In this document: piece after piece, positions 1 through 64,000 of the stretch | How the letters are laid out: each line of letters begins with the position of its first letter | How positions within the stretch are numbered: position 1 is the first letter of the stretch | Source of the DNA: Oscillospiraceae bacterium | Lineage (GTDB): Bacteria; Bacillota; Clostridia; Oscillospirales; Oscillospiraceae | NCBI GenBank assembly: GCA_902778115.1 | Contig: CACYWG010000001.1 | Span: 186,001-250,000, forward strand | Length of the DNA stretch: 64,000 nt | Direction: 5' to 3' | Notes under the pieces: generated by a model | Database searches by the model: none | Told to the model about the DNA's origin: nothing | Seen by the model: only the letters and a program-made list of their open reading frames with translations | Translations under genes and position numbers: made by a program

Positions 1-174
1 GTCCGTCCGGGCAGTATCGTTCTGTTTCACAATGCCGCGGAGCATACGCCGGAGGCTCTTCCTGGTATTCTGGAAAGCCTGCTGAACGACGGATACACGA
101 TCGTGCCGGTATCTGAGCTGTTGCTGACAGGCGACTTTACGATCGACCATACCGGCAAACAGTGCGCCGCATAA
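1..174 (+). CDS. polysaccharide deacetylase, C-terminal end (partial)
   Basis: The reading frame is open at the left edge and gives the last 57 residues of a protein ending at TAA 172-174. The segment GSIVLFHNAAEHTPEALPG followed by a GY-IVPVSELL end matches the last strand and helix of the NodB/PdaB-type polysaccharide deacetylase fold, where the His of LFHN helps form the active site. Such enzymes deacetylate peptidoglycan or other amino sugars outside the membrane, and the PdaB group acts in sporulation. Only the C-terminus is visible, so the substrate and any signal peptide are unknown. asd follows after 13 bases, so the two may be cotranscribed. Confidence 0.7.
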   Translation, partial: VRPGSIVLFHNAAEHTPEALPGILESLLNDGYTIVPVSELLLTGDFTIDHTGKQCAA

Positions 175-187
175 GAAAGGAGCCGTT

Positions 188-1192
188 ATGAGAGCCATCA
201 AGCTTGCCATTCTGGGCGCGACCGGCGCCGTCGGCCGCGAAATGCTGCGTCTGCTGGAGGAATACCGGATCCCTGTTGCTGAGCTTCGTCTGCTTTCCGG
301 CCCGAACAGCGCAGGAAAAACGATCCTCTTCCAAGAAATAGAGCAAAGGGTTCAGGAAGCAACGGACGACTGCTTTTTGGGGTTAGACTATGTCCTCGGC
401 GCATCTGATGCGCCTGTTTCCCGCCGCTTTGTCCCGGCAATTCGCCGCAGCGGCGCCGTCTTTATCGACAACAGTTCCGCCTTTCGCATGGATCCGGAGG
501 TACCGCTGATCGTTCCGGAGATCAACGGATCCGACGCCCGCGATCATCACGGGGTCATTGCCAACCCCAACTGCTCAACGATCATCACGCTGATGGCGGT
601 CGCCGGGATCGACCGAATCTCTCCGATCCGTTCCATGGTGGTCAGCACTTATCAGGCGGTATCCGGTGCAGGGATCCGCGGCCAGCAGGAACTGGAACAG
701 GAGCTGGCAGCCTATCTGCAGGGCCGGCCGCCGCAGCCGGAAGTATTCCCCGTCCCGATCGCCATGAATCTTATTCCCTGGATAGGAGCGGAAGCGGAAA
801 ACAGCTATACGGACGAAGAGATGAAAATGCAGAATGAGGGCCGCCGCATCCTGCATCGGCCGGAGCTCACAGTCAACTGCACCTGCGTGCGCGTACCGGT
901 CATGCGCTCCCATTCCATTTCCGTCACGCTGTGGACAAAGGACGTAGTCACTCTTTCGGAAGCAAATGCTGCACTGGCTCAGTTTCCCGGCTGTCATCTG
1001 ATGACAGAAAAGGCCAGAAGCTGGCCAACGCCCCTGGACACCGGCGGCCAGGATCTGGTCTGGATCGGCCGCCTGCGCGAGGATCGCACGCATCCGAACG
1101 GTCTCAGCCTATGGTGCTGCGGCGACCAGGTGCGCAAAGGCGCCGCGGCCAATGCGCTGCAGATCCTTCAGCGCCTGGAAAACGGTCTGTAA
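188..1192 (+). CDS. asd: aspartate-semialdehyde dehydrogenase
   Basis: This enzyme reduces aspartyl phosphate to aspartate semialdehyde with NADPH, the branch point to lysine/diaminopimelate, threonine and methionine. The 334 residues are the usual length. Visible are the N-terminal Rossmann motif GATGAVG (about residues 10-16), the NSSAFRM segment, the catalytic cysteine in NPNCST (Cys129), YQAVSGAG, and the histidine of RSHS (His242) that acts as acid/base. The ATG has an AAGAAAGGAG ribosome site about 7 bases upstream. It lies directly after the deacetylase end and is closed by a strong hairpin. Confidence 0.95.
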   Translation: MRAIKLAILGATGAVGREMLRLLEEYRIPVAELRLLSGPNSAGKTILFQEIEQRVQEATDDCFLGLDYVLGASDAPVSRRFVPAIRRSGAVFIDNSSAFRMDPEVPLIVPEINGSDARDHHGVIANPNCSTIITLMAVAGIDRISPIRSMVVSTYQAVSGAGIRGQQELEQELAAYLQGRPPQPEVFPVPIAMNLIPWIGAEAENSYTDEEMKMQNEGRRILHRPELTVNCTCVRVPVMRSHSISVTLWTKDVVTLSEANAALAQFPGCHLMTEKARSWPTPLDTGGQDLVWIGRLREDRTHPNGLSLWCCGDQVRKGAAANALQILQRLENGL

Positions 1193-1201
1193 ACACCCCA
1201 T

Positions 1202-1237
1202 AAAAGGCAGCCTGTTTATTCAGGCTGCCTTTTGCAA
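1202..1237 (+). terminator. terminator after asd
   Basis: A perfect 13-base-pair stem, AAAAGGCAGCCTG paired with CAGGCTGCCTTTT around a 6-base loop, starts 9 bases after the asd stop. The T run is only four bases, but the A-tract/T-tract ends of the stem extend it. Confidence 0.78.
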
Positions 1238-1265
1238 AATACGCCTCGCAATGGGTTACGGACTG

Positions 1266-1274
1266 TGATATAAT
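1266..1274 (+). promoter_or_regulatory. extended -10 promoter for the LysR gene
   Basis: TGATATAAT at 1266-1274 is a perfect extended -10 (TGn-TATAAT). No good -35 hexamer lies 17 bases upstream (TCGCAA), which is usual for extended -10 promoters. It is 32 bases upstream of the chosen ATG. Confidence 0.55.
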
Positions 1275-1305
1275 GAATAAAAGACTTTGAACAGAGGTGA
1301 ACCGG

Positions 1306-2220
1306 ATGACGCTTCAACAGATGAATTACATCATGGAGATCGACCACTGCGGCTCCATGAATAAGGCGGCACAGAGCCTCTTTGTTTCTCAGTCTGCGCT
1401 TTCGAGCGCCATTTTGGAAGTGGAGAAGGAACTTGGCATCACGATTTTTCGCCGCTCCAACCGCGGTATTGCGCTGACAGAGGACGGGCGTGAGCTGCTG
1501 AATCAGATCGCTCCCATCGTCGAGCAGAACCGCAGACTGAGCCGATATTACAGCCAGCGTCAGGACACGGGCCGCATCCATTTATCCGTGTCCGCACAGC
1601 GTTATCCGTTCTGCACGAAAGCTTTTGTGGACTATCTCAACAGTCTGGGACAGCATCCGCTGCAGCTGAGCCTGAAAGAGACCGATATGGCCGCAGTAAT
1701 CGCCGATGTCGCGGCGGGCACGAGCGAGCTTGGCGTGATCTTTATCTCCGACAGGACGGAGCACTATATCATCCGTTCCCTTGAGGAAAAGAACCTGGTT
1801 TTTGAACCGCTGATAACTCTCCACCCGCACGTATTCATGCGGAAAGGCCATCCGCTCGCTTTGGAAGCCAGCCTGACGATGGACAGCCTCCGCTCCTATC
1901 CTCATGTTGTATTTACGCAGTCGGAGAGCAATCTCAATTACGCTGAAGAGGCGGTGTATGGCTCAGGGATTGATTTTGAACGCATAGTCTATGTCAGCGA
2001 TCGCGCCAGTATCTATAATATCATGGCCCATACAGACTGCGTATCCACCGGCAGCGGCGTGCTTCCCGAGGGCTACGCCGACGAGAGTCTGATTGCCGTT
2101 CCGCTGGAAGGCGCCTGCGATATGCGCCTCGGCACCGTGCATCGCCGCCGCCACCGCTTGTCGGAGGCAGAACGGAAATTCATCGAAATTCTGCGCAGAA
2201 CAAGTGCGGAAACAGAATAA
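1306..2220 (+). CDS. LysR family transcriptional regulator
   Basis: The N-terminal winged helix-turn-helix is clear: MTLQQMNYIMEIDHCGSMNK, then AAQSLFVSQSALSSAI, then LGITIFRRSNRGIALTEDG, the LysR signature in residues 1-60. The rest is a periplasmic-binding-protein-like effector domain. Length is 304 residues, normal for the family. I start at ATG 1306 because the SD AGAGGTGA sits 5 bases upstream; the GTG at 1297 lies inside that SD. The effector is unknown. Neighbours are asd upstream and methionine gamma-lyase convergent downstream, so a link to methionine or aspartate metabolism is possible but only inferred. Unlike many LysR genes it has no divergent partner. Confidence 0.9.
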   Translation: MTLQQMNYIMEIDHCGSMNKAAQSLFVSQSALSSAILEVEKELGITIFRRSNRGIALTEDGRELLNQIAPIVEQNRRLSRYYSQRQDTGRIHLSVSAQRYPFCTKAFVDYLNSLGQHPLQLSLKETDMAAVIADVAAGTSELGVIFISDRTEHYIIRSLEEKNLVFEPLITLHPHVFMRKGHPLALEASLTMDSLRSYPHVVFTQSESNLNYAEEAVYGSGIDFERIVYVSDRASIYNIMAHTDCVSTGSGVLPEGYADESLIAVPLEGACDMRLGTVHRRRHRLSEAERKFIEILRRTSAETE

Positions 2221-2253
2221 AAAACGAGGTGAGCAAAGCTCGCCTCGTTTTTT
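2221..2253. terminator. bidirectional terminator between LysR gene and megL
   Basis: AAAACGAGGTGAGC pairs with GCTCGCCTCGTTTT across a 3-base loop with one G-T wobble, followed by further Ts on both strands. It serves the two convergent genes. Confidence 0.85.
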
Positions 2254-2261
2254 ATATAGCA

Positions 2262-3455
2262 TCAGATTCGTTCCAGAGCCTGTTTCAGATCGGCAATCAG
2301 GTCTTCCGCATTTTCCAATCCGGCAGACAGACGGATCAGGCCCGGCGCGATGCCGGATGCAGCGAGCTCCTCCGCTGAGTAGGTGGAGTGCGTCATCGAG
2401 GCCGGATGCTCGATCAGGCTCTCCGCATCGCCCAGAGAAACGGCGACGGTGATGAGTTCCAAGGCATTGACCAGCTTCATGCCCGCTTCTTTGCCGCCTC
2501 TGACTTCAAAGCTCAGCATGCCGCCGAAGGCTTTCATCTGCCGGGCGGCGATCTCATGTCCCCGGTGGGTCTTCAACCCGGGATAATTGACCTTTTCCAC
2601 CGCCGGATGCTCCGCCAGGAAGGCCGCGATCTTTGCCGCGTTTTCACAGTGACGAGCCATGCGCAGCTCCAGCGTTTTCAGTCCGCGCAGCAGCAGGAAG
2701 GCGGCGAAGGGATCCAGCACTGCCCCCGTCATATCCTTGAGACCAAACATACGTACCTGGCTGATAAAATCCGCTTTGCCGACCACAAAGCCAGCGACCA
2801 CATCGCCGTGGCCGTTGAGGTACTTGGTGGCGGAATGCACCACGACGTCCGCGCCGAGAGAGAGCGGATTCTGCAGAGCAGGCGAAGCAAAGGTATTGTC
2901 ACAGACAACTTTGATATCTGCGTTATAATTGTGCACAAGCTGCGAAACGGCGGCAATATCCGTGATCTTCAGATTGGGATTGGCCGGCGTTTCCAGATAG
3001 ACGGCGACAGTGTTAGGCCGCAGATACGCTTTCACCGCCTCCAGATCCGAGGTATCGATGAAATCAACGTCCACGCCATAGCGCTGGATGCCGTGATTGA
3101 GCAGCGCGAAAGTGCAGCCGTAAAGCGTGCCGTCGGCAATGATGTGTTTTCCGGCAGACGCGATGGTCCAAAGGCAGGAGGAAATGGCCCCCATGCCGGA
3201 GGCTGTGGCGAGCGCGGCTTCTCCGCCCTCCAGCGCGGCCACCTTGCTTTCCAGAACGGAAGTCGTGGGGTTGCCGAGGCGAGTGTAAATATACCCGTTT
3301 TCCGCTCCGGAAAAGCGGCGGCCGCCCTGTTCGCAGCTGTCAAACACAAAGGTGGAGCTTTGATAGATCGGAGTCGTCAAAGCGCCGTACTGCTGATCCT
3401 TCACATTACCGGCATGGATGGCCTTGGTCCCAAAGCCGCAGGCATCGTGTTTCAT
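2262..3455 (-). CDS. megL: methionine gamma-lyase (Cys/Met metabolism PLP enzyme)
   Basis: A PLP-dependent enzyme of the cystathionine gamma-synthase fold that would cleave methionine (and homocysteine or cysteine) to a 2-oxo acid, ammonia and a thiol. The PLP lysine is in VVHSATKYL (Lys211). The LYGCTFAL segment carries a cysteine (Cys114) where methionine gamma-lyases have their characteristic active-site Cys and where cystathionine lyases and synthases usually do not; this is the reason for the specific call. Also visible are GYIYTRLGNPT and CDNTFASP. The 397-residue start is the ATG at 3455 with a GGAGGG ribosome site; further upstream codons give no homologous sequence. Methanethiol production would fit a gut or sludge anaerobe. 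Cystathionine gamma-lyase remains a weaker alternative. Confidence 0.88.
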   Translation of the reverse strand: MKHDACGFGTKAIHAGNVKDQQYGALTTPIYQSSTFVFDSCEQGGRRFSGAENGYIYTRLGNPTTSVLESKVAALEGGEAALATASGMGAISSCLWTIASAGKHIIADGTLYGCTFALLNHGIQRYGVDVDFIDTSDLEAVKAYLRPNTVAVYLETPANPNLKITDIAAVSQLVHNYNADIKVVCDNTFASPALQNPLSLGADVVVHSATKYLNGHGDVVAGFVVGKADFISQVRMFGLKDMTGAVLDPFAAFLLLRGLKTLELRMARHCENAAKIAAFLAEHPAVEKVNYPGLKTHRGHEIAARQMKAFGGMLSFEVRGGKEAGMKLVNALELITVAVSLGDAESLIEHPASMTHSTYSAEELAASGIAPGLIRLSAGLENAEDLIADLKQALERI

Positions 3456-3479
3456 ATTGCTCGCCCTCCATTCTAATAT

Positions 3480-3485
3480 ATTATA
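3480..3485 (-). promoter_or_regulatory. -10 element for megL
   Basis: TATAAT on the minus strand, about 25 bases before the start codon and just upstream of the SD. No convincing -35 is seen. The remaining 230 bases to the divergent gene at 3725 are AT-rich with one short GCTATC/GATAGC hairpin near 3570-3590 and no recognised riboswitch. Confidence 0.45.
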
Positions 3486-3724
3486 GACAAAATGTCCTAA
3501 ATACTTCCCTGTTAAATTTATCATATATCACCAAATGAAGGTACTTCATAGTTTTCATATCCTGCTATCTGTTTTATTGATAGCCCGCTCAAACAATCTA
3601 TTCTTGTCAAGAAACATTGAAAGCAAAAAAATAGCGTGACTTTAGCATATTTATATGATAATCTATTGTATTGGAGAGAGTTTGTGTAAAACAAGCGCTG
3701 TAATTCATTGAGAGGAGTCATGAT

Positions 3725-6433
3725 ATGGCAAGAGAGATTCTGTTTGAACTCGGCAAGATGATCACGGACCGCCTTCCCTATAAGTTCGGCCTCAAGAAGC
3801 TGACGGAGAACGATCCGGAATACATTATTCTCGACCGCGCGTGCTCCAGCGATGAGATCGCTGAAGTCATGCTTAAAATGGAACTTCGCAAACCGAAAAC
3901 AACCGCAGAGATCGCAAAGCTCACCGGCAAAAGCGAGCAGCGTATTGAAGAGCTGCTGACCGACGCCGCGATGCACGGCATCGTGGAATACCATCATGAA
4001 AACCCGCAGCACGAGAAACAGTGGTATGTGCAGCTGTTCGTTCCCGGCATCGCCGAGATGACCAACATGGTCTACGACCAGGTCTGCAAATATCCGGAGC
4101 TGGCCGACAGCTTCGACAAGATGACTTTCCTGCCTCTGGCCGGTAAGACCCATCTGATTCCTCCCGGCGGCGACGGCATTGGCATGCACGTCATCCCCGT
4201 GGAAAAGGCCATCCAGTCTGAAAACAAGTCCGTTTCCATCGAACATATCTCCCACTGGCTTGACAAATACGACGGCAAGCTCTCCGTCGGCTACTGCTCC
4301 TGCCGCAACGCCCGCCGTCTGTACGGCCAGGGCTCCGGCGAGATTCAGGACGACTGCTGCATCGGCCTCGGCGACTTTGCCGAGTACCTGGTCGAAACAG
4401 GCAAGGGCCGTCCCATCACCAAGGAAGAGGCGCTCGCCATCTGCCAGCGTGCCGAGGACAACGGCTATGTCCACCAGGTCACGAACATTGACGGCCAGGA
4501 CAAGATCTTCGGTCTGTGCAACTGCGACGTCGGCGTCTGCTTCGCGCTGCGCACGAGCCAGTACTTCAACACCCCGAACCTTTCCGCTTCCGCCTACCGC
4601 GCCCACGTGAATAAGGAAAACTGCGTCGCCTGCGGCAAGTGCGTGGAAGTCTGCCCGGCCGGCGCCGTGAAGCTCGGCCAGAAGCTCTGCACCAAGAACG
4701 GCGAAGTCCAGTATCCCCGCCAGGAGCTCCCCTCTGGCCTCAAGTGGGGCGAAGACAAATGGAACCCGAATTACGTGGCGGATAACCGCAAGAACTGCCA
4801 TGAGTCCGGCACTGCACCCTGCAAGACCGCCTGCCCGGCGCACATCGCCATCCAGGGCTACATTAAGCTGGCCAAGGAAGGCCGCTATCTCGATGCGATC
4901 AAGCTCATCAAGCAGGACAACCCCTTCCCCTCTGTCTGCGGCTACGTCTGCAACCGCCGCTGCGAGGACGCCTGCACCCGCGGCAAGATCGACAAGGCTG
5001 TCGCCATCGATGAAATCAAGAAGTTCATTGCCGAGCAGGATCTCAAGAGCGCCGAACGCTATATCCCCGCTCCCCTGTATCGCCGTCCCATCGACAAGCC
5101 CTATGAAGAAAAGGTCGCCATCATCGGCGCCGGCCCCGCGGGCCTGAGCTGCGCCTACTACCTGGCGCGCATGGGCTATGTGAACGTCACCGTTTTCGAC
5201 CGCAATCCCCAGCCCGGCGGCATGCTGGTCATGGGTATCCCGAGCTACCGCCTCGACCGCAGCGCTCTCAAGGGCGAGATCGAGGTCCTCGAGAAGATGG
5301 GCGTCCACTTCCAGATGAATACCGAGATCGGCAAGGACGTCACCATTGCCGAGCTGCGTGAACAGGACTTCAAGGGCTTCTACATTGCCATCGGCGCGCA
5401 GAAGAGCTCCAAGCTCCGTATTCCCGGCGAGGAACTCACCGGCGTGTACGGCGGCGTTGACTTCCTGCGTGAAGTCAACCTTGGCAACAAGCCCGAGATC
5501 GGCAAGAAGTGCGCGGTCATCGGCGGCGGCAACGTCGCGATGGACGTCTGCCGCACGGCCGTCCGTCTCGGTGCGGAGACCTATGTCATCTACCGCCGCA
5601 GTGAGGACGAAATGCCTGCCGATAAGGAAGAGGTCGCTGAAGCCAGGGCTGAAGGCGTGAAGTTCTGCTTCCTCAACGCGCCTGTCGAGATCCTCGGCAG
5701 CGAGGGCAAGGTCTGCGGCCTCAAGGTCGAGATCATGGAGCTGGGCGAGCCTGATGAAAAGGGCCGCCGTTCGCCCGTCGGCACCGGCAAGTTTGAGACC
5801 ATCGAGGTCGATTCCGTGCTCGCCGCCGTCGGCCAGAGCATCGACTGGGGTAAGCTGGACATCGGCGAGCTGAAGACCGGCAAAAAGGGCAACGCCATTG
5901 CCGATCCCGTTACCTACCAGACCGCGCAGGCCGATATCTTTGTCGGCGGCGACGTCTACACCGGCCCGAAGTTTGCGATCGACGCGATTGCCGCCGGCCG
6001 CGAAGGCGCCGAATCCCTGCACCGCTTCGTTCAGGACGGCCAGAGCCTGACCCAGGGCCGCAACCTGCGTGAGTTCTACGAACTCAACAAGGACGATCTG
6101 GTCTTTGGCGTCGACTGCTTCGACCGTCCGGCCCGTCAGCCGATCCTGCACGACGAGAAGAAGGCACGCTCCTTCGAGCATGATCGTCTCACCTTTACCG
6201 AGGAGCAGATCAAGGCGGAGACCAGCCGCTGCCTGGGCTGCGGCGTCAGCGTCGTCGACCCGAACCGCTGCATCGGCTGCGGCCTGTGCACCACCAAGTG
6301 CATGTTCGACGCGATCCACCTGGAGCGCGACGTGCCGGCCGCCTCCAACATGGTCCGCTGCGAGGACAAGGTCGGTCCGATGCTGAAGTACGCCGCCAAG
6401 CAGGCGATCAAAATCGTTCGGAAGGCGAAATAA
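3725..6433 (+). CDS. HTH / ferredoxin / GltD-like FAD-dependent oxidoreductase fusion
   Basis: A 902-residue multidomain redox protein. Residues about 40-85 look like a winged helix-turn-helix (TTAEIAKLTGKSEQRIEELL). Residues 185-275 carry the Cys-rich module YCSCRNARR ... CCIGLGDFAEYLVE ... CNCDVGVC found in ferredoxin-type proteins. A 4Fe-4S motif, CVACGKCVEVCP, is at about 300-311. From 350 on it is a glutamate-synthase small-subunit-like module: Cys-rich helical domain (CKTACP, CGYVCNRRCEDAC), FAD motif GAGPAGLSCAYY near 466, NAD(P) motif GGGNVAMDVC near 599, and GGDVYTGP near 740. A last ferredoxin motif, CIGCGLCTTKC, is near 850. It should pass electrons between NAD(P)H and ferredoxin clusters in the cytoplasm; the substrate is not known. 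The stop overlaps the start of the HypA-like gene. A GAGAGGAG ribosome site precedes the ATG. Confidence 0.85.
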   Translation: MAREILFELGKMITDRLPYKFGLKKLTENDPEYIILDRACSSDEIAEVMLKMELRKPKTTAEIAKLTGKSEQRIEELLTDAAMHGIVEYHHENPQHEKQWYVQLFVPGIAEMTNMVYDQVCKYPELADSFDKMTFLPLAGKTHLIPPGGDGIGMHVIPVEKAIQSENKSVSIEHISHWLDKYDGKLSVGYCSCRNARRLYGQGSGEIQDDCCIGLGDFAEYLVETGKGRPITKEEALAICQRAEDNGYVHQVTNIDGQDKIFGLCNCDVGVCFALRTSQYFNTPNLSASAYRAHVNKENCVACGKCVEVCPAGAVKLGQKLCTKNGEVQYPRQELPSGLKWGEDKWNPNYVADNRKNCHESGTAPCKTACPAHIAIQGYIKLAKEGRYLDAIKLIKQDNPFPSVCGYVCNRRCEDACTRGKIDKAVAIDEIKKFIAEQDLKSAERYIPAPLYRRPIDKPYEEKVAIIGAGPAGLSCAYYLARMGYVNVTVFDRNPQPGGMLVMGIPSYRLDRSALKGEIEVLEKMGVHFQMNTEIGKDVTIAELREQDFKGFYIAIGAQKSSKLRIPGEELTGVYGGVDFLREVNLGNKPEIGKKCAVIGGGNVAMDVCRTAVRLGAETYVIYRRSEDEMPADKEEVAEARAEGVKFCFLNAPVEILGSEGKVCGLKVEIMELGEPDEKGRRSPVGTGKFETIEVDSVLAAVGQSIDWGKLDIGELKTGKKGNAIADPVTYQTAQADIFVGGDVYTGPKFAIDAIAAGREGAESLHRFVQDGQSLTQGRNLREFYELNKDDLVFGVDCFDRPARQPILHDEKKARSFEHDRLTFTEEQIKAETSRCLGCGVSVVDPNRCIGCGLCTTKCMFDAIHLERDVPAASNMVRCEDKVGPMLKYAAKQAIKIVRKAK

Positions 6434-6777
6434 TGCACGAGCTGGGAACCATCTATTATGTGATCGACACGGTGGAAAAGCTGATGGTGGAAAACGACCT
6501 GAAAAAAGTCGGCTCCATCACACTTGAAGTCGGTGAGGTCAGCGGCATCATTCCGGAATATCTGGCGGATTTCTGGCTCTATGCCCGAGAAAAGACCGAG
6601 CATTTCAAAGAGACCGAGCTGAAGATCGAGAAACTGGATGCCGTCACCTACTGCCAGAACTGCACGAAAACCTATCCTACCATGCAGTACGGCAAGGAGT
6701 GTCCTTACTGCCACAGCGGAAACACTTTCCTGATCACAGGCAACGAATACAACATCAAAGAAATAGAAGCCATGTAA
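6433..6777 (+). CDS. hypA: HypA/HybF-like metallochaperone
   Basis: A 114-residue protein with the HypA hallmarks: it begins MHEL (His2 and Glu3 bind nickel in HypA) and has a four-cysteine zinc site, CQNC (74, 77) and CPYC (90, 93). HypA normally hands nickel to [NiFe]-hydrogenase precursors. The ATG shares one base with the TAA of the fusion oxidoreductase, so translation is probably coupled. No hydrogenase, hypB or other hyp gene is in the window, and the core wording (MHELGTIYYVIDTVEKL) differs from canonical HypA, so it may serve the upstream redox protein or another metalloprotein. Function beyond metal binding is inference. Confidence 0.78.
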   Translation: MHELGTIYYVIDTVEKLMVENDLKKVGSITLEVGEVSGIIPEYLADFWLYAREKTEHFKETELKIEKLDAVTYCQNCTKTYPTMQYGKECPYCHSGNTFLITGNEYNIKEIEAM

Positions 6778-6779
6778 TG

Positions 6780-6812
6780 AAACAAGCCCTTGCCGATGGC
6801 AAGGGCTTGTTT
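6780..6812. terminator. bidirectional terminator
   Basis: A 15-base-pair perfect stem, AAACAAGCCCTTGCC with GGCAAGGGCTTGTTT around GAT, ends the hypA-like gene on the plus strand and the ABC exporter on the minus strand. Confidence 0.9.
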
Positions 6813-6813
6813 G

Positions 6814-9729
6814 TTATTCGGTTCGCAGCGCTTCGACCGGGTCCTTCTTTGCCGCGATCCCAGCAGGGATCAGACCGGCAATAAAGGTCAGCACCATGCT
6901 GATAAGTACCAGTGCTGCTCCGCCGGCCGGCGGCAGCACGGAGTTGAGCGACTGGATCCCCGTCAGGTCGTGGACGATCAAATTGATCGGGATATTGAGC
7001 AGCAGCGTCATAACGATGCCGAGCACGCCGGCTGTAAAGCCGATGATGATGGTCTCCGCATTGAACACGCGGGACACATCGCGCTTGGAAGCGCCAATGG
7101 CGCGCAGAATACCGATTTCCTTTGTTCGTTCCAGAACGCTGATATAGGTGATGATCCCGATCATGATCGAGGATACGACCAGAGAGATCGCGACAAAGGC
7201 GATCAGAACATAGCTGATGACGTTGATGATCGTTGTGATGGAGCTCATCAAAAGGGCGACGATGTCCGTGTAGCTGATCTTGTCCTCTTCCGGCACTTCG
7301 TCGTTATAGTGCTGGATGGCTTTGGAGATCGCATCCTTGTTTTCAAAGGAGCTGGCGTAAATGTTGATGGTGCTCGGCGATTCCAGATCCACATAACCGA
7401 GCTTTCGCAGGTTGTCCTTAAAGCTGCTGGTGGAATAGACCGGCGGCATGGCGTTGTCGTACAGCCAGAGAAGGTCGTCTTCTTCCAGTACCAGCAGGTC
7501 GAAATCCTCAGCCAGTTCCTCCGGCGTCAGATTCTCGTACATTTCGCTCATGCTGGAGGCATATTGGTCACGGATCTGCTGCCCGATCATCTGCCCCATG
7601 TAGCTGGAGAGCATGTTTTCATCCATCTGGCTGATCATGGAGGCATACTCCGGATACTGTTCAAGGACCATGGACTTGATATCCTCCTGCGATGTCTCGC
7701 CCATCTGCTCGTCGATCAGCTCCTGCACATAATCGTTGCTGGGCTGTGACATGAATTTCATGTACAGATCCGCCTTTTCCTGCGCGTCTGCCCCGGCGAT
7801 ATAGGACTTAGCCGCATCAATCTTCCGGCTTTTCGTCATGGCCTCGTCCTCACGGTCCAGGAACGGCAGGCCGTTGAACACATCATGCTCCGGATCGGAC
7901 AGCTGCTTGACGACCAGATCCTTCTGCTGCGACTGACCGATGACATACTCGATCAGATCGTGCGTATAGCCGAGCGCGCCGCTCATCATGCCGCTCATGG
8001 CGTCGTCGTTCTGCCGCAGGATACCGACCACCTTGATCTCCAGCCCATTCTGATAGAGCGTTTTCAGAGCCAGCTCTTCTTTGCTCAGGTCGATATAATT
8101 GCCGCTTGCCTCGTCCAGCTGGTACTGATCAGCCGGATAAACGAAGCGAAAGGTCTTCTGGCACAGCTCCTCATAGCTCCAGCTTTCCAGCGTGGTCTCC
8201 AGCGTTTCCGCATTCATCAGCGCCTGCATGTCCTCCGCAATCGTGTCGGTGGACTTCAATCCCAGCGCATAGAGCATCAAATCGGAAATCTCATTGTTTT
8301 CGCTGACGACCAGCACGGTCTCGTCGTAGCGCTCCGGCCAGCGGCCGTACAGCAGATCGTACTGCTCCTTCAGCAGCGGACTGACCGGCTCGCCGTTTTC
8401 TCCGGGCAGCATCTCCTGCCAGACGTTCATGACGGAATACATCTGCCCGTAGGTGGAGAAGAAGGAGCTGTAGTCGCCGCCGAAGGTGACGCTCATTGCC
8501 TTTTGCATGTACTCCGTGACGTCCATTTTGGCTATGTTCCCGTCCACATCCTCGGCAAAGAGGTTCATATCCATATCATAAGAATACTGCGTGGAACTGA
8601 TATAGGGCGCGATCTCGCTGTTCGGATCCTCCAGATAGGCCTTGAAGGGCTTCAGATTGTTGGTGTCTGTCTCCGCTGAGATCATGGAGTTCATCATGTC
8701 GTAAAGCACCGCGCTGGCATAGACGGCATCACGATCGTGTTTGACGCCGCTCTCCTCTGCGCGAACGCCCATCATCGAGCTCATCAGGCTCGTCATATCC
8801 ACGCGCTCCGCCTGGATCGTGATCGGATAGCTCGACAGCGTATCCTTCTGCACCTTATCGATATAGTTCTGGATGCCGTTGGACAGGGACATGATGAGCG
8901 CAATACCGATGATGCCGATGCTGCCGGCAAAGGCGGTGAGGATGGTGCGCGCCTTTTTGGTCATCAGGTTATTCAGCGACAGCGTCAGCGCGGTGAAGAG
9001 GCTCATCGATGTCTTCTGCCGTCTGGTCGGAGCGACTTGTTCGTCTTCCGCCTCATAGGGATCGCTGTCTCCGATGATCAGCCCGTCTTTAAGGCGGATC
9101 GTCCGACTGGCATAGGACGCGGCCAATTCGGGATTATGGGTCACCATGATGATGAGCTTGTCTTTTGAAATCTCTTTGAGGATCTCCATGATCTGTACGG
9201 AGGTCTCCGAGTCCAGCGCGCCCGTCGGCTCATCAGCCAGAAGGATATCCGGATCGTTGACCAGCGCACGGGCGATCGCCACACGCTGCATCTGACCGCC
9301 GGACATCTGATTGGGCTTCTTGTTGAGCTGGTCACCCAGTCCCACCTTTTCCAGCGCTTCTCTTGCACGCCGCTTGCGTTCGGCCGGGCGGACGCCGGAC
9401 AATGTCAGCGCAAGCTCGACATTGGACAGCACCGACTGATGCGGGATCAGGTTGTACGATTGGAACACAAAGCCAATCGAATGGTTGCGGTAGCTGTCCC
9501 AGTCCGCGTCCGTGAACTGCTTGGTGGATTTGCCGTTGATGAGCAGATCGCCGGAGCTGTATTGATCCAGTCCCCCGATGATGTTCAGCAGTGTGGTCTT
9601 CCCGCATCCGGAATGACCAAGAATCGCCACAAACTCATGCTCGCGGAAGGACAGATCGACGCCCTTGAGCGCATGCACGGTGGAATCCCCGGCCAGGTAG
9701 TCTTTTTTGATATTGGTCAGTTTCAGCAT
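6814..9729 (-). CDS. ABC transporter, fused ATPase and FtsX-like permease (MacB type)
   Basis: The 971-residue protein joins an ATPase (residues 1-230: Walker A GHSGCGKTT, Q-loop FQSYNLIPH, signature MSGGQMQRVA, Walker B ILLADEPTGALD, switch MVTHN) to a FtsX/MacB permease. The first membrane helix follows at about 255-280 (TILTAFAGSIGIIGIALIMSL). A large, acidic, Met- and Gln-rich loop of about 500 residues then lies outside, and three helices close the protein (VISYVLIAFVAISLVVSSIM; TIIIGFTAGVLGIVMTLLL; LVLISMVLTFIAG). Such proteins export lipoproteins, peptides or antibiotics, or transduce signals across the membrane. The start is ATG 9729; a GTG one codon earlier with AGGA 7 bases upstream is nearly as good. 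No two-component system adjoins it. Confidence 0.88.
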   Translation of the reverse strand: MLKLTNIKKDYLAGDSTVHALKGVDLSFREHEFVAILGHSGCGKTTLLNIIGGLDQYSSGDLLINGKSTKQFTDADWDSYRNHSIGFVFQSYNLIPHQSVLSNVELALTLSGVRPAERKRRAREALEKVGLGDQLNKKPNQMSGGQMQRVAIARALVNDPDILLADEPTGALDSETSVQIMEILKEISKDKLIIMVTHNPELAASYASRTIRLKDGLIIGDSDPYEAEDEQVAPTRRQKTSMSLFTALTLSLNNLMTKKARTILTAFAGSIGIIGIALIMSLSNGIQNYIDKVQKDTLSSYPITIQAERVDMTSLMSSMMGVRAEESGVKHDRDAVYASAVLYDMMNSMISAETDTNNLKPFKAYLEDPNSEIAPYISSTQYSYDMDMNLFAEDVDGNIAKMDVTEYMQKAMSVTFGGDYSSFFSTYGQMYSVMNVWQEMLPGENGEPVSPLLKEQYDLLYGRWPERYDETVLVVSENNEISDLMLYALGLKSTDTIAEDMQALMNAETLETTLESWSYEELCQKTFRFVYPADQYQLDEASGNYIDLSKEELALKTLYQNGLEIKVVGILRQNDDAMSGMMSGALGYTHDLIEYVIGQSQQKDLVVKQLSDPEHDVFNGLPFLDREDEAMTKSRKIDAAKSYIAGADAQEKADLYMKFMSQPSNDYVQELIDEQMGETSQEDIKSMVLEQYPEYASMISQMDENMLSSYMGQMIGQQIRDQYASSMSEMYENLTPEELAEDFDLLVLEEDDLLWLYDNAMPPVYSTSSFKDNLRKLGYVDLESPSTINIYASSFENKDAISKAIQHYNDEVPEEDKISYTDIVALLMSSITTIINVISYVLIAFVAISLVVSSIMIGIITYISVLERTKEIGILRAIGASKRDVSRVFNAETIIIGFTAGVLGIVMTLLLNIPINLIVHDLTGIQSLNSVLPPAGGAALVLISMVLTFIAGLIPAGIAAKKDPVEALRTE

Positions 9730-9757
9730 CACAATCGGTTCCTATCGGAAGAAATGT

Positions 9758-9786
9758 TTGACAGCTAAAGCTTTCTGCGTTACAAT
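9758..9786 (+). promoter_or_regulatory. sigma-A promoter of tRNA-Arg
   Basis: TTGACA, 17 bases, TACAAT; the -10 ends 15 bases before the tRNA 5' end. Confidence 0.8.
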
Positions 9787-9801
9787 AGCCATCGTTGACA
9801 G

Positions 9802-9878
9802 GCCCACGTAGCTCAGCAGGATAGAGCGACCGCCTCCTAAGCGGTAGGTCGGAGGTTCGAATCCCCTCGTGGGTGCCA
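9802..9878 (+). tRNA. tRNA-Arg (anticodon CCT)
   Basis: Cloverleaf with acceptor GCCCACG/CGTGGGT, anticodon stem ACCGC/GCGGT, loop CTCCTAA (anticodon CCT), T-loop TTCGAAT and an encoded CCA. The T stem GGAGG/CCCCT contains one A-C mismatch. It reads AGG codons. Confidence 0.95.
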
Positions 9879-9879
9879 G

Positions 9880-9909
9880 AAAGCTCTGTAATGATACAGA
9901 GCTTTTTCT
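9880..9909 (+). terminator. terminator after tRNA-Arg
   Basis: AAAGCTCTGTA pairs with TACAGAGCTTT around ATGA, followed by a T-rich tail. Confidence 0.85.
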
Positions 9910-10019
9910 TTTTTCAATCACCCAGTATATATGCCGCCGCCCGATATTTCAATCGAATCGGCAAAAATTTACGGCTCGTTCACGAACAAAAGGAAGAATT
10001 TGTGCCTTGAAAGGCAAAG

Positions 10020-10048
10020 CTCCGCGCCATACAATAGGCGCGGAGGTG
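10020..10048 (+). promoter_or_regulatory. hairpin covering a ribosome binding site
   Basis: CTCCGCGCC (10020-10028) pairs perfectly with GGCGCGGAG (10037-10045) around an 8-base loop. The 3' arm overlaps the SD GGAGGTG (10042-10048) of the gene at 10055, so the folded form would hide it. Confidence 0.55.
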
Positions 10049-10054
10049 CGAAAA

Positions 10055-10288
10055 ATGAAACTCAAAAAAATATTTGCCCGTATGGGAAGCATGAGCGAAC
10101 CTGCATGGTACATATTCAAAAGCAGCCTGCTTCTCAGTTTGACATTGCTTGGCTGCGGGCTTCTTTTGACGCTGGGAACACACGTGCATCTCCGCACTGC
10201 TGAAGCCATTTATGAGACTGTGGAGGCCGTCCTGCTGATCGGGACCCTGTTTTCCGTCATCGTGGAAGATCAGCAGACCAGACGGTAG
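10055..10288 (+). CDS. small two-helix membrane protein, unknown function
   Basis: A 77-residue product. A basic start (MKLKKIFARMG) is followed by a hydrophobic segment at about 22-43 (FKSSLLLSLTLLGCGLLLTL) and a second at about 55-70 (AVLLIGTLFSVIV). I start at the ATG with GGAGGTG 6 bases upstream, because the longer frame runs through the tRNA. It is not recognised. Its last 19 bases overlap the end of the convergent RNase M5 gene. The SD lies in a hairpin, so translation may be controlled by RNA structure. Confidence 0.65.
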   Translation: MKLKKIFARMGSMSEPAWYIFKSSLLLSLTLLGCGLLLTLGTHVHLRTAEAIYETVEAVLLIGTLFSVIVEDQQTRR

Positions 10289-10848
10289 AAGTCCTCCCGG
10301 GACATCAGCGCATTGAGCACATCGAGCAGCGCGGTCGCGGACAGGTGCTCCGGCAGGTCGAGCCTCTTCATCAGAGCTTTTCTTTTCTCGGCGCTGTCAT
10401 CGCGCCCACTGAGGCCGCGGGCATAAAGATCGGCCTTCGTGATCGATCTCTCAGACGCTTCACTCTCGCCGTCGATGGTCGCGCCCGCTCGCCGCAGAGC
10501 GTCCAGCAGAACTTCCGGACGCATGCCTTCCACGCCGAGCTTGCCCTCTTTGGACGGTGTGGCCTTTCGCCGCTCTTTCCCGAATATATCGGGAATATAG
10601 GCGTGCTTGACCAAAGCGGGATCCACGCAGCCCTTGACGAAATTTCGGATCACAAAGCCGGCGCCGTCGGAATCGGTCAGCACGATCAGTCCGCGAGCCT
10701 CGGCCAGCGTGCGCAGTAGTTTCTGCTTCTGCTTATCGTTGAAAATACCAAAGCCGGAGGTCTCCAGGATCACAGCATCCACCAGCTGGCTGAGCGTGTT
10801 TTTATCGTATCGTCCTTCGACGAGTATCACTTCCCGGATCTTATGCAT
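10270..10848 (-). CDS. rnmV: ribonuclease M5 (5S rRNA maturase)
   Basis: RNase M5 cuts the precursor of 5S rRNA to its mature ends together with ribosomal protein L18. The 192-residue protein has a Toprim domain: the glutamate motif ILVEGRYDKNTL near residues 8-19 and the DxD motif VLTDSDGAGFVIRN near 55-69. The FGKERRKATPSKEGKLGVEG segment is typical of the family. The start codon overlaps the holA stop by 8 bases (ATGCATAA), so the two are translated together. A primase-type Toprim protein is excluded by size and by the C-terminal domain. Confidence 0.92.
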   Translation of the reverse strand: MHKIREVILVEGRYDKNTLSQLVDAVILETSGFGIFNDKQKQKLLRTLAEARGLIVLTDSDGAGFVIRNFVKGCVDPALVKHAYIPDIFGKERRKATPSKEGKLGVEGMRPEVLLDALRRAGATIDGESEASERSITKADLYARGLSGRDDSAEKRKALMKRLDLPEHLSATALLDVLNALMSREDFYRLVC

Positions 10849-11887
10849 GAGTCTCCCCCGCCGCGATCCGCAATACCAGTTCTTTCAGCAGCTCCAGGTC
10901 ATCCGAGGAGCTGCTTTTCATTTGATAGTCCGTCTCCGCACAAAGCTCCACCGCGCGTTTGAGCTGCGGCAGACTGAAGCTGCGCGAGGAAGCGATCAGC
11001 CGCGCGGCAATGGAATCAAAACGCAGCTTGCAGACGTCCATCACATAGCTTACGCCGAGATTCTTTTCTGCTGCGAGTCTGGCTGCATAGAGCCGCCGCA
11101 TCTGTCCGCCGATCACGGCAAGCATGGCGATGGGCTCGTTGTTCTTATCCGACAGCAGCTCGTCCAGGACCTCCATGGCCGCGTTATACTCCCGCCGGGC
11201 CATATGGTCAGTCATCTCAAACACGATGGCCTCCGGCAGATGGTGCGCCACGGCGTCCACATCGGAGACCGTAACGACCTCCCCTTTGGCATAGGCTGCC
11301 ACCTTCTCAATTTCCGGGATCAGCCGGTTCATCAGATCGCCGCTGACAAAGATCAGGTGCTGTGCGGCCGCAAGATCCACGCGCTTCCCGTAAGCGGAAA
11401 AACGCTTGGCGATCCATTTGACAAGAGCGTCCTGTGTCTGTTCGGTGAATTTGAGTTCGATCGCCGTCTCCTTCAGGAAGCGGATCAGCTTGAGGCGGCC
11501 GTCCGGTTCGAAGGACGCGCTCTGAACAAAAGCGACTGTGCAGTATTCCGGGATATCCTCCAAAAGCTTCTGCAGCGCGTCGCCCTCATGGAAGCGGTTC
11601 AAATCGATGCCGCGCAGCTCAACGAAGCTCCGCTCCGACAGGAACGGGATCGCATCGATCGCGGCAGACAGCTCCCGCAGATCCAGTTCCGGCCCGTTCA
11701 TACGCTTATAGCTGAAGCTGTCCTCACCATCCGGAACGCAGATTTCCTTCAGCGTCTGCAGATAAAGCTCCCGCAGATAATCCTCCGGCCCCCACAGCCA
11801 GTAGAGCCGTCCCGGGCCTTCGCTTTTCAGGCGGCGGATCTCTTCGTTATAATTCAGTTGTTTTTCTTCTTTTTTCTTCTTCGCCAT
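10841..11887 (-). CDS. holA: DNA polymerase III subunit delta
   Basis: The delta subunit opens the beta clamp within the clamp loader. The 348-residue length fits. The N-terminal AAA+-like region has YWLWGPEDYLRELYL instead of a working Walker A, as expected for delta, and the RMNGPELDLRELSAAIDAIPFLSERSFVEL stretch is typical. A long charged start, MAKKKKEEKQ, precedes the domain. The C-terminal half has the helical collar (FEMTDHMARREYNAAMEVLDELL; MLAVIGGQMRRLY). The SD GAGGTG lies just upstream. It sits in the usual comEC-holA order, with 8 bases between the comEC stop and its ATG. Confidence 0.93.
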   Translation of the reverse strand: MAKKKKEEKQLNYNEEIRRLKSEGPGRLYWLWGPEDYLRELYLQTLKEICVPDGEDSFSYKRMNGPELDLRELSAAIDAIPFLSERSFVELRGIDLNRFHEGDALQKLLEDIPEYCTVAFVQSASFEPDGRLKLIRFLKETAIELKFTEQTQDALVKWIAKRFSAYGKRVDLAAAQHLIFVSGDLMNRLIPEIEKVAAYAKGEVVTVSDVDAVAHHLPEAIVFEMTDHMARREYNAAMEVLDELLSDKNNEPIAMLAVIGGQMRRLYAARLAAEKNLGVSYVMDVCKLRFDSIAARLIASSRSFSLPQLKRAVELCAETDYQMKSSSSDDLELLKELVLRIAAGETHA

Positions 11888-11895
11888 GGCACACC

Positions 11896-14157
11896 TCAGG
11901 GAACGCGAAATTCAAGCGTCCCGTCTATATCCGTCCTGTATACAGTATACCCGTATTTGTCCAGCCGTTCAAGTGTTTCCGGCGTCGGATGGCCAAAGGT
12001 ATTGTAGCCGCAGCTTACGATGGCAGTATCTGCGCCGATCGACTCCAGAAGTTCCGGGCAGCTTGCATACTTCGAGCCGTGATGCCCGACGACCAGAACT
12101 TCGATGTCCTTGAGATCCTGTCTGGCCATGAGTTCCCGCTCCGCCGTCATGTTGATATCACCCGTCACCAGCAGATCGTAACCGCCGATGCCGATTGTCG
12201 CCGTGACGCAGCGCTCGTTGATCTCTCCGGCCTCTCCCGGCACGAACAGCTGCAGCGCAATCGAGCCGAGCTTCTCACTCCTGTCATTGCGCAGGATGCT
12301 GATTGTTGTACCTGTCCGCCTCGCCGCTTCGATGATCTGCGGCATAAGACTGCTCGGGTCCTCCATCTCCGGGCCGAGAAGGATCTCGCGCACCGGCAGA
12401 TATGCCATCAGCCGCGCCACACCGTCCGCGTGATCGGCATGCAGATGCGTCAAAACCAGCAAATCAATATCCTCTCTTCCCCGACTGCAGAGGTATGTTC
12501 CTGTCAGATCACCGGCATCGTCCAGGCTGTTGATATTCCCGCAGTCAATGACGACAGTCTCCTCCCCGGAGAATACGACGAGGCTCTGCCCCTGACCGAC
12601 GTTGACGGCGGTCATGTAACCTGGCGCGTTGCCGTAATAGAGTCTTGTCGCCGTCAGAAGCACGAAGAGGCTGAAAACGGCAAGACCTGTCGGGTAAACC
12701 CAGCGGAGAAAGCTCTTCCTGAGCATAATCGCCGCGCCGATAAAAAGCGCATAAACAAGAGCCAGCCAAAGCCAGTTCCATTTCAGGCAGAGATACAGGG
12801 TGGAAAAACCGGGGGCTGAGAATACGCCGGCGATCCAGACGATAAAGCGCGCCAACCAGGAAACGATCCAAGCCATAAGCTGCGCCGCCGGAAGGAAAAT
12901 CAGGGAGACCAGACAGCAGAGATAACCTGCGCCAAAGCAGATCGGCACCGCCCAGAGCGTAAACATATTGGTCAGCGGCGACAGCGTGGAAACATAAGCA
13001 AAATGCAGAGCGATCATCGGCGTGGTAAATACCAGTACGCCGATGGAATTGGCCATATTGGAGGACAGATAGTTCCGGATCCGCCAGGGAAGCCTTTTGG
13101 GGACAGTGTCAAGTACCGCGTTTCTGATCCGGTCGGAAAACAACTCGATCCCCGCGAGAGAAGAAAAGGAGAGCTGCAGACTGACGCTGCCTGCGGCAAA
13201 TGGATTCTGGAGCAAAATAAGCGCGAGCGAGAATAGAAGCGAGGTCGGCGGGTCGTCCTCCCGCCCGAAGATCGGCGCAAGCAGGGCGATCGTCTGCATT
13301 ACACCGGCACGGACAGCCGAAGGCGTCGAGCCGGTCAGCAGCACGAAACACCAGATCAGAAGGATCGACAGCAGCGACGCGCGGCGGGTATTCCCCAATA
13401 GCTGCCGCAGCATACCGACCAGGAACGCGATATGCATGCCGGACACCGCGACCATGTGCATGAGTCCCGCGCGGCTCAGGCGCAGATGCATCGTATCGTT
13501 GTCATAGAGATCGGTTTTTTCTCCGAGCATCAAGGCCTGGAAAAAAGCATACGTATCTTCGGGAAAAACAAGGCGGATCCGCTCGCAAAGCTTTCCATTC
13601 AGCGCGCTTGCAAATCCTCGGAAGGAAAAACGGCGTTCCCCGGTCAGCCTCAGATCTCCGCGCTGGCTGGCGGTCAGATAGATTCCGCGTGCGGGATTGG
13701 TGTCATATCGCTCCCCGTTTCTGACATCCGCCGAACGCAGCGAAAAGCTGCCCTCAAATACGTCACCCGGTTTCGCAGCGATCAGCGCATCAGAAAAAAG
13801 AGTACTTTTGAGTGAGGTGCGTTCATCGATCTTCAGCAGTACCTCTGCGCGTGCCCAGCCGTTTCCTTTCACCGGTTCTGACAGGACCCGTCCTCCGCAG
13901 CTTATTTCCTGCCCATCCAGATCGTGCGCGCGATCCAATGTCAGCATCTGATGCATACCGAATACATATAATCCGGCGGAAAGCGCGCAAAGGCTGATGA
14001 TGACCGGCAGCAGCCAACGCCGCCGGAGCAAGATCAGCCCGATGCCGGGCAGCACCATTGACAAAGCAAGCGGAAACAGCCAGCGGGAAGGAAGGACATA
14101 CTGCGCCAGAAAAATCGCAGCGGAAAAAGCCCCGCAGGCAATGGCAAGTTTACGCAT
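11896..14157 (-). CDS. comEC: DNA internalization competence protein ComEC/Rec2
   Basis: ComEC forms the membrane channel for single-stranded DNA during transformation. The 753-residue protein has N-terminal membrane helices and a soluble DUF4131-type region (about 1-200), a polytopic Competence domain from about 215 to 490 (GLMHMVAVSGMHIAFLVGML is the diagnostic segment), and a C-terminal metallo-beta-lactamase domain with VLTHLHADHADG and GDINM. All three parts look intact. Whether the cell is naturally competent is unknown, since comEA and comF are not in the window. Start: ATG with GGTGA 5 bases upstream. Confidence 0.93.
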   Translation of the reverse strand: MRKLAIACGAFSAAIFLAQYVLPSRWLFPLALSMVLPGIGLILLRRRWLLPVIISLCALSAGLYVFGMHQMLTLDRAHDLDGQEISCGGRVLSEPVKGNGWARAEVLLKIDERTSLKSTLFSDALIAAKPGDVFEGSFSLRSADVRNGERYDTNPARGIYLTASQRGDLRLTGERRFSFRGFASALNGKLCERIRLVFPEDTYAFFQALMLGEKTDLYDNDTMHLRLSRAGLMHMVAVSGMHIAFLVGMLRQLLGNTRRASLLSILLIWCFVLLTGSTPSAVRAGVMQTIALLAPIFGREDDPPTSLLFSLALILLQNPFAAGSVSLQLSFSSLAGIELFSDRIRNAVLDTVPKRLPWRIRNYLSSNMANSIGVLVFTTPMIALHFAYVSTLSPLTNMFTLWAVPICFGAGYLCCLVSLIFLPAAQLMAWIVSWLARFIVWIAGVFSAPGFSTLYLCLKWNWLWLALVYALFIGAAIMLRKSFLRWVYPTGLAVFSLFVLLTATRLYYGNAPGYMTAVNVGQGQSLVVFSGEETVVIDCGNINSLDDAGDLTGTYLCSRGREDIDLLVLTHLHADHADGVARLMAYLPVREILLGPEMEDPSSLMPQIIEAARRTGTTISILRNDRSEKLGSIALQLFVPGEAGEINERCVTATIGIGGYDLLVTGDINMTAERELMARQDLKDIEVLVVGHHGSKYASCPELLESIGADTAIVSCGYNTFGHPTPETLERLDKYGYTVYRTDIDGTLEFRVP

Positions 14158-14173
14158 CGTATCACCGCCAATG

Positions 14174-14208
14174 AACAGAGCCGCATGGATGAATCATGCG
14201 GCTCTGTT
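14174..14208 (-). terminator. hairpin between hinT and comEC
   Basis: A 14-base-pair perfect stem, AACAGAGCCGCATG with CATGCGGCTCTGTT. The T run is good on the plus strand (TTTGTTTT) but weak on the minus strand, where the genes lie, so termination may be partial. Confidence 0.6.
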
Positions 14209-14216
14209 TGTTTTAT

Positions 14217-14561
14217 TCAAATGATTTTCTCGCTCAGCTTGACGCCGCCAATCAAATGGAAATGCAGATGCATCACACTCTGACCGCCGTCTTCCCCGCA
14301 GTTGGTGATGACACGGTAGCCGTTTCCGAGGCCCTCGGCCGCGGCAATCTTCGCGATCGCTTCAAAGCATCGGGCAACATACAGGGAGTTTTCGGCGCTC
14401 ACGTCCGCCGCAGAGGCAATGTGCGCCTTGGGTACGACAAGGACGTGAACCGGCGCCTGGGGATTGATGTCGCGAAAAGCGCAGACATATTCATCCTCAT
14501 AGACCTTGTCGCTGGGGATATCGCCGCTGATGATCCTGCAGAACAGACAGTTTTCGCTCAT
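14217..14561 (-). CDS. hinT: HIT family nucleotide hydrolase
   Basis: A 114-residue histidine triad protein; HinT enzymes hydrolyse adenosine phosphoramidates such as lysyl-AMP. The active-site triad HLHFH is at residues 98-102, preceded by NCGEDGGQSV. The N-terminal CLFC pair with PKAHIAS is typical of the zinc-binding bacterial HinT group. The SD GAGGAGG lies 8 bases upstream, and only 12 bases separate it from the alaS stop, so it is probably expressed from the alaS T-box promoter. A lysyl- or aminoacyl-AMP scavenger next to an aminoacyl-tRNA synthetase makes sense but is inference. Confidence 0.93.
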   Translation of the reverse strand: MSENCLFCRIISGDIPSDKVYEDEYVCAFRDINPQAPVHVLVVPKAHIASAADVSAENSLYVARCFEAIAKIAAAEGLGNGYRVITNCGEDGGQSVMHLHFHLIGGVKLSEKII

Positions 14562-14573
14562 GGCATAGCCTCC

Positions 14574-17195
14574 TCAGATTTTATCAGACACAAAGCCGAA
14601 CACGGCATCCAGCGCCGCGTCGAGCTTGGAGAGATCGCTGCCGCCGCCCATGGCGGAATCCGGCTTGCCGCCGCCCTTGCCTCCGGTGATCGGCGTGATG
14701 GCCTTGATGATATCGCCGGCGCGTACGCCCTTTGCCACGGCATCCTTGCCGCAGACACACTGGAAGGTGATCTTTTCGCCGTTGACGGCAGCCAACAGAG
14801 CCACAACTGCAGCGTCCTTATCGCGCAGCACGTCGCCCAGCCTGCGAAGAGCATTGGCGTCGCCCTCGACCTTTGCCGTCAGGACATGAAGGCCCTTCAC
14901 TTCCCTGGCACCCTGCAGGAGGCGGTCGGCGCCGCCGGCGGACTCCTTGTCCTTGTACTGCTCGATCAGACGGCGGGCTTCCTTCAGCTCCGCGGCCTGC
15001 TGTTCCACGCGGCCGATCAGCTCGGCGGGGCCTGCCTTGAACATGGCGCCGAGCACGGAGAGGATTTCCTGGCTCTGGTAGAGCGTCTTCATGGTTTCCG
15101 GTCCGGTGACCGCCTCGATGCGGCGCACGCCGGAGGCAACAGAGGCCTCGGAAACGATATGGAAGGGGCCAGCCTTGGCGGTGTTGTCCAGATGCGTGCC
15201 GCCGCAGAGCTCGACGCTGTATCCGCCCATATTGACCACGCGCACGATATCGCCGTACTTTTCGCCGAAAAGCGCGGTAGCGCCGGCTTTTCTCGCTTCA
15301 TCGATCGGCATCTCGCGCGTGTCGACCGGATAGCCGGTCAAGATGGCCTCGTTGACCATGCGTTCGACCTCGCTGATCTGCTCGGGCGTCATGGCGGAGA
15401 AATGGGTGAAGTCAAAGCGCAGGCGGTCAGGCTCAACAAGAGAGCCGGCCTGGTGGACATGATCGCCCAGCACATCGCGAAGAGCGCGCTGCAGCAGATG
15501 AGTCGCGCTGTGGGCGCGGCGGATGGCGCTGCGGCGGGTCGTGTCGATACTGACGGTCACGGTATCACCGACAGAGAGCGTTCCCTCGGAAAGCTTGCCG
15601 TAATGCATGATTTTTCCGCCCTTGTTCTTCTGCACATCACTCACCGTGAAGGCTCCGATCATGCCGTGATCGGCCACCTGGCCGCCCATTTCTGCGTACA
15701 TCGGCGTTTGATCGAGGACGACGATCGCTTCGGTGCCGGCCGTAATCTCATCGCGGCTTTCGCCTTCGGCAACGATGGCGAGGACCTTTGCCTCGGCCGT
15801 ATCATGATCGTAGCCGACAAACTTCGTCTCGGGGATCTCCTTGCCGAAGCTCACGCCGGCCCAGCCGAGATCGCCCAGCGCCTCGCGCGCCTTGCGGGCA
15901 CGGACGCGCTGCTCTTCCATCAGCTGACGGAAGGCGTTCTGATCGACCTGCATGCCCTCATCTTCGCACATTTCGATCGTCAGGTCAATGGGGAAACCGT
16001 AGGTATCATAGAGTTTGAAGGCGTCTGCGCCGGAGAAGGTGCTCTCCCCTTTTGCCTTGTGCTCGGCCAAAAGTTCTGTAAAGATCTTCATGCCGGCGTC
16101 GATGGTGCGGGCGAAGTTTTCCTCCTCGGTCTTAACGACGCGGGTGATATAGGCCTGCTTTTCGCGCAGTTCCGGGTACTGGCCCTCGTTTTCATGCACG
16201 ACGGTATCGATCACCTGATACAGGAAGGGTTCGTTGACGCCGAGGAGCTTGCCGTGACGGGCAGCGCGCCGCAGCAGACGGCGCAGCACATAGCCGCGGC
16301 CCTCGTTGGAAGGCAGCACGCCGTCGCAGATCATGAAGACGCCGCTGCGGATATGGTCGGTGATGACGCGCAGCGACACGTCCATCTTATGGCTCTTGCC
16401 GTAATAAGCGCCGGTCAGCTCGCTGACCTTGTGGGTGATGTTCATCACGGTGTCCACGTCAAAGAGGGAGTCGACGTCCTGGCAGACGACGGCCAGGCGC
16501 TCCAGGCCCATGCCGGTATCGATGTTTTTCTGCTTAAGCTCGGTGTAATGGCCCTCACCGTCGTTATCAAACTGGGAGAAGACGTTATTCCAGACCTCGA
16601 TGTAGCGGTCGCAGTCGCAGCCGACGGTGCAGGTCGGCTTGCCGCAGCCGTACTTTTCCCCGCGGTCATAGTAGATCTCCGAGCAGGGGCCGCAGGGACC
16701 GGCGCCATGCTCCCAGAAGTTGTCCTCCTTACCGAAGCGGTAGATGCGCTCGGCGGGAATGCCGATCTCCTTGTTCCAGATGTCAAAAGCCTCATCGTCG
16801 TTTTCATAGACGGAGGGATAAAGACGGTTCGGATCAATCCCCACCCAATCGGGGCTTGTCAGGAACTCCCAGCTCCAGTGGATCGCCTCGCGCTTGAAGT
16901 AATCGCCGAAGGAGAAGTTGCCGAGCATCTCAAAAAAGGTGCCGTGGCGGGAGGTCTTGCCGATGTTTTCAATGTCGCCGGTGCGAATGCATTTCTGGCA
17001 GGTGCAGACGCGGTGACGCGGCGGCTCCTGTTCACCCTTGAAATAAGGCTTCATCGGCGCCATGCCGGAGTTGATGAGCAGAAGGCTCGCATCGTTCTGC
17101 GGGATCAGCGAAAAGCTGGGCAGGCGAAGATGACCCTTGCTTTCGAAAAAGCTGAGGAACATTTCGCGCAGTTGGTTCAGGCCGTATTTTTCCAT
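14574..17195 (-). CDS. alaS: alanyl-tRNA synthetase
   Basis: Class II synthetase charging tRNA-Ala. The 873 residues are full length: catalytic core from MEKYGLNQLREMFLSFFESK on with NDASLLLINSGMAP and RGTFFEMLGNFSFGDYFK, tRNA-recognition domain to about 460, editing domain with the zinc site HSATHLL ... ELCGGTH, and a C-terminal coiled-coil/DHHA1 domain (GKGGGKPDSAMGGG). The GAGGATA ribosome site is 6 bases upstream. Expression is controlled by the T-box leader directly upstream. Confidence 0.97.
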   Translation of the reverse strand: MEKYGLNQLREMFLSFFESKGHLRLPSFSLIPQNDASLLLINSGMAPMKPYFKGEQEPPRHRVCTCQKCIRTGDIENIGKTSRHGTFFEMLGNFSFGDYFKREAIHWSWEFLTSPDWVGIDPNRLYPSVYENDDEAFDIWNKEIGIPAERIYRFGKEDNFWEHGAGPCGPCSEIYYDRGEKYGCGKPTCTVGCDCDRYIEVWNNVFSQFDNDGEGHYTELKQKNIDTGMGLERLAVVCQDVDSLFDVDTVMNITHKVSELTGAYYGKSHKMDVSLRVITDHIRSGVFMICDGVLPSNEGRGYVLRRLLRRAARHGKLLGVNEPFLYQVIDTVVHENEGQYPELREKQAYITRVVKTEEENFARTIDAGMKIFTELLAEHKAKGESTFSGADAFKLYDTYGFPIDLTIEMCEDEGMQVDQNAFRQLMEEQRVRARKAREALGDLGWAGVSFGKEIPETKFVGYDHDTAEAKVLAIVAEGESRDEITAGTEAIVVLDQTPMYAEMGGQVADHGMIGAFTVSDVQKNKGGKIMHYGKLSEGTLSVGDTVTVSIDTTRRSAIRRAHSATHLLQRALRDVLGDHVHQAGSLVEPDRLRFDFTHFSAMTPEQISEVERMVNEAILTGYPVDTREMPIDEARKAGATALFGEKYGDIVRVVNMGGYSVELCGGTHLDNTAKAGPFHIVSEASVASGVRRIEAVTGPETMKTLYQSQEILSVLGAMFKAGPAELIGRVEQQAAELKEARRLIEQYKDKESAGGADRLLQGAREVKGLHVLTAKVEGDANALRRLGDVLRDKDAAVVALLAAVNGEKITFQCVCGKDAVAKGVRAGDIIKAITPITGGKGGGKPDSAMGGGSDLSKLDAALDAVFGFVSDKI

Positions 17196-17211
17196 GGTCT
17201 ATCCTCTTTCA

Positions 17212-17432
17212 TAAAAAATGACGCCCCTGTCCCGTAAAGGCACAGGGGCGAATTGTGTTCGCGGTACCACCCTGATTATCGTGTATGCGATATCTCGTGC
17301 GCCTTTAACGCAGGCATACGCCCCGCTCCGCGCAGGGAGGCTCGGAAGTGGCTGACAAACACGCGTTCAAAGCCTCGCACCGACCGGCTTCTCTCTGCAA
17401 AACGCCTCCGTTTGTCTCGTTTCGTCAACGCC
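17212..17432 (-). promoter_or_regulatory. T-box leader of alaS
   Basis: The T-box sequence AGGGTGGTACCGCG is present on the minus strand at about 17260-17273. It is followed by a terminator stem, CGCCCCTGTGCC with GGGACAGGGGCG (17222-17250), then a T run at 17212-17218. Stem I is closed by GACAAAC/GTTTGTC and carries an AGAGAGAAG bulge element. Uncharged tRNA-Ala should stabilise the antiterminator. GCG in GAACGCG on the 3' side of stem I is a candidate Ala specifier, by inference. Confidence 0.92.
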
Positions 17433-17438
17433 CATGTA

Positions 17439-17467
17439 ACTATACTCATTGGAAACGGTTTTGTCAA
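17439..17467 (-). promoter_or_regulatory. sigma-A promoter of alaS
   Basis: TTGACA, 17 bases, TATAGT. The -35 overlaps the stop codon of the upstream U32 gene. Confidence 0.88.
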
Positions 17468-18675
17468 GTAAAAACGCGGTTTTTCCGCACGATCGCGCCA
17501 TTCGGGGCGCAGGCCGGAAGCTTCAGATGAAATTCCATCATCGCGCGGCGGGTGTCTTCGATCTCCTCCCCCTCCGGGCCGAAGATCTGACCGGCGCGGA
17601 AGGATACCGGCGCTTTGCCGGGCAGCAGCAGCTCCAGCTCGTCGCCGCGGAAGAACTTGTTGCGCTGTGTGAGCAGGGCGTTCCCCTCCTCGTCGCATTC
17701 CTCGACGACGGCGACTACGTCGGCCGTCGCGCTGTAGGACGCTTCCCCGTAATGCTGTCCCGGATCGCCAAAATAGAAGCCGGTGCTGTAAGGGCGGTGA
17801 CTGAGCTTCTCGGTCTCCTCTACCCAGAGCGGGTCGAGCGGCTTTCGCTCGATCGCCGCATCCAGCGCCTGACGGTAAGCGTTGGTGACGACCGCCGTGT
17901 AGTAGGCCGACTTCATCCGTCCCTCGATTTTGAAGCTGCTGATCCCGGCGTCCAGAAGCTCCGGCAGATGCTCAATCATGCGCATATCGCGGGAGTTCAT
18001 GATATAGGTGCCGCCGTCCTCGGTGATTTCAAAGTACTGTCCCGGGCGCTTTTCCTCTACCAGATGGTACTTCCAGCGGCATGGCTGGGCGCATTCGCCG
18101 CGGTTGGCATCGCGCCCGGTGAGGTAATTGGACAGCAGACAGCGGCCGGAAAAGGACACGCACATCGCGCCGTGGACGAAGGCCTCCAGCCGAAGCTCCG
18201 GCGGTGTATTGGCACGGATCCGGCGGATATCTTCCAGCTTTGTCTCGCGGGCCAGCACAACGGTGTCCGCCCCGAGCTCATAAAGAGCGTTGGCCGACGC
18301 GCTGTTGATGACGCCGAATTGGGTACTCACATGCCGAGCTACGCGCGGGGCATGCTTTTTCGCCAGACTCAGTACTCCGAGATCCGCAATGATTATCGCG
18401 TCCACGCCGATCTCCTGCAGGAAGCCGAGATAGCGCGGCAGCGGCGCAAGTTCGTTTTCCAGCGGGAGCGTATTGCAGGTGACATAGAGCTTTGCTCCGG
18501 CAGTATGGGCAAGGGCGACCGCCGCCTCCAGCTCATCATCGCCGAAATTGGCCGAAGCGGCACGCATCCCGTAGGCATGTCCGGCGAGATACACAGCGTC
18601 CGCACCGTAGAGCAGCGCCATGCGCAGCCGCTCCATATCACCGGCCGGCGAAAGTAGTTCCGGTCGATCAGCCAT
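17464..18675 (-). CDS. U32 family peptidase-like protein (TrhP/YrrO type)
   Basis: A 403-residue U32 family protein. It starts RPELLSPAGDMERLRMALLYGADAVYLAG, the typical N-terminus, and carries the diagnostic CVSFSGRC ... GRDANRGECAQPCRW signature, whose four cysteines can hold an iron-sulfur cluster. In Bacillus the YrrN/YrrO (TrhP) members take part in 5-hydroxyuridine formation at tRNA position 34, and proteolysis is doubtful for most of the family. The ATG at 18675 lies within ATGGCTGA and overlaps the mltG stop by 8 bases. The mltG-yrrN/O neighbourhood is the same as in Bacillus. Exact subfamily not settled. Confidence 0.88.
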   Translation of the reverse strand: MADRPELLSPAGDMERLRMALLYGADAVYLAGHAYGMRAASANFGDDELEAAVALAHTAGAKLYVTCNTLPLENELAPLPRYLGFLQEIGVDAIIIADLGVLSLAKKHAPRVARHVSTQFGVINSASANALYELGADTVVLARETKLEDIRRIRANTPPELRLEAFVHGAMCVSFSGRCLLSNYLTGRDANRGECAQPCRWKYHLVEEKRPGQYFEITEDGGTYIMNSRDMRMIEHLPELLDAGISSFKIEGRMKSAYYTAVVTNAYRQALDAAIERKPLDPLWVEETEKLSHRPYSTGFYFGDPGQHYGEASYSATADVVAVVEECDEEGNALLTQRNKFFRGDELELLLPGKAPVSFRAGQIFGPEGEEIEDTRRAMMEFHLKLPACAPNGAIVRKNRVFT

Positions 18676-20119
18676 AGCTCTGCGTAGCGACGAAGGCGTC
18701 AAAGTCTTCCGCATTAGTAAAGAACTCATGTCTGCCGGTCTCCGTATTGAGCGCATAGAAATAATAATTCGTCGATTCCGGATTCAGCGCGGCCTTGATC
18801 GAATCAAGTCCCGGGTTGCAGATCGGCGTGGGCGGCAGGCCGGTGTAGCGGCGGGTGTTATACGGCGAATCATAGGCCAGCATTTCCGCCGTCGGTGCGC
18901 CCTCGTGCTCAGGGAATACATAGAGGATGGAGGCGTCGATGCCGAGCGTCATGCCCTCTCTCAGGCGGTTATTGATTACGGAAGAAATCAAAGCACGGTC
19001 GTCATAATCGGTCTCCGGATCCACCGCGGCCTCCTTCTCGATCAGCGAGGCAATGATGACGATCTGTCTCATGTTCAGGTTGCGGTCGCTGGCCTGCTTG
19101 AGCATATCCGCCGTCAGCAGATAATGGAAGTTCTCCAGGAATTTATTGATCGCGCTGGATGCCTGCATGCCGACATAGAACTGATAGGTATCCGGGAACA
19201 GGAAGCCCTCCAGACGGGTCGGATCGCCGGCAGCCTGACTGTTGAGGAAGGAATAGTTATACTTGTAATTGGCGGCTGCCTCCATCAGATCCTCATAACT
19301 GCAGACCTCTTTTTCCTCCAGGCGGCGGAAGATCTGCTCCATGGTGAAGCCTTCGGGGAAGGTGACGTCAATGGTCATGGCAGCGCCGGAACCGGCGCGC
19401 ATGTTCTGGACCAGTGCGCGATAGTCGAAGCTGGATTTCAGCTCATAATTGCCAGGCGTGACCTTTCTGTCTGCGTGTGAGATCCTGCAGAAAAATTCAA
19501 ACAGCCACTTGTATTGAATGAGCCCTGCTTCCTTCAGCGCATCGGACACATAGGAGATGTCGGCGCTGCGCACGGTTTTCGTGCCGACCACATTGCCGTC
19601 CTTGTCCAGTTCGTCCACGGTTTTCGTCTCAAATACCGAAGTCGGCAGATTGACGACGGCAGTGAAGGTCTCCTTGTTCAGTGCCAGCGCGTCGCTGGCC
19701 GCCATCCAGGCCAGACAAGCGAGGATGATGCTGACGCAGACGATAAAAACAAAGTACATCAGTCCGCCGATACAACCGCTGCGGGATTCCCTGCTTTGGC
19801 GTACAGGATGGTAATCTCTCTCGCTCACCGGGTCGCCGGTGTAGTTATGTGCCTCTTCGCCGCTCTCATCCAGAAACAGCTTGTCCACGGACTTCAGCGC
19901 ATTTTCCTTGGCTTTCTGAATGTGTGCGGCCGTTTCGGACCCTGTCTGAGGAGGCGCGGCATCCTCCGGCTTTTTCTCCGTGGGCTCAGTCGGATTCGTC
20001 TCATCCGTTTCAGGCGCCGAGATGCCCTCCCACAGAGCATCATCCTTCTTTTTTGACAAGGCCTCTCCCTTATCCTGCTGTTCAAACAGCTGATTGATTT
20101 TATCCAATTCTTCAGCCAT
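18668..20119 (-). CDS. mltG: endolytic murein transglycosylase MltG
   Basis: MltG cuts nascent glycan strands at the membrane. The 483-residue protein has a long charged cytoplasmic N-terminus (about 1-115, rich in Glu/Pro/Thr), one membrane helix near 120-142 (LMYFVFIVCVSIILACLAWMA) and the extracytoplasmic YceG domain with VTFPEGFTMEQIF, LEGFLFPDTYQF, the catalytic glutamate in IIASLIEKEA, and YNTRRYTGLPPTPICNPG. The SD AGGAGG lies just upstream. It is the first gene of a pair with the U32 protein. Confidence 0.94.
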   Translation of the reverse strand: MAEELDKINQLFEQQDKGEALSKKKDDALWEGISAPETDETNPTEPTEKKPEDAAPPQTGSETAAHIQKAKENALKSVDKLFLDESGEEAHNYTGDPVSERDYHPVRQSRESRSGCIGGLMYFVFIVCVSIILACLAWMAASDALALNKETFTAVVNLPTSVFETKTVDELDKDGNVVGTKTVRSADISYVSDALKEAGLIQYKWLFEFFCRISHADRKVTPGNYELKSSFDYRALVQNMRAGSGAAMTIDVTFPEGFTMEQIFRRLEEKEVCSYEDLMEAAANYKYNYSFLNSQAAGDPTRLEGFLFPDTYQFYVGMQASSAINKFLENFHYLLTADMLKQASDRNLNMRQIVIIASLIEKEAAVDPETDYDDRALISSVINNRLREGMTLGIDASILYVFPEHEGAPTAEMLAYDSPYNTRRYTGLPPTPICNPGLDSIKAALNPESTNYYFYALNTETGRHEFFTNAEDFDAFVATQSYG

Positions 20120-20273
20120 TTCTGACCTCCTAGGAAATCGTGATTCACGCGTTTTTCGCCTATGGCATAGGATGGCATGAACGGCAGGCGCTCTGCAAGC
20201 CGATCACATTCGCTGCTGTCCGCCGCGCGGGACGCCGTGAATCAAATCATCGCGCGCGGAGAAAGGAACAATC

Positions 20274-20423
20274 ATGTTCTGCAATTCCTGCAATAACAGC
20301 TCCATCTGGCTCATCATCCTGATCATCATCCTCTTCGGCTGGGGCGGCAACGGTTTCGGCTGCGGCTGTGGCTGCGGCTGTGAGAGCAACAACAACTGCG
20401 GCTGTGGCTGCGGCTGCAACTGA
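20274..20423 (+). CDS. 49-residue Cys/Gly-repeat membrane peptide
   Basis: ATG with AGAAAGGA 7 bases upstream, 49 residues, then a strong terminator 18 bases after the stop. Residues 1-10 include Cys3 and Cys6; 11-23 are hydrophobic (IWLIILIIILFGW), enough for one short membrane segment. The C-terminal half has two blocks of alternating Gly and Cys, at 29-36 and 42-48, split by ESNNN. Ten of the 49 residues are cysteine. It resembles in outline the very short YjcZ-type or Cys-rich spore and envelope peptides of Bacillota, but I do not recognise the family. Metal binding or disulfide cross-linking is a guess. It lies alone between two minus-strand operons. Confidence 0.7.
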   Translation: MFCNSCNNSSIWLIILIIILFGWGGNGFGCGCGCGCESNNNCGCGCGCN

Positions 20424-20440
20424 GAGAACTAAACATGCCT

Positions 20441-20467
20441 GGGGCTTCTTCGGAAGCCCCTCTTTTA
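20441..20467. terminator. terminator between Cys-rich peptide gene and tmk
   Basis: GGGGCTTC (TTCG) GAAGCCCC with a TCTTTTATTT tail: a tetraloop hairpin ending the plus-strand gene; it also sits directly at the 3' end of tmk. Confidence 0.85.
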
Positions 20468-21136
20468 TTTGACGGCATTCAGGATCAGCCGATAGATCTC
20501 TTGGTTCTTTTCTTCGATGTCACGTTCTTTCCCGTCCTTCAGGAAAGAGATCTTTGCCCAGCCGTAATAGTCTGCGGCAAGGCGAGCCGTTTTTAAACAG
20601 CGCTCCAGATAACGCACATCTTTTTCGTGAATGTCCGCGCTGGTGTTTGTCTTTTCCTGCCGGCGCTTCATGCGGGCGAGGGAGGTTTCAATGTCCACAT
20701 CCAGATAGATCACCAGATCCGGGACCGGCAGGCCCATCTTTCCGTATTCCAGATCGGACAGCCAGGCGAAATAATCCGGCAGCTCGTCCTCCGGAAGCTT
20801 AGACCCCTGATGCACCGCGTTGGAGGTGGTGTAGCGGTCAGACAGGATCAATCCGCCCTGATGATAAATTTCACCCCAGTCCTCCCGGTAGGAAGCAAAG
20901 CGGTCAACGGCGTAAAAGGTAGAGGCCGTATAGGCGTTCACGTCCTCCGGGCGGGAGCCGAACTGCCCGCCGAGATACATGCGGATCAGCGCGCTGCTGT
21001 CTTTATCATAGCGCGGAAAAACGATATGATGATAGTTGATCCCATCGGACTCCATTCTCGCGCAGAGGCGGCGGTACTGCGCGGATTTTCCGCTGCCGTC
21101 GATGCCCTCCAGCACAATCAGTTTTCCCTTGTTCAT
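20465..21136 (-). CDS. tmk: thymidylate kinase
   Basis: Phosphorylates dTMP to dTDP. The 223-residue protein begins MNKGKLIVLEGIDGSGKS, where GIDGSGKS is the P-loop. The DRYTTSNAVHQG segment (DR of the substrate site) and VPDLVIYLDVDIETSLARMKRR are typical, and the LID region carries RRQEKTNTSADIHE. It is slightly longer than E. coli Tmk. The ATG at 21136 overlaps the TGA of the transferase gene by 4 bases; the longer upstream frame is a shadow. It is last in the sirtuin-transferase-tmk operon. Confidence 0.92.
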   Translation of the reverse strand: MNKGKLIVLEGIDGSGKSAQYRRLCARMESDGINYHHIVFPRYDKDSSALIRMYLGGQFGSRPEDVNAYTASTFYAVDRFASYREDWGEIYHQGGLILSDRYTTSNAVHQGSKLPEDELPDYFAWLSDLEYGKMGLPVPDLVIYLDVDIETSLARMKRRQEKTNTSADIHEKDVRYLERCLKTARLAADYYGWAKISFLKDGKERDIEEKNQEIYRLILNAVK

Positions 21137-21867
21137 GCTTTCTTCCTGCCTCTTTCTTTCATCGCTGCCCGGAGTATGCCGGGCAGACGGATCATTCGCG
21201 TAATGCGTTTCGGCTCCTGCAGCAGCCGGAACAGCCACTCCAGGCCAAGTCTGCGCCAGAGCAGCGGAGCACGGCGGATCCTTCCGGAAAAAACATCCAG
21301 CGCCCCGCCGAGTCCGATCATCAGAACGCCGGGCAGCACGGGACTGTAGCTTTTCATCCACAGCTCCTGCCGCGGAGAACCGAGACAGACGAGCAGCAGC
21401 TCCGCACCGCTTCGACGGATCTCATCCGTCAGAGCGGTTTCTTCCGTAGACGAATCATAACCGTGATGCGTCCCTGCGATCCGCAGTCCGGGAAATCGGC
21501 GCGACAGGTTCTCGCCTGCAAGCTGCGCAACACCCGGCTTTGCGCCCAGCAGATAAACGCTGCCGCCGCGTTCAGCCAATTCTTTCATCAGCCCCGAAGC
21601 AAAATCGATGCCGGGCAGACGGTGATAAAGCGGCCTGCCCAGGATCTTCGACGCCCAGATCATCCCGACGCCGTCCGGCAGGATCAGATCCGCGGACAAG
21701 ATCGCCTCCCGCAGCGCGGGATCTTTCATGGCTGCCATCACGATCTCCGGGTTCGGCGTCACCGCATAGACTCCCTTGTCCGATCCGATCAGGCTGAGTG
21801 CGTTTTCAATGATTTCAATCGGTTCACCATCGTCAAAGGGAATACCAAAGCATTCGGTTTTGGTCAT
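21133..21867 (-). CDS. WecG/TagA/CpsF family glycosyltransferase
   Basis: A 244-residue enzyme of the GT26 family, which adds N-acetylmannosamine (or glucose) to a lipid-linked GlcNAc in wall teichoic acid or polysaccharide synthesis at the inner face of the membrane. Typical segments are YAVTPNPEIVMAAMKDP, ADLILPDGVGMIWASKILG, LPGIDFASGLM, VYLLGAKPGV and LVCLGSPRQELWM. The C-terminus is basic (RLPGILRAAMKERGRKKA), as in membrane-associated members. Start and stop both overlap neighbours by 4 bases. No other teichoic acid gene is nearby, so the polymer is unknown. Confidence 0.92.
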   Translation of the reverse strand: MTKTECFGIPFDDGEPIEIIENALSLIGSDKGVYAVTPNPEIVMAAMKDPALREAILSADLILPDGVGMIWASKILGRPLYHRLPGIDFASGLMKELAERGGSVYLLGAKPGVAQLAGENLSRRFPGLRIAGTHHGYDSSTEETALTDEIRRSGAELLLVCLGSPRQELWMKSYSPVLPGVLMIGLGGALDVFSGRIRRAPLLWRRLGLEWLFRLLQEPKRITRMIRLPGILRAAMKERGRKKA

Positions 21868-22580
21868 ACCTGGCTGAAAACCTCTCCGATCTTTTCATGG
21901 ATCACCAGATCCGCAAAGCTGTCGTAAGGCGTTTCGCTCAGATTGACGAGGGCGAGCTTGGTGCCGCGGTAATAACGGATCAGGCCGGCTGCCGGGTATA
22001 CGTTCAGCGAGGTGCCGCCGACGATGAGCACGTCCGCATGACGGATATAGTGCAGCGCGCTGCTCATGATGTCCTGGTCCAGCGGCTCCTCATAGAGCAC
22101 GATATCCGGGCGGATCACGCCGCCGCAGTCACAGCGCGGAACGCCCTCGCCATGGTTCATCCGCTCCGCGGGGTAGGGCTTGCGGCAGCGGCAGCAGTAG
22201 GCGCGCCAAATGCTGCCGTGCAGTTCAAGCACGTTTTTGCTGCCGGCTGCCTGGTGGAGACCGTCGATATTCTGCGTGATCACCGCGCGGAGCTTGCCTT
22301 CCGCCTCCAACTCCGCCAGGCGCTTGTGCGCGCGGTTCGGCTGTACGTTCTCGATGACCAGCTTTTCCCGGTGGAAGCGGTAATACTCCTCGGGATCGCG
22401 CGCAAAGAAGCTGGCGCTCAGGATCGTCTCCGGGGGATACTTCCACTTCTGATTGTACAGGCCGTCCACGCTGCGGAAATCGGGGATCCCGCTCTCCGTA
22501 CTGACGCCTGCGCCGCCGAAGAAGACGATGTTGTCGCTTTCTTCGATCCACTGTTTCAAGCGTTTGATGCCGCTGTCCAT
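21864..22580 (-). CDS. cobB: NAD-dependent protein deacylase, sirtuin
   Basis: A 238-residue Sir2 protein that removes acyl groups from lysine using NAD. Motifs in order: GGAGVSTESGIPDFR (NAD site), TQNIDGLHQAAG, the catalytic LHGS, a four-cysteine zinc site (CCRCRK and RCDCGG), and VGGTSLNVYPAAG. The ATG at 22580 has GGGGGTGA 6 bases upstream. It heads a three-gene operon with the transferase and tmk, each overlapping by 4 bases, behind its own promoter. Confidence 0.94.
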   Translation of the reverse strand: MDSGIKRLKQWIEESDNIVFFGGAGVSTESGIPDFRSVDGLYNQKWKYPPETILSASFFARDPEEYYRFHREKLVIENVQPNRAHKRLAELEAEGKLRAVITQNIDGLHQAAGSKNVLELHGSIWRAYCCRCRKPYPAERMNHGEGVPRCDCGGVIRPDIVLYEEPLDQDIMSSALHYIRHADVLIVGGTSLNVYPAAGLIRYYRGTKLALVNLSETPYDSFADLVIHEKIGEVFSQV

Positions 22581-22614
22581 ACAGTCACCCCCAGAGCACA
22601 CAATGTGATATTTT

Positions 22615-22643
22615 ATTATACACCACACCGGGCCGCTTGACAA
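22615..22643 (-). promoter_or_regulatory. promoter of the sirtuin operon
   Basis: TTGTCA, 17 bases, TATAAT on the minus strand. The -35 lies in the loop of the terminator hairpin of the upstream operon. Confidence 0.75.
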
Positions 22644-22657
22644 GAAGCGGCCCGGTG
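22626..22657 (-). terminator. hairpin after the cyclodeaminase-like gene
   Basis: A 13-base-pair perfect stem, CACCGGGCCGCTT with AAGCGGCCCGGTG. No T run follows on the minus strand; the sequence after it is the sirtuin promoter. Confidence 0.6.
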
Positions 22658-22686
22658 CTGAACGCATAAAGAATTGTGAAGGCTGC

Positions 22687-23307
22687 TCAGAGTTTTCCTT
22701 CGGCCCAGGCGAGGATCTTTTCCGCTTTGGGCCGGAGCGCCTCCAGGCGGATCTCGTTTTCACGGCGAACGATAAAGGAATAGGTGTCGTCACTGCTGCC
22801 CTGGGCCATATGCACCGCAAACAGGCGCGCGCTGCGGATACTGCTGAGGGCATACTCCACCGCGCTGCCGAGATAGATCGCGCTTTCCTGCGGGGCGAAG
22901 GCAGTCAGTTCCTCGATCAGGTCCGCCAGATTGATCATCTGACAGATCACCTCGTCGCTGATGGCGGCGGCGGGCTCGCGGGCGGCATCGATCTTCTGCG
23001 GATCGCCTTCCTTGACGGCGCGTCTCATGATATTGCGTCCCTTGACGTCCTCGTCGATCAGATAGACCATGTAGGCGCGCAACTTCTCAATATTGCGCAG
23101 GAGGTATTCCATGCGCTCTTCCCCGCTGTGAAGCTTCGACGCAATACGAGCGCCGCGAAGCGCCATCGCGCAGGCTTCCGCGGCGCAAAGCGCGGCCGCG
23201 CTGCCGATATCCAGCTTGCCCTCCGGATCGGCCAAGGCACTTGTCAGTTCATCGGGATCTTTTTTGCGAAAGATTTCGATGACAAATTTCTTTTTCTGCT
23301 CATCCAT
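22687..23307 (-). CDS. cyclodeaminase/cyclohydrolase (FTCD_C) family-like protein
   Basis: A 206-residue, all-helical protein. The stretch SAAALCAAEACAMALRGARIASKLHSG followed by LRNIEKLRAYMVYLIDEDVKGRN resembles the helical FTCD_C/FchA domain, which binds folate and deaminates formimino-THF or hydrolyses methenyl-THF. The usual glycine-rich GGGSVAA start is reduced to DIGSAAA and the conserved GN...SD segment is not seen, so catalytic activity is doubtful. The ATG at 23307 has GTGAGG upstream and lies 17 bases after the prfC stop, so it is likely cotranscribed with RF3. Family assignment is by pattern only. Confidence 0.6.
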   Translation of the reverse strand: MDEQKKKFVIEIFRKKDPDELTSALADPEGKLDIGSAAALCAAEACAMALRGARIASKLHSGEERMEYLLRNIEKLRAYMVYLIDEDVKGRNIMRRAVKEGDPQKIDAAREPAAAISDEVICQMINLADLIEELTAFAPQESAIYLGSAVEYALSSIRSARLFAVHMAQGSSDDTYSFIVRRENEIRLEALRPKAEKILAWAEGKL

Positions 23308-23324
23308 ATCGATCAGCCTCACTT

Positions 23325-24917
23325 TCAGTCGCGGTTGAATTCGCGCAGACTCAGGCCTTCGTTTTTCTGCAGTGCCCAGTTGATGCACCAGCCGGAGGTA
23401 AACAGCAGCAGATTGTTGCCCTTGAAGTCCTGCACCCACTTGGTATCGCTCGTCAGATTGAGCGACGGGATGTCGATGTTTTCGTTATCCACCCATCGAA
23501 CCAGTTCATAAGGCATGCTGCGGCGGCGGATATCGACACCGTATTCGCTCTTGAGGCGGTATTCAAGCACCTCAAACTGCAGCACGCCGACGACGCCGAC
23601 GATCACTTCCTCCACGCCGGTGTGCGGCTCGTGGAAGATCTGGATGGCGCCCTCCTGGGCGATTTGCATGATGCCCTTTTCAAACTGCTTACGCTTCATC
23701 GTGTCAATGCGCTCCACCGCGGCAAAATGCTCCGGCGCGAAGGTTGGGATGCCCTCGAAGCGAACGTTCATGCCTTTCTCGCAGATCGTATCACCGATGG
23801 AGAAGATGCCCGGATCGAAAACGCCGATGATATCGCCGGCATAAGCCTCATCGATGATCGCGCGGTCCGAGGCCATCAGCTGCTGCGGCTGCGCCAGGCG
23901 CAGGGTCTTGCCGCCCTGCACGTGAAAATATTCGCGGTCACGCTCGAAGCGGCCGGAGCAAATGCGCATAAAGGCGATGCGGTCGCGGTGCGCCTTGTTC
24001 ATGTTGGCCTGGATCTTGAAGACAAAAGCGGAGAAGCGTTCGTCAAAGGGGTCGATGATATCATCCTCCGATACGCGCGGCAGCGGCGGCATGGTCATGT
24101 GGAGAAAGTGCTCCAGGAAAGGCTCGACGCCGAAGTTGTTGAGCGCAGAGCCGAAAAATACCGGGCTGAGGCGCCCTTTGCGCACTTCCTCGATATCGAA
24201 TTCATAGCCCGCGCCGTCGAGCAGCTCAATGTCGTCCGCGAGGCTCTTTCGCAGGCGCTCGCCGATCAGCTCATCCAGCTTCTCCGTCTCGTCGAGGCTG
24301 CATTCGATCGCACGGATCTTGCTTTGACCGCGGTGGAATTCGTTGAAGGCCAGGATGGCCTGCTTCTCGCGGTCATACACGCCCTTGAACTCCTGGCCGC
24401 AGCCGATGGGCCAGTTCATCGGGTAGGTGCCGATGCCGAATTCGTGCTCCAGCTCCTCCATCAGCTCGTAGGGGCTGCGCGCCTCGCGGTCGAGCTTGTT
24501 GATAAAGGTGAAGATCGGGATATGCCGCATGGCGCAGATCTTGAACAGCTTTCTGGTCTGCGGCTCGATGCCCTTGGCCGCGTCGATCACCATCACGGCG
24601 CTGTCCGCCGCCATCAGCGTACGGTAGGTGTCCTCGGAAAAGTCCTGGTGGCCCGGCGTGTCGAGGATATTGATGCAGTAGCCCTCGTACTCAAACTGCA
24701 TCACCGAGGAGGTGATGGAAATGCCGCGCTGCTTTTCCAGCTCCATCCAGTCGGAGACCGCATGGCGCGCCGTGGCCTTGCCCTTGACGGATCCGGCCAG
24801 CTGGATCGCTCCACCGTACAGGAGGAGCTTTTCCGTCAGGGTCGTTTTACCGGCGTCCGGATGCGATATAATAGCAAATGTCCGGCGCCGTTCGATTTCT
24901 TGCTTTAATTCAGACAT
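23325..24917 (-). CDS. prfC: peptide chain release factor 3
   Basis: RF3 is the GTPase that recycles RF1/RF2 from the ribosome after termination. The 530 residues are the usual length. The G-domain motifs are clear: SHPDAGKTTL (P-loop), DTPGHQDFSEDTYRTL (switch II) and FINKLDRE. The RF3-specific insert KGKATARHAVSDWMELEKQRGISITSSVMQF separates it from EF-G, and the C-terminal domain (RRRSMPYELVRWV) is complete. A weak AAAGGAA SD precedes the ATG. Confidence 0.96.
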   Translation of the reverse strand: MSELKQEIERRRTFAIISHPDAGKTTLTEKLLLYGGAIQLAGSVKGKATARHAVSDWMELEKQRGISITSSVMQFEYEGYCINILDTPGHQDFSEDTYRTLMAADSAVMVIDAAKGIEPQTRKLFKICAMRHIPIFTFINKLDREARSPYELMEELEHEFGIGTYPMNWPIGCGQEFKGVYDREKQAILAFNEFHRGQSKIRAIECSLDETEKLDELIGERLRKSLADDIELLDGAGYEFDIEEVRKGRLSPVFFGSALNNFGVEPFLEHFLHMTMPPLPRVSEDDIIDPFDERFSAFVFKIQANMNKAHRDRIAFMRICSGRFERDREYFHVQGGKTLRLAQPQQLMASDRAIIDEAYAGDIIGVFDPGIFSIGDTICEKGMNVRFEGIPTFAPEHFAAVERIDTMKRKQFEKGIMQIAQEGAIQIFHEPHTGVEEVIVGVVGVLQFEVLEYRLKSEYGVDIRRRSMPYELVRWVDNENIDIPSLNLTSDTKWVQDFKGNNLLLFTSGWCINWALQKNEGLSLREFNRD

Positions 24918-25054
24918 ATATCTTTCGTTCCTTTATGTTCCATCTTATCTCATTCAGTTAAAAATGATACGGCTTTACACCGGAAAGACACCCTTTCTTA
25001 TCCATTTTTCACTGTATGTTATCATAGATTCCGGCCAGATGCAAGGAGAAAGCC

Positions 25055-25083
25055 TTGAACTTCGCAGATGCGGATGATAAAAT
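25055..25083 (+). promoter_or_regulatory. promoter of the OYE-like gene
   Basis: TTGAAC, 17 bases, TAAAAT with an extended TG (TGATAAAAT). The -10 ends 23 bases before the ATG. Confidence 0.72.
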
Positions 25084-25105
25084 CATTTTGAAAGGGAGTG
25101 CTGCC

Positions 25106-26815
25106 ATGACAACAGTCAAAAAAGACGCTTTGATCGCGGAGATCACGGAGATTTGCGCTCGTTCCGGTCGTGCGGAAGCAGAGCTTTTGTCCACGGAACC
25201 GGCGCCATATCGGAATCTTTTTTCCCCGTATCAGCTGGCTGATATACCGCTCCCCAATCGCTGCCTGATCGCGCCGAAAACCATGGTCGGCGGAAGCTTC
25301 GTTCCCAACGACATCGCGCGCCGTTTTTATCTGGCGCGCGCAGAAGCCGGCCTTCTGACCACCGGACCTCTATCGACAGGCAGGGACAGCGATCCCCTGC
25401 TGCTGCAGCGCTGGATGTCGCTGAACGAACGCCTGCACGCCAAAGGCGCGCACATCCTGCTGCAGCTGCAGCAGGATGGAACCGTGAAGCACGCTTTGAG
25501 CCTTGCGTCAGCAGGCGCAGCCGCCGGATTCGACGGAGTCTGTATCGACGCCCGTATTCAGGACGATGAGCTTACGCAGATCGTGCGTGAGATTCGTGCC
25601 CGACTCGGTTCAGGCTTTTTGATCCTCTGCCGCGTTTCTCTCTCCTCCGCCGTCCCGGAAAGCGGTCTCAACCCGAAGAAAAATGGAAGATACCGCGGAC
25701 TTGCCGAACAGCTGGAGCGGATGACGGAATTGGCCCGTGCCGGTGCGGACGGCCTTGAGGTAAGCATCGGCTGCCCGGAAACGCCCTGGCTCCTGTCCCC
25801 TGCCTCACAGCTGCCCGCCGGCTGCTTTGCGGAGGCCGCCCGCGCATTGAAGGCGCACTTCCGGGTGCTCGGCATCCGATCCGCCGTGATCGCCTCCGGC
25901 AGACTGTCCGATCCCGGCCTTGCGGAAGCGCTGCTGAAAAAGGGGTACTGCGACCTTGTATCGCTGGACGGTGCCGGAATCGGCGATCCGGCCTGGTTTC
26001 GGAAGGCCGCGACGGGTCAGGAAGAAACGATCTGCCCATGCGCTCTGCCGCTCTATCCCCTTTCCCCGGAGAAAGAGCGCATTGCTGTGATCGGCGCCGG
26101 CTGCCGCGGCCTGAACTATGCCTTACAGGCGTCAGACGCCGGACACAGTGTCGACCTGTATGAAGAAAGGCTCCGTCCGGGCGGAGATCTGGCGCTGTTT
26201 CCATCGAGCGCAGCTGAAGTGAAAAAGGAGCTGCTGGCTTATCTGCTCGAAGAGCTGAAAAAGCGGCCGCAGATCCGCCTGCGAACAGGGACAAGAGCAG
26301 ACGCAGAGCTGCTCAAGAAGGGCGCCTATGACCGCATCGTATTTGCCTGCCGGCCTGAAGCGGTCTCCACTCCGGCTGTTCAAGGTTGGGGTGAGATCCC
26401 CTTTATCACAGCGGAGAGCCTGGAAGAAGCGTTCAGCGGTCAATGGAAAAAGAAACGCATTGCCGTGCTTGGCAGCGACGATCTTGCCTGTGATATCGCC
26501 TGGGCACTGCAGAACGAAGGGCAGGTCAGGCGCTGTGTGCTTCTGACGGACAAGCCTACAGTGATGAGCGGAGAGCCGGAGGAAGACCGCGCCTGGTTTA
26601 TGCATCATTTTAGGCTGCGCGGCGGACAGATGATGACCGGGAAGCGGATCTCACGCATTCGCTTCCATACGATCTTTACGGAGGATCCGATCAGCGGCGA
26701 GGAGGGATATGTCCGCTGCGACCTCATCATTCTGGCCCAGCGCGAGCCCGCGCCGCTGCGGCTGTACGAAGAAGCAGTCCGGGAGCGGCTTGCTCCGCAG
26801 ATCCAGATATTATAA
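25106..26815 (+). CDS. Old Yellow Enzyme / dienoyl-CoA reductase-like flavoprotein, divergent
   Basis: A 569-residue protein laid out like 2,4-dienoyl-CoA reductase: an FMN barrel (residues 36-300: LFSPYQLADIPLPNRCLIAPKT; GADGLEVSIGCP) followed by an FAD/NAD(P) module with VIGAGCRGLNYALQASDAGHSVDLYE near 328 and a second dinucleotide site, VLGSDDLACDIAWALQ. Two parts of the family are missing. The GFDGV-x-I-H-x-AHGYLLxQFLSP segment is cut from GFDGVCIDA straight to RIQDDELTQIV. The Cys-rich 4Fe-4S loop is reduced to ICPC (Cys310, Cys312) running into PLSPEKERIAVIG. So the usual substrate site and cluster are absent. SD GGGAG is 8 bases upstream. It stands alone between a promoter and a strong terminator. 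Confidence 0.78.
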   Translation: MTTVKKDALIAEITEICARSGRAEAELLSTEPAPYRNLFSPYQLADIPLPNRCLIAPKTMVGGSFVPNDIARRFYLARAEAGLLTTGPLSTGRDSDPLLLQRWMSLNERLHAKGAHILLQLQQDGTVKHALSLASAGAAAGFDGVCIDARIQDDELTQIVREIRARLGSGFLILCRVSLSSAVPESGLNPKKNGRYRGLAEQLERMTELARAGADGLEVSIGCPETPWLLSPASQLPAGCFAEAARALKAHFRVLGIRSAVIASGRLSDPGLAEALLKKGYCDLVSLDGAGIGDPAWFRKAATGQEETICPCALPLYPLSPEKERIAVIGAGCRGLNYALQASDAGHSVDLYEERLRPGGDLALFPSSAAEVKKELLAYLLEELKKRPQIRLRTGTRADAELLKKGAYDRIVFACRPEAVSTPAVQGWGEIPFITAESLEEAFSGQWKKKRIAVLGSDDLACDIAWALQNEGQVRRCVLLTDKPTVMSGEPEEDRAWFMHHFRLRGGQMMTGKRISRIRFHTIFTEDPISGEEGYVRCDLIILAQREPAPLRLYEEAVRERLAPQIQIL

Positions 26816-26816
26816 A

Positions 26817-26857
26817 AAGCAAAGAGGCCGTTACCAACGGCCTCTTTGCTTATATTT
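26817..26857. terminator. bidirectional terminator
   Basis: A 16-base-pair perfect stem, AAGCAAAGAGGCCGTT with AACGGCCTCTTTGCTT, loop ACC. It separates the OYE-like gene from the convergent pcrA, whose stop overlaps the hairpin base. Confidence 0.9.
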
Positions 26858-29240
26858 TTTCCATATTCATCGCAGCGACGCGAAGCATCAGCTTCTTCAC
26901 GCCGACTTTTTCGAAATCCACTTCGATCAGATAATCGCCGCCCATCGGCGTCATTTTGACCAGTTTGCCCTGGCCGAAAGCCTTGTGGCGTACCTGATCG
27001 CCAACGGCGAAGCTGGCGGCAGGCGCCGCTTTCTTCGGCGGCGGAGCGGGCGCACGGATCGGAGCCTTTGCCGCCGGCGTCTTCGCGGCAGGCGCCTTGT
27101 AGACAAAGCCGAGTTCTTCCCTGCGGTCGTGATAGCCATAACCCTTCGGGACATTTTTCTTTTCGATGCATGTCTCCGGGATCTCGTCCACAAAGCGGGA
27201 GACGCGGTTGGAGGTCGTGCGCCCGAAGATCATGCGCTGCCTGGCGCAGACCAGGTATAGATTGCGCATGGCGCGGGTGATCGCCACGTAGCAGAGGCGG
27301 CGTTCTTCCTCCATCTCGTCCGGCTCGCCGATGGCGCGGATGCCAGGGAAGATCGTTTCCTCCATGCCGACGACAAAAACCGTCGGAAATTCCAGGCCCT
27401 TGGCGCTGTGCATCGTCATCATGACCACACAGTCGGCGTCCTTGTCATAGGTATCCATATCGGTATAGAGCGCGACGTCCGCCAGGAAGCCGTCCAGGCT
27501 CCGGTCGCCGGATTCCTTCTGGTATGTAAGGATGCTGGTCTTGATCTCCCGGACGTTTTCGGCGCGCGCCGTATCCTCCACGGTGTTCTTCTCCTCCAGC
27601 ATGCGCAGATAACCGGTCTTTTCCAGCAGCTCGTCCAGCAGCTGATCGGGTGTAACTTCCTTGGCGCGCTCGTGCAGATCGTCAAGAAGACCGGCAAACT
27701 GCCGCATACGGATGGCGGCCCGAGAAAGCTCCGGATAGCGGTCCGCCCCGCGCAGCACGTCAATGAGGCTGAGTCTCTCGCGGTCTGCAATCTCCTGCGC
27801 GAGCTCCACGCTGCGCGCGCCGATGCCGCGCGGCGGGTTGTTGACGATGCGCGTCAGGCGCAGATCGTCGCCCGGAGAGGCGATCACGCAGAGATAGGCC
27901 AGCACGTCCTTGACCTCAGCGCGGTCAAAGAAGCGCGTACCTCCGATGATGCGGTACGGGATACCGTTGCGCTTGAAGGCATATTCCAGCTGGTTGGACT
28001 GGGCGTTCATGCGGTACAGGATCGCGTGATCCCGCCAATTGGCGCCCTTGCTGTATTCGCCGAGGATCGTGGAGGCCACGTACTGGGCCTCCTCGTTCTC
28101 ATTGTCGGCCACATAGAGCTTGATCGGGCTGCCCTGATCCTGCTTTGTCCAGAGTTCCTTGCCTTTGCGTCCGAGATTGTTGCGGATGACGCTGTTGGCC
28201 GCCTCCAGAATATGCCCGGTGCTGCGGTAATTCTGCTCCAGGCGGATGACCCGACATTTTTTGTATTCGCTCTCAAAGGAGAGGATGTTTTCGATCGTCG
28301 CGCCGCGGAACTTGTAAATGCTCTGATCATCGTCGCCGACCACGCAGATATTGCCGCTGCCGCCCGCAAGAAGAGAGGACAGCAGATACTGCAGGTGATT
28401 CGTGTCCTGATACTCGTCGATCAGCACATAACGGAAGCGGCGCTGCCAATAGCTGCGTACCTCTTCGTTTTCCTGCAGGAGCTTGACCGTGAAGGAGATC
28501 AGATCGTCAAAGTCCATCGCGCCGGCAGCAAACATCCGGCGCATGTATTCCGTATAGACTTCGCCGATGCGGATCCGGCGGATATCGCCGCTGGCTCTCG
28601 CCTGCCGCAGGTATTCTGCCGCGCCGATCTGCGCGTCCTTGGCGCGGCTGATCTCGCCGAGCAGCATCCGCGGCGCGAAGCTCTTTTCGTCCAGGTTCTG
28701 ATCCTTGACGATATGCTTGACCAGGCTCTGGCTGTCAGCGGTATCGTAGATCGTAAAGCTGGACGGAAAGCCGAGGCGCTCCGCGTCACGGCGCAGAATA
28801 CGCACGCAGGCGGAGTGGAAGGTGCAGGCCCAGATATCGTTGGCGTCCTCACCCAGCATGCGCTCCAGGCGCTCCTTGAGCTCGCCGGCTGCCTTGTTGG
28901 TAAAGGTGATGGCAAGGATGCGCCAGGGCTCGACGGGATCCAGGCGCGCCGCAGCCAGGCCTCGCTCCCCGCCTTCCTCCAGCGCGGCAAGCATCGCCTC
29001 ATCGGCACCGGCGGGCAGATCCTCACTGTCGCTGGCGCGGCCGTATTTGAGCAGGTTGGCAATGCGGTTGATAAGTACCGTGGTCTTGCCGCTTCCGGCA
29101 CCGGCCAGGATCAGCAGCGGCCCCTCCGTGGCCATCACCGCCTCCAACTGTCTGTCATTGAGATTTTTGAAATCGCTGCGCACCAGAGCGCGGCGTGCTT
29201 CGACGAAGCGTTGTTCAAATGCAGTCATCATGGCCTGCAT
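26850..29240 (-). CDS. pcrA: ATP-dependent DNA helicase PcrA/UvrD
   Basis: Superfamily 1A 3'-5' helicase for repair and replication-conflict resolution. The 796-residue protein has LNDRQLEAVMATEGPLLILAGAGSGKTTVL (Q motif and Walker A), WRILAITFTNKAAGELKERL (Ia), VLIDEYQDTNHLQY (II), VVGDDDQSIYKFRGA (III), RLEQNYRS (IV), MTMHSAKGLEFPTVFV (V) and EEERRLCYVAITRA (VI). The tail has an Ala/Pro linker (APAAKTPAAKAPIRAPAPPPK) and a Tudor-like VGDQVRHKAFGQGKLVKM end, as in PcrA. ATGs at 29240, 29231 and 29228 are in frame; the promoter position favours the inner pair. Confidence 0.94.
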   Translation of the reverse strand: MQAMMTAFEQRFVEARRALVRSDFKNLNDRQLEAVMATEGPLLILAGAGSGKTTVLINRIANLLKYGRASDSEDLPAGADEAMLAALEEGGERGLAAARLDPVEPWRILAITFTNKAAGELKERLERMLGEDANDIWACTFHSACVRILRRDAERLGFPSSFTIYDTADSQSLVKHIVKDQNLDEKSFAPRMLLGEISRAKDAQIGAAEYLRQARASGDIRRIRIGEVYTEYMRRMFAAGAMDFDDLISFTVKLLQENEEVRSYWQRRFRYVLIDEYQDTNHLQYLLSSLLAGGSGNICVVGDDDQSIYKFRGATIENILSFESEYKKCRVIRLEQNYRSTGHILEAANSVIRNNLGRKGKELWTKQDQGSPIKLYVADNENEEAQYVASTILGEYSKGANWRDHAILYRMNAQSNQLEYAFKRNGIPYRIIGGTRFFDRAEVKDVLAYLCVIASPGDDLRLTRIVNNPPRGIGARSVELAQEIADRERLSLIDVLRGADRYPELSRAAIRMRQFAGLLDDLHERAKEVTPDQLLDELLEKTGYLRMLEEKNTVEDTARAENVREIKTSILTYQKESGDRSLDGFLADVALYTDMDTYDKDADCVVMMTMHSAKGLEFPTVFVVGMEETIFPGIRAIGEPDEMEEERRLCYVAITRAMRNLYLVCARQRMIFGRTTSNRVSRFVDEIPETCIEKKNVPKGYGYHDRREELGFVYKAPAAKTPAAKAPIRAPAPPPKKAAPAASFAVGDQVRHKAFGQGKLVKMTPMGGDYLIEVDFEKVGVKKLMLRVAAMNMEKI

Positions 29241-29267
29241 TGTAGCACATTTCGACGCGCCTTACAA
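29239..29267 (-). promoter_or_regulatory. promoter of pcrA
   Basis: TTGTAA, 17 bases, TACAAT with an extended TG (TGCTACAAT), in the 36-base gap after sigF. The -10 overlaps the first possible ATG (29240), so transcription would begin near the inner ATGs at 29231/29228. Confidence 0.6.
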
Positions 29268-29276
29268 GGCGGACTT

Positions 29277-29984
29277 TCAGTCCATCCACTCCCGCATGCG
29301 CTCCACGGCACGGCGTTCCAGACGCGATATCTGAACCTGAGAGACGTGCAGCACTCTGGCACAGTTCTGCTGCGTCAGACCGTGGAAATAGCGAAGCGCG
29401 ATCACCTGCCGCTCCCGCTCCGGCAGTCGGTCGATCGCCGAACGCAGCGCCACACGCTCCAGCATCTTATCCTCGGCCTGATAATCGCCAAGAACATGCT
29501 CAAGCGTGAAACCGTCGTCGTTGGTTTCTCGCTGGAGGCTTTCCGTCGGCCCGGCCGCCGTTTCAGCAAAGGCGATATCCTCCGGCGCGATGCCGGTTTC
29601 CGCGGACAGCTCCCCGATCGTCGGTTCACGGCCCAGGCGCTGCTCCAGCGCCACACGGGCCGAGCGCAGGTGATTGGCCTGCTCTTTCAGGCTTCGGCTG
29701 ACCTTGACGGCGCCGTCGTCCCGCAGAAAGCGGCGGATCTCTCCGGAGATCTTCGGCACAGCATAGGTAGAAAACTGCGTTCCGAAGCTCTCGTCATAGC
29801 CCTCCACAGCCTTCAGAAAGCCGACGCAGCCGAGCTGAAACAGATCCTCCGGATCGGTGCCCCGGCCGAAGAATCGCCGGGCCACACTCCAGATGAGTCC
29901 GCTGTTTTCTTCAATCAGCCGGCCGCCGGCCTCCCGGTCTCCCTGCTGCGCTGCCTGGATGGCAGACAGCATGTCCTGCGTCAT
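29277..29984 (-). CDS. sigF: RNA polymerase sporulation sigma factor SigF
   Basis: Sigma-F drives the first forespore-specific transcription. The 235-residue protein shows region 2 (LIWSVARRFFGRGTDPEDLFQLGCVGFLKAVEGYDESFGTQFSTYAVPKISGEIRRFLRDDG), region 3 (RSLKEQANHLRSARVALEQRLGREPTIGELSAETG) and region 4 (LPERERQVIALRYFHGLTQQNCARVLHVSQVQISRLERRAVERMREWM). It overlaps the spoIIAB end by 4 bases and follows spoIIAA/spoIIAB, its anti-anti-sigma and anti-sigma, so the SigF call over SigG is firm. It strongly implies endospore formation. Confidence 0.95.
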   Translation of the reverse strand: MTQDMLSAIQAAQQGDREAGGRLIEENSGLIWSVARRFFGRGTDPEDLFQLGCVGFLKAVEGYDESFGTQFSTYAVPKISGEIRRFLRDDGAVKVSRSLKEQANHLRSARVALEQRLGREPTIGELSAETGIAPEDIAFAETAAGPTESLQRETNDDGFTLEHVLGDYQAEDKMLERVALRSAIDRLPERERQVIALRYFHGLTQQNCARVLHVSQVQISRLERRAVERMREWMD

Positions 29985-30421
29985 CGTTTCCCGATCCGGG
30001 GGCAGATCCTCCGGCGCATCACGACCGTCGTCCCTTTTCCCGGCCTGGACCGTACGCTGAGCTTGTCCATAAAGCTGCCGATGATGGTAAAGCCCATGCC
30101 GCTCCGGTCCTCGCCGCCTGTCGTATAAAGCGGCTGCATCGCCTTCTCTACGTCCTCAATGCCGCAGCCCCAGTCCTTAACCGAGATCTCCAGCACTTGT
30201 CCCTCCAGGATGCGAAGGCGCATGGAGACACGGCCGATCTCGTCGGGATAGGCGTGGACGATGGCGTTGGTGACCGCCTCGGACACCGCGGTTTTGATGT
30301 CGCCCAATTCCTCCATTGTGGGATCAAGCTGGGCAGCGAATGCGGCGGCGGCTGCCCTGGCAAAAGCTTCATTGCTGCTTTTGCTGGGGAATTCCATTTT
30401 TATGTAGTTTTGTTCTTTCAA
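29981..30421 (-). CDS. spoIIAB: anti-sigma F factor SpoIIAB
   Basis: SpoIIAB holds sigma-F inactive and phosphorylates SpoIIAA. It is a GHKL kinase: FAAQLDPTMEELGDIKTAVSEAVTNAIVHAY (N box), VKDWGCGIEDVEKAMQPLYTTGGEDRSGMGFTIIGSFMDKL (G1/G2 boxes). I place the start at TTG 30421 rather than ATG 30397: a textbook AGGAGG lies 6 bases before it, the TTG sits in TTGA overlapping the spoIIAA stop, and the resulting 146 residues (KEQNYIKMEFPSKSSNEAFA) match the length and N-terminus of the Bacillus protein. The ATG has no SD. Confidence 0.93.
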   Translation of the reverse strand: MKEQNYIKMEFPSKSSNEAFARAAAAAFAAQLDPTMEELGDIKTAVSEAVTNAIVHAYPDEIGRVSMRLRILEGQVLEISVKDWGCGIEDVEKAMQPLYTTGGEDRSGMGFTIIGSFMDKLSVRSRPGKGTTVVMRRRICPRIGKR

Positions 30422-30747
30422 GGGTATCCTCCTACTCTCCCGCTTTCCACGGGGATCATTCGATCCAGGCCTGCAGCGTCGATCACGCGCAGAGCCTGCC
30501 TGGCCGGATTTTCCACCCACAGCCTGCCGCCGATCGTTCGGATATGCCGGTTTGCCTTTACGATCACGGCAATGCCCGAGGAATCCATAAAGCTCAGCGC
30601 CGACAGATCCAGCACGCAGTCCCGCGGCAGATACTCATCCAACAGCTCCGCAATGCATGTGCTGGTCTGCTGCGCCTCATGCTGATCCAGCTCGCCGCTC
30701 AGATAGATCGTCAGTCGACCTGCCGAAAATGAGGTATTGATGTTCAA
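30418..30747 (-). CDS. spoIIAA: anti-sigma F factor antagonist SpoIIAA
   Basis: STAS-domain protein that frees sigma-F when dephosphorylated. LTIYLSGELDQHEAQQ and the phosphorylated serine in ALSFMDSSGIAVIVKA identify it. The start is uncertain: TTG 30747 has GGTGA 5 bases upstream and gives 109 residues (MNINTSFSAGRL); GTG 30756 gives 112 but lacks an SD; the ATG further upstream lies inside the valS terminator hairpin. The gene begins only 15 bases after that hairpin's T run, which leaves no room for its own promoter downstream of the hairpin. Confidence 0.9.
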   Translation of the reverse strand: MNINTSFSAGRLTIYLSGELDQHEAQQTSTCIAELLDEYLPRDCVLDLSALSFMDSSGIAVIVKANRHIRTIGGRLWVENPARQALRVIDAAGLDRMIPVESGRVGGYP

Positions 30748-30761
30748 CTCGTTCACCACAC

Positions 30762-30801
30762 AAAAAAATGTCACTGCATCGCATGGATGCAGTGACATTT
30801 T
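30762..30801 (-). terminator. terminator of valS
   Basis: AAAATGTCACTGCATC pairs perfectly (16 bp) with GATGCAGTGACATTTT around a 5-base loop, followed on the minus strand by seven Ts. It lies 30 bases after the valS stop and directly before spoIIAA. Confidence 0.88.
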
Positions 30802-30830
30802 ATCGGATATACGGTGCGGAAACTGTCGGA

Positions 30831-33452
30831 TCAGCCGAGAGACGCGAGGCTTGCCCTGAGATTTTCGATCAGCGCCTCGAGCTTTGCCTTCTTCTCGCGC
30901 TCGGTATTGACGACCGCCTCCGGCGCGCGGGTGATAAAGTTCTGATTGGAGAGCTTGCCGATCTGCGCGGCGAGCTGCTTTTCGGCATTAGCCAGCTCCT
31001 TGGCGATGCGCGCCCTCTCCTTCTCCAGATCCACCAGCTCCGCCATCGGCATGAAGAGCCGCGCGTTGTCGGTCACGACAGAGACCATACCCTCGCTGCC
31101 TTCCGGCGCCTCGCCGAGGACGCTGACCTCACTTGCGTAGGCCAGCTTGCAGATATAGCTCCGGCCGGCCTCGAAAGCGGCCTTGCGGTCGGTCGCGATC
31201 AGCAGATGCGCCTTGCGGGAAGGCGGCACGTTCATTTCGCTGCGGCGAGCGCGCACTGCCTTGATGGCCGTCATGACCATCTCAAAGCTCTGCTCGTCTT
31301 CACGGAAGCAGAGATCGTCCCGATACTCGGGATACTTCTCGACCATCAGCGCCTCGCCCTCATGCGGCAGGGCCTGCCAGATCTCCTCCGTGATGAAGGG
31401 CATGAAGGGATGCGCCAGCTTCAGGATCTCGGTCAGCACGTACAGCAGCACTTTCTGCGCGGCGAGTTTGCTCTCCTCATCCTCGCCGTTGAGGCGGGGC
31501 TTGGTCAGCTCGATATACCAGTCGCAGTAGCTGTCCCAGATGAAGTCATAGATCTTGCCCGCGGCCACGCCCAGCTCATAGCTGTCCATGTTCTCGCAGA
31601 CCTCTTTGACCACGTCGTTGAGCTTGGAGAGGATCCACTTGTCCTCGATCTCCAGCTTCTCGGGCAGCTCGTTTTTGTCGATCGAGAGATTCATCATCAC
31701 GAAGCGGGAGGCGTTCCAGAGCTTGTTGCAGAAGTTGCGCATGGCCTCGCACTTTTCCACATAGAAGCGCATATCGTTGCCGGGGCTGTTGCCGGTGATG
31801 AGGTTGAAGCGAAGCGCGTCCGCGCCATACTTGTCCACCATCTCCAGCGGGTCGATGCCGTTGCCGAGAGACTTGGACATCTTGCGGCCCTGGCTGTCGC
31901 GCACAAGGCCGTGGATCAGCACGGTCTTGAAGGGCTCCTTGTCCATGTGCTCCATACCGGAGAAGATCATGCGGGCGACCCAGAAGAAGATGATATCATA
32001 GCCGGTGATCATCAGTGTGGTCGGATACCAGTACTCCAGCTCCTTTGTCTGCTCGGGCCAGCCCATCGTGGAGAAGGGCCAGAGCGCCGAGGAAAACCAG
32101 GTGTCCAGCACGTCTTCCTCGCGGCGGATCTTTTTGCTGCGGCACTGCTCGCACTCGCAGGGATCCTCGCGGGAGACGGTGATATGGCCGCAGTCCTCGC
32201 AGGTCCAGGCCGGGATCTGGTGCCCCCACCAGAGCTGGCGGGAAATGCACCAGTCGTGCACGTTCTCCATCCAGTTGAGGTAGATCTTGGTAAAGCGCTC
32301 CGGCACAAAGCGGATACGGCCGTCCTTGACGACTTCGATGGCTTTTTCGGCCAGCGGCGCCATTTTCACGAACCACTGCGGGCTCGTCAGCGGCTCCACC
32401 ACGCTGCCGCAGCGGTAGCAGCAGCCGACGTTATGGTTGTAGGGCTCGGTCTTCACCAGGTAGCCCTGCTCCTCCAGATCAGCCACGATGGCCTTGCGCG
32501 CCTCATAGCGGTCCAGACCGTTATACTTGCCGCCGTTAATGATCTTCGCGTCCTCGTCGATCACCTGGATCTGCTCCAGATTGTGGCGCAGGCCGACCTC
32601 ATAGTCGTTGGGGTCGTGGCAGGGCGTCATTTTCACGGCGCCGGTGCCGAAGCCGAGCTCCACGTAGTCGTCGGCCACAATGGGCAGTCTGCGGCCCACG
32701 AGCGGCAGGATGGCAAACTTTCCGACGAGGTGCTGATAGCGCTCATCGGCAGGGTTGACCGCCACGCCGCTGTCGCCCAGCATGGTCTCGGGACGGGTCG
32801 TTGCAATGATGAGCTCCTCATCTGAGCCCTCGATCGGGTAGCGGATATGCCAGAAATGGCCGGGCATGTCCTTGTACTCCACCTCCGCGTCGGACAGCGC
32901 GGTGCGGCAGTGCGGGCACCAGTTGATGATGCGGCTGCCCTTGTAGATGAGGCCCTTTTCATAGAGCCGGCAGAAAGCCTCTCGCACAGACCGGGCGCAG
33001 GTCTCGTCCATCGTAAAGCGGCTGCGGTCCCAGTCGCAGGAGACGCCCATGCTCTTTTGCTGTTCGACGATGCGGTCGCCGTACTTGCCCTTCCAGTCCC
33101 AGACGCGCTCGAGGAACTTCTCGCGGCCGAGGTCATAGCGGGTCTTGCCCTCTTCCTTGCGCAGCACCTCTTCCACCTTGATCTGGGTGGCGATGCCCGC
33201 ATGGTCGACGCCGGGCAGCCAGAGCGCGGCATAGCCCTGCATGCGCTTATAACGGGTGACGATGTCCTGCATCGTCGCGTCCAGCGCGTGGCCCATGTGC
33301 AGCTGTCCCGTCACATTCGGAGGCGGCATCATGATCGAAAACGGCTTCTTTTCCGGGTCGATCTTGCCCTTGAACCAGCCGCCCTGCATCCAGAAGTCAT
33401 AGATCTTCTTTTCCACAGTCTGCGGTTCATACACTTTCGGCAGTTCTTTCAT
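30831..33452 (-). CDS. valS: valyl-tRNA synthetase
   Basis: Class I synthetase charging tRNA-Val. The 873-residue protein has the HIGH motif as [16 protein letters not shown], the KMSKS motif as [13 protein letters not shown], the CP1 editing domain with [12 protein letters not shown], a zinc-knuckle-like CEDCGH ... [10 protein letters not shown] insert, the anticodon-binding domain and the C-terminal Val-specific coiled coil ([29 protein letters not shown]). SD AGAAGGAG. It is preceded by a T-box leader and a 33-codon sORF and followed by a strong terminator. Confidence 0.97.
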
Positions 33453-33482
33453 TGGATTCTCCTTCTATCATCACTTGATTTC

Positions 33483-33584
33483 TTATTCTATACCATCAAT
33501 TTCAACGGCAGGAGCGCCCGAGATGACGGTCAGCAGACTTCGCCATGCCTTGAGCCTACTGTTCAATTCCAAGCGAAACTGCAT
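33483..33584 (-). CDS. 33-residue sORF between valS T-box and valS
   Basis: ATG at 33584 with an excellent SD (GAGGAGG, 7 bases upstream) opens a 33-codon frame starting MQFRLELNSRLKAWR and ending in AVEIDGIE, TAA at 33483-33485. The first half is basic and amphipathic; there is no signal peptide. It starts 17 bases after the T-box terminator, so it would be translated only when the T-box reads through, and its stop is 30 bases before the valS ATG. I do not recognise it. It has two Val codons, too few for a classical attenuator peptide. Coding status is inferred from the SD and position. Confidence 0.55.
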   Translation of the reverse strand: MQFRLELNSRLKAWRSLLTVISGAPAVEIDGIE

Positions 33585-33600
33585 GCTATCGCCTCCTCTA

Positions 33601-33827
33601 CAAAAAATCGCCCTGAGACAAAAGTCTCAGGGCGATAAAAATACCGTGGTACCACCTGAATTCCGCATGCTGCGGCACTCGAACGCTCTTAACGCGAGCC
33701 GACGGCAGCGCTACATCTCTTCACGCCGCATGCTCCGAGCCGACCTTCCGCGCCGCTTCACAAGGGCTTGCAGCTTCCGCCCTCTCTCTGCGATCCGCTC
33801 AACGCGTACTCCTGCTCTTCTAAGCAT
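33601..33827 (-). promoter_or_regulatory. T-box leader of valS
   Basis: The T-box AGGTGGTACCACGG is on the minus strand near 33643-33656. It is followed by a perfect 13-base-pair terminator stem, ATCGCCCTGAGAC with GTCTCAGGGCGAT (33607-33636), and a T run. An AGAGAGA element lies in stem I, as in the alaS leader. GTC in GAAGGTCGG is a candidate Val specifier (inference). Confidence 0.92.
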
Positions 33828-33833
33828 ATGGGG

Positions 33834-33862
33834 ATTATACCCACGTTTTGCGTGTTTGTCAA
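33834..33862 (-). promoter_or_regulatory. sigma-A promoter of the valS leader
   Basis: Perfect consensus: TTGACA, 17 bases, TATAAT. Confidence 0.92.
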
Positions 33863-33871
33863 TGAAAAAGC

Positions 33872-35269
33872 TTACTGATTGGCGGCTTTCTTCACCTGCA
33901 GCTCCTCGACCGCCTTTTTATTGAGCGGATAGGCAAAGCGCAGGATCAGGAACACCAGCAGAAACAGCACCGCCGGGATCATGACGGAGGAATTGTACAT
34001 CCGCTGCAGCGCCGCATCCGTCAGGCCCTCGGTCTTCAGCTTGCTGCCCTCGTAGCCGATGCGCAGCAGAGGGACGTTGATGAGGATCGTCGCGACCGTC
34101 TGGCCGAGCTTGCGCATGAAGGAATAGAAGGCGTAGCTGGTAGCCTCGTCGTTGAGCCCGAAGGTCACGCGGTTATAGTCGATCGCATCGCCGGCCATGA
34201 CCCAGATCAGCAGGAAAATGAACGCGGTACCCACGCCGGAGGCGAGGCAGGCGGCCAGATACAGCCACACGTTCGTGACGCCGAAGAGCGCCAGAACAAA
34301 CAGCGCAATGTAAAACACGGCGGCCAGCAGGATACCGTAGGAGCAGACCTCACGGCGGCCGAACTTGTTGCCGAGGCGCGAGGCGAAGAACATGATCACC
34401 GCGACCGGCAGGTACTGGAACACGGTGGGCAGCATGGTCAGACCGGTCTTGTGGAAATAGTGGTCAAACAGATAGGCGTTGTAGCCCTGGCCGAACATCT
34501 GCGCCGCCAGAAACAGCATGCTGGCCACGCTGACGGCCATGAAGGGGCGGCTTTTCAGCAGGGTCTTGATGACCTTCATGGTCTGGCCCTTTTCGCGGGG
34601 ATCGGGCCTGGACTCGACGCGCTCTTTCGACCAGGCATAGCAGAGCAGATAGGCCAGGACGCTGAGCACGGAGATCACGACGACGCCGAGAAAGACCTTC
34701 TTGTAGTCCATCTGGGACGTGCCGTCCGCGAGCTTGACATAGCAGATGCTGGCCAGCACCATCGCAGGCATCGCGCCGAAGGTGGAGCCGATCGAGCGGA
34801 ACACGGACAGCGACGAGCGCTCTTTATCATCGGAGGTGATCACCTGCGCCAGCGAGCCGTACGGGATGTTGATACAGGTATAGAGCATACCGAAGAGGAT
34901 ATAGGTGACATAGATGAAGGCGAGCTTGCCGCCGGCGGAGAAGCCGCGGACGTCGGCAAACATCAGGATCGTAGCCAGTGCCACGGGAACCGCAAAGATC
35001 TTGATCCAGCGGCGGTAGCGCCCATCAGAGCGGGGCTTGGCGCCGTCGATCAGGCGGCCCCAGATCGGATCGTTGATTGCGTCCCAGATACGGGCGATGA
35101 TCGTCATGATCATCACGCTGAGCACACTGATTTCCAACACGTCGGTATAGTACTTGTTCAGAACGCTTTGCGTCAGGCCGAAGACCAGGCAGGAAGCCAC
35201 GTCGCCCATCGCGTAACCGATTTTATCACGCGCTTTGATACCGCTGGTCGCAGAGATCGAATTTGCCAT
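33872..35269 (-). CDS. GPH-family sugar:cation symporter (MFS)
   Basis: A 465-residue, 12-helix transporter of the glycoside-pentoside-hexuronide (MelB-like) family. Diagnostic are KIGYAMGDVASCLVFGL, the RIWDAINDPIWGRLIDGAKPRSDGRYRRWI loop with its cation-site Asp residues, and VMAGDAIDYNRVTFGLNDEATSYAFYSFMRKLGQTVA. It would bring a glycoside or similar solute in with Na+ or H+. No glycosidase is directly beside it; the phosphoesterase upstream has its own promoter. The ATG at 35269 has AGGGTG upstream. Substrate unknown. Confidence 0.9.
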   Translation of the reverse strand: MANSISATSGIKARDKIGYAMGDVASCLVFGLTQSVLNKYYTDVLEISVLSVMIMTIIARIWDAINDPIWGRLIDGAKPRSDGRYRRWIKIFAVPVALATILMFADVRGFSAGGKLAFIYVTYILFGMLYTCINIPYGSLAQVITSDDKERSSLSVFRSIGSTFGAMPAMVLASICYVKLADGTSQMDYKKVFLGVVVISVLSVLAYLLCYAWSKERVESRPDPREKGQTMKVIKTLLKSRPFMAVSVASMLFLAAQMFGQGYNAYLFDHYFHKTGLTMLPTVFQYLPVAVIMFFASRLGNKFGRREVCSYGILLAAVFYIALFVLALFGVTNVWLYLAACLASGVGTAFIFLLIWVMAGDAIDYNRVTFGLNDEATSYAFYSFMRKLGQTVATILINVPLLRIGYEGSKLKTEGLTDAALQRMYNSSVMIPAVLFLLVFLILRFAYPLNKKAVEELQVKKAANQ

Positions 35270-35311
35270 ATTGACACCCTTTCTCATTCTGTTTCGCCGG
35301 ATCTGATGCAT

Positions 35312-35340
35312 ATTTTACTCGCATCCGCCCCTTCCGTCAA
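35312..35340 (-). promoter_or_regulatory. promoter of the GPH transporter gene
   Basis: TTGACG, 17 bases, TAAAAT on the minus strand, about 43 bases before the ATG. Confidence 0.75.
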
Positions 35341-35351
35341 CCGCTTTCCGT

Positions 35352-36626
35352 CTAACGAAATTCAATTTGCAGAGGGTTTGGCGAGTCGTCCTCGAGAATG
35401 CTCTGCAGATAGACCGTATGGAAGCTGTCCCCGGCCGTTTCCGTCCAGAACTTGAGCTCCCGGCTCAGCTTTTCCCGGTCAAGTGCCTCACCGGTAAAAT
35501 AAGCAAGGTTCGTTTCCGCAAAGCATCGCGCCATGCGCTCGATGCTCTCCTCCGTCAAGTCGGAGGAGGCATAGCCGGATACGATCTGACGGTAAGAATT
35601 TTGATAAAAGCTGTCGCGCGCATAGTCGGCAAAGTGCAGAAGCTTATCGTCGCTCATGCCCCGACTCTTCGCCCAGGCGGAAACGTCGACGCTTTTTGCC
35701 TCATAGCCGAGCCCGCTGCCGTTCCACCGCAGAAGACCGTAATGGCAGGGCACGAGCGACAGCGGCGAAGTCAGCACCTCCGTAATGCCGTCCGAGACCG
35801 CATGCTGAATATGCATATGCCCGCTGAAGTGCGCAATTACGCCATATTTCTGCAATAAAGCTTCCAATTCATCGGCGTTAGCTATGCGGTAGCCGAAGGT
35901 AAACAGAGCGTTATGGGCCAAAACGTTTTGATGACTGACTGTAATCACGCGTGCTTTGGCCTTTTTCGCCTGCTTCAGCTGCTGCTCCAGCCAGGAAAAG
36001 CTCTGCTCGGGCAGGAAATTGCCGGAATAGCTGTTGGTATCCAGCATGATGATGCGGAGGCCTGCGCACGGTTCATAGACATAGCTGCCGGACTGCCTGT
36101 CCAGACTCATCGCTTCATCATAGCCGAAGTCCCGGTAGAGTGAGCGGAATCCCTCCGCATCGATATTTTCTGTCCGCTCGTACCCCTCCCCTTCAAAGCG
36201 GATGCTGGTGGAGACGCGGATATCGTGATTTCCCGGCAGCACCAGCACCTGAACGCCGGCGGTCTCGATCCGTTTCAGTTTGTCCGCCAGATCTTCATGG
36301 CTTTTGTATTCCCCGTTAAAGCTCAGGTCTCCGCTGAGGATCAGGACATCGGGGCGTTCGGCGATCATCTGCTCGGTAAAGGCCTCGGTGATCGCCTCGA
36401 TATCCAGCATCAGCTTGCCGTCGCCGCGTGCGACGACCTCCTGAAACAGAGGGCCGTTGTCCGTCAGCTCCTGAGACAGATAGTGCAGGTCGGAGGCGAT
36501 GGCAATGCGAAGCTCTTTCGGTTCTCCTTCAACCTTCGGTGAAGTCTCCCCTCCGCCCGGCGCGCAGGCAGAGAGAAGCAGGCACAGGGCCAACAGAAGG
36601 GCGCAGCAGATTCTATGCTTCATCAT
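35352..36626 (-). CDS. lipoprotein calcineurin-like metallophosphoesterase
   Basis: A 424-residue exported enzyme. The start MMKHRICCALLLALCLLLSAC is a lipoprotein signal with lipobox LLSAC, so it should be anchored on the outer face of the membrane. The metallophosphoesterase metal-binding blocks are ASDLHYLS, ILSGDLSFNGEY, VLPGNHD, SHQNVLAHN and HFSGHMHIQHA. Substrate could be a nucleotide, phospholipid or phosphosugar; the sequence does not say. A GGGAGGAGG ribosome site precedes two adjacent ATGs (36626, 36623). Confidence 0.9.
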   Translation of the reverse strand: MMKHRICCALLLALCLLLSACAPGGGETSPKVEGEPKELRIAIASDLHYLSQELTDNGPLFQEVVARGDGKLMLDIEAITEAFTEQMIAERPDVLILSGDLSFNGEYKSHEDLADKLKRIETAGVQVLVLPGNHDIRVSTSIRFEGEGYERTENIDAEGFRSLYRDFGYDEAMSLDRQSGSYVYEPCAGLRIIMLDTNSYSGNFLPEQSFSWLEQQLKQAKKAKARVITVSHQNVLAHNALFTFGYRIANADELEALLQKYGVIAHFSGHMHIQHAVSDGITEVLTSPLSLVPCHYGLLRWNGSGLGYEAKSVDVSAWAKSRGMSDDKLLHFADYARDSFYQNSYRQIVSGYASSDLTEESIERMARCFAETNLAYFTGEALDREKLSRELKFWTETAGDSFHTVYLQSILEDDSPNPLQIEFR

Positions 36627-36652
36627 GACCCTCCTCCCTTGCATTTTTTCTT

Positions 36653-36680
36653 ATTTTATCATGCAATCCGAACCTGTCAA
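36653..36680 (-). promoter_or_regulatory. promoter of the phosphoesterase gene
   Basis: TTGACA, 16 bases, TAAAAT on the minus strand, just downstream of the preceding terminator. Confidence 0.75.
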
Positions 36681-36681
36681 C

Positions 36682-36713
36682 AAAAAGAGGAAAGCCTCAG
36701 CTTTCCTCTTTTT
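36682..36713 (-). terminator. terminator of the glycosyltransferase gene
   Basis: AAAAAGAGGAAAGC pairs perfectly (14 bp) with GCTTTCCTCTTTTT around CTCA, T run on both strands. Confidence 0.9.
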
Positions 36714-36730
36714 CCATAGTGGCCGGTCAT

Positions 36731-37945
36731 TTATAAAGGCAGGATCCGACGCTTGCCGGTTTTGATCTCAAACTGTTTCCGGTCGATGATCTGTGCGTAC
36801 TGGTCATAGACCCGCGGGATCAGATCCTCCCAGGGAATGGGGATCGTCTCCTTGGCCTTCCGGCCGATGGCCTTGACATAGCCGGGCTCGGCAAAGACGC
36901 GGCGGATCTCGTCGCGCATGGCCTCGGCCTTTTCCTCCGCGACAAAGCCATTGACGCCGGGATCGACCGATTCGGCCGCGTTGGAGCCCTTGGTCAGCAG
37001 CGAAGGGATCGCCATCGCCGCCGCCTCACGCACAACGAGCGGGGTGTTGTCGTAGACGCTGGGGAAGAAAAACAGATCGGCATTCAGGAATACGCCGCTG
37101 AGCAGGCCGCGGTCGGAGATGCCGCCAGTAAAAACGATCCGATCGCTCAGGCCAAGGGAGGCCGCATAGTCCTTGACTTCCTGCTCCGCGATCCCCTTGC
37201 CGACGATCACCAGGCGATAGTCGTCCGATTCATCGCAAAGCAGACGGAAGGTGTCGAGCACGAGCTTCAGGTTCTTCTGCCAGATCTGATGGCCGACAAA
37301 CAGCAGCGTGTGCTTCCCCTGCGGGAGATCGAACTGCTTCTGCGCGCGTTCCCGCAGCTCATCCGGATTCTCGGGCGCCTTGAAATTCGTACCGTTGGTC
37401 ATGATCGTGATATCACCCTGATAGCCGTAGCTGCGCAGCGTTTCCGCCGTGCCCTCGGAGCAGGCCCAGACCGCGTCACAGGAATTGTAGAAGGTCACGA
37501 CCCACTTGGCCATCAAGTCGGCAGCCAGCGTGCTGCGGGTGTACTGATAGGCGTCTGACCAGTACTTGGAGTGAAAAGTCGCAACAACGGGGATCTCCAG
37601 ATAGCGGGCCAGCAGCGAGGCCTGAATGCCGGAATTGAAGGGGCTGTGCGCATGGAAAATATTGCAGTTGCGGCTTTTCAGCGCCTTGAGGATGTTCGGA
37701 TCCAGAGGTGCGGCCAGAGAATACTCCACCTTGGGAAAAGAGACGGAGACCTCGCGGAACACGTCATAGCCGAGCTGAGAATCGTCATATTCCTCCTTCC
37801 CTTTCGGGCAGACGACGCAGGAATAGGAGCGCTTGTTCATGTTCAGCGCATAGTTGTGCACCGTCTGAACGACGCCGTCGATCACGGGGAAATAGGTGTC
37901 GATAAACATTGCGGAGCGAATTCCTTCAGGTTTCAGCATATTCAT
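36731..37945 (-). CDS. GT4 family glycosyltransferase (diacylglycerol glucosyltransferase-like)
   Basis: A 404-residue GT-B enzyme. The N-terminal acceptor domain reads IRSAMFIDTYFPVIDGVVQTVHNYA ... NIFHAHSPFNSGIQASLLARYLEIPVVATFHSKY, typical of enzymes that put a hexose on diacylglycerol or phosphatidylinositol; the C-terminal donor domain has LLFVGHQIWQKNLKLVLD and the E-x7-E nucleotide-sugar motif near SVYDNTPLVVREAAAMAIPSLLT. Likely role is membrane glycolipid synthesis, but soluble acceptors are possible. ATG 37945 and 37939 are both plausible starts; SD GTGAG. Confidence 0.88.
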   Translation of the reverse strand: MNMLKPEGIRSAMFIDTYFPVIDGVVQTVHNYALNMNKRSYSCVVCPKGKEEYDDSQLGYDVFREVSVSFPKVEYSLAAPLDPNILKALKSRNCNIFHAHSPFNSGIQASLLARYLEIPVVATFHSKYWSDAYQYTRSTLAADLMAKWVVTFYNSCDAVWACSEGTAETLRSYGYQGDITIMTNGTNFKAPENPDELRERAQKQFDLPQGKHTLLFVGHQIWQKNLKLVLDTFRLLCDESDDYRLVIVGKGIAEQEVKDYAASLGLSDRIVFTGGISDRGLLSGVFLNADLFFFPSVYDNTPLVVREAAAMAIPSLLTKGSNAAESVDPGVNGFVAEEKAEAMRDEIRRVFAEPGYVKAIGRKAKETIPIPWEDLIPRVYDQYAQIIDRKQFEIKTGKRRILPL

Positions 37946-38001
37946 TCTCACTTTCGTGACGTATTTTCGATCAGCCTGTACAGGCGTTCTGCGTAATAAT
38001 T

Positions 38002-38030
38002 ATTATACCACAGGGAAAGATGGGAAACAA
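38002..38030 (-). promoter_or_regulatory. promoter of the glycosyltransferase gene
   Basis: TTGTTT, 17 bases, TATAAT on the minus strand. Confidence 0.75.
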
Positions 38031-38040
38031 GGGAAGAAAG

Positions 38041-38079
38041 TAAAAAGCAAAAAGATCCATCCGCAAGGATGGATCTTTT
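38041..38079 (-). terminator. terminator of the Thr-Tyr tRNA transcript
   Basis: AAAAGATCCATCC pairs with GGATGGATCTTTT around GCAA (38050-38079), followed by a long T tail on the minus strand, 4 bases after the tRNA-Tyr CCA. Confidence 0.88.
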
Positions 38080-38082
38080 GCT

Positions 38083-38167
38083 TGGTGGGGGAAGGTGGAT
38101 TCGAACCACCGAAGGCATTGCCAGCAGATTTACAGTCTGTCCCCTTTGGCCACTCGGGAATTCCCCC
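38083..38167 (-). tRNA. tRNA-Tyr (anticodon GTA)
   Basis: 85 bases with acceptor GGGGGAA/TTCCCCC, anticodon loop containing GTA (ACTGTAAAT), the long variable arm expected for bacterial Tyr tRNA, T-loop TTCGAAT and an encoded CCA. Confidence 0.95.
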
Positions 38168-38171
38168 ATAT

Positions 38172-38244
38172 TCATGGTAGACGGACTCGAACCCCCGACC
38201 TGCTGATTACAAATCAGCTGCTCTACCAACTGAGCTATACCAGC
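38172..38244 (-). tRNA. tRNA-Thr (anticodon TGT), atypical acceptor end
   Basis: D arm GCTC/GAGC, anticodon stem GCTGA/TCAGC with loop TTTGTAA (anticodon TGT) and T-loop TTCGAGT are normal. The acceptor strand is GCTGGTA against TACCATG: the last two pairs do not form, and no CCA is encoded; the tRNA-Tyr gene starts 4 bases after the predicted 3' end. The T stem GGGGG/CCGTC has one G-G mismatch. It may be a functional tRNA needing CCA addition or a decaying copy. Confidence 0.8.
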
Positions 38245-38261
38245 ACGCAACCGGCTTATGT

Positions 38262-38290
38262 ATAATAGCAAACCGAATCCCGTTTGTCAA
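38262..38290 (-). promoter_or_regulatory. promoter of the Thr-Tyr tRNA pair
   Basis: TTGACA, 17 bases, TATTAT; the -10 ends 17 bases before the tRNA-Thr 5' end. Confidence 0.85.
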
Positions 38291-38337
38291 CACCAATTTT
38301 TTCTTTTCAAAAGAATTCTTAATGTCGGGCGCAGTGT

Positions 38338-38366
38338 TTGCAATTATGTGTCAGTTATGATAGAAT
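38338..38366 (+). promoter_or_regulatory. promoter of the GH25 gene
   Basis: TTGCAA, 17 bases, TAGAAT, ending 29 bases before the GTG start. Confidence 0.7.
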
Positions 38367-38395
38367 CCAATCGAATCAACGAAGGAGGTGACGCT

Positions 38396-39277
38396 GTGCG
38401 CATCTCAAGAAACGCTGTTCTGGTGCTGGTCCTGCTGGCGGTCGTCGGGCTTGTTCTGCTTCTCTCAGGGCCGACGGAGGCCGGAGCCGCCAATCGTATG
38501 AAGGTCACCGACCCGCATGAAGGACAGGTTTACCTGTATGACGGCTTTGACTGGATCTGGATGACGCCGGTCGAAGGCGTCGCCGTCAACGACATATCGG
38601 AAGAGGATATCTCCTGGAAGGGAGCGCTCCCCTCTTACATCGGTGATCAGTACACCGTTCGACGCGGCGTGGACGTTTCCTATCACCAGAACGAGATCAA
38701 CTGGAAGCAGGTCAAGGCGGCCGGCTATGATATTGCGATCATTCAGGCCGGGCGGCGCGGATATACCAAGGGCGGTCTGTCCGAGGACTCCTCTTACAAG
38801 GCGAACATCGAAGGCGCGCTGGAGGCCGGACTGGATGTCGGCGTCTATTTCTTCTCCCAGGCCATCAATGTGCAGGAGGCCATCGAGGAGGCGGAGATGA
38901 CTCTGAAGCTGATCGAACCCTATCGCGATCAAATCAGCATGCCGGTCTACTATGACTGGGAAAAGATCTATGAGTATGACACCGAACCGCGAACGCTCGG
39001 CCTGGAGACCACCGTTCTCAGCGACTGCGCGGTCGCCTTCTGCGAAACGATCCGGGCAGCCGGATACGAGCCCGGCATCTATTTCAGCCGCCACACCGGC
39101 TATTACGGCTTTGACCTGAGCCGTCTGGAGGACGTAAGCATGTGGTTTGCCCTCCCGGGTGCCAAATATCCCAGCTTTTATTACAAGGTCGACGCCTGGC
39201 AGTACACCTTCACCGGCAGCGTCCCGGGGATCGGCACGGAAACGGACGTCAATCTGTTCTTTGAACCGCGGGCCTAA
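38396..39277 (+). CDS. GH25 family lysozyme, membrane anchored
   Basis: A 293-residue muramidase that hydrolyses MurNAc-GlcNAc bonds in peptidoglycan. A membrane helix at residues 8-24 (VLVLVLLAVVGLVLLLS) anchors or exports it. The GH25 domain runs from GVDVSYHQNEINWKQVKAAGYDIAIIQAG to DAWQYTFTGSVPGIGTETDVNLF, with the active-site Asp93 (GVDVS) and the DWE pair (Asp187, Glu189) in MPVYYDWEKIY. Start is GTG 38396 because GGAGGTG lies 5 bases upstream; upstream ATGs lie in the promoter region. Host wall remodelling is the likely role, since no phage genes are nearby. Confidence 0.92.
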   Translation: MRISRNAVLVLVLLAVVGLVLLLSGPTEAGAANRMKVTDPHEGQVYLYDGFDWIWMTPVEGVAVNDISEEDISWKGALPSYIGDQYTVRRGVDVSYHQNEINWKQVKAAGYDIAIIQAGRRGYTKGGLSEDSSYKANIEGALEAGLDVGVYFFSQAINVQEAIEEAEMTLKLIEPYRDQISMPVYYDWEKIYEYDTEPRTLGLETTVLSDCAVAFCETIRAAGYEPGIYFSRHTGYYGFDLSRLEDVSMWFALPGAKYPSFYYKVDAWQYTFTGSVPGIGTETDVNLFFEPRA

Positions 39278-39284
39278 ATTGCTC

Positions 39285-39313
39285 TTGAATTCTTACGGAA
39301 AATAAGGTATACT
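39285..39313 (+). promoter_or_regulatory. promoter of tRNA-Leu
   Basis: TTGAAT, 17 bases, TATACT, ending 12 bases before the tRNA. Confidence 0.8.
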
Positions 39314-39325
39314 TTCCATCAGCAC

Positions 39326-39411
39326 GCCGGTGTGATGGAATGGTAGACGTAGCGGATTCAAAATCCGCCGATGGCGACATCGTGTGGGTTCGAGTCCCAC
39401 CACCGGCACCA
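39326..39411 (+). tRNA. tRNA-Leu (anticodon CAA)
   Basis: Acceptor GCCGGTG/CACCGGC, anticodon stem GCGGA/TCCGC with loop TTCAAAA (anticodon CAA), a long variable arm (CGATGGCGACATCG), T-loop TTCGAGT and an encoded CCA. Confidence 0.95.
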
Positions 39412-39445
39412 AAATGAAACAGCCCCTTGTGGGCTGTTTCATTTT
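39411..39445 (+). terminator. terminator after tRNA-Leu
   Basis: AAAATGAAACAGCCC pairs perfectly (15 bp) with GGGCTGTTTCATTTT around CTTGT, starting on the last A of the CCA. Confidence 0.88.
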
Positions 39446-39554
39446 GGTATCAGGGGACTCGAACCCGAGGGCTCTTGGCGACATGCCGGTGGCATGTCGC
39501 AACCCGAGGTGGCCTGCGCCGCCCTAAAGGACTAGCTACGCGTCGCAGCGCAGG

Positions 39555-39576
39555 TCGAGTCCCACCACCGGCACCA
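39555..39576 (+). repeat. direct repeat of the tRNA-Leu 3' end
   Basis: An exact 22-base copy of 39390-39411, from the T-loop TCGAG through the CCA, placed 165 bases downstream. Such a duplication of a tRNA 3' end is what tRNA-targeting integrases or partial tRNA gene duplication leave behind. Confidence 0.85.
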
Positions 39577-39609
39577 GAAAAGGGGCATCCGAAAGGATGC
39601 CCCTTTTCT
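39576..39609 (+). terminator. hairpin after the tRNA-Leu end copy
   Basis: AGAAAAGGGGCATCC pairs perfectly (15 bp) with GGATGCCCCTTTTCT around GAAA. It starts on the last A of the copied CCA, as the true tRNA terminator does. Confidence 0.75.
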
Positions 39610-39736
39610 GGTGGCCAGCCCGCGGCTGGCAATGATCCGCTTCGCTCAAATAGGCCGGAGGGAATACCCAATCCACTCCGGCACCGCCCCATGCGAAACG
39701 AAACCAGTTCGGATTTGGATTGCCCCGGTGGGTCAA

Positions 39737-39768
39737 AAGAAGGCGGCCCCTTGCGGGGCCGCCTTCTT
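39737..39768 (-). terminator. terminator of the tldD-tldE operon
   Basis: AAGAAGGCGGCCCC pairs with GGGGCCGCCTTCTT around TTGC; T-rich tail on the minus strand, 11 bases after the tldE stop. Confidence 0.85.
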
Positions 39769-39779
39769 CCTCAATGTAT

Positions 39780-41069
39780 TCAGCTTTCCGCTCCGGTGAC
39801 GGTGACGTTTTTCAGCAGTGTCAGCGCGGGGATGCGGTAATTGTTATACTGTACGCTCTCCTCGCTCAGCAGCATATCCTTGACGAAGTCATGCATCGAG
39901 CCGGAGACGGAGCCGCCTGAAACCGGCACGGTCCTCTCCCCGTCGTGCCAGTAGGCTAGACGGATCTCGCCGAAGATGTCGCCGGTCATCGGGTCTACCT
40001 GGAAATCAGAGAACTCAACGACCTCGAGATACTTGCCGGCGCGCAGCTCTTGCTCGCTGTGCGTGCCGCCCTCGACCAGGACATTTGACGGAATAAAGCT
40101 GTCCTCCAGGCCGAGATAGGAGGCGAACATCCGGCTGCCGCAGTATTTCTCCGGGACGCCGGCGCGAAGGATCACGGTATCGTGGATCGGCGCGCCCTCC
40201 GCGTCAAAGGCGCGGTTCATCGACGAGTTTTCCAGCTCCCTTACCAGGGTAACGGAGACTTTATCGCCCTTGATCTCATCGGCGATGGGCTTGCCGAGCT
40301 GCCAGTCGCTCATGCGGAGGTAGACCATCTGAGCGGACAGGCGATCCACAAAGTAATCGTAGATGCGGGTCGCGTCGCTCGTCGTAAAGAGCACATCAGC
40401 CTGACCGAGCGCAGGCGTAGGCGCCGTATGCAGGCGATCCTTGCCATACTGCATCGTGCGTGCCAGATCCCGTTTCAGTCCCACGGCGTCACAGCTGCCG
40501 CTTTGATAATTGCGGTACAGTTCGATCTCATGGCCGTCCCTGCGGGCGTTGACCACGACCTCGATCATGCTGTCGGGATAGATCTCCTCCACATCGATGC
40601 CCTCGGAGTTGAGGAAGCGGCGGGTCTTGGCGTTGACGAAGATCTCATAGCTGTTGATATCCTCGGTCGCCGTCTCAGGCAGCTGCTGCATGGTCTCGAG
40701 GAAAGCACGGGCGATCCCGCTCACGTCAACCGGCGCGCTGTGCAGCGTCTCGCGGTGCGCCTCAGTCAGCGGATTAAGAGGATAAGGGCGGTTTTTGACC
40801 AGAGTGGCGCGATAGGCCAGATCCCCGATCAGGCGGCGCGCCTCGTCCTCCGTCGCCGTCGGCGGAAGTTCCGCGCTCGCGCTGCCCATGAACTTTCCGT
40901 CATCAATAAGCTGATAGACCTTGACGCTGATGTGCTCGACATGCTTGGCGCGGTTCTGGTCCAGCTCGTGGCGGATGAAATAGAACTCCCAACCCTCGGT
41001 TTTGACATCATTGAGTTCCCAGGCGTGCACGCCGGACTCCTTGAGCAGTTTTACAATGGTATCCAACAT
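39780..41069 (-). CDS. pmbA: TldE/PmbA family metalloprotease subunit
   Basis: A 429-residue TldD/PmbA family protein without a metal motif, as expected for the TldE (PmbA) partner. In Enterobacteria TldD and TldE form a heterodimer that removes leader peptides, for example from microcin B17, and degrades CcdA. Family segments include EIFVNAKTRRFLNSEGIDVE, EYCGSR-type core and GTHSEQEL near the substrate tunnel. The start ATG 41069 shares one base with the tldD stop (TGATG), so the subunits are translated in coupled fashion. The N-terminal MLDTIVKLLKESGVHAWELNDVKTEGWEFYFIRHELD is typical. Confidence 0.86.
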   Translation of the reverse strand: MLDTIVKLLKESGVHAWELNDVKTEGWEFYFIRHELDQNRAKHVEHISVKVYQLIDDGKFMGSASAELPPTATEDEARRLIGDLAYRATLVKNRPYPLNPLTEAHRETLHSAPVDVSGIARAFLETMQQLPETATEDINSYEIFVNAKTRRFLNSEGIDVEEIYPDSMIEVVVNARRDGHEIELYRNYQSGSCDAVGLKRDLARTMQYGKDRLHTAPTPALGQADVLFTTSDATRIYDYFVDRLSAQMVYLRMSDWQLGKPIADEIKGDKVSVTLVRELENSSMNRAFDAEGAPIHDTVILRAGVPEKYCGSRMFASYLGLEDSFIPSNVLVEGGTHSEQELRAGKYLEVVEFSDFQVDPMTGDIFGEIRLAYWHDGERTVPVSGGSVSGSMHDFVKDMLLSEESVQYNNYRIPALTLLKNVTVTGAES

Positions 41070-42502
41070 CAGCCCAGCCTCGCTTTCGTCTTGAGATAGG
41101 GGCCGCCGTCCGTGACCTTGACCCACTCCTTATAGCCCTTGCCGCAGCCCCCGGTGCCGAAGATCTCGCGATCACCGGAGAGCATCGAGATATTCCCCAG
41201 CAGATCGGGCACATAGCCGGTCATGATGATCGGCGCAACGATTTTTCCGGTCAGCCTGCCATCTTTGATCTCGCGGCCCATCTTGATGATGCACTGAATG
41301 CCCCAGTGCTTCGGATCCTCCATACCGCTTTCCATGCCCTCGAGCAGATACCCGTGCCGGATGGAGGCGATCATTTCTTCAAGCGTACTGTCTCCGGAAT
41401 CAAAGATCGTGTTGGTCATGCGGGTATAGGCCTTGTGCTCGAAGTTCTCGCGCTTGCCGTTGCCGGTCGGCTCGGTGCCGAGGCGCAGCGCGGCCAACGC
41501 GTCGCAGATACCGGTTTTCAGGATGCCATGGTCGATCTCGACCACGTCGCCGGCAAGCGTACCCTCATCGTCAAAGGCATAGCTCGTGACGTTGTCGGTG
41601 CAGAGCGCGCCCTCGTGCATCGTGACAAGGTCGCTGCCGACGCGCCTGTCGACGTATTCTTTGCCGAGCGCGCGGTTTTTGACAAACATGTCCATTTCAA
41701 CGCCGTGACCGAAGGCCTCGTGTGCAATCAAGCCCGTCACCTCGGGGGAGGCGATGATCTCGTACTCGCCCGGCTCGATGCGCCCAGCGTCGAGCAGTTC
41801 GACCGCCATGGCGACGCTCTTTGTCATCTTGTCCTGCAGTTGATCGAAGAGCTCGGGGCCGCAGAGGCCTGAAACGCCCTCATAGCCGATCTGGTTGCGC
41901 CCGTCGCGGCTGACGACAGCCACGGCCGTGCCTTCGCTGTAGACATAGCTCTGGCACATATCGCGGTGCTCAGTCAGGAACATCTTGCAGATATGCGTGG
42001 ACTGGGCGTTGGCCATGCATTCGATCATATGCTCGCTCATGGCCATGCCGGCGTCTGACAGCGCGCCAAGCTTTTCGACCAGCTTCCTGACGTCCGTCGT
42101 CTCCGGCAACTGCTCGGTCTCCTTCTCGACAAAGAGCGTGACCGGCTCGTCCCGGAGCATCGCGGTATTGTAGACCTTGCTGCCCGTGGCATCAAGGATC
42201 GACTGCTGCTTACGCAGGGCAGTCAGGATCTGGTCAGCCGTTTCTTCGACTTGGCCCGGATCGAACTCGTTGAGCGCATACTCGCTGTACTGTCCGTTCT
42301 TGTACACACGCACGACGACGCCGCGTTCCGTGGTCATCGTCTCGCTGGCCACGCTGCGGGCGTGCTGCGAGATGCGCACGGCCAGACCGCGGGAGTCAGT
42401 CGCAAGGATGCTGACATAATCATACTCCCGGCGCAGGATCCGGATGAGTTCCTGCAGGCCAGCCTTGATCCCGCTCAGATAAGGGGAAAACGGTGCTTTC
42501 AT
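41069..42502 (-). CDS. tldD: TldD family metalloprotease, catalytic subunit
   Basis: A 477-residue protease subunit. The zinc site HEAFGH (HExxxH) lies in GLIAHEAFGHGVEMDMFVKNRALGKEYVDRRVGSDLVTMHEG, and the third ligand Cys is expected in the C-terminal GTGGCGKGYKEWVKVTDGGP segment, which is present. With TldE it would trim unfolded peptides inside the barrel. No ribosomal peptide precursor or export gene is adjacent, so the natural substrate is unknown. The gene has a good promoter and an SD-containing leader. Confidence 0.9.
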   Translation of the reverse strand: MKAPFSPYLSGIKAGLQELIRILRREYDYVSILATDSRGLAVRISQHARSVASETMTTERGVVVRVYKNGQYSEYALNEFDPGQVEETADQILTALRKQQSILDATGSKVYNTAMLRDEPVTLFVEKETEQLPETTDVRKLVEKLGALSDAGMAMSEHMIECMANAQSTHICKMFLTEHRDMCQSYVYSEGTAVAVVSRDGRNQIGYEGVSGLCGPELFDQLQDKMTKSVAMAVELLDAGRIEPGEYEIIASPEVTGLIAHEAFGHGVEMDMFVKNRALGKEYVDRRVGSDLVTMHEGALCTDNVTSYAFDDEGTLAGDVVEIDHGILKTGICDALAALRLGTEPTGNGKRENFEHKAYTRMTNTIFDSGDSTLEEMIASIRHGYLLEGMESGMEDPKHWGIQCIIKMGREIKDGRLTGKIVAPIIMTGYVPDLLGNISMLSGDREIFGTGGCGKGYKEWVKVTDGGPYLKTKARLG

Positions 42503-42537
42503 TGGATTCCTCCTTTTTGATCAATTGTTATGGGCAA

Positions 42538-42566
42538 AGTATAGCATAATCCATGCATTTTCACAA
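42538..42566 (-). promoter_or_regulatory. promoter of tldD
   Basis: TTGTGA, 17 bases, TATACT on the minus strand. Confidence 0.75.
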
Positions 42567-42593
42567 CAAAAAAGCCGCGGAAAACCGCGGCTT
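42564..42593 (-). terminator. terminator of the DUF4364 gene
   Basis: AAGCCGCGG (TTTT) CCGCGGCTT on the minus strand followed by TTTTTTG, 14 bases after the stop. It directly precedes the tldD promoter. Confidence 0.88.
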
Positions 42594-42606
42594 ACTTTCT
42601 ATCCAT

Positions 42607-43122
42607 TTACTCGCTCAGCATGGCGGCGATCTTCTGGTAGTAGACTTCCGCGTCACGGCGGAAGTTCTCCTCGATCTTCTGCGCCTGCTCCTCACCGGCG
42701 CAGACGAAGCTCAGGTGAATCAGCTCCCCTTTTCCGTCGCCCATGCTCAGCGTCACGGTGCAGCCGTCTTCCGTCAGCTCATGCTTTGCGACGATGCTTG
42801 CATCCCGGCGCATCTTTTCCTGCACCGGCGCCAGCAGACGGGCGGCTTTCTTGCGCACGGAATAGGGCAGGCTGCTTTCCACCGCGTCGGCGTTGCGCGC
42901 GCCCTTCTCGGTGACGGCATAGCCGCCCTCCTTTTCCTCCACATTGCCGCCGGTGACCAGCTCGCTCAGGCAGTCGGAATAGTCGAAATAACCGATGCCG
43001 TCGTCGCACATGACAAGGCCGCGCAGCGTCTCCGCTTCGACTGTGCCGGGCAATCGCCGCAGCACATAAAGAATCAGAATCTTGATATCCAGTTTCTCGT
43101 GAATAAAGCCGAGCTGATCCAT
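42607..43122 (-). CDS. DUF4364 family protein
   Basis: A 171-residue protein of a family found in Clostridia. The first 75 residues form a winged-helix-like domain (MDQLGFIHEKLDIKILILYVLRRLPG; YSDCLSELVTGGNVEEKEGGYAVTEKGARNA), suggesting DNA binding; the rest is a charged alpha/beta region with no catalytic motif. The ATG at 43122 has GGAGG 7 bases upstream. It has its own promoter and terminator, so it is monocistronic. Role unknown. Confidence 0.82.
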   Translation of the reverse strand: MDQLGFIHEKLDIKILILYVLRRLPGTVEAETLRGLVMCDDGIGYFDYSDCLSELVTGGNVEEKEGGYAVTEKGARNADAVESSLPYSVRKKAARLLAPVQEKMRRDASIVAKHELTEDGCTVTLSMGDGKGELIHLSFVCAGEEQAQKIEENFRRDAEVYYQKIAAMLSE

Positions 43123-43146
43123 GGCCGCGCCTCCTTTTCTGCTCAT

Positions 43147-43174
43147 ATTATACCGCGACAAGGCAAATTTGCAA
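43147..43174 (-). promoter_or_regulatory. promoter of the DUF4364 gene
   Basis: TTGCAA, 16 bases, TATAAT on the minus strand. Confidence 0.75.
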
Positions 43175-43241
43175 GGGCAAAATCACACAGCACAACCGGC
43201 GCTCATAGACTGTACTGAAGTTTAAGCAAGGAGGTTTTCCC

Positions 43242-44036
43242 ATGCCTGACAGAAGTGCACCCGTTCAGGCGGAGCAGTCCCGACAGATCCGGGAGGCCGT
43301 CGGCGTGAATACCAGCAAAATTTTCGATACATGTCTTGACAAGGACTGTGTGGATGAACTGAGAGTATACCCCACCGTCACCTCGCAGGGCTATATTGAA
43401 AACGCGCTGAATATCCGTCCGCGCTCCGCCGATCTGCTGTATGTGGACGTTTCCGTCTCCCCCATTTCCTTCAACCGCGGTTATTACACCGTGGACTGCA
43501 CCTATTTTTACCGCGTCACCGGCGAAACCTTCCCCGCCGGCCAGAGCGTGACCGGGCTCGCCGTTTTCGACAAACGCGTCATGCTCTTCGGCAGCGTGGG
43601 CAGCGTGATGAGCTTCCGCTCGGACGATGCGGCACCGACGCTCGGCGGCATCGAGCTGCCGCGCGCCGTGGTCGACGCCGTCAATCCCATTGCCCTGCAG
43701 ATGAATCTGCTGGACGTGACGGACCCCGCGCCGGGTGAGCCAGAGCTGCGCGACATCCCCGCCTTCATTACCGACGCCTTTGCTGAGCCGCTGGTGCTGA
43801 CCGATACAGCGCGGCGCTGGTTCGTCACGCTGGGCCAGTTCAGCATTATCCGACTCGAACGCGATACACAGTTGACGATCCCTGCCTATGAATACCTGGT
43901 ACCCGAAAAGGAGTGCCCGGGCAACAACGATGACGACGATCCCTGCACGCTTTTCGGCCGCATCCCCTTCCCGCAGGAAGAGTTCTTCCCGCCTGACATT
44001 GTGGAAAACAACGCCAGTTACCGCAGCCTCGTTTAA
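43242..44036 (+). CDS. conserved-looking protein, unknown function
   Basis: A 264-residue soluble protein with an AAGGAGG ribosome site 8 bases before the ATG and a clean terminator after the stop. There is no signal peptide or membrane helix. It opens with a charged stretch, then CLDKDC (Cys31, Cys36), then a beta-rich region with alternating hydrophobics (SADLLYVDVSVSPISFNRGYYTVDCTYFYRV), which may be a beta-sandwich. The C-terminal part is acidic and Pro-rich (CPGNNDDDDPCTLFGRIPFP). I do not recognise a family. No clear sigma-A promoter was found in front of it, so a sporulation-type or other sigma factor is possible. Exported coat-like or capsule roles would be guesses. Confidence 0.72.
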   Translation: MPDRSAPVQAEQSRQIREAVGVNTSKIFDTCLDKDCVDELRVYPTVTSQGYIENALNIRPRSADLLYVDVSVSPISFNRGYYTVDCTYFYRVTGETFPAGQSVTGLAVFDKRVMLFGSVGSVMSFRSDDAAPTLGGIELPRAVVDAVNPIALQMNLLDVTDPAPGEPELRDIPAFITDAFAEPLVLTDTARRWFVTLGQFSIIRLERDTQLTIPAYEYLVPEKECPGNNDDDDPCTLFGRIPFPQEEFFPPDIVENNASYRSLV

Positions 44037-44039
44037 AGG

Positions 44040-44068
44040 AAAACCCGTCCGGATGGACGGGTTTTTTT
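44040..44068. terminator. terminator after the unknown gene
   Basis: AAAACCCGTCC pairs with GGACGGGTTTT around GGAT, with seven Ts; it also lies 5 bases beyond the stop of the convergent NagB-like gene. Confidence 0.88.
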
Positions 44069-44072
44069 CACA

Positions 44073-44777
44073 TCACAATTTGGCCGCAGCCGCCGTGTCG
44101 GCGTACACCGTGACCTGAAGAGGCAGCTGCAAAAAGGCGGCCGGGACAAAGCTGTCGTCCCGCGCATAGAGCATGCGGAACACAGGATCAGCCTTTTCCT
44201 CTCCCAAAGCAATAACCAGGATCTCTTTCGCGCCGAGAAGCGTATGGATGCCCATCGTAAAGCCGAAGTCCGGCACCCGGTCTTCCCCGCCAAACATGGC
44301 GCTGAGCTCGCGTTTGCTCGCCTTTGTCAGCTTCTGCCGATGCGTCTGTGAATCAAAGGGCGTGCCGGGTTCATTCAATCCGACGCGGCCTCTTTGCCCG
44401 ATGCCGAGGATCGCCAGATCCAGCCCGCCCGCCTCCGCGAGCAGCGCATCATAGGTCTCCGCATGATCCGCGCTGAGAAACACCGAACGTTCCCCGCGCG
44501 GATCGGCTGCATCCAGCAGCGCTTGGCGCAGGCGGCTGCGGCTGCTGTTTGGATCGTCAGCAGCGAGGCCGTCAAACTCCGTCACAGCAAAGAAACGGGC
44601 GCCGGACAGATCGAGATGCCCCGCAGCGCATCGCCGCGCCATCTCCCGAGCCAAAAGCAGACAGTCGTCATTGGCGCCGAGAGCAATGACGGCTTGCGGA
44701 TGGGCGCTGATATAATCTGCGATCCGATCCGCAGCCAAAGCAAGGATACGGTCCGTTTCGCCGGTGATCGTTTTCAT
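44073..44777 (-). CDS. glucosamine-6-phosphate deaminase (NagB)-like protein, probable pseudoenzyme
   Basis: The 234 residues align by eye along the whole NagB fold: FTMGIHTLLGAKEILVIALGEEKAD matches the LTVGVGTLL ... LGSQKA end and LGIGQRGRVGLNEPG matches GVGNDGHIAFNEP. But the residues that do the chemistry are changed: the phosphate loop TGGTP is GANDD (34-38), the base Asp72 is Thr66, and the Asp141/His143 pair is Arg129/Arg131; only the Glu of NEP (Glu136) remains. Deamination of glucosamine-6-phosphate is therefore unlikely, and a regulatory, sugar-sensing or different catalytic role is more likely. The ATG at 44777 has GGGAGG upstream. It is alone, with no nagA. Confidence 0.72.
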   Translation of the reverse strand: MKTITGETDRILALAADRIADYISAHPQAVIALGANDDCLLLAREMARRCAAGHLDLSGARFFAVTEFDGLAADDPNSSRSRLRQALLDAADPRGERSVFLSADHAETYDALLAEAGGLDLAILGIGQRGRVGLNEPGTPFDSQTHRQKLTKASKRELSAMFGGEDRVPDFGFTMGIHTLLGAKEILVIALGEEKADPVFRMLYARDDSFVPAAFLQLPLQVTVYADTAAAAKL

Positions 44778-44839
44778 GTGAACGCCTCCCAAAGAATCAA
44801 GCAGCCAAAATGGGTTACACTAAAACTGAGGTGTTGCCC

Positions 44840-45526
44840 ATGGCCATTGTTTTTATCCGTACATTGATCGTGTATGCCGCGCTGCTGCTGACGATGCGTT
44901 TGCTCGGCAAAAGGCAGCTCGGAGAAATGGAGCTGTCGGAATTCGTCGTCGCTGCGCTGATCGCGGATCTTGCCGCCCATCCCCTGCAGGATATCGGCAT
45001 CCCGATGATGAACGGTCTGATCCCAATCCTGACACTCTTTTGCTGTGAGGTGCTGATCGCCGGGATCAGCTTGAAGCATATCCGTCTGCGCACACTGCTG
45101 TTCGGAAAACCGAGCATCCTGATTTCACACGGGAAGATCGACCAGCGGGAACTGTGGAAAAACCGCTTCACGCTGGACGAGCTGATGCAGGAAATGCGCT
45201 CACAGGGCGCGATGGACATCAGCAAGGTGGAATACGCCATTCTTGAAACGGACGGACGGCTGAACGTGATGCTGTATCCGTCCGAGATGCCCGCAACGGC
45301 ATCACAGCTGCAGCTGCCGGTGCCCGACAATGGATATCCCGTCATCCTCATCAGCGACGGGCGGATCATTGAGGACAATCTGCAGCGCTGCGGAAAAAGC
45401 CGAGCCTGGCTGGACGAACAGCTGAGAGAACGAAAAACGAAAAGCGCCGGAGAGGTCTTTCTGATGATGCTCAACGGCGCGGGACAAATCTACTTTGCCA
45501 GAAAGGAGGGGCCGCGTGAAACGTGA
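44840..45526 (+). CDS. DUF421 (YetF-like) membrane protein
   Basis: A 228-residue protein with three N-terminal membrane helices (MAIVFIRTLIVYAALLLTMRLLG; EFVVAALIADLAAHPL; LIPILTLFCCEVLIAGISL) and two soluble repeats, KPSILISHGKIDQRELWKNRFTLDELMQEMRSQG and LPVPDNGYPVILISDGRIIEDNLQ, which define DUF421. B. subtilis relatives (YetF, YkjA, YrbG) are spore or envelope proteins of unclear function. The ATG has GAGGTG 6 bases upstream. It overlaps the next gene by 11 bases, the usual DUF421-DUF4363 arrangement in Clostridia. Confidence 0.9.
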   Translation: MAIVFIRTLIVYAALLLTMRLLGKRQLGEMELSEFVVAALIADLAAHPLQDIGIPMMNGLIPILTLFCCEVLIAGISLKHIRLRTLLFGKPSILISHGKIDQRELWKNRFTLDELMQEMRSQGAMDISKVEYAILETDGRLNVMLYPSEMPATASQLQLPVPDNGYPVILISDGRIIEDNLQRCGKSRAWLDEQLRERKTKSAGEVFLMMLNGAGQIYFARKEGPRET

Positions 45527-45896
45527 ATGGATCGCAGGGGCGCTGCTCCTGCTGCTGTTTCTGGCAGCGCTTGTCAATATCGCCTGTCTGGATCGGCTGA
45601 TCGGAGGTATCGAAGCGGAGGTCGGCCGCGCGCAGGCGCTGGCCGAGAGCGGCGATTTTGATGCGGCGGAAGAGGCGCTGGATACGGCGATCGAAACATG
45701 GATCGCCGCCAACTCCTATACGCACATCTTCATCCGGCATCCGGAAATCGACTCGACCAGCGACGCCTTTTACGAACTGAAGGAGCTGCTGGCCGAGGAA
45801 AATGCCGAGGGTTTCCCATCGGCATTTCATAAGCTGAATTATCATTTGCACAGCATCGACGAGATGGAGCATATCCGGCTCGGCAGCGTGCTGTGA
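45516..45896 (+). CDS. DUF4363 family protein
   Basis: A 126-residue protein anchored by an N-terminal helix (KREWIAGALLLLLFLAALVNIACLDRLI), followed by an extracytoplasmic helical region with a TPR-like pattern (VGRAQALAESGDFDAAEEALDTAIETW). The GTG start at 45516 is supported by GGAGG about 6-8 bases upstream and by overlap with the DUF421 stop. It is likely the partner of the DUF421 protein. The stop abuts the convergent nrdR stop with no bases between and no terminator. Confidence 0.85.
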   Translation: MKREWIAGALLLLLFLAALVNIACLDRLIGGIEAEVGRAQALAESGDFDAAEEALDTAIETWIAANSYTHIFIRHPEIDSTSDAFYELKELLAEENAEGFPSAFHKLNYHLHSIDEMEHIRLGSVL

Positions 45897-46352
45897 TTAT
45901 TTGTCGCTGAGAAGCTTTGTGAGTTCCTCCATGAAGGTGTTGATATCCTTGAAGCTGCGATAGACGGAAGCGAAACGAACGTAAGCGACTTCGTCCACAT
46001 CACGGATGTGATTCATGACCATCTCACCGATCTCCTGCGTGCTGACCTCGCGCTCCAGATGGCTCTGCAGCTCCTGCTCGATATCGTCGGCGATCGCCTC
46101 GAGCTGGGCCAGGGTCACAGGACGTTTCTCGCAGGCACGAACCATGCCGTTAATGAGCTTGACACGGTCAAAGGACTGACGGCTGCCGTCGCGCTTGATG
46201 ACGACAAGGGGCATCCGCTCGATGATCTCATAAGTGGTAAAGCGCTTCTTGCAGGCCAGGCACTCGCGGCGGCGCCGGATGGTCGCGCCCTCCTCGGCCG
46301 GGCGGGAGTCAATGACCTTGCTTTCGGTATAGGAGCAAAACGGGCACTTCAT
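45897..46352 (-). CDS. nrdR: transcriptional repressor NrdR
   Basis: NrdR represses ribonucleotide reductase genes in response to dATP/ATP. The 151-residue protein has the N-terminal zinc ribbon [40 protein letters not shown] (four Cys) and the ATP-cone ([29 protein letters not shown]). Full length. No nrd gene is in the window. The promoter has an extended -10 at 46388-46396. Confidence 0.96.
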
Positions 46353-46387
46353 GGAAAATCTCTCCCAAATCTATTGATCTGAGAGAG

Positions 46388-46396
46388 ATTATATCA
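46388..46396 (-). promoter_or_regulatory. extended -10 promoter of nrdR
   Basis: TGATATAAT on the minus strand (TGn-TATAAT); weak -35. The leader runs about 30 bases to the ATG. Confidence 0.6.
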
Positions 46397-46445
46397 CATG
46401 CCCTTTTCGATTGCTACAAAAAAAGACGGAAAGCGGCGAATTTTC

Positions 46446-47720
46446 TTATCGGTTGAGCAGTGCGGCGGCCGCAGCGCCCGGCAGCGTAGTCTCCTCGCCG
46501 ACCTGAAGGCGGACGTGGCGACTGATTTCATCAGCGCAGCGGGACAGCCAGGACTCCAGAGCCGGGCGGTAGTATCTCCCCTTCTGCACCAGAGAGCCCT
46601 CGGCACAAATGACCACGGGCTTTTCCGGATTGCAGCCCTCGCCGGTCAGAAGCAGGATGCCGATCAGATTGGCGCACATGGCGCGCGCCGAACGGGAAAA
46701 CAGTTCCTGCGCCAGCGTCTGCAGAAAGGCGCGGTCTTCCTCCGAGGCACAATGCTCCAGCTGCTCGCCGCAGGCCCAGGCGTCCAGAACCGCCGAGTCA
46801 AAATGTCCGAGTTCTCTCAGCGCTTCCCGTGTTCCGGCTTCGATCAGGCCCTCATCCGCGGCGGCGTTCAGCATCAGGCGGGCAAGCTCGCCGAGATAGA
46901 CGCCGGCCGTCAGTTTTTCCAGCCATTTCATGCCGGGATTGTTGCTTTGTCGATCCAAAAGGAGATCAAAGTCGCCGCGCGGCAGCGCGTCGTACATACC
47001 AGACTCCAGATTGACAAGGATGCCGGTGTCCTCATCACGGCCGAGTTTGCCGATCCGCCGCAGCGGCAGCACGCAGCAGGTGTTCGTTCCGGTGCCGCTG
47101 ACCTGACCGATCAGGCCGCCGCAGCGGCTCTTGTCCAGCGTTGCCGAGCCGCCCAGCAGTACAGCGGCAGTGTCATTGAGGATGACGCAGTGCTTGCCGT
47201 GGATCCCGCGGCGCTCCAGCTCGGCGATCAAAGATGCGCCAACCAGCTTCCCTTCGGAACCGGTGATGACCACCTCCTTGTCGATGCGGATCACCTGTCC
47301 GTCAATCTCCGGCGTGATGACCGCCGAATAAGAAAAGCAGAAGCCGATGTCGTCCGTCTCAGCCGTCAGCGGCTCGATCGCGTCAGCAACGAAAGAAATG
47401 AACTCATCCCAGGTGGCCGGTTTCCCGATGCCGGGCATCTTCTTTTTCACCATCCGGCTCAGTTCCGGCCCACGCTCGGTCATGCGGATCAGCCCGGCGC
47501 GGAAATTGGTCCCTCCGGCGTCGATCACAACGGCGCAGTCACCGACCGGCACCTGTCCGTCCGTGCGGAGGTATGTGGGGATCATCGGCAGCACCGCGCC
47601 TTCTCTGCGCAAGCCTTCCTCCATGGCCTCTGTCATCCGGCGGGCCTCAGCCAACGGCTCAATCCGTTCGGCACTCATTGCGTGTCTTTCCAGGAACCTC
47701 AATGCTTTCTCTCTGCTCAT
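46446..47720 (-). CDS. hexokinase-family sugar kinase
   Basis: A 424-residue kinase of the eukaryote-type hexokinase family rather than ROK or GlcK. Motifs: phosphate-1 VVIDAGGTNFRAGLI near residues 65-79, FCFSYSAVITPEIDG, catalytic Asp in VILNDTAAVLLGG, GLIGQVSGTGTNTCCV, and VVICAEGSLVQKG near the adenosine site. Substrate is likely glucose or another hexose. Such hexokinases occur in Bacteroidetes and some gut Clostridia. The ATG has AAGGATG 9 bases upstream and an extended -10 promoter. No transporter is adjacent. Confidence 0.85.
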   Translation of the reverse strand: MSREKALRFLERHAMSAERIEPLAEARRMTEAMEEGLRREGAVLPMIPTYLRTDGQVPVGDCAVVIDAGGTNFRAGLIRMTERGPELSRMVKKKMPGIGKPATWDEFISFVADAIEPLTAETDDIGFCFSYSAVITPEIDGQVIRIDKEVVITGSEGKLVGASLIAELERRGIHGKHCVILNDTAAVLLGGSATLDKSRCGGLIGQVSGTGTNTCCVLPLRRIGKLGRDEDTGILVNLESGMYDALPRGDFDLLLDRQSNNPGMKWLEKLTAGVYLGELARLMLNAAADEGLIEAGTREALRELGHFDSAVLDAWACGEQLEHCASEEDRAFLQTLAQELFSRSARAMCANLIGILLLTGEGCNPEKPVVICAEGSLVQKGRYYRPALESWLSRCADEISRHVRLQVGEETTLPGAAAAALLNR

Positions 47721-47756
47721 TTTGGCGCATCCTTTCGGAAATGAATTCTGCGTGAC

Positions 47757-47765
47757 ATTATAACA
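47757..47765 (-). promoter_or_regulatory. extended -10 promoter of the hexokinase gene
   Basis: TGTTATAAT on the minus strand, 37 bases before the ATG; no good -35. Confidence 0.55.
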
Positions 47766-47777
47766 TAATGCGCACGA

Positions 47778-47804
47778 TAAAAAAAGGGGCTGAAACCAGC
47801 CCCT
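47778..47804 (-). terminator. terminator of the NfeD-SPFH operon
   Basis: AGGGGCTG (GTTT) CAGCCCCT on the minus strand, followed by seven Ts. Confidence 0.88.
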
Positions 47805-47823
47805 AAGAGAAATTGAAACAGAT

Positions 47824-48720
47824 TTATTTGTCCTTGACGGCTTCGATCACGCCCTGCGCAAGGCCGGCGATGCCGGCGATCTCGCTCGGGATAATGATCT
47901 TGGTGGCCTGGCCGTTGGATGCGGCGGTGAAGGCCTCGAGCGCCTTGATCTTGATGACAGCCTCCGTGGGGCTGGCCTCGTTGATGCGGCGGATACCTTC
48001 GGCGGTAGCGGTCTGGACCTTGAGAATGGCCTCGGCTTCGCCTTCGGCCTCGAGGATCTGCTGCTGCTTCTTCGCGTCAGCGCGCAGGATCGCGGATTCC
48101 TTCTCGCCTTCGGCCTCGAGGATCGCGGCGCGCTTCTCGCCTTCGGCTCGGAGGATGGCTTCACGGCGTTCACGCTCGGCCTTCATCTGCTTCTCCATCG
48201 CGTTCTGGATCTCACGCGGCGGCAGGATGTTCTTCAGCTCCACGCGGTTGACCTTGATGCCCCAGGGGTCGGTCGCCTCGTCGAGGATGGCGCGCATCTT
48301 GGTGTTGATGATGTCGCGGCTCGTGAGGCACTGGTCGAGTTCCAGGTCGCCGATGATGTTACGCAGCGTGGTAGCGGCAAGATTCTCGATCGCGACCATC
48401 GGCTGCTCGATGCCGTAGGTGTAGAGCTTCGGGTCGGTGATCTGGAAGTACACGACGGTGTCAATCTGCATGGTGACGTTATCCTTCGTGATCACGGGCT
48501 GAGGCGGAAAATCGGCCACCTGCTCCTTGAGAGAAACGACCTTCGCCACGCGCTCGATAAAGGGGACCTTCAGATGAATACCGGTGTTCCAAGTCGTTTT
48601 GTAGGCGCCAAGACGCTCGATGACATAGGCTCTTGCCTGCTGCACGATGCGGATATTGCGCACGATCACAAGGATGAGCAGGACGATAAGCGCAATCAGC
48701 AAATAACTACCAATTCCCAT
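47824..48720 (-). CDS. SPFH/Band 7 (stomatin-like) membrane protein
   Basis: A 298-residue stomatin/QmcA-type protein: one N-terminal membrane helix (YLLIALIVLLILVIVRNI), the SPFH domain (RIVQQARAYVIERLGAYKTTWNTGIHLKVPFIERVAKVVSLKEQV), and a long Ala/Glu-rich coiled coil (ERREAILRAEGEKRAAILEAEGEKESAIL). It should form oligomers in membrane microdomains and often works with NfeD proteins. The NfeD gene lies 34 bases upstream in the same operon. Confidence 0.93.
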   Translation of the reverse strand: MGIGSYLLIALIVLLILVIVRNIRIVQQARAYVIERLGAYKTTWNTGIHLKVPFIERVAKVVSLKEQVADFPPQPVITKDNVTMQIDTVVYFQITDPKLYTYGIEQPMVAIENLAATTLRNIIGDLELDQCLTSRDIINTKMRAILDEATDPWGIKVNRVELKNILPPREIQNAMEKQMKAERERREAILRAEGEKRAAILEAEGEKESAILRADAKKQQQILEAEGEAEAILKVQTATAEGIRRINEASPTEAVIKIKALEAFTAASNGQATKIIIPSEIAGIAGLAQGVIEAVKDK

Positions 48721-48754
48721 TGTTTTTCCTCCCTGTTCTGATAATGATACTGGA

Positions 48755-49195
48755 TTATTTATTGTTGGGCGACGCTTTGACGATCAGCTTGACGCCATCG
48801 ATCCGGAGCACCTGGGCAACGGAAGATACCGGCAGGATCTCGTTTTCATTCTCCGCGCGGGCCGTCCAGACCTTTCCGGCGACGGAAACAGCACCGGTCC
48901 CCTGCAGATTATCCACCGTCTCCTTGACCACGCAGTCCCTGCCGATCAGCATGTCGGCATTGGTCGGCTGGACGCGGGAATTGACATATTTCTTCGCCAG
49001 GGGACGCGTCAGCGCCAGAGCGACGACAGAGGTCACCAGGAACAGGACGACCTGCAGCCAAACCGGTCCGCGGAAAAGCGCGGAAATCAGCGCGGGAATC
49101 GAACCGACAGCGAACCAGATGGAAACGAGACCGGGTACGATCGCCTCAATGACCAGGAACAGAATGATCGCACAGGTCCAGAATGCAGCTCCCAT
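48755..49195 (-). CDS. NfeD family membrane protein
   Basis: A 146-residue short NfeD protein: membrane helices at about 5-25 (FWTCAIILFLVIEAIVPGLVS), 26-42 and 50-66 (VVLFLVTSVVALALTRPLAKKY), then a soluble OB-fold (MLIGRDCVVKETVDNLQGTGAVSVAGKVWTARAENENEILPVSSVAQVLRIDGVKLIV). It partners SPFH proteins at the membrane. The ATG at 49195 has AAGGAG 9 bases upstream; it is first in the NfeD-SPFH pair. Confidence 0.92.
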   Translation of the reverse strand: MGAAFWTCAIILFLVIEAIVPGLVSIWFAVGSIPALISALFRGPVWLQVVLFLVTSVVALALTRPLAKKYVNSRVQPTNADMLIGRDCVVKETVDNLQGTGAVSVAGKVWTARAENENEILPVSSVAQVLRIDGVKLIVKASPNNK

Positions 49196-49227
49196 GAACA
49201 AGCACTCCTTTCATATATTCTGGGCTT

Positions 49228-49256
49228 ATTATATCCCAATACGCAGGAACAAGCAA
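49228..49256 (-). promoter_or_regulatory. promoter of the NfeD-SPFH operon
   Basis: TTGCTT, 17 bases, TATAAT on the minus strand. Confidence 0.75.
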
Positions 49257-49307
49257 GAATAATCGGCGGACAAATCATGAAAAAACTGTAAAGTCACACT
49301 TTCGCAC

Positions 49308-49336
49308 TTTACTTTTGTAAATATTTAGTGTAAAAT
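49308..49336 (+). promoter_or_regulatory. promoter of the yerC-like operon
   Basis: TTTACT, 17 bases, TAAAAT with TG two bases upstream of the -10. Confidence 0.72.
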
Positions 49337-49383
49337 TCATCCAAATCCTACAAACATCATTTCGACGAAATTGGGAGGAAGCC

Positions 49384-49680
49384 ATGAACAAATTGCCGAA
49401 GAAACCGAGAAACGACAATCTTTACAAGGCCATACTCAAGCTGGAAACCTTTGACGAGTGCGTTCGCTTTTTTGAGGACCTATGCACGCGCGCTGAACTG
49501 ATGGCCATGGAGCAGCGCTTTCAGGTGGCCGATTGCCTGAACCAGGGAATGATCTATAACGATATCCTCGGTGAGACCGGCGCCTCCAGCGCAACGATCA
49601 GCCGTGTCAACCGCTCCCTGCTGTACGGCAGCGGCGGCTATGCCATTGTCTTCGACCGCATGAAGGAGGAGCAGAAATGA
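49384..49680 (+). CDS. YerC/YecD family TrpR-like protein
   Basis: A 98-residue helical DNA-binding protein. LTFDECVRFFEDLCTRAEL-type helices and GASSATISRVNRSLLYGSGGY form the helix-turn-helix of the TrpR-homolog YerC family, whose target is not known. The ATG has a TTGGGAGGAAGCC leader (SD GGGAGGA). Its TGA overlaps the next ATG (ATGA), so it is cotranslated with the methyltransferase and probably cotranscribed with Hsp33. Confidence 0.92.
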   Translation: MNKLPKKPRNDNLYKAILKLETFDECVRFFEDLCTRAELMAMEQRFQVADCLNQGMIYNDILGETGASSATISRVNRSLLYGSGGYAIVFDRMKEEQK

Positions 49681-50408
49681 ACTGTTACGGGCCGCTCGCC
49701 GCCTGGTACGATCAGCTGACGGGCGACGTCCCCTACGAGCAGTTTGCCGATTATTACGAGGCGGAGTTTGCACGCAGCGGCGGCGAATTCCGCCTTCTGC
49801 TTGACTTGTGCTGCGGGACCGGCACGCTGACGGCCATCATGGCCCGGCGCGGCTATGAGATGATCGCGGCGGATGCCTCGGTCGAGATGCTGATGCAGGC
49901 GCGCGACAAGGCCTCCGCGCTTCCCGTACCGCCCCTGTTTTTACTGCAGAGCGCCGATGAGCTCGACCTCTACGGAACGGTCGACGCGGCTTACTGCTCG
50001 CTCGACGGGATCAATTATCTCCGCCCGGATACTCTGGCGGAGGTCTTTCGGCGGCTGCATCTGTTCATCCGCCCCGGCGGTCTGCTGATTTTTGATATCC
50101 GCACGCCGGACTGGCTGAAAAGTCTGGACGGGCAGATCTTTGTGGACGAAACAGACGACGTGCTTTGCCTGTGGCGCGCCGACTTTGACGAACAGGAACA
50201 GGCCCTTGTCTACGGCATGGATCTCTTTTCCCGGGAAAACAGGCTCTGGCGCCGAAGCCGCGAGGAGCATGTCGAATACGCACACCACCCGGAGCATTTG
50301 ACAGAGCTTTTAAAGGCGGCCGGATTTGAAGATTTTTCATGGCAGGATCAGGCGATCTCCGCATCGGAGGGAAGATTGTTCCTGTGCTGCAAAAGAAAGG
50401 AAGCGTAA
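49677..50408 (+). CDS. class I SAM-dependent methyltransferase
   Basis: A 243-residue methyltransferase. The SAM-binding motif I is LLLDLCCGTGTLTAIMARRGYEMIAADAS, with post-I Asp, and SLDGINYL ... GGLLIFDIRTP are motifs III-IV of the Methyltransf_25/11 group. The N-terminal YGPLAAWYDQLTGDVPYEQFADYYE is typical of small-molecule or ubiquinone-type methyltransferases. The substrate cannot be told from sequence. ATGA overlap with the upstream gene. Confidence 0.9.
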   Translation: MNCYGPLAAWYDQLTGDVPYEQFADYYEAEFARSGGEFRLLLDLCCGTGTLTAIMARRGYEMIAADASVEMLMQARDKASALPVPPLFLLQSADELDLYGTVDAAYCSLDGINYLRPDTLAEVFRRLHLFIRPGGLLIFDIRTPDWLKSLDGQIFVDETDDVLCLWRADFDEQEQALVYGMDLFSRENRLWRRSREEHVEYAHHPEHLTELLKAAGFEDFSWQDQAISASEGRLFLCCKRKEA

Positions 50409-50414
50409 AACAAG

Positions 50415-51299
50415 ATGGACAGGATTCTGCGCGCTACAGCCGGCGAATATATTAAAATGGCAGTCATTTCCGCACGAGATACGATAGAACGGGCCAGGGA
50501 GATTCATAACTGCTCCCCCACCGCAGCCGCAGCGCTCGGAAGGACGCTCTGCGCCGCTTCCCTGCTGGGCGAAGCGATGAAAGAAGAGCAGGCCAGTCTC
50601 ACTATCCGTATCAACGGCGGCGGGCCGATCGGCAGCGTGGTCGCCGTTTCCGATCACGAGGGCTGCGTACGCGGCTATGTGGACCATCCGTCGGTCGATC
50701 CCCCGAGGCGCCCGGACGGCAAGCTGAATGTCGGCGCTGCCGTCGGCCGTGACGGGCTGCTGACTGTCAGCCGCGATATCGGTCTGAAAGAGCCGTATAT
50801 CGGCTCGGTCGAGCTTGTCAGCGGTGAGATCGCCGAGGATCTGACCAGTTATCTGCTGGCCAGCGATCAGGTTCCATCCGCCTGCGCGCTGGGCGTTCTG
50901 GTCGATACGGACGGCAGCATCAAGGCGGCCGGCGGATTCCTCGTACAGCTGATGCCCGGTGCTCCCGATGATCTGATCGGCAAACTGGAAGACAACATCT
51001 TTATGATGGATCAGCTGACCACCGTTCTCGATGAGGACGGCGACGAGGCGGTCTTTGCCCAGGTCCTCAAGGGCTTTGAGTACCATCTGGTCGGCGAGCA
51101 GCCCATCTGCTACCGCTGCAGCTGCAGCCGTGAACGGGTGGAAGGCGCGCTTTCGGTCATCGATCCCGCCGAGTTGGAGGAAATGATCGCGGAAAACAAG
51201 GAGTTTGCGATCGACTGCCAGTTCTGCGGGAAAAGCTATTCGATCACGCAGGACGATCTGCGCCGGATCCTTGCGCATCGGAAGGAAAAAATCGAGTAA
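50415..51299 (+). CDS. hslO: Hsp33 redox-regulated chaperonin
   Basis: Hsp33 binds unfolding proteins when its cysteines are oxidised. The 294-residue protein has the typical N-terminal core (ATAGEYIKMAVISARDTIERAREIHNCSPTAAAALGRTL) and the C-terminal zinc switch CYRCSCSRERVEGAL ... CQFCGKSY with the Cys-x-Cys and Cys-x2-Cys pairs. It follows the methyltransferase after 6 bases and ends the run; the promoter of the tRNA cluster is directly downstream. Confidence 0.95.
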   Translation: MDRILRATAGEYIKMAVISARDTIERAREIHNCSPTAAAALGRTLCAASLLGEAMKEEQASLTIRINGGGPIGSVVAVSDHEGCVRGYVDHPSVDPPRRPDGKLNVGAAVGRDGLLTVSRDIGLKEPYIGSVELVSGEIAEDLTSYLLASDQVPSACALGVLVDTDGSIKAAGGFLVQLMPGAPDDLIGKLEDNIFMMDQLTTVLDEDGDEAVFAQVLKGFEYHLVGEQPICYRCSCSRERVEGALSVIDPAELEEMIAENKEFAIDCQFCGKSYSITQDDLRRILAHRKEKIE

Positions 51300-51314
51300 A
51301 TCGAAAAAAATTTA

Positions 51315-51343
51315 TTGACAAATAGCACTGCCGATGGTATATT
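51315..51343 (+). promoter_or_regulatory. promoter of the Val-Phe-Gly-Cys tRNA cluster
   Basis: TTGACA, 17 bases, TATATT; ends 17 bases before tRNA-Val. Confidence 0.88.
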
Positions 51344-51360
51344 AACAGAGCTGTCGAGTT

Positions 51361-51437
51361 GGGAGCATAGCTCAGCTGGTTAGAGCACCTGCCTTACAAG
51401 CAGGGGGTCACTGGTTCGAGTCCAGTTGTTCCCACCA
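51361..51437 (+). tRNA. tRNA-Val (anticodon TAC)
   Basis: Acceptor GGGAGCA/TGTTCCC, anticodon stem CCTGC/GCAGG with loop CTTACAA (TAC), T arm ACTGG/CCAGT, encoded CCA. Confidence 0.95.
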
Positions 51438-51447
51438 CTTCCGATAT

Positions 51448-51523
<76 letters not shown>

Positions 51524-51550
51524 CCCGCCGACTTTTCGGCGGGTCACAAT

Positions 51551-51626
51551 GCGGGCATAGCTCATCCGGTAGAGCGCCACCTTGCCAAGGTGGAGGTAGC
51601 GAGTTCGAGCCTCGTTGCCCGCTCCA
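51551..51626 (+). tRNA. tRNA-Gly (anticodon GCC)
   Basis: Acceptor GCGGGCA/TGCCCGC, anticodon stem CCACC/GGTGG with loop TTGCCAA (GCC), T-loop TTCGAGC, encoded CCA. Confidence 0.95.
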
Positions 51627-51681
51627 TAAAAAATAGCAGTCGCGGGTCTGTTTATACAACCCGCCTCTGTTTTATATAGAT

Positions 51682-51756
51682 GGCGCCATAGCCAAGAGGT
51701 AAGGCAGCGGACTGCAAATCCGCGACTCCCCGGTCCGAATCCGGGTGGCGCCTCCA
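51682..51756 (+). tRNA. tRNA-Cys (anticodon GCA)
   Basis: Acceptor GGCGCCA/TGGCGCC, anticodon stem GCGGA/TCCGC with loop CTGCAAA (GCA), encoded CCA. The T-loop reads TCCGAAT, so position 55 is C instead of the near-universal T. Confidence 0.94.
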
Positions 51757-51759
51757 AAG

Positions 51760-51793
51760 AAGCAGAGAGCTGTTCCGGTTCTCTGCTTTTTCT
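51760..51793 (+). terminator. terminator of the tRNA cluster
   Basis: AAGCAGAGA pairs with TCTCTGCTT, followed by TTTTTCTT, just after the tRNA-Cys CCA. Confidence 0.82.
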
Positions 51794-51812
51794 TAATGTT
51801 TCTAAAGAACGC

Positions 51813-51841
51813 TTTTCATTTGCGTGTTATGGGAGTATAAT
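51813..51841 (+). promoter_or_regulatory. promoter of the sortase gene
   Basis: TTTTCA, 17 bases, TATAAT, ending 29 bases before the ATG. Confidence 0.7.
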
Positions 51842-51870
51842 GAGGCAAATCTTTTTTTCTGGTGAAACAA

Positions 51871-52662
51871 ATGAAAAAAAATATCCGTACTATATTAATC
51901 GTTATATTTGTTATCCTGCTGCTTGTCTTTCTCTACAGCAGTTACCGTGTGACCCGGACGATCCATGAGTATAACGAAAGCGCCCGTTACTATGACCGCA
52001 CGAGGAAAGACGCCGTCGTCGTCGACAATACACCTGGCGCCCCTGTTGCTCCCGGCTCGGAAGCTGAACCGGAACAGCACAGCACGGTTTCTCCGATCAA
52101 TGTGGATTTTGACGCATTGTTGAGCACCAACGCGGATGTCAAAGGCTGGCTCTATTCCCCCGACACCAAGATCGATTACCCGGTGGTACAGTCCAAGGAT
52201 AACTCCTATTATCTCTATCGTTTTCTGGACGGCAGCTACAATCCCAGCGGCACGCTCTTTGTCGACTACCGCAACATGGGCGATTTCACCAGTAAAAACA
52301 CCGTCATCTACGGGCACCATATGGGCGACGGTTCCATGCTGGCCTCGCTGGTTGAATATGCCGATCAAGCCTATTACGACGAGCATCCCGTCATGTACCT
52401 CAACACGCCGCAGGGCAACTACCGTCTCGACGTTTTTGCCGGCTTTGTGACCTGGTATGATTCCCGCGTCTACACCTTTGACTTTGAAAGCCGCACGGAA
52501 TTTGAGGAATGGGTCAATCTGATGCGCGGCTATTCCGACTTCAGCTCCGATGTGGAGATCGGGCTGGACGACCGGATCGTGACCCTGTCCACCTGCACCT
52601 ATGACTATGACAACGCCCGCTATGTGCTGATGGCCAAGCTTGTTCCTCTCGACAGCAATTGA
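51871..52662 (+). CDS. srtB: class B sortase
   Basis: A 263-residue membrane transpeptidase that links surface proteins to peptidoglycan or other acceptors. The N-terminus KKNIRTILIVIFVILLLVFLYSSY is a membrane anchor. The catalytic triad is visible: His149 in VIYGHHMGDGSM, Cys242 in VTLSTCTYDYDNAR and the Arg of that segment (about 250). VKGWLYSPDTKIDYPVVQSKDNSYYLY is the typical class B front. The start ATG 51871 has GGTGA 6 bases upstream. The next gene encodes a KPRTG-type surface protein, its likely substrate. In C. difficile class B sortase recognises (S/P)PxTG, which is consistent. Confidence 0.92.
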   Translation: MKKNIRTILIVIFVILLLVFLYSSYRVTRTIHEYNESARYYDRTRKDAVVVDNTPGAPVAPGSEAEPEQHSTVSPINVDFDALLSTNADVKGWLYSPDTKIDYPVVQSKDNSYYLYRFLDGSYNPSGTLFVDYRNMGDFTSKNTVIYGHHMGDGSMLASLVEYADQAYYDEHPVMYLNTPQGNYRLDVFAGFVTWYDSRVYTFDFESRTEFEEWVNLMRGYSDFSSDVEIGLDDRIVTLSTCTYDYDNARYVLMAKLVPLDSN

Positions 52663-52681
52663 ATACTATCGTCTTCGCTCG

Positions 52682-52716
52682 GACGGGCCGCATTGCGGCC
52701 CGTCTGTTTTATTTTG
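52682..52716 (+). terminator. terminator of the sortase gene
   Basis: GACGGGCCGC pairs perfectly with GCGGCCCGTC around ATT, followed by TGTTTTATTTT. Confidence 0.88.
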
Positions 52717-52747
52717 TAATCTTAATCATTCTTAATGGGGCGCTTGC

Positions 52748-52776
52748 TTGTATTTCACAGGGCGATTCATTATAAT
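52748..52776 (+). promoter_or_regulatory. promoter of the surface protein gene
   Basis: TTGTAT, 17 bases, TATAAT, after the sortase terminator, so the substrate is transcribed separately from its sortase. Confidence 0.72.
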
Positions 52777-52825
52777 GAGAGCACAAAGAAGGATCGCATT
52801 TTCCGTTTCCATGAGAGGTGATTTC

Positions 52826-55384
52826 ATGATGAGAAAAACCAAAACCATCCTCAGCTCCCTGCTCTGCGCAATCATGCTGCTGCAGACAGGCGGGCTGATC
52901 CCGACCGCCGCCTTCGCCGATGACAGCAAAACCGAACTGGCCTTTTATCTGCAGAAGCCCGTGATCGAAAAAGACCAGGACGGACGCGAATCCGTGAAGC
53001 TGGACGAAAAGGGGCAGCCGGTTTTCGAATATGTTGACGACCCGGAAAAAGCCTTCGGCAAGGACAGCGGCCTGGATATCAGCGTAAACGGCAAGCCGCG
53101 CAAGCTGCTGCGCACCGATTCCGGGGACGCGAAACCGCAGGAGAGCGCAGAGCCGACGCCCGTTCCAACGCCGGACCCGACGCCGGGACCCACACCCGCG
53201 CCTGCGCCGGATCCCACTCCCGCGCCCACGCCGAAACCTACCACGGAACCCACACCAGAGCCTACGCCGGAACCTACCACGGAACCCGCACCAGAGCCTA
53301 CGCCGGAACCTACTACGGAACCCACGCCGGAACCCACCGTGAAGCCGGAGCCTGTCGGCAAGCTTCCGCTCGCCTCGCTCCGCGACAACGGCCTGTATAT
53401 CATGCCGCCGAAGGGCTTCTTTGTGCAGGAGCTCCGTCTGATTTCCGTTGAAAAAGCCGCGTCGCTTGATCTGACCGCGATGGCGGAGGCATTTCCCGAC
53501 AGCGCCGCCGTTTATCTGCCGGCCACTTTGTTTGCCGAAGGTACCAAACGCGAGGGAAGCAACGATCCTCTCTTCCCTGCCGATGCTCAATCCTGTGAGC
53601 TGCTGATCCGCTTCGGGCAGATCGACGCGACGGCGGATCATCGCATCCGTTACCTCCCCGGCGCATATCAGACCGAGGCTCCCCTGTTCGGGGCCGATGA
53701 CATCTTCACAGTAAACGGCACGCACACACTGCTTGAACTGAGTGAAGAACATCTGCAGAAGGCCGCCTCCCAGAATCTTCGATTTCTGGGATGGATGCTG
53801 AGCTACTCTGCCGACAGCCTGCTGCCGGAGCCGTCCGTTTTTCGGCCGAACGGCTCGCATGCGCTGCTCCCCGCCGGAGAGGCGCTGCAGCCATACATGA
53901 ACTGCCTGCTGACCGCCCAGTGGGAAACTGTTGCTCCGGATCCGGAACCGACACCGGAGCCAACTCCTGAACCGACGCCCGAACCGACGCCCGAGCCTAC
54001 CCCGGAGCCCACACCGGAACCTACTCCTGAACCGACTCCTGAACCGACACCGGAGCCCACCCCGGTACCGACTTCCGAACCAACACCCGAGCCGACGCCG
54101 GAACCTACTCCTGCGCCTACGCCGGAACCCACCCCAGTACCGACTCCGACGCCCGCGCCCACTCCCGTACCGATCGCTCTGAGTATCACGCTCAAGCCGG
54201 GCACCGCCACGGAGAGAGTGTATGACGGTACGCCCTTCCGCCTGATCGCCGATGATTTCACGGTCTCCGGTCTGCCGGCCAACGCTGTCTGCGAGCTGGA
54301 ACTGAAGACCGCCTCCGAACCGGTCAAGGCCGGCGAGCGCGCCGAGATCACCGTCGGCATCAAAAGTCTCAGCATCAACGGCAAAGCGGCCGAAGCGGGT
54401 TCCTATACCTGCAGCCCGCTGAAAGTGACGATCACCGTCACCAAGCGCAGCGTCAATGTTTCCGCCGCTGCGGAAAAGGTTTACGACGGAACAGCGCTGA
54501 GCCTGGCCAAAGCCTCGTCTGTCAGCTTCAGTTCCGGCAGCAACGAGCTTCTGCCCGGGCACCGCATCGTCTCTGCATCCAGCGTGATCGAAGTGACGGA
54601 CGCCGGCACCGCGAGCGCTGCGATCGACGCGGGAAGCGTTCGGATTCTTGACGCAAACGGCGCGGACGTGACCTCCAATTACCAGGTGATCGGCGGCAGC
54701 GCCACGCTGACGGTCACGCGCCGTCCGCTGACGATCCGCACCTCCAGCGCCGTCAAGGTCTACGACGGCACCCCGCTGACCGATCACACCGCCCCCACGG
54801 TGACCGGACTGCTCAGCGTACACCGTCTCCCCATCACCTTCACCGGCAAGCAGGAAAAAGCCGGCAGCTCGGCCAACACGATCAAGACCGATTTCAAGAT
54901 CACCTGCGACGACAAGGACGTCACCAAGAATTACGATATCAGTTTCAGCTTCGGTACGCTGACCGTACTGAAGGCCGATGACACGACCTATGTGAAGGGC
55001 AGCAAAAAGGACATCGCCCTGCATCTGGACGTGGAATACAGCGATTTCCGCGATATTCTGATGGACGGCAGCGCTGTTGACAGCGCAAACTACACCAGCT
55101 CCTCCGGCAGCACCGTCATCACGCTCAAGGGCAGCTATCTGGAAAGCCTCAAAACCGGCGAGCACAGTCTCACGGTCCGCTTCAAGGACGCCAACGACAT
55201 GAAGATCGGCATTACCGTAAAAAACGCCGGTGATAAAGACAAGACCAAACCGCGCACCGGCGATGAATCCCATGTCGGGCTGTTCATCGGCTTGGCCTTC
55301 GCTTCCCTGCTGCTGATCGTCGTTGTATTGATCCTTCTGAAAAACGGCCGCAAGAAGAAACCTGTCAAACGCAACAAGCACTAA
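52826..55384 (+). CDS. cell-surface protein with Pro-rich repeats, MBG-like domains and KPRTG sorting signal
   Basis: An 852-residue wall protein. Signal peptide at about 1-33 ([20 protein letters not shown] ... AAFADD). Pro/Thr/Glu spacer 1 is at about 108-173, then a globular domain (175-370), then spacer 2 ([10 protein letters not shown]-type, about 372-450). Three MBG-type repeats follow, each with a VYDGT motif (near 464, 551 and 645), then an X2-like beta domain (about 718-800). The end is a sorting signal: KPRTG at 808-812, hydrophobic segment [20 protein letters not shown] and a basic tail [11 protein letters not shown]. It should be anchored by the adjacent sortase. The spacers probably span the wall; binding partner unknown. 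SD GAGGTG, 6 bases before the ATG. Confidence 0.88.
53150..53344 (+). repeat. coding Pro-Thr-Glu repeat block 1
   Basis: Imperfect tandem units encoding [18 protein letters not shown] and related sequence. The near-identical units CCTACCACGGAACCC repeat, which makes the block prone to length change by recombination or slippage. Confidence 0.85.
53935..54175 (+). repeat. coding Pro-Thr-Glu repeat block 2
   Basis: About 240 bases of tandem 12-base units encoding ([12 protein letters not shown]), with variable third bases (CCGACGCCCGAA, CCTACTCCTGAA). Longer and more regular than block 1. Confidence 0.88.
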
Positions 55385-55458
55385 AAAACAGCTCCCTCAG
55401 GGCGAACTCCGTAAAGAAGTTGCTTTGAGGCTGCAATTACCGGCTCAATAAGATATAG

Positions 55459-55494
55459 AATCGGCGTGACCGCAAAGGTCACGCCGATTTTTTT
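55459..55494 (+). terminator. terminator after the surface protein gene
   Basis: AATCGGCGTGACC pairs with GGTCACGCCGATT around GCAAA, then seven Ts; 75 bases after the stop codon. Confidence 0.88.
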
Positions 55495-55648
55495 CCTGGA
55501 TTTTGTGGGGCAAAATCCGATGCTCGTTATGAATGTGGACAAGGATGCATCCCCACCTCATCCGACCTCGCTTCGCTCAGCCACCTTCCTCTCAAGGGGA
55601 CGGCTTTTTCTGCCCTCGCGGCATCTCCGCAAACCGGAATTTGTCGCT

Positions 55649-55888
55649 TCATTTATCCTGCTTTTTTAAATCGCGAACTACTCCATAGACTAAGAAGCAA
55701 ATGCCTGCAATGAGTGCGATAATGGCTGCGACTTTCAAAGGCGATCCTACATAACTTAATCCGGCTTGGAACAAGGAACTATCCCAGCTCACCACATTAC
55801 TCATGAAAATCGCTGCTGCTATGTATCGTGCACTCATTAAAACAGCTGAGATCAAACAGAATATTGCGCCAATACCTTTGTTATTCAT
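55649..55888 (-). CDS. 79-residue two-helix membrane protein, unknown
   Basis: Start ATG with a strong GGAGGTG SD 6 bases upstream and a consensus promoter. Two hydrophobic segments are present: IGAIFCLISAVLMSARYIAAA (about 5-27) and VAAIIALIAGICFLVYGVV (about 53-71), with a basic C-terminus (RDLKKQDK). The DNA is visibly AT-richer than its neighbours, and the gene lies inside the inverted-repeat-bounded segment, so it may be a recent arrival. I do not recognise the family. Confidence 0.72.
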   Translation of the reverse strand: MNNKGIGAIFCLISAVLMSARYIAAAIFMSNVVSWDSSLFQAGLSYVGSPLKVAAIIALIAGICFLVYGVVRDLKKQDK

Positions 55889-55923
55889 AAATTCACCTCC
55901 ATAAATCCCGATTTGTTTTGGTC

Positions 55924-55952
55924 ATTATACTATTGTTGACCGATGTAGTCAA
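55924..55952 (-). promoter_or_regulatory. promoter of the 79-residue membrane protein gene
   Basis: TTGACT, 17 bases, TATAAT on the minus strand, 35 bases before the ATG. Confidence 0.85.
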
Positions 55953-56025
55953 TTACCTTGCACTTGAGGCAGAAGGAGGCACTTCCTTACGAAGTGCCTC
56001 CTTCAAGGGAGCTGTTTTTTTATTA

Positions 56026-57303
56026 TCATTTGATCTCTATGCCGGCATCGGTAAACAGCTGCTGCATCTCGGGGTTGCCCTTGGTGAGGCTTCGGATGCT
56101 CAGCGCCTCGGCCTTGTCGTTGGCGTGCCGCAGATGCTTTTCCGAAACGAGCAGCGCGTCCTTGACCTTCTGCAGCGCGGCAATGGATTTGTCGATCTCG
56201 TCGATCGCATCGCTGAAGCGCTCGGAGGCCAGCCGGTAATCCTTGGAAAAGCGGTCCTTGAAATCCATCAGCTGCTCGGTAAAGCGCTCGGCCGCATAGT
56301 TCTGCTTTTTCGCGGCCAGCAGCTGGCGGCGCATGTCCAGGCTGTTCTGCGCGGCGTTGGAAAGAAGAGAAATCAGCGGCAGGAAAAACTGCGGGCGGAT
56401 GACATACATCTTCGGATAACGGTACGAGAGATCCACAATGCCCTGGTTATAAAACTCGCTGTCCGCCTCCAGCATGGAAACCAGCACCGCGTATTCGCAC
56501 TTTTTCTCTGTCCTGTCTTTGTCGAGCTTTTTCAGAAAGTCCTCGTTTTTATGCTTGGTCGCGGTCTCGTCCATCTCGTTTTTCATTTCAAACATGATGG
56601 AGATATATTCCGTCCCATCGGGATCAAAATCGCGGAAGATGAAATCGCCCTTGCTGCCACTGCGCGCGTCGTTGTCTTTTTCAAAATAGGCGTGCGGATA
56701 GGCCCGGGTGCGGATGCTGTTGAACTCGATCTCGCAGTGCTGCTCCAGGGTCTCGCCCACCATCTTGGTGCTCATGCGTGTTTTCAGATCTTTATAATAC
56801 GCGATCTCCTCGTCCTTGCTTTTGAGCAGACGGTCGCGCTCGGCCAGCAGCTGCTTTTCCCTGAGCTCCTGTGCGCTTTCGAGGCTTGCGATCTGTGACT
56901 GCAGCTGGAGCAGCTGCTTGTCGCGTTCATGCTGCTCCTCGACACTTGCCCGGACAGCCTCCTGCACGGCAAGCTTCTTCTGCGCCTCAAAGACCTCTGC
57001 TTCGGACTGCAGACGGCTGCGCAGGGTAGCGATCAGCTGATCTTTGGCCGCCGCCTCGTTTTTCATCCGGTCCTCCGCCTCCCGGACGGCCAGATCCTTC
57101 TCCGCGTGGAGCTGATGGAGCTTGCCCTGAAGCGATGCGATCTCCCTGTCCTTCTCAGCCTCGGCCAGCTGCACCGCGGAATCCTTCTGCCTTTTCAGCT
57201 CCTCATTGAATTCCCGATCCCTGACCTGCTTCTGGATCGCGGCATAGCTGTTTTCGTCGATCGTAAACACCTTGCCGCACTCGGGGCATTTGATCTCTTT
57301 CAT
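56026..57303 (-). CDS. DUF2130 domain-containing protein
   Basis: A 425-residue protein. It begins with a zinc-ribbon-like [14 protein letters not shown] (only one Cys pair is visible), followed by a long coiled coil at about 30-175, rich in Glu, Gln, Lys and Arg. The DUF2130 domain (180-400) contains [24 protein letters not shown] and [10 protein letters not shown]. The D...ExK arrangement (Asp in GDFIFR, Glu and Lys in FEMKNE) looks like a PD-(D/E)XK nuclease core, which is an inference. Biological role unknown. ATG with AAGGAGATA upstream. Confidence 0.85.
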
Positions 57304-57330
57304 GTTGATATCTCCTTGCCTGCAGACAGC

Positions 57331-58077
57331 TCAGGCAGCCGCTGCGTCTTCCTCGATGCCGACGAAATCCAGGATCTGCGACGCAGTCATAGCCTGCTGT
57401 TCATTCGCCGTCAGGCTTGCTGTCCCATCTCCCGATTGAACGCCGTAATTGCCGAACTGCGCATGGTTGCCGCCTTTGATCACCAATTCCAGTGAATCGT
57501 CCGGCCAAAACGTTTTCCCTTTCTCATACTGTTTCATCCGCAGCACGCCGTCCTCCGTACCATAGATAGACAGCAGGGACAGATCGTCGCTGAGCTCTTT
57601 GGTCGGATAGGCGGCCAGCAGGATCACGCCGCGCAGCGCATCGCCGTGCGCAGCCGCATAATCGGCAGCGATCGCACCGCCCAGCGAGTGCCCGCCGATA
57701 TACCAGTTCCGGTAGCTATGCCGCGCCATCACGGCATCGGCCCGGTTCATCCCAAACACGGCCAAGCGGAAGGGCATCTTTACCAGGCACACATCCATGC
57801 CGCCGGCGGCGATCCGGTGGAGCAGCGGCGCATAAGCCGTTTCTTCCACTTTGCCGCCGGGATAAAAGATCAGCGCATTGTCCTCCGAGGGGCCGTCAAA
57901 CAGCAGGCCGTAATCCGTCGGCAGGACGGTAACGGTCTCATCCGAAATGAGCGCCTGCAGCGCCTGGTCGTCAGCGTGGGAAAAAACTGCCGTATAGGCA
58001 AAAAACAAAATCAGAATGACGAACAGGCTCCCGGCGGTGATCCGCCATCCCCTTATCCGGGTCCGCATCAACCTCAT
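57331..58077 (-). CDS. alpha/beta hydrolase, membrane anchored
   Basis: A 248-residue serine hydrolase of the Abhydrolase_5 type. An N-terminal helix (WRITAGSLFVILILFFAYTAVFS) anchors it with the enzyme outside. Active site: nucleophile elbow YIGGHSLGGAIAADYAAAHG, acid region LLSIYGTEDGVL and the histidine in IKGGNHAQFGNYG. The substrate is likely an ester or lipid. It starts 6 bases after the stop of the upstream gene, so the two are probably coupled. ATG 58077 or 58068. Confidence 0.88.
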   Translation of the reverse strand: MRLMRTRIRGWRITAGSLFVILILFFAYTAVFSHADDQALQALISDETVTVLPTDYGLLFDGPSEDNALIFYPGGKVEETAYAPLLHRIAAGGMDVCLVKMPFRLAVFGMNRADAVMARHSYRNWYIGGHSLGGAIAADYAAAHGDALRGVILLAAYPTKELSDDLSLLSIYGTEDGVLRMKQYEKGKTFWPDDSLELVIKGGNHAQFGNYGVQSGDGTASLTANEQQAMTASQILDFVGIEEDAAAA

Positions 58078-58083
58078 CTCCGC

Positions 58084-58530
58084 TTATTCGCTGTGTCCGA
58101 GCAGGAAGCAGAGCGTCCCTTCCGGATACACGGCAAACATCAGATCCTCTACCGCATAGTGCGGCGCACCGTCTTCCACCGAGCTGAGATCCTGCAGCAC
58201 CGAGCGATCATCACCCAGCACGTAGACGGATTTCGGCTCGCCGAAGCCGCGTCGAAGCTGCCAAACGAAGCAGCGGGCAAGCAGACGGTCCTTTCCGGAA
58301 CTCTTGCCCTCGCCGCAAAACCAGCGCTTGAGCAGCTCGCTGAGTTTTTCCTCAGAGGGAACGAGCGCGAGTTTTTCCGCCGGCACCTCATACCGGGAAA
58401 CAAACTCCGTCAGATAGTTTTTCTTCCCGTAGGCTTCTGCCGCGATCACGGACGATCCCGTGGCGCTCGCAAAAGAGGAAAGCATTTTTGCCAGACTGTT
58501 GATATAATTCACCGATTCGGTTTTCAGCAT
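58084..58530 (-). CDS. unknown protein, 148 residues
   Basis: ATG with GGAGGGG 6 bases upstream, behind its own promoter. The first half is alpha-helical (YINSLAKMLSSFASATGSSVIAAEAYG); the second half has mixed strands, including SVYVLGDDRSVLQDLSSVEDGAPHYAVEDLMFAVYPEGTLCFLLGHSE, which reads like a small ligand-binding or immunity-type domain. No catalytic motif, signal peptide or membrane helix. The alpha/beta hydrolase follows in the same operon. Not recognised. Confidence 0.7.
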   Translation of the reverse strand: MLKTESVNYINSLAKMLSSFASATGSSVIAAEAYGKKNYLTEFVSRYEVPAEKLALVPSEEKLSELLKRWFCGEGKSSGKDRLLARCFVWQLRRGFGEPKSVYVLGDDRSVLQDLSSVEDGAPHYAVEDLMFAVYPEGTLCFLLGHSE

Positions 58531-58562
58531 AGAATCCCCTCCCGCAATATCGGATGATTGTT

Positions 58563-58591
58563 ATTTTAGCAGTTTTACGGTATCAGGTCAA
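58563..58591 (-). promoter_or_regulatory. promoter of the 58084-58077 gene pair
   Basis: TTGACC, 17 bases, TAAAAT on the minus strand. Confidence 0.78.
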
Positions 58592-58646
58592 CCTTGTAAT
58601 CCCGCACCGAAAAACAGCTCCGGGTGATCCTCTCTCCTCCATGATA

Positions 58647-58680
58647 AAAAGTGAAGGGTCCAGACCTGGCCCTTCACTTT
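58647..58680 (-). terminator. terminator of the GH5 gene
   Basis: AAAGTGAAGGG pairs with CCCTTCACTTT (extended by CCAG/CTGG), T run TTTTT on the minus strand. The stem includes the GH5 stop codon. Confidence 0.85.
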
Positions 58681-59627
58681 AGCTTCAGCAGCTCATCCCT
58701 GACGGCGTCCATCCGCGTGTCAGAAAGGCCGAAGTCCATCTCTTTGTAGCTCCAGAGGCAGCAGGCAATGCCGTGGCGCGCGAAGACGGCAAGCAGATCC
58801 CGGAACCAGGGCAGAGCCTCTTCCGGCGGGACGACGTCGATAACACCGTATTCGCCGCAGTAGAGTTCCGCGCCCTCCTGCCGCGCTTTTTCAATGGCCG
58901 GAGAAAGGAAATCCTCAAAGTAATCCTGCGATGCGCCGCTCTCGGCATAGGTATAGCGCGCGCTGACATCGCGGTACGGCGCTTCCCAGTATGCGCCCTG
59001 ATGGGTGAAGACATGGGGCTCATAGAAGTGGAAATTGTAGATCACACGCTCGTCATAGGGCGCGTCCAGGGCGGGCAGCGTGCGGGCGCTGTTCCACTGG
59101 AAGCTCCCCAACAGGATCAGCGTATCCGGTGCGCTTTGGCGAATACGGCGGACACATTCGCGGCTGATGCGCTTCCAGGCCGGGAGATAGCGTTCCTCGG
59201 TGACCTCGTTGAGCAGGTCAAATATCACCCGCTCAGGTTTCGAGCCGTAGCGCGCAGCGAGGCAGTCCCAGACGGCATAGAAATACGACTGATAGACTTC
59301 GCTTTCAAAGAAACCTGCCTCGTGTTCGCCGGCGTCGAAGGAAAAGCCCTGGGTCTTGTGCAAATCCAGCACCAGACGCAGATCGTGCGCCTCCGCCCAG
59401 GAGACGGCGCGGTCGATCCGCCGCAGGCCTTCTTCGATCATCGTCCCGTCAGGGCGCTGGATCACATTGTAATCCACCGGCAGGCGCACATGGTCGAAGC
59501 CCCAGGCAGCGATCTGCGCAAAATCCCGTTCGGTGATAAAGCCATCCATTCTTGCTTCGCTGTAATCGCACTGGCTCAGCCAGCCGCCCAGGTTCACGCC
59601 GCGATAAAAACCGTGTTCTTTCAGCAT
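58674..59627 (-). CDS. glycoside hydrolase family 5 (cellulase superfamily)
   Basis: A 317-residue intracellular retaining glycosidase (no signal peptide). FYRGVNLGGWLSQ at the start is the classic GH5 front; HVRLPVDYN, the acid/base Glu in VIFDLLNEVTEE and the nucleophile Glu in ELYCGEYGVID follow. Intracellular location and the upstream sugar ABC system suggest cleavage of an imported oligosaccharide, possibly a beta-glucoside or beta-mannoside; specificity cannot be told. It sits last in the uptake locus, after a terminator-like hairpin, so its level is probably lower than the permeases. SD AGGAAG. Confidence 0.92.
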   Translation of the reverse strand: MLKEHGFYRGVNLGGWLSQCDYSEARMDGFITERDFAQIAAWGFDHVRLPVDYNVIQRPDGTMIEEGLRRIDRAVSWAEAHDLRLVLDLHKTQGFSFDAGEHEAGFFESEVYQSYFYAVWDCLAARYGSKPERVIFDLLNEVTEERYLPAWKRISRECVRRIRQSAPDTLILLGSFQWNSARTLPALDAPYDERVIYNFHFYEPHVFTHQGAYWEAPYRDVSARYTYAESGASQDYFEDFLSPAIEKARQEGAELYCGEYGVIDVVPPEEALPWFRDLLAVFARHGIACCLWSYKEMDFGLSDTRMDAVRDELLKLK

Positions 59628-59645
59628 AAGGTTCTTCCTTTCGTT

Positions 59646-59678
59646 AAAAACGGCCCTCCGCAGCGGGAGAGCCGTTTT
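59646..59678 (-). terminator. hairpin between malG-like and GH5 genes
   Basis: AAAACGGC/GCCGTTTT outer stem with inner CTCCCGC/GCGGAG-like pairing and five Ts on the minus strand. GH5 expression would need read-through. Confidence 0.78.
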
Positions 59679-59692
59679 CTGTTTTATTGTGC

Positions 59693-60556
59693 TCAGCCCT
59701 TGACCGAGCCGGCGGTGACGCCCTTGATGATGGCCTTGGAGAGAATGATATACACGATCATGACGGGCAGGATCGCCAGCAGGATGAACATGTACACCTT
59801 GCCCATATCGAACTTGGAGTAGTCCGCACTCCGCAGCTGGGCGATCATGATGGGGACGGTTTTCAGTTCTTTCTTATCCAGCAGCAGGGCCGGAATAAAG
59901 TAGTTGTTCCAGGAGCCGACGAAGGAGAAGATCATCTGCACCGCGAGCGCCGGCTTCATAATGGGAAGCACGACATGGTTGAAGGTGTAGAATTCGCCGC
60001 TGCCGTCGATGCGGGCGGCCTCCACCATCTCCATCGGCAGAACGCTCTCCAGATACTGCTTCATGTAGAAGAAAACGACAGGCGCAGCGATGCTCGGGAT
60101 GATGAGAGGAATATAGTTATTGGTCAGATGGAGCTTATATACCAGCTGGATAAAGCCGACGGCGGATACCTGGGGCGGGATCATCATCACGGCCATGATG
60201 AAGTAGAAAGCAAAGCGGCGCAGCTTGAAACGGTAGACATGGATGCCATAGGCGGTCAGCGCGGAGAAATAAGTGGTCAGCACCGAGCAGCAGGCAGCAA
60301 TGAAGAAGCTGTTGAGCATGCCGCGGGGAATGTTGATGGAGAAGTCGTTCCAGGCATTGCGGAGGTTGATAAAGAAATGGTCCTTGGGCAGCAGGGTGAA
60401 ACCGGACTGGAGCTGGAAGTTGGAACGGGTGGCGTTGATGATCAGCATATAAAAGCTGAACAGGCACAGGAAGGAAAGGAAGATCAGAATGATGTATGCC
60501 ACGGTGCGGGCAAGGATCAGCTGGATCCGTCCCTTGGTATTTTCTTTGTTATTCAT
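59693..60556 (-). CDS. carbohydrate ABC transporter permease (MalG-like)
   Basis: A 287-residue inner-membrane permease with six helices and the ABC-permease EAA loop EAARIDGSGEFYTFNHVVLPIMKP near residue 190. The C-terminus reads ILSKAIIKGVTAGSVKG, typical of MalG-type CUT1 permeases. It pairs with the MalF-like permease just upstream (14 bases). The ATP-binding subunit is not encoded here; such CUT1 systems commonly share a multitask ATPase (MsmK-like) encoded elsewhere. Confidence 0.94.
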   Translation of the reverse strand: MNNKENTKGRIQLILARTVAYIILIFLSFLCLFSFYMLIINATRSNFQLQSGFTLLPKDHFFINLRNAWNDFSINIPRGMLNSFFIAACCSVLTTYFSALTAYGIHVYRFKLRRFAFYFIMAVMMIPPQVSAVGFIQLVYKLHLTNNYIPLIIPSIAAPVVFFYMKQYLESVLPMEMVEAARIDGSGEFYTFNHVVLPIMKPALAVQMIFSFVGSWNNYFIPALLLDKKELKTVPIMIAQLRSADYSKFDMGKVYMFILLAILPVMIVYIILSKAIIKGVTAGSVKG

Positions 60557-60570
60557 GTTCCCGCCTCCGA

Positions 60571-61524
60571 TCAGATCTGATCCCGCTTGCGGTCGGTATC
60601 TTTATACTGGCTGGACAGGCTGTTATAGACGAACAGACTCAGTCCCGTGGACACCAGAAACAGCACAACGCTCACCGCACCGGCCATGCCGTAGTTTTTA
60701 CTGGTGGTCAGGTAATTGTTCAGATACATGACCATCGTCATGCTGGCTCGGTTCGGCGTGCCCTTGCCGTTGGTAAGGACCTGCGGCACGTCGAACATCT
60801 GCAGGCCGCCGATCATTGCGGTAATGACCGTATACACCAGGATCGGCGCCAGCAGCGGCAGCGTCACGCGGAAAAAGACCTGCAGGGAGTTGGCCCCGTC
60901 GATCTCCGCAGCCTCAAACATGTTCTGGTCGATGCCCTGGATGCCTGCCATCAAAAGGATCGTCGTGTTGCCGAACCACATGAGGAAATTCATCAGGGCG
61001 ATCAGAACACGCACCGGGATCTTCATGGTCAGAAAGTCAAAGCTCTTGTCGATCAGATCATGGGCCAGGAGGATTTGCTTGACCGGGCCGACGTTGGAGA
61101 AAAGCGTGGAGAAAAGCATCGCAAACGCCGCCGCCATGATCAGGTTCGGCATATAAATGACTGTCTTGAAAAACTGCTGTCCCTTCAGATTCATCCGGTA
61201 ACTGGTGAAAAACACTGCCAGCAGAAGGGCAATCACGATCTGAGGCACAGCGCCCATAACCCAGAGGATCAGCGTGTTGCCGAAATACTTGAGAATGCCG
61301 ATGCTGCCGGTATTGTCGGGACTGAACAGGGTCACGTAGTTTTTCAGACCGACGAAGTTCGGTCCCACCTGCGTCAAGCCGTCCCGATAGTTTTCAAAGA
61401 GGCTGTAATAGAAGGTCATCAGCTGCGGGATCAGGGTAAAAAAGATATAGACGATGAAAAAGGGCAGGATAAAGAGATAGCCGTACTTGGCATAGCTGAC
61501 TCCTCTTCCGCGCTTGGTTTTCAT
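60571..61524 (-). CDS. carbohydrate ABC transporter permease (MalF-like)
   Basis: A 317-residue CUT1 permease: basic N-terminus, first helix YLFILPFFIVYIFFTLIPQLM, and EAA loop FEAAEIDGANSLQVFFRVTLPLLAP. The ATG at 61524 has GGGGGGAT upstream; the longer frame starts in the intercistronic hairpin and is not used. It forms the membrane channel with the MalG-like protein and receives sugar from the binding lipoprotein. Confidence 0.93.
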   Translation of the reverse strand: MKTKRGRGVSYAKYGYLFILPFFIVYIFFTLIPQLMTFYYSLFENYRDGLTQVGPNFVGLKNYVTLFSPDNTGSIGILKYFGNTLILWVMGAVPQIVIALLLAVFFTSYRMNLKGQQFFKTVIYMPNLIMAAAFAMLFSTLFSNVGPVKQILLAHDLIDKSFDFLTMKIPVRVLIALMNFLMWFGNTTILLMAGIQGIDQNMFEAAEIDGANSLQVFFRVTLPLLAPILVYTVITAMIGGLQMFDVPQVLTNGKGTPNRASMTMVMYLNNYLTTSKNYGMAGAVSVVLFLVSTGLSLFVYNSLSSQYKDTDRKRDQI

Positions 61525-61642
61525 GGGATCCCCCCGTTCGTAGTATCGTTGGTCCGCGTTCTGACGGCGCGCAGCGGAGCAAATGCGAATCCATGTACTC
61601 CGCTCCACGCCAGCAGAGATTGGCGGCGGGAACTTCCATGCA

Positions 61643-61675
61643 GACAGAGGCAAGGCAAACTGCCTTGCCTCTGTC
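61643..61675 (-). other. intercistronic stem-loop between binding protein and permeases
   Basis: A 15-base-pair perfect stem, GACAGAGGCAAGGCA with TGCCTTGCCTCTGTC, loop of 3. There is no T run, so it is more like an mRNA-stabilising or 3'-end-protecting hairpin, as between malE and malF, than a terminator. Confidence 0.7.
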
Positions 61676-61714
61676 CGCAAAGAGTATGATCGAATTCAGT
61701 ATTGATCGCTCTGT

Positions 61715-63007
61715 TCAGGGAGTGACGATGGTGGGATAGGTCTCGTTGACGTAGTTGAAGAAATTCTTCAGAGCCGTATCCTTATCGACCTCGCCCTTGA
61801 AGAACTCCTGCATGTTGTTCTGCAGGCCCTCGTTGAGCAGCTGGTCATAGATCGTGTGGTTCTCCCACTTGATGTTGCTGGTCATCGCGGAGAAGACAGC
61901 CACATCGTTCTGGCCGCCCAGGAAAGCATTGCCATAGTTGGGATCTTCCGCAAACTTGGCGTTGACCTTCTGGTTGTTGGAGAACTGGTTCTCCTCGGAG
62001 ACGAGCTTGGAGCAGACATCTTCGTTGTTGATGAAGGTGTTCATGATGTCAGCGACCATGGAAGCATTGTCGGTGCCGGCAGGTGCAAGCAGCCAGGTGC
62101 CGCCCCAGAAGTGAGCAGCGGGGCCTTCGCAGATGGCCCAGTCGCCGGAGCAGCCCTTCTCAGGATCCTGCGCATTGCCCATGCAGAAGTTGAAGTACCA
62201 GGCAGGTCCGAAGAAGCACATGGTCTTGCCGTCTTTGAACATCTGGTCGTTCTTTTCCTGATCCCAGATGCCGGCGGTCAGAGTGTAGTCGTTCTTGATG
62301 AAGTCCTCGGTCTGAGCGATCCAGGCTTCGATCTGGGGGTCGAACTGCAGCTTATTGTCGGCATCGACCCAGGCGCTGGTGCAGTTGTTGGAGAAGGGAC
62401 GGTAGGTCTCGGCGAAGGAGGCGGTCATGTAGTAGCCCTTGGCCTTGGCATCGGCGGCGACAGCGTTGAACTTGTCCCAGCTGTCGAGCTTGGCCTGGAC
62501 CTCATCGGGCTCGGAGACGCCAAGAACATCCTTCGCGATGGAGCGGCGGTAGATCAGCGCGGAGGGGCAGCACTGGAAAGAAACACCCTTCACAACGCCG
62601 TTGGGATCGGTCGCAGCCTGCACGGTGTAGGCATAGGTGTTGGAGAAGTCGGTCACGCCGAGCTTGGTGATGTCCTGGGTGGCATCGGAGTTGACGTACT
62701 TGAGGATGTAGTCAGCCTCGGCCAGGAACAGGTCGACCTTGTCGTCGGCGGCGGCATTGGCCTGGTTCAGCAGAGCTTCATCCAGCTTCTGCTGGTAAGC
62801 GCCGTTGTCGCTCGGGGTGATGACCCAGTTGACGGTCACGCCTTCGGGGACGGTGTAGTACTTCTCGAAGAAGCCCTTGAATTCCTCGTTCCAGGCGTAG
62901 ATGTTGAAGACTTTGCCTTCGGTCTTGCTGTCAGCCTTCGGCGCGCCGCAGGCGCAGAGCGCGAAAACCATCACAAGAGCCAGAAGCAGTGCGAGCAGCT
63001 TTTTCAT
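61715..63007 (-). CDS. extracellular sugar-binding lipoprotein
   Basis: A 430-residue family 1 solute-binding protein. Signal peptide MKKLLALLLALVMVFALCAC with lipobox ALCAC anchors it to the outside of the membrane. The mature part begins with a strand and aromatic residues (VFNIYAWNEEFKGFFEKYY), and there are many Trp and Tyr (FAETYRPFSNNC, GPAWYFNFCMG, HFWGGTWLLAPAG), as expected for stacking on sugars. SD AGGAGG, 5-6 bases before the ATG. It is the first structural gene of the uptake locus, directly after the LacI regulator. Confidence 0.94.
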   Translation of the reverse strand: MKKLLALLLALVMVFALCACGAPKADSKTEGKVFNIYAWNEEFKGFFEKYYTVPEGVTVNWVITPSDNGAYQQKLDEALLNQANAAADDKVDLFLAEADYILKYVNSDATQDITKLGVTDFSNTYAYTVQAATDPNGVVKGVSFQCCPSALIYRRSIAKDVLGVSEPDEVQAKLDSWDKFNAVAADAKAKGYYMTASFAETYRPFSNNCTSAWVDADNKLQFDPQIEAWIAQTEDFIKNDYTLTAGIWDQEKNDQMFKDGKTMCFFGPAWYFNFCMGNAQDPEKGCSGDWAICEGPAAHFWGGTWLLAPAGTDNASMVADIMNTFINNEDVCSKLVSEENQFSNNQKVNAKFAEDPNYGNAFLGGQNDVAVFSAMTSNIKWENHTIYDQLLNEGLQNNMQEFFKGEVDKDTALKNFFNYVNETYPTIVTP

Positions 63008-63063
63008 TTTTCTTCCTCCTAAAAGATTTTGTGATTTTATATTTTTGCGGGTCGCCCCGCATA

Positions 63064-64000
63064 TCACCTTTGGCTAAGATCGGCCACGCTGCTGCCTTCC
63101 AGCAGGCGGCCGGAGACCACATAGCGGTCGATCAGCGCGGTCTTGGGGTGCTCGATCAGCTCGATCAGGCGGGCGGCGGCCTCGCGGCCCAGCTCCTCGG
63201 TGTTCTGCCGCCAGGTGGTCAGCGCCGGGCTCACCACGCCGGAAAGGCGGATGCCGTCATAGCCGACGGCCGAGATATCCTCGGGGATCTTCAGTCCGGC
63301 CTCCGTGATCGCGTTATAGCCGCCGATGTAGGAAAAGTCGTCCGGAAAGAAGATGCAGCTCGGCCGCTCGGGCAGAGCCAGAAGGCGCTTCGTGGCCTCA
63401 TAGCAGCCCGCCGCGTCATGGAAGGCGCCCTCGATCACATAGTCCTCGCGCACCGGGACGCCCATCTGCTCACAGGCACGGTAAAAGCCGGTCAAACGGC
63501 CCTCCGTCACCGTGGTGCGCTCCCCGTGGATAAAGGCAAGGCGCCGGTGACCGCGCTCGACCGCATAGCGCACCAGCTGCTCCATGCCGGAGACATTGTC
63601 GCTCATGACGGCCATGCGGCCGTTGAACATATGGTCGATCGTCACGACAGGCAGGCCGGAGTGGATCAGCTCCAAAACCATGGGATCGTTAAAATCGACG
63701 GATGCAATGACGACGCCATCAACCCCCCGATACAGACAATGCTGCAGGTAAGTCGTCTGCCTGCGGCCGACGTTGCGGTTGATGAATGTAATGTCGTAGC
63801 CGCAGCGCTCGCTCTCGACGCGGATGCTGTCAAGAACGGAGGAAAAGTACTCATGCGCAAGGCCACCGTGCATCGGATCGACAAACAGCACGCCGATGTT
63901 ATAGCTGCGGCTGGTCTTCAGCGCACGGGCCGAGGCATTGGTCATATAGCCCATCTCGTCCGCCACGCGGCGGATCTTTTCGCGCGTTTCGCGGCCGATA
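63064..64000 (-). CDS. LacI family transcriptional regulator (N-terminus cut by the window)
   Basis: The frame is open at the right edge: IGRETREKIRRVADEMGYMTNASARALKTSRSYNIGVLF. The first 16 residues shown are the end of the LacI helix-turn-helix (ETREKIRRVADEMGY), so the first DNA-recognition helices lie outside the window. The rest is the periplasmic-binding-like effector domain (DGVVIASVDFNDP; VTIDHMFNGRMAVMSDN; FPDDFSYIGGYNAITEAGLKIPEDISAVGYDGIRL). It likely controls the sugar uptake locus that follows, with operators not identifiable here. Confidence 0.93.
   Translation of the reverse strand, partial: IGRETREKIRRVADEMGYMTNASARALKTSRSYNIGVLFVDPMHGGLAHEYFSSVLDSIRVESERCGYDITFINRNVGRRQTTYLQHCLYRGVDGVVIASVDFNDPMVLELIHSGLPVVTIDHMFNGRMAVMSDNVSGMEQLVRYAVERGHRRLAFIHGERTTVTEGRLTGFYRACEQMGVPVREDYVIEGAFHDAAGCYEATKRLLALPERPSCIFFPDDFSYIGGYNAITEAGLKIPEDISAVGYDGIRLSGVVSPALTTWRQNTEELGREAAARLIELIEHPKTALIDRYVVSGRLLEGSSVADLSQR

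Follow-up and report, generated by a model that had tools for sequence, protein, structure and literature searches.

A conserved Gly-Cys-Asn peptide of gut clostridia with a sigma-K-type promoter, a candidate component of the late spore envelope

Results

A short Gly-Cys-Asn gene beside mltG and tmk

The window, that is, the whole 64-kb stretch of DNA that was analysed, carries on its forward strand a small gene at 20274..20423, which runs from an ATG at 20274 to a TGA at 20421-20423 and encodes a 49-residue Gly-Cys-Asn product with a hydrophobic helix (MFCNSCNNSSIWLIILIIILFGWGGNGFGCGCGCGCESNNNCGCGCGCN), as judged from the open reading frame, profile relatives, the pN/pS ratio and an AlphaFold2 model. 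The 3′ end of a Shine-Dalgarno sequence, AGAAAGG (20260..20266, forward strand), lies 7 bases ahead of the ATG; the motif AG/GG-AAAGG recurs in 91/108 family loci, 67 of the 108 having been retrieved by a DNA pattern that already contained it. Downstream we found an intrinsic-terminator-like stem-loop with a T-rich tail after it (20441..20460, forward strand; one found versus 0.2 expected in shuffles). The coordinates, the AGAAAGG and this stem bear out the first-pass annotation, which had described a well-framed gene of 49 codons, complete with Shine-Dalgarno sequence, stop and terminator. Its count of ten Cys was likewise correct (residues 3, 6, 30, 32, 34, 36, 42, 44, 46 and 48), eight of them lying in two alternating GC blocks. 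A membrane segment had also been claimed; a hydrophobic helix is indeed predicted, but the strongly hydrophobic stretch, W12-F21, spans just ~10-12 residues, a core that is short for a membrane span. The AlphaFold2 model showed a single helix at residues 9-24 and a disordered tail at a mean pLDDT of 54 (low confidence); this predicted model is poor and adds little on the structure of the peptide.

Two conserved neighbours lie outside the unit on the reverse strand. The divergent one is mltG, of the YceG-like family (18668..20119; PF02618, E 8e-74), and the convergent one is tmk, encoding thymidylate kinase (20465..21361; PF02223, E 5e-20, residues 84-253), whose true start is probably inside that ORF. 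The peptide gene thus placed appears, from its predicted signals, to form a lone transcription unit bounded by a promoter and a terminator of its own. We compared 108 loci, comprising the window, 40 better-scoring profile places and 67 of 73 loci retrieved by the DNA pattern, from which two chance, one frameshifted and three duplicate records had been dropped. The usual site of the gene is between mltG and tmk or fthC: the mltG cluster was directly seen at 79/108 loci (94 when ORFs taken as antisense to mltG are counted), and tmk, an antisense frame of tmk or 5-formyltetrahydrofolate cyclo-ligase follows downstream at 85/108. A minority with short leaders sits elsewhere, e.g. L087, L096, L098, L103, L111, L113, L115 and L119.

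The flanking genes are housekeeping genes (YceG-like, thymidylate kinase, peptidase U32, 5-formyltetrahydrofolate cyclo-ligase), and no coat operon adjoins the peptide gene. This setting bears on whether the product could be a RiPP or bacteriocin precursor with the Gly-Cys tail as its modified core. Thiazole-forming precursors have Gly/Cys-rich tails, which those of the present peptides recall, but no modification or export genes are among these housekeeping neighbours, and a lone gene broadly conserved at one locus argues against such a role, which we consider very improbable.

A widespread peptide family

A single-sequence search found relatives in 26/200 genomes of the same family, three of the matches (L016, L025, L029) looking degenerate or chance. 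The first-pass annotation had proposed a homolog search, and a profile built from alignment A1, which holds 25 members, did find relatives in 122/200 same-family genomes and 82/106 genera at E 0.01. At E 0.001, the same profile was positive in 48/291 genomes of a class draw and 5/398 of a phylum draw. The five phylum positives were two from the same family, one from the same order and two others, namely a Gly-rich protein without GC blocks (L059) and the beginning of an unrelated long protein (L061); this make-up indicates few false positives. Of the 73 named records matched by a DNA pattern spanning the leader end and start codon, 69 encode the peptide intact; L155 carries a frameshift, a contig end truncates L156, and L136 and L143 are chance matches. 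The 71 genuine records are titled, e.g., Oscillospiraceae, Ruminococcaceae, Clostridiales, Eubacteriales, Clostridia, Bacillota and Candidatus Limivicinus. On viral contigs, 61 stretches fit the pattern and none was confirmed; on genome contigs, none of 593 pattern stretches from alignment A2 was confirmed by tblastn, where low-complexity filtering perhaps masks the query.

The coding sequence has a pN/pS of 0.29 over the first 27 codons (400 non-independent pairs of similar members). A chance ORF, with DNA or RNA as the thing conserved, would be compatible with the conserved leader; this ratio, relatives in 82 genera, and a start, stop and terminator that are retained while the DNA diverges make it hardly credible. 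By these sequence criteria the peptide gene is real and conserved. Among side observations, four class-level members (L068, L069, L072, L073) have two hydrophobic segments with Gly-Cys repeats between them, as if two peptides had been fused, and tandem pairs of peptide genes occur at G633:C30:5402-5718, G670:C19:182957-183222, G736:C191:48-271 and G098:C1:421328-421615. The copies L026 and L155 look damaged, with no in-frame start codon or a frameshift, through sequencing error or decay.

The family consensus reads M(F)C-N/G-rich, a Trp, ~10 Ile/Leu/Val, a Phe, and then Gly/Cys/Asn. The 107 peptides compared average 47.7 residues and consist of 22% Gly, 22% Cys, 19% Asn and 11% Ile; Lys is absent from all of them, five have one Arg each, and His is almost absent. 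Each peptide has 6-16 Cys, and the number and spacing of Cys and the length of the blocks vary freely among relatives. GC blocks are gained and lost freely, so the tail behaves like a repeat rather than a site of exact form. We weighed against this a metal-binding spore peptide, anchored by its helix, whose clustered thiolates would bind Zn, Cu or Fe either on the surface of the spore or inside the mother cell. The abundance of Cys in every member and the dense Gly-Cys repeats suit this proposal, and a sigma-K timing (see below) fits it equally; however, a defined metal site would seldom vary so freely, there is hardly any His, and no metal gene is found among the nearest neighbours, so that metal binding appears improbable. 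The helix invites another reading, a non-structural peptide of the mother-cell membrane that acts as a small subunit or regulator of a membrane protein, or is pore-like and, towards the end of sporulation, helps the mother cell lyse or solutes move. The conserved Trp and Ile/Leu helix, the small size and the sigma-K-type promoter are in keeping with it. Across members, however, the Gly-Cys tails are retained together with the helix, although a subunit that was just a helix could do without them, and the locus offers no linked membrane partner; we give this reading a low probability.

Searches against known families

The first-pass annotation had stated that no family could be named, and this was borne out: the window peptide had no Pfam or NCBIfam match at E 10, and family members, as well as ten divergent relatives, gave only weak TatA or single-helix matches in these collections. 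The best of them, NF047942 (TatA/E), reached E 3.4e-4 and matched 4/25 members and not the window peptide. TatA/E was rejected as the family, the matches lying under the curated cut-off and, in the divergent relatives, being confined to the hydrophobic helix and far below it. The YjcZ model, PF09680, matched neither the window peptide at E 10 nor the A1 members, and it was found in 0/61 same-family genomes while a B. subtilis control was positive. A match to an annotated spore-peptide family, which had been named as grounds for refuting the proposal, was therefore not found in Pfam, in NCBIfam, or with PF09680 over the 61 genomes. A PDB match to a serum lectin was weak (E 0.018) and was put down to composition. 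The label 'Chorion class high-cysteine' was discarded as a published name, its use in the literature concerning silkworm. Judged by titles and the beginnings of abstracts, none of the open-licence articles retrieved on small Cys/Gly spore peptides deals with the family. Taken together, the family is widespread in gut clostridia and is without a name or a Pfam or NCBIfam model.

A sigma-K-type promoter upstream of the peptide gene

Upstream of the gene we identified a putative promoter with the -35 element AC at 20147..20148 and the -10 element CATAGGAT at 20166..20173, both on the forward strand. The family consensus of the -10 element, CATANNAT, was present within 200 nt upstream in 102/108 loci, whereas shuffles gave 3.2 on average and never more than 7; two of the six loci without it have <65 nt of upstream sequence. 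The block also gave 37 reverse-strand matches because CATAGTATG is nearly palindromic. When the 102 upstream regions were aligned, a C stood 18 bases ahead of the -10 block in 95% of them, mostly within GTAAC or TCAC, which indicates the promoter layout AC-N17-CATANNAT. Searching both strands of the window with AC-N16/17-CATANNATR returned the promoter of the peptide gene as the sole match. Among divergent relatives, AC-N16/17-CATANNNT was seen by eye at no fewer than 11 of 22 phylum- and class-level loci. A sigma-54 promoter was considered and rejected, as the GG-GC distance misfits and many members, inspected by eye, have no GC, the C. difficile SigL sequence being TTGGCA...TTGC. According to a study of C. 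difficile, the -10 sequences used by sigma-E and sigma-K are much alike and it is the -35 element that tells the two apart, ATA vs AC; its sigma-K regulon table includes dpaA (PMC3789822).

The promoter was then compared with those of dpaA and spoIVA from the same clade. A position weight matrix was built from 74 non-redundant family promoters with the window excluded, and its cut-off was set so that 1% of shuffled sequences would pass. It accepted 12/30 dpaA upstream regions and that of the window genome's own dpaA, and 1/20 spoIVA upstream regions; the 102/107 peptide genes that passed are largely the training set, and the lower scores of dpaA are to be read against peptide genes that trained the matrix. 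The spoIVA-type arrangement ATA-N15/18-CATANNGT was found in 6/20 spoIVA, 0/30 dpaA and 0/107 peptide genes. These patterns suggest that the peptide promoter resembles the dpaA promoters of its clade and not the spoIVA ones. The likeness to dpaA (dipicolinate synthase) extends to the window's own genome and concerns the promoter type alone; the genes are unrelated. The own-genome dpaA promoter lies within ~30 nt of the dpaA start, and thus leaves no room for a long leader with a hairpin. Many of the clade's dpaA promoters (L213-L242, L252) have GAATANNAT at -10 instead of CATANNAT, with the same AC-N17 spacing.

Over the whole genome from which the window comes, AC-N17-CATANNATG occurred six times, versus three for the reversed pattern. 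The sites comprise those of the peptide gene, L246 and L248 and three unconvincing ones. At L248 (G000:C2:59429) a sigma-K-type promoter stands immediately ahead of a gene for an amino-acid kinase, which is probably aspartokinase and as such plausible for dipicolinate synthesis. L246 (G000:C1:125638) precedes a Se/S-carrier-like gene (PF11823) that is followed by a likely cysteine desulfurase; it possibly reflects a handling of sulfur by the mother cell at a late stage, which is of note given how rich in Cys the peptide is. From its promoter sequence, the peptide gene is very likely under sigma-K control.

A leader hairpin against the Shine-Dalgarno sequence

The inferred 5′ leader, ~95 nt with a predicted start site, occupies 20174..20273 on the forward strand, and most orthologues have ~80-145 nt between the -10 element and the ATG. 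A pairing search placed a candidate hairpin directly against the Shine-Dalgarno sequence, with a 5′ arm CCGCGCG at 20223..20229, for which covariation comes mainly from one aligned pair, and a 3′ arm CGCGCGG at 20253..20259 (both on the forward strand). In the 91 members with the AG/GG-AAAGG motif, this motif directly follows an arm able to pair upstream, and the arms reach at least 4 pairs in 88 of the 91, counts that are partly forced because the script sought the best-pairing partner. The mean stem score was 17.5, against a mean of 12.3 and a maximum of 13.1 for shuffled upstream DNA (200 rounds). The commonest arms are CCGCGC/GCGCGG (35) and CCGCAC/GTGCGG (24), and CCGTGC/GCACGG and CCACGC/GCGTGG are single or rare.

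When 68 non-redundant leaders were aligned without regard to pairing, 87.7% of the cells paired and the covariation score was 0.239 vs 0.180 (sd 0.010), a value reached by 0/500 shuffles. Nearly all the two-sided change is in one pair (GC 37, AU 20); columns 101-104 could hardly covary, as they are largely fixed by the search pattern. RNAalifold returned no consensus structure for the family leaders, the folding energy was ordinary and not convincing in six sequences (z -0.17 to -1.74), and Rfam gave nothing at gathering score over 19000-22000 of the window. The hairpin is moderately supported as a predicted element, and by touching the Shine-Dalgarno sequence it might, on weak support, time or limit translation.

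Co-occurrence with sporulation genes

The window genome (G000) encodes SpoIVA (E 8.5e-187) and has two genes that strongly resemble those of mother-cell sigma factors, at 244.9 and 240.6 bits; neither reaches the curated cut-off of the sigma-K model. In the class draw, SpoIVA was present in 44/48 peptide-positive vs 165/243 peptide-negative genomes (p 4e-4, Fisher, ignoring phylogeny), and among genomes at least 90% complete in 37/38 vs 141/199 (p 1.5e-4, ignoring phylogeny). The family draw gave 111/122 vs 58/78 (p 0.002, again ignoring phylogeny). Nine of the 11 peptide-positive family genomes without a SpoIVA match are <90% complete; the good genomes with the peptide and no SpoIVA are, from the family draw, G072 (95%) and G125 (100%, with a weak peptide match) and, from the class draw, G798. 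Within the window's genus, G004 and G174 have neither SpoIVA nor the peptide, and G109 has SpoIVA with no peptide detected by the profile.

We considered whether these patterns could instead reflect a vegetative or stress peptide of the envelope whose link with spores is incidental, most of the clade sporulating. SpoIVA is present in 169/200 family genomes, so within-family co-occurrence is weakly informative, and the few peptide-positive genomes without SpoIVA point the same way. Against this, no sigma-70-type promoter was found upstream of the peptide gene, and the sigma-K-type promoter is nearly universal in the family and common to dpaA, leaving the vegetative reading quite improbable. The spore or coat link suggested in the first-pass annotation gains independent support from the sigma-K-type promoter (102/108), its dpaA-like and not spoIVA-like form, and the co-occurrence with SpoIVA; the annotation's interpretation as a whole, which also named metal-binding and disulfide-linked roles as candidates, is partly supported.

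In G005, G022, G023, G024, G029 and G032, sigma-K-like genes are split near model position 115, and the halves lie ~9-12 kb apart on shared contigs (e.g. G024:C51:13381-22972 and G023:C19:5696-18018). From this arrangement, skin-like elements probably interrupt sigK in several genera of the window's family.

Discussion

We propose that late in sporulation the mother-cell sigma-K RNA polymerase would transcribe the peptide gene alone, a step for which the sequence evidence is strong, and by established knowledge of sporulation such control implies that the mother cell makes the peptide once engulfment is over, at the time when the coat and outer layers are put together. The peptide lacks Lys and has an Ile/Leu helix after a Trp and Asn/Gly/Cys ends. 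A location in the spore envelope is probable. That the peptide is a small structural component of the late envelope has, in our view, about an even chance; besides the promoter and the SpoIVA co-occurrence, the lone gene with its terminator, its conserved place, and the lack of Lys and the 6-16 Cys of the 107 peptides speak for it. The helix may insert into or stack on the outer forespore membrane or the inner coat, and the Gly-Cys tails may link neighbouring peptides or coat proteins by disulfides, so that the product would be an insoluble, membrane-anchored mesh. Disulfide cross-linking is suggested by analogy with CotY arrays and CdeC/CdeM, and we rate it slightly below even. In a bolder version, the tiny Gly-Cys-Asn peptides, free of Lys, would build a spore layer not described before, a polythiol film anchored in the membrane and lying at the outer forespore membrane, which would be made across much of the class and be governed by a sigma-K promoter and a translation-controlling hairpin; we regard it as rather unlikely.

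By analogy, the structural peptide proposed here would work like YjcZ, CotY or CdeC and yet be distinct from each. YjcZ is Gly-rich with a hydrophobic run and, to our knowledge, is without Gly-Cys blocks. The likeness to this Bacillus protein is that of a tiny peptide in a sigma-K regulon, that of B. subtilis (PMC517825); the difference is that its model, PF09680, fails to match the window peptide or the family. The kind of peptide is therefore known, and the present family is a different sequence group. CotY and CotZ of Bacillus share the richness in Cys, and CotY is described in PMC4950064 as a self-assembling Cys-rich coat protein that forms strong, disulfide-linked arrays. It differs in having 161 residues and 15 Cys, vs 49 residues and 10 Cys in the window peptide, which gave no profile match to any coat family in Pfam or NCBIfam. 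CdeC and CdeM of C. difficile are likewise Cys-rich and under sigma-K; PMC9542656 describes them as spore-surface proteins of 44.7 and 19.1 kDa from few species, and these descriptions set them apart from the peptide.

Little is known of spore coats outside Bacillus and C. difficile, and spores are believed to carry many gut clostridia from host to host. A family of tiny genes that reaches 82/106, or about three quarters, of the genera sampled would be a missing part of the coat and would serve as a marker of late sporulation. The sigma-K promoter as defined here across the clade also opens the regulon of uncultured gut spore-formers to searches.
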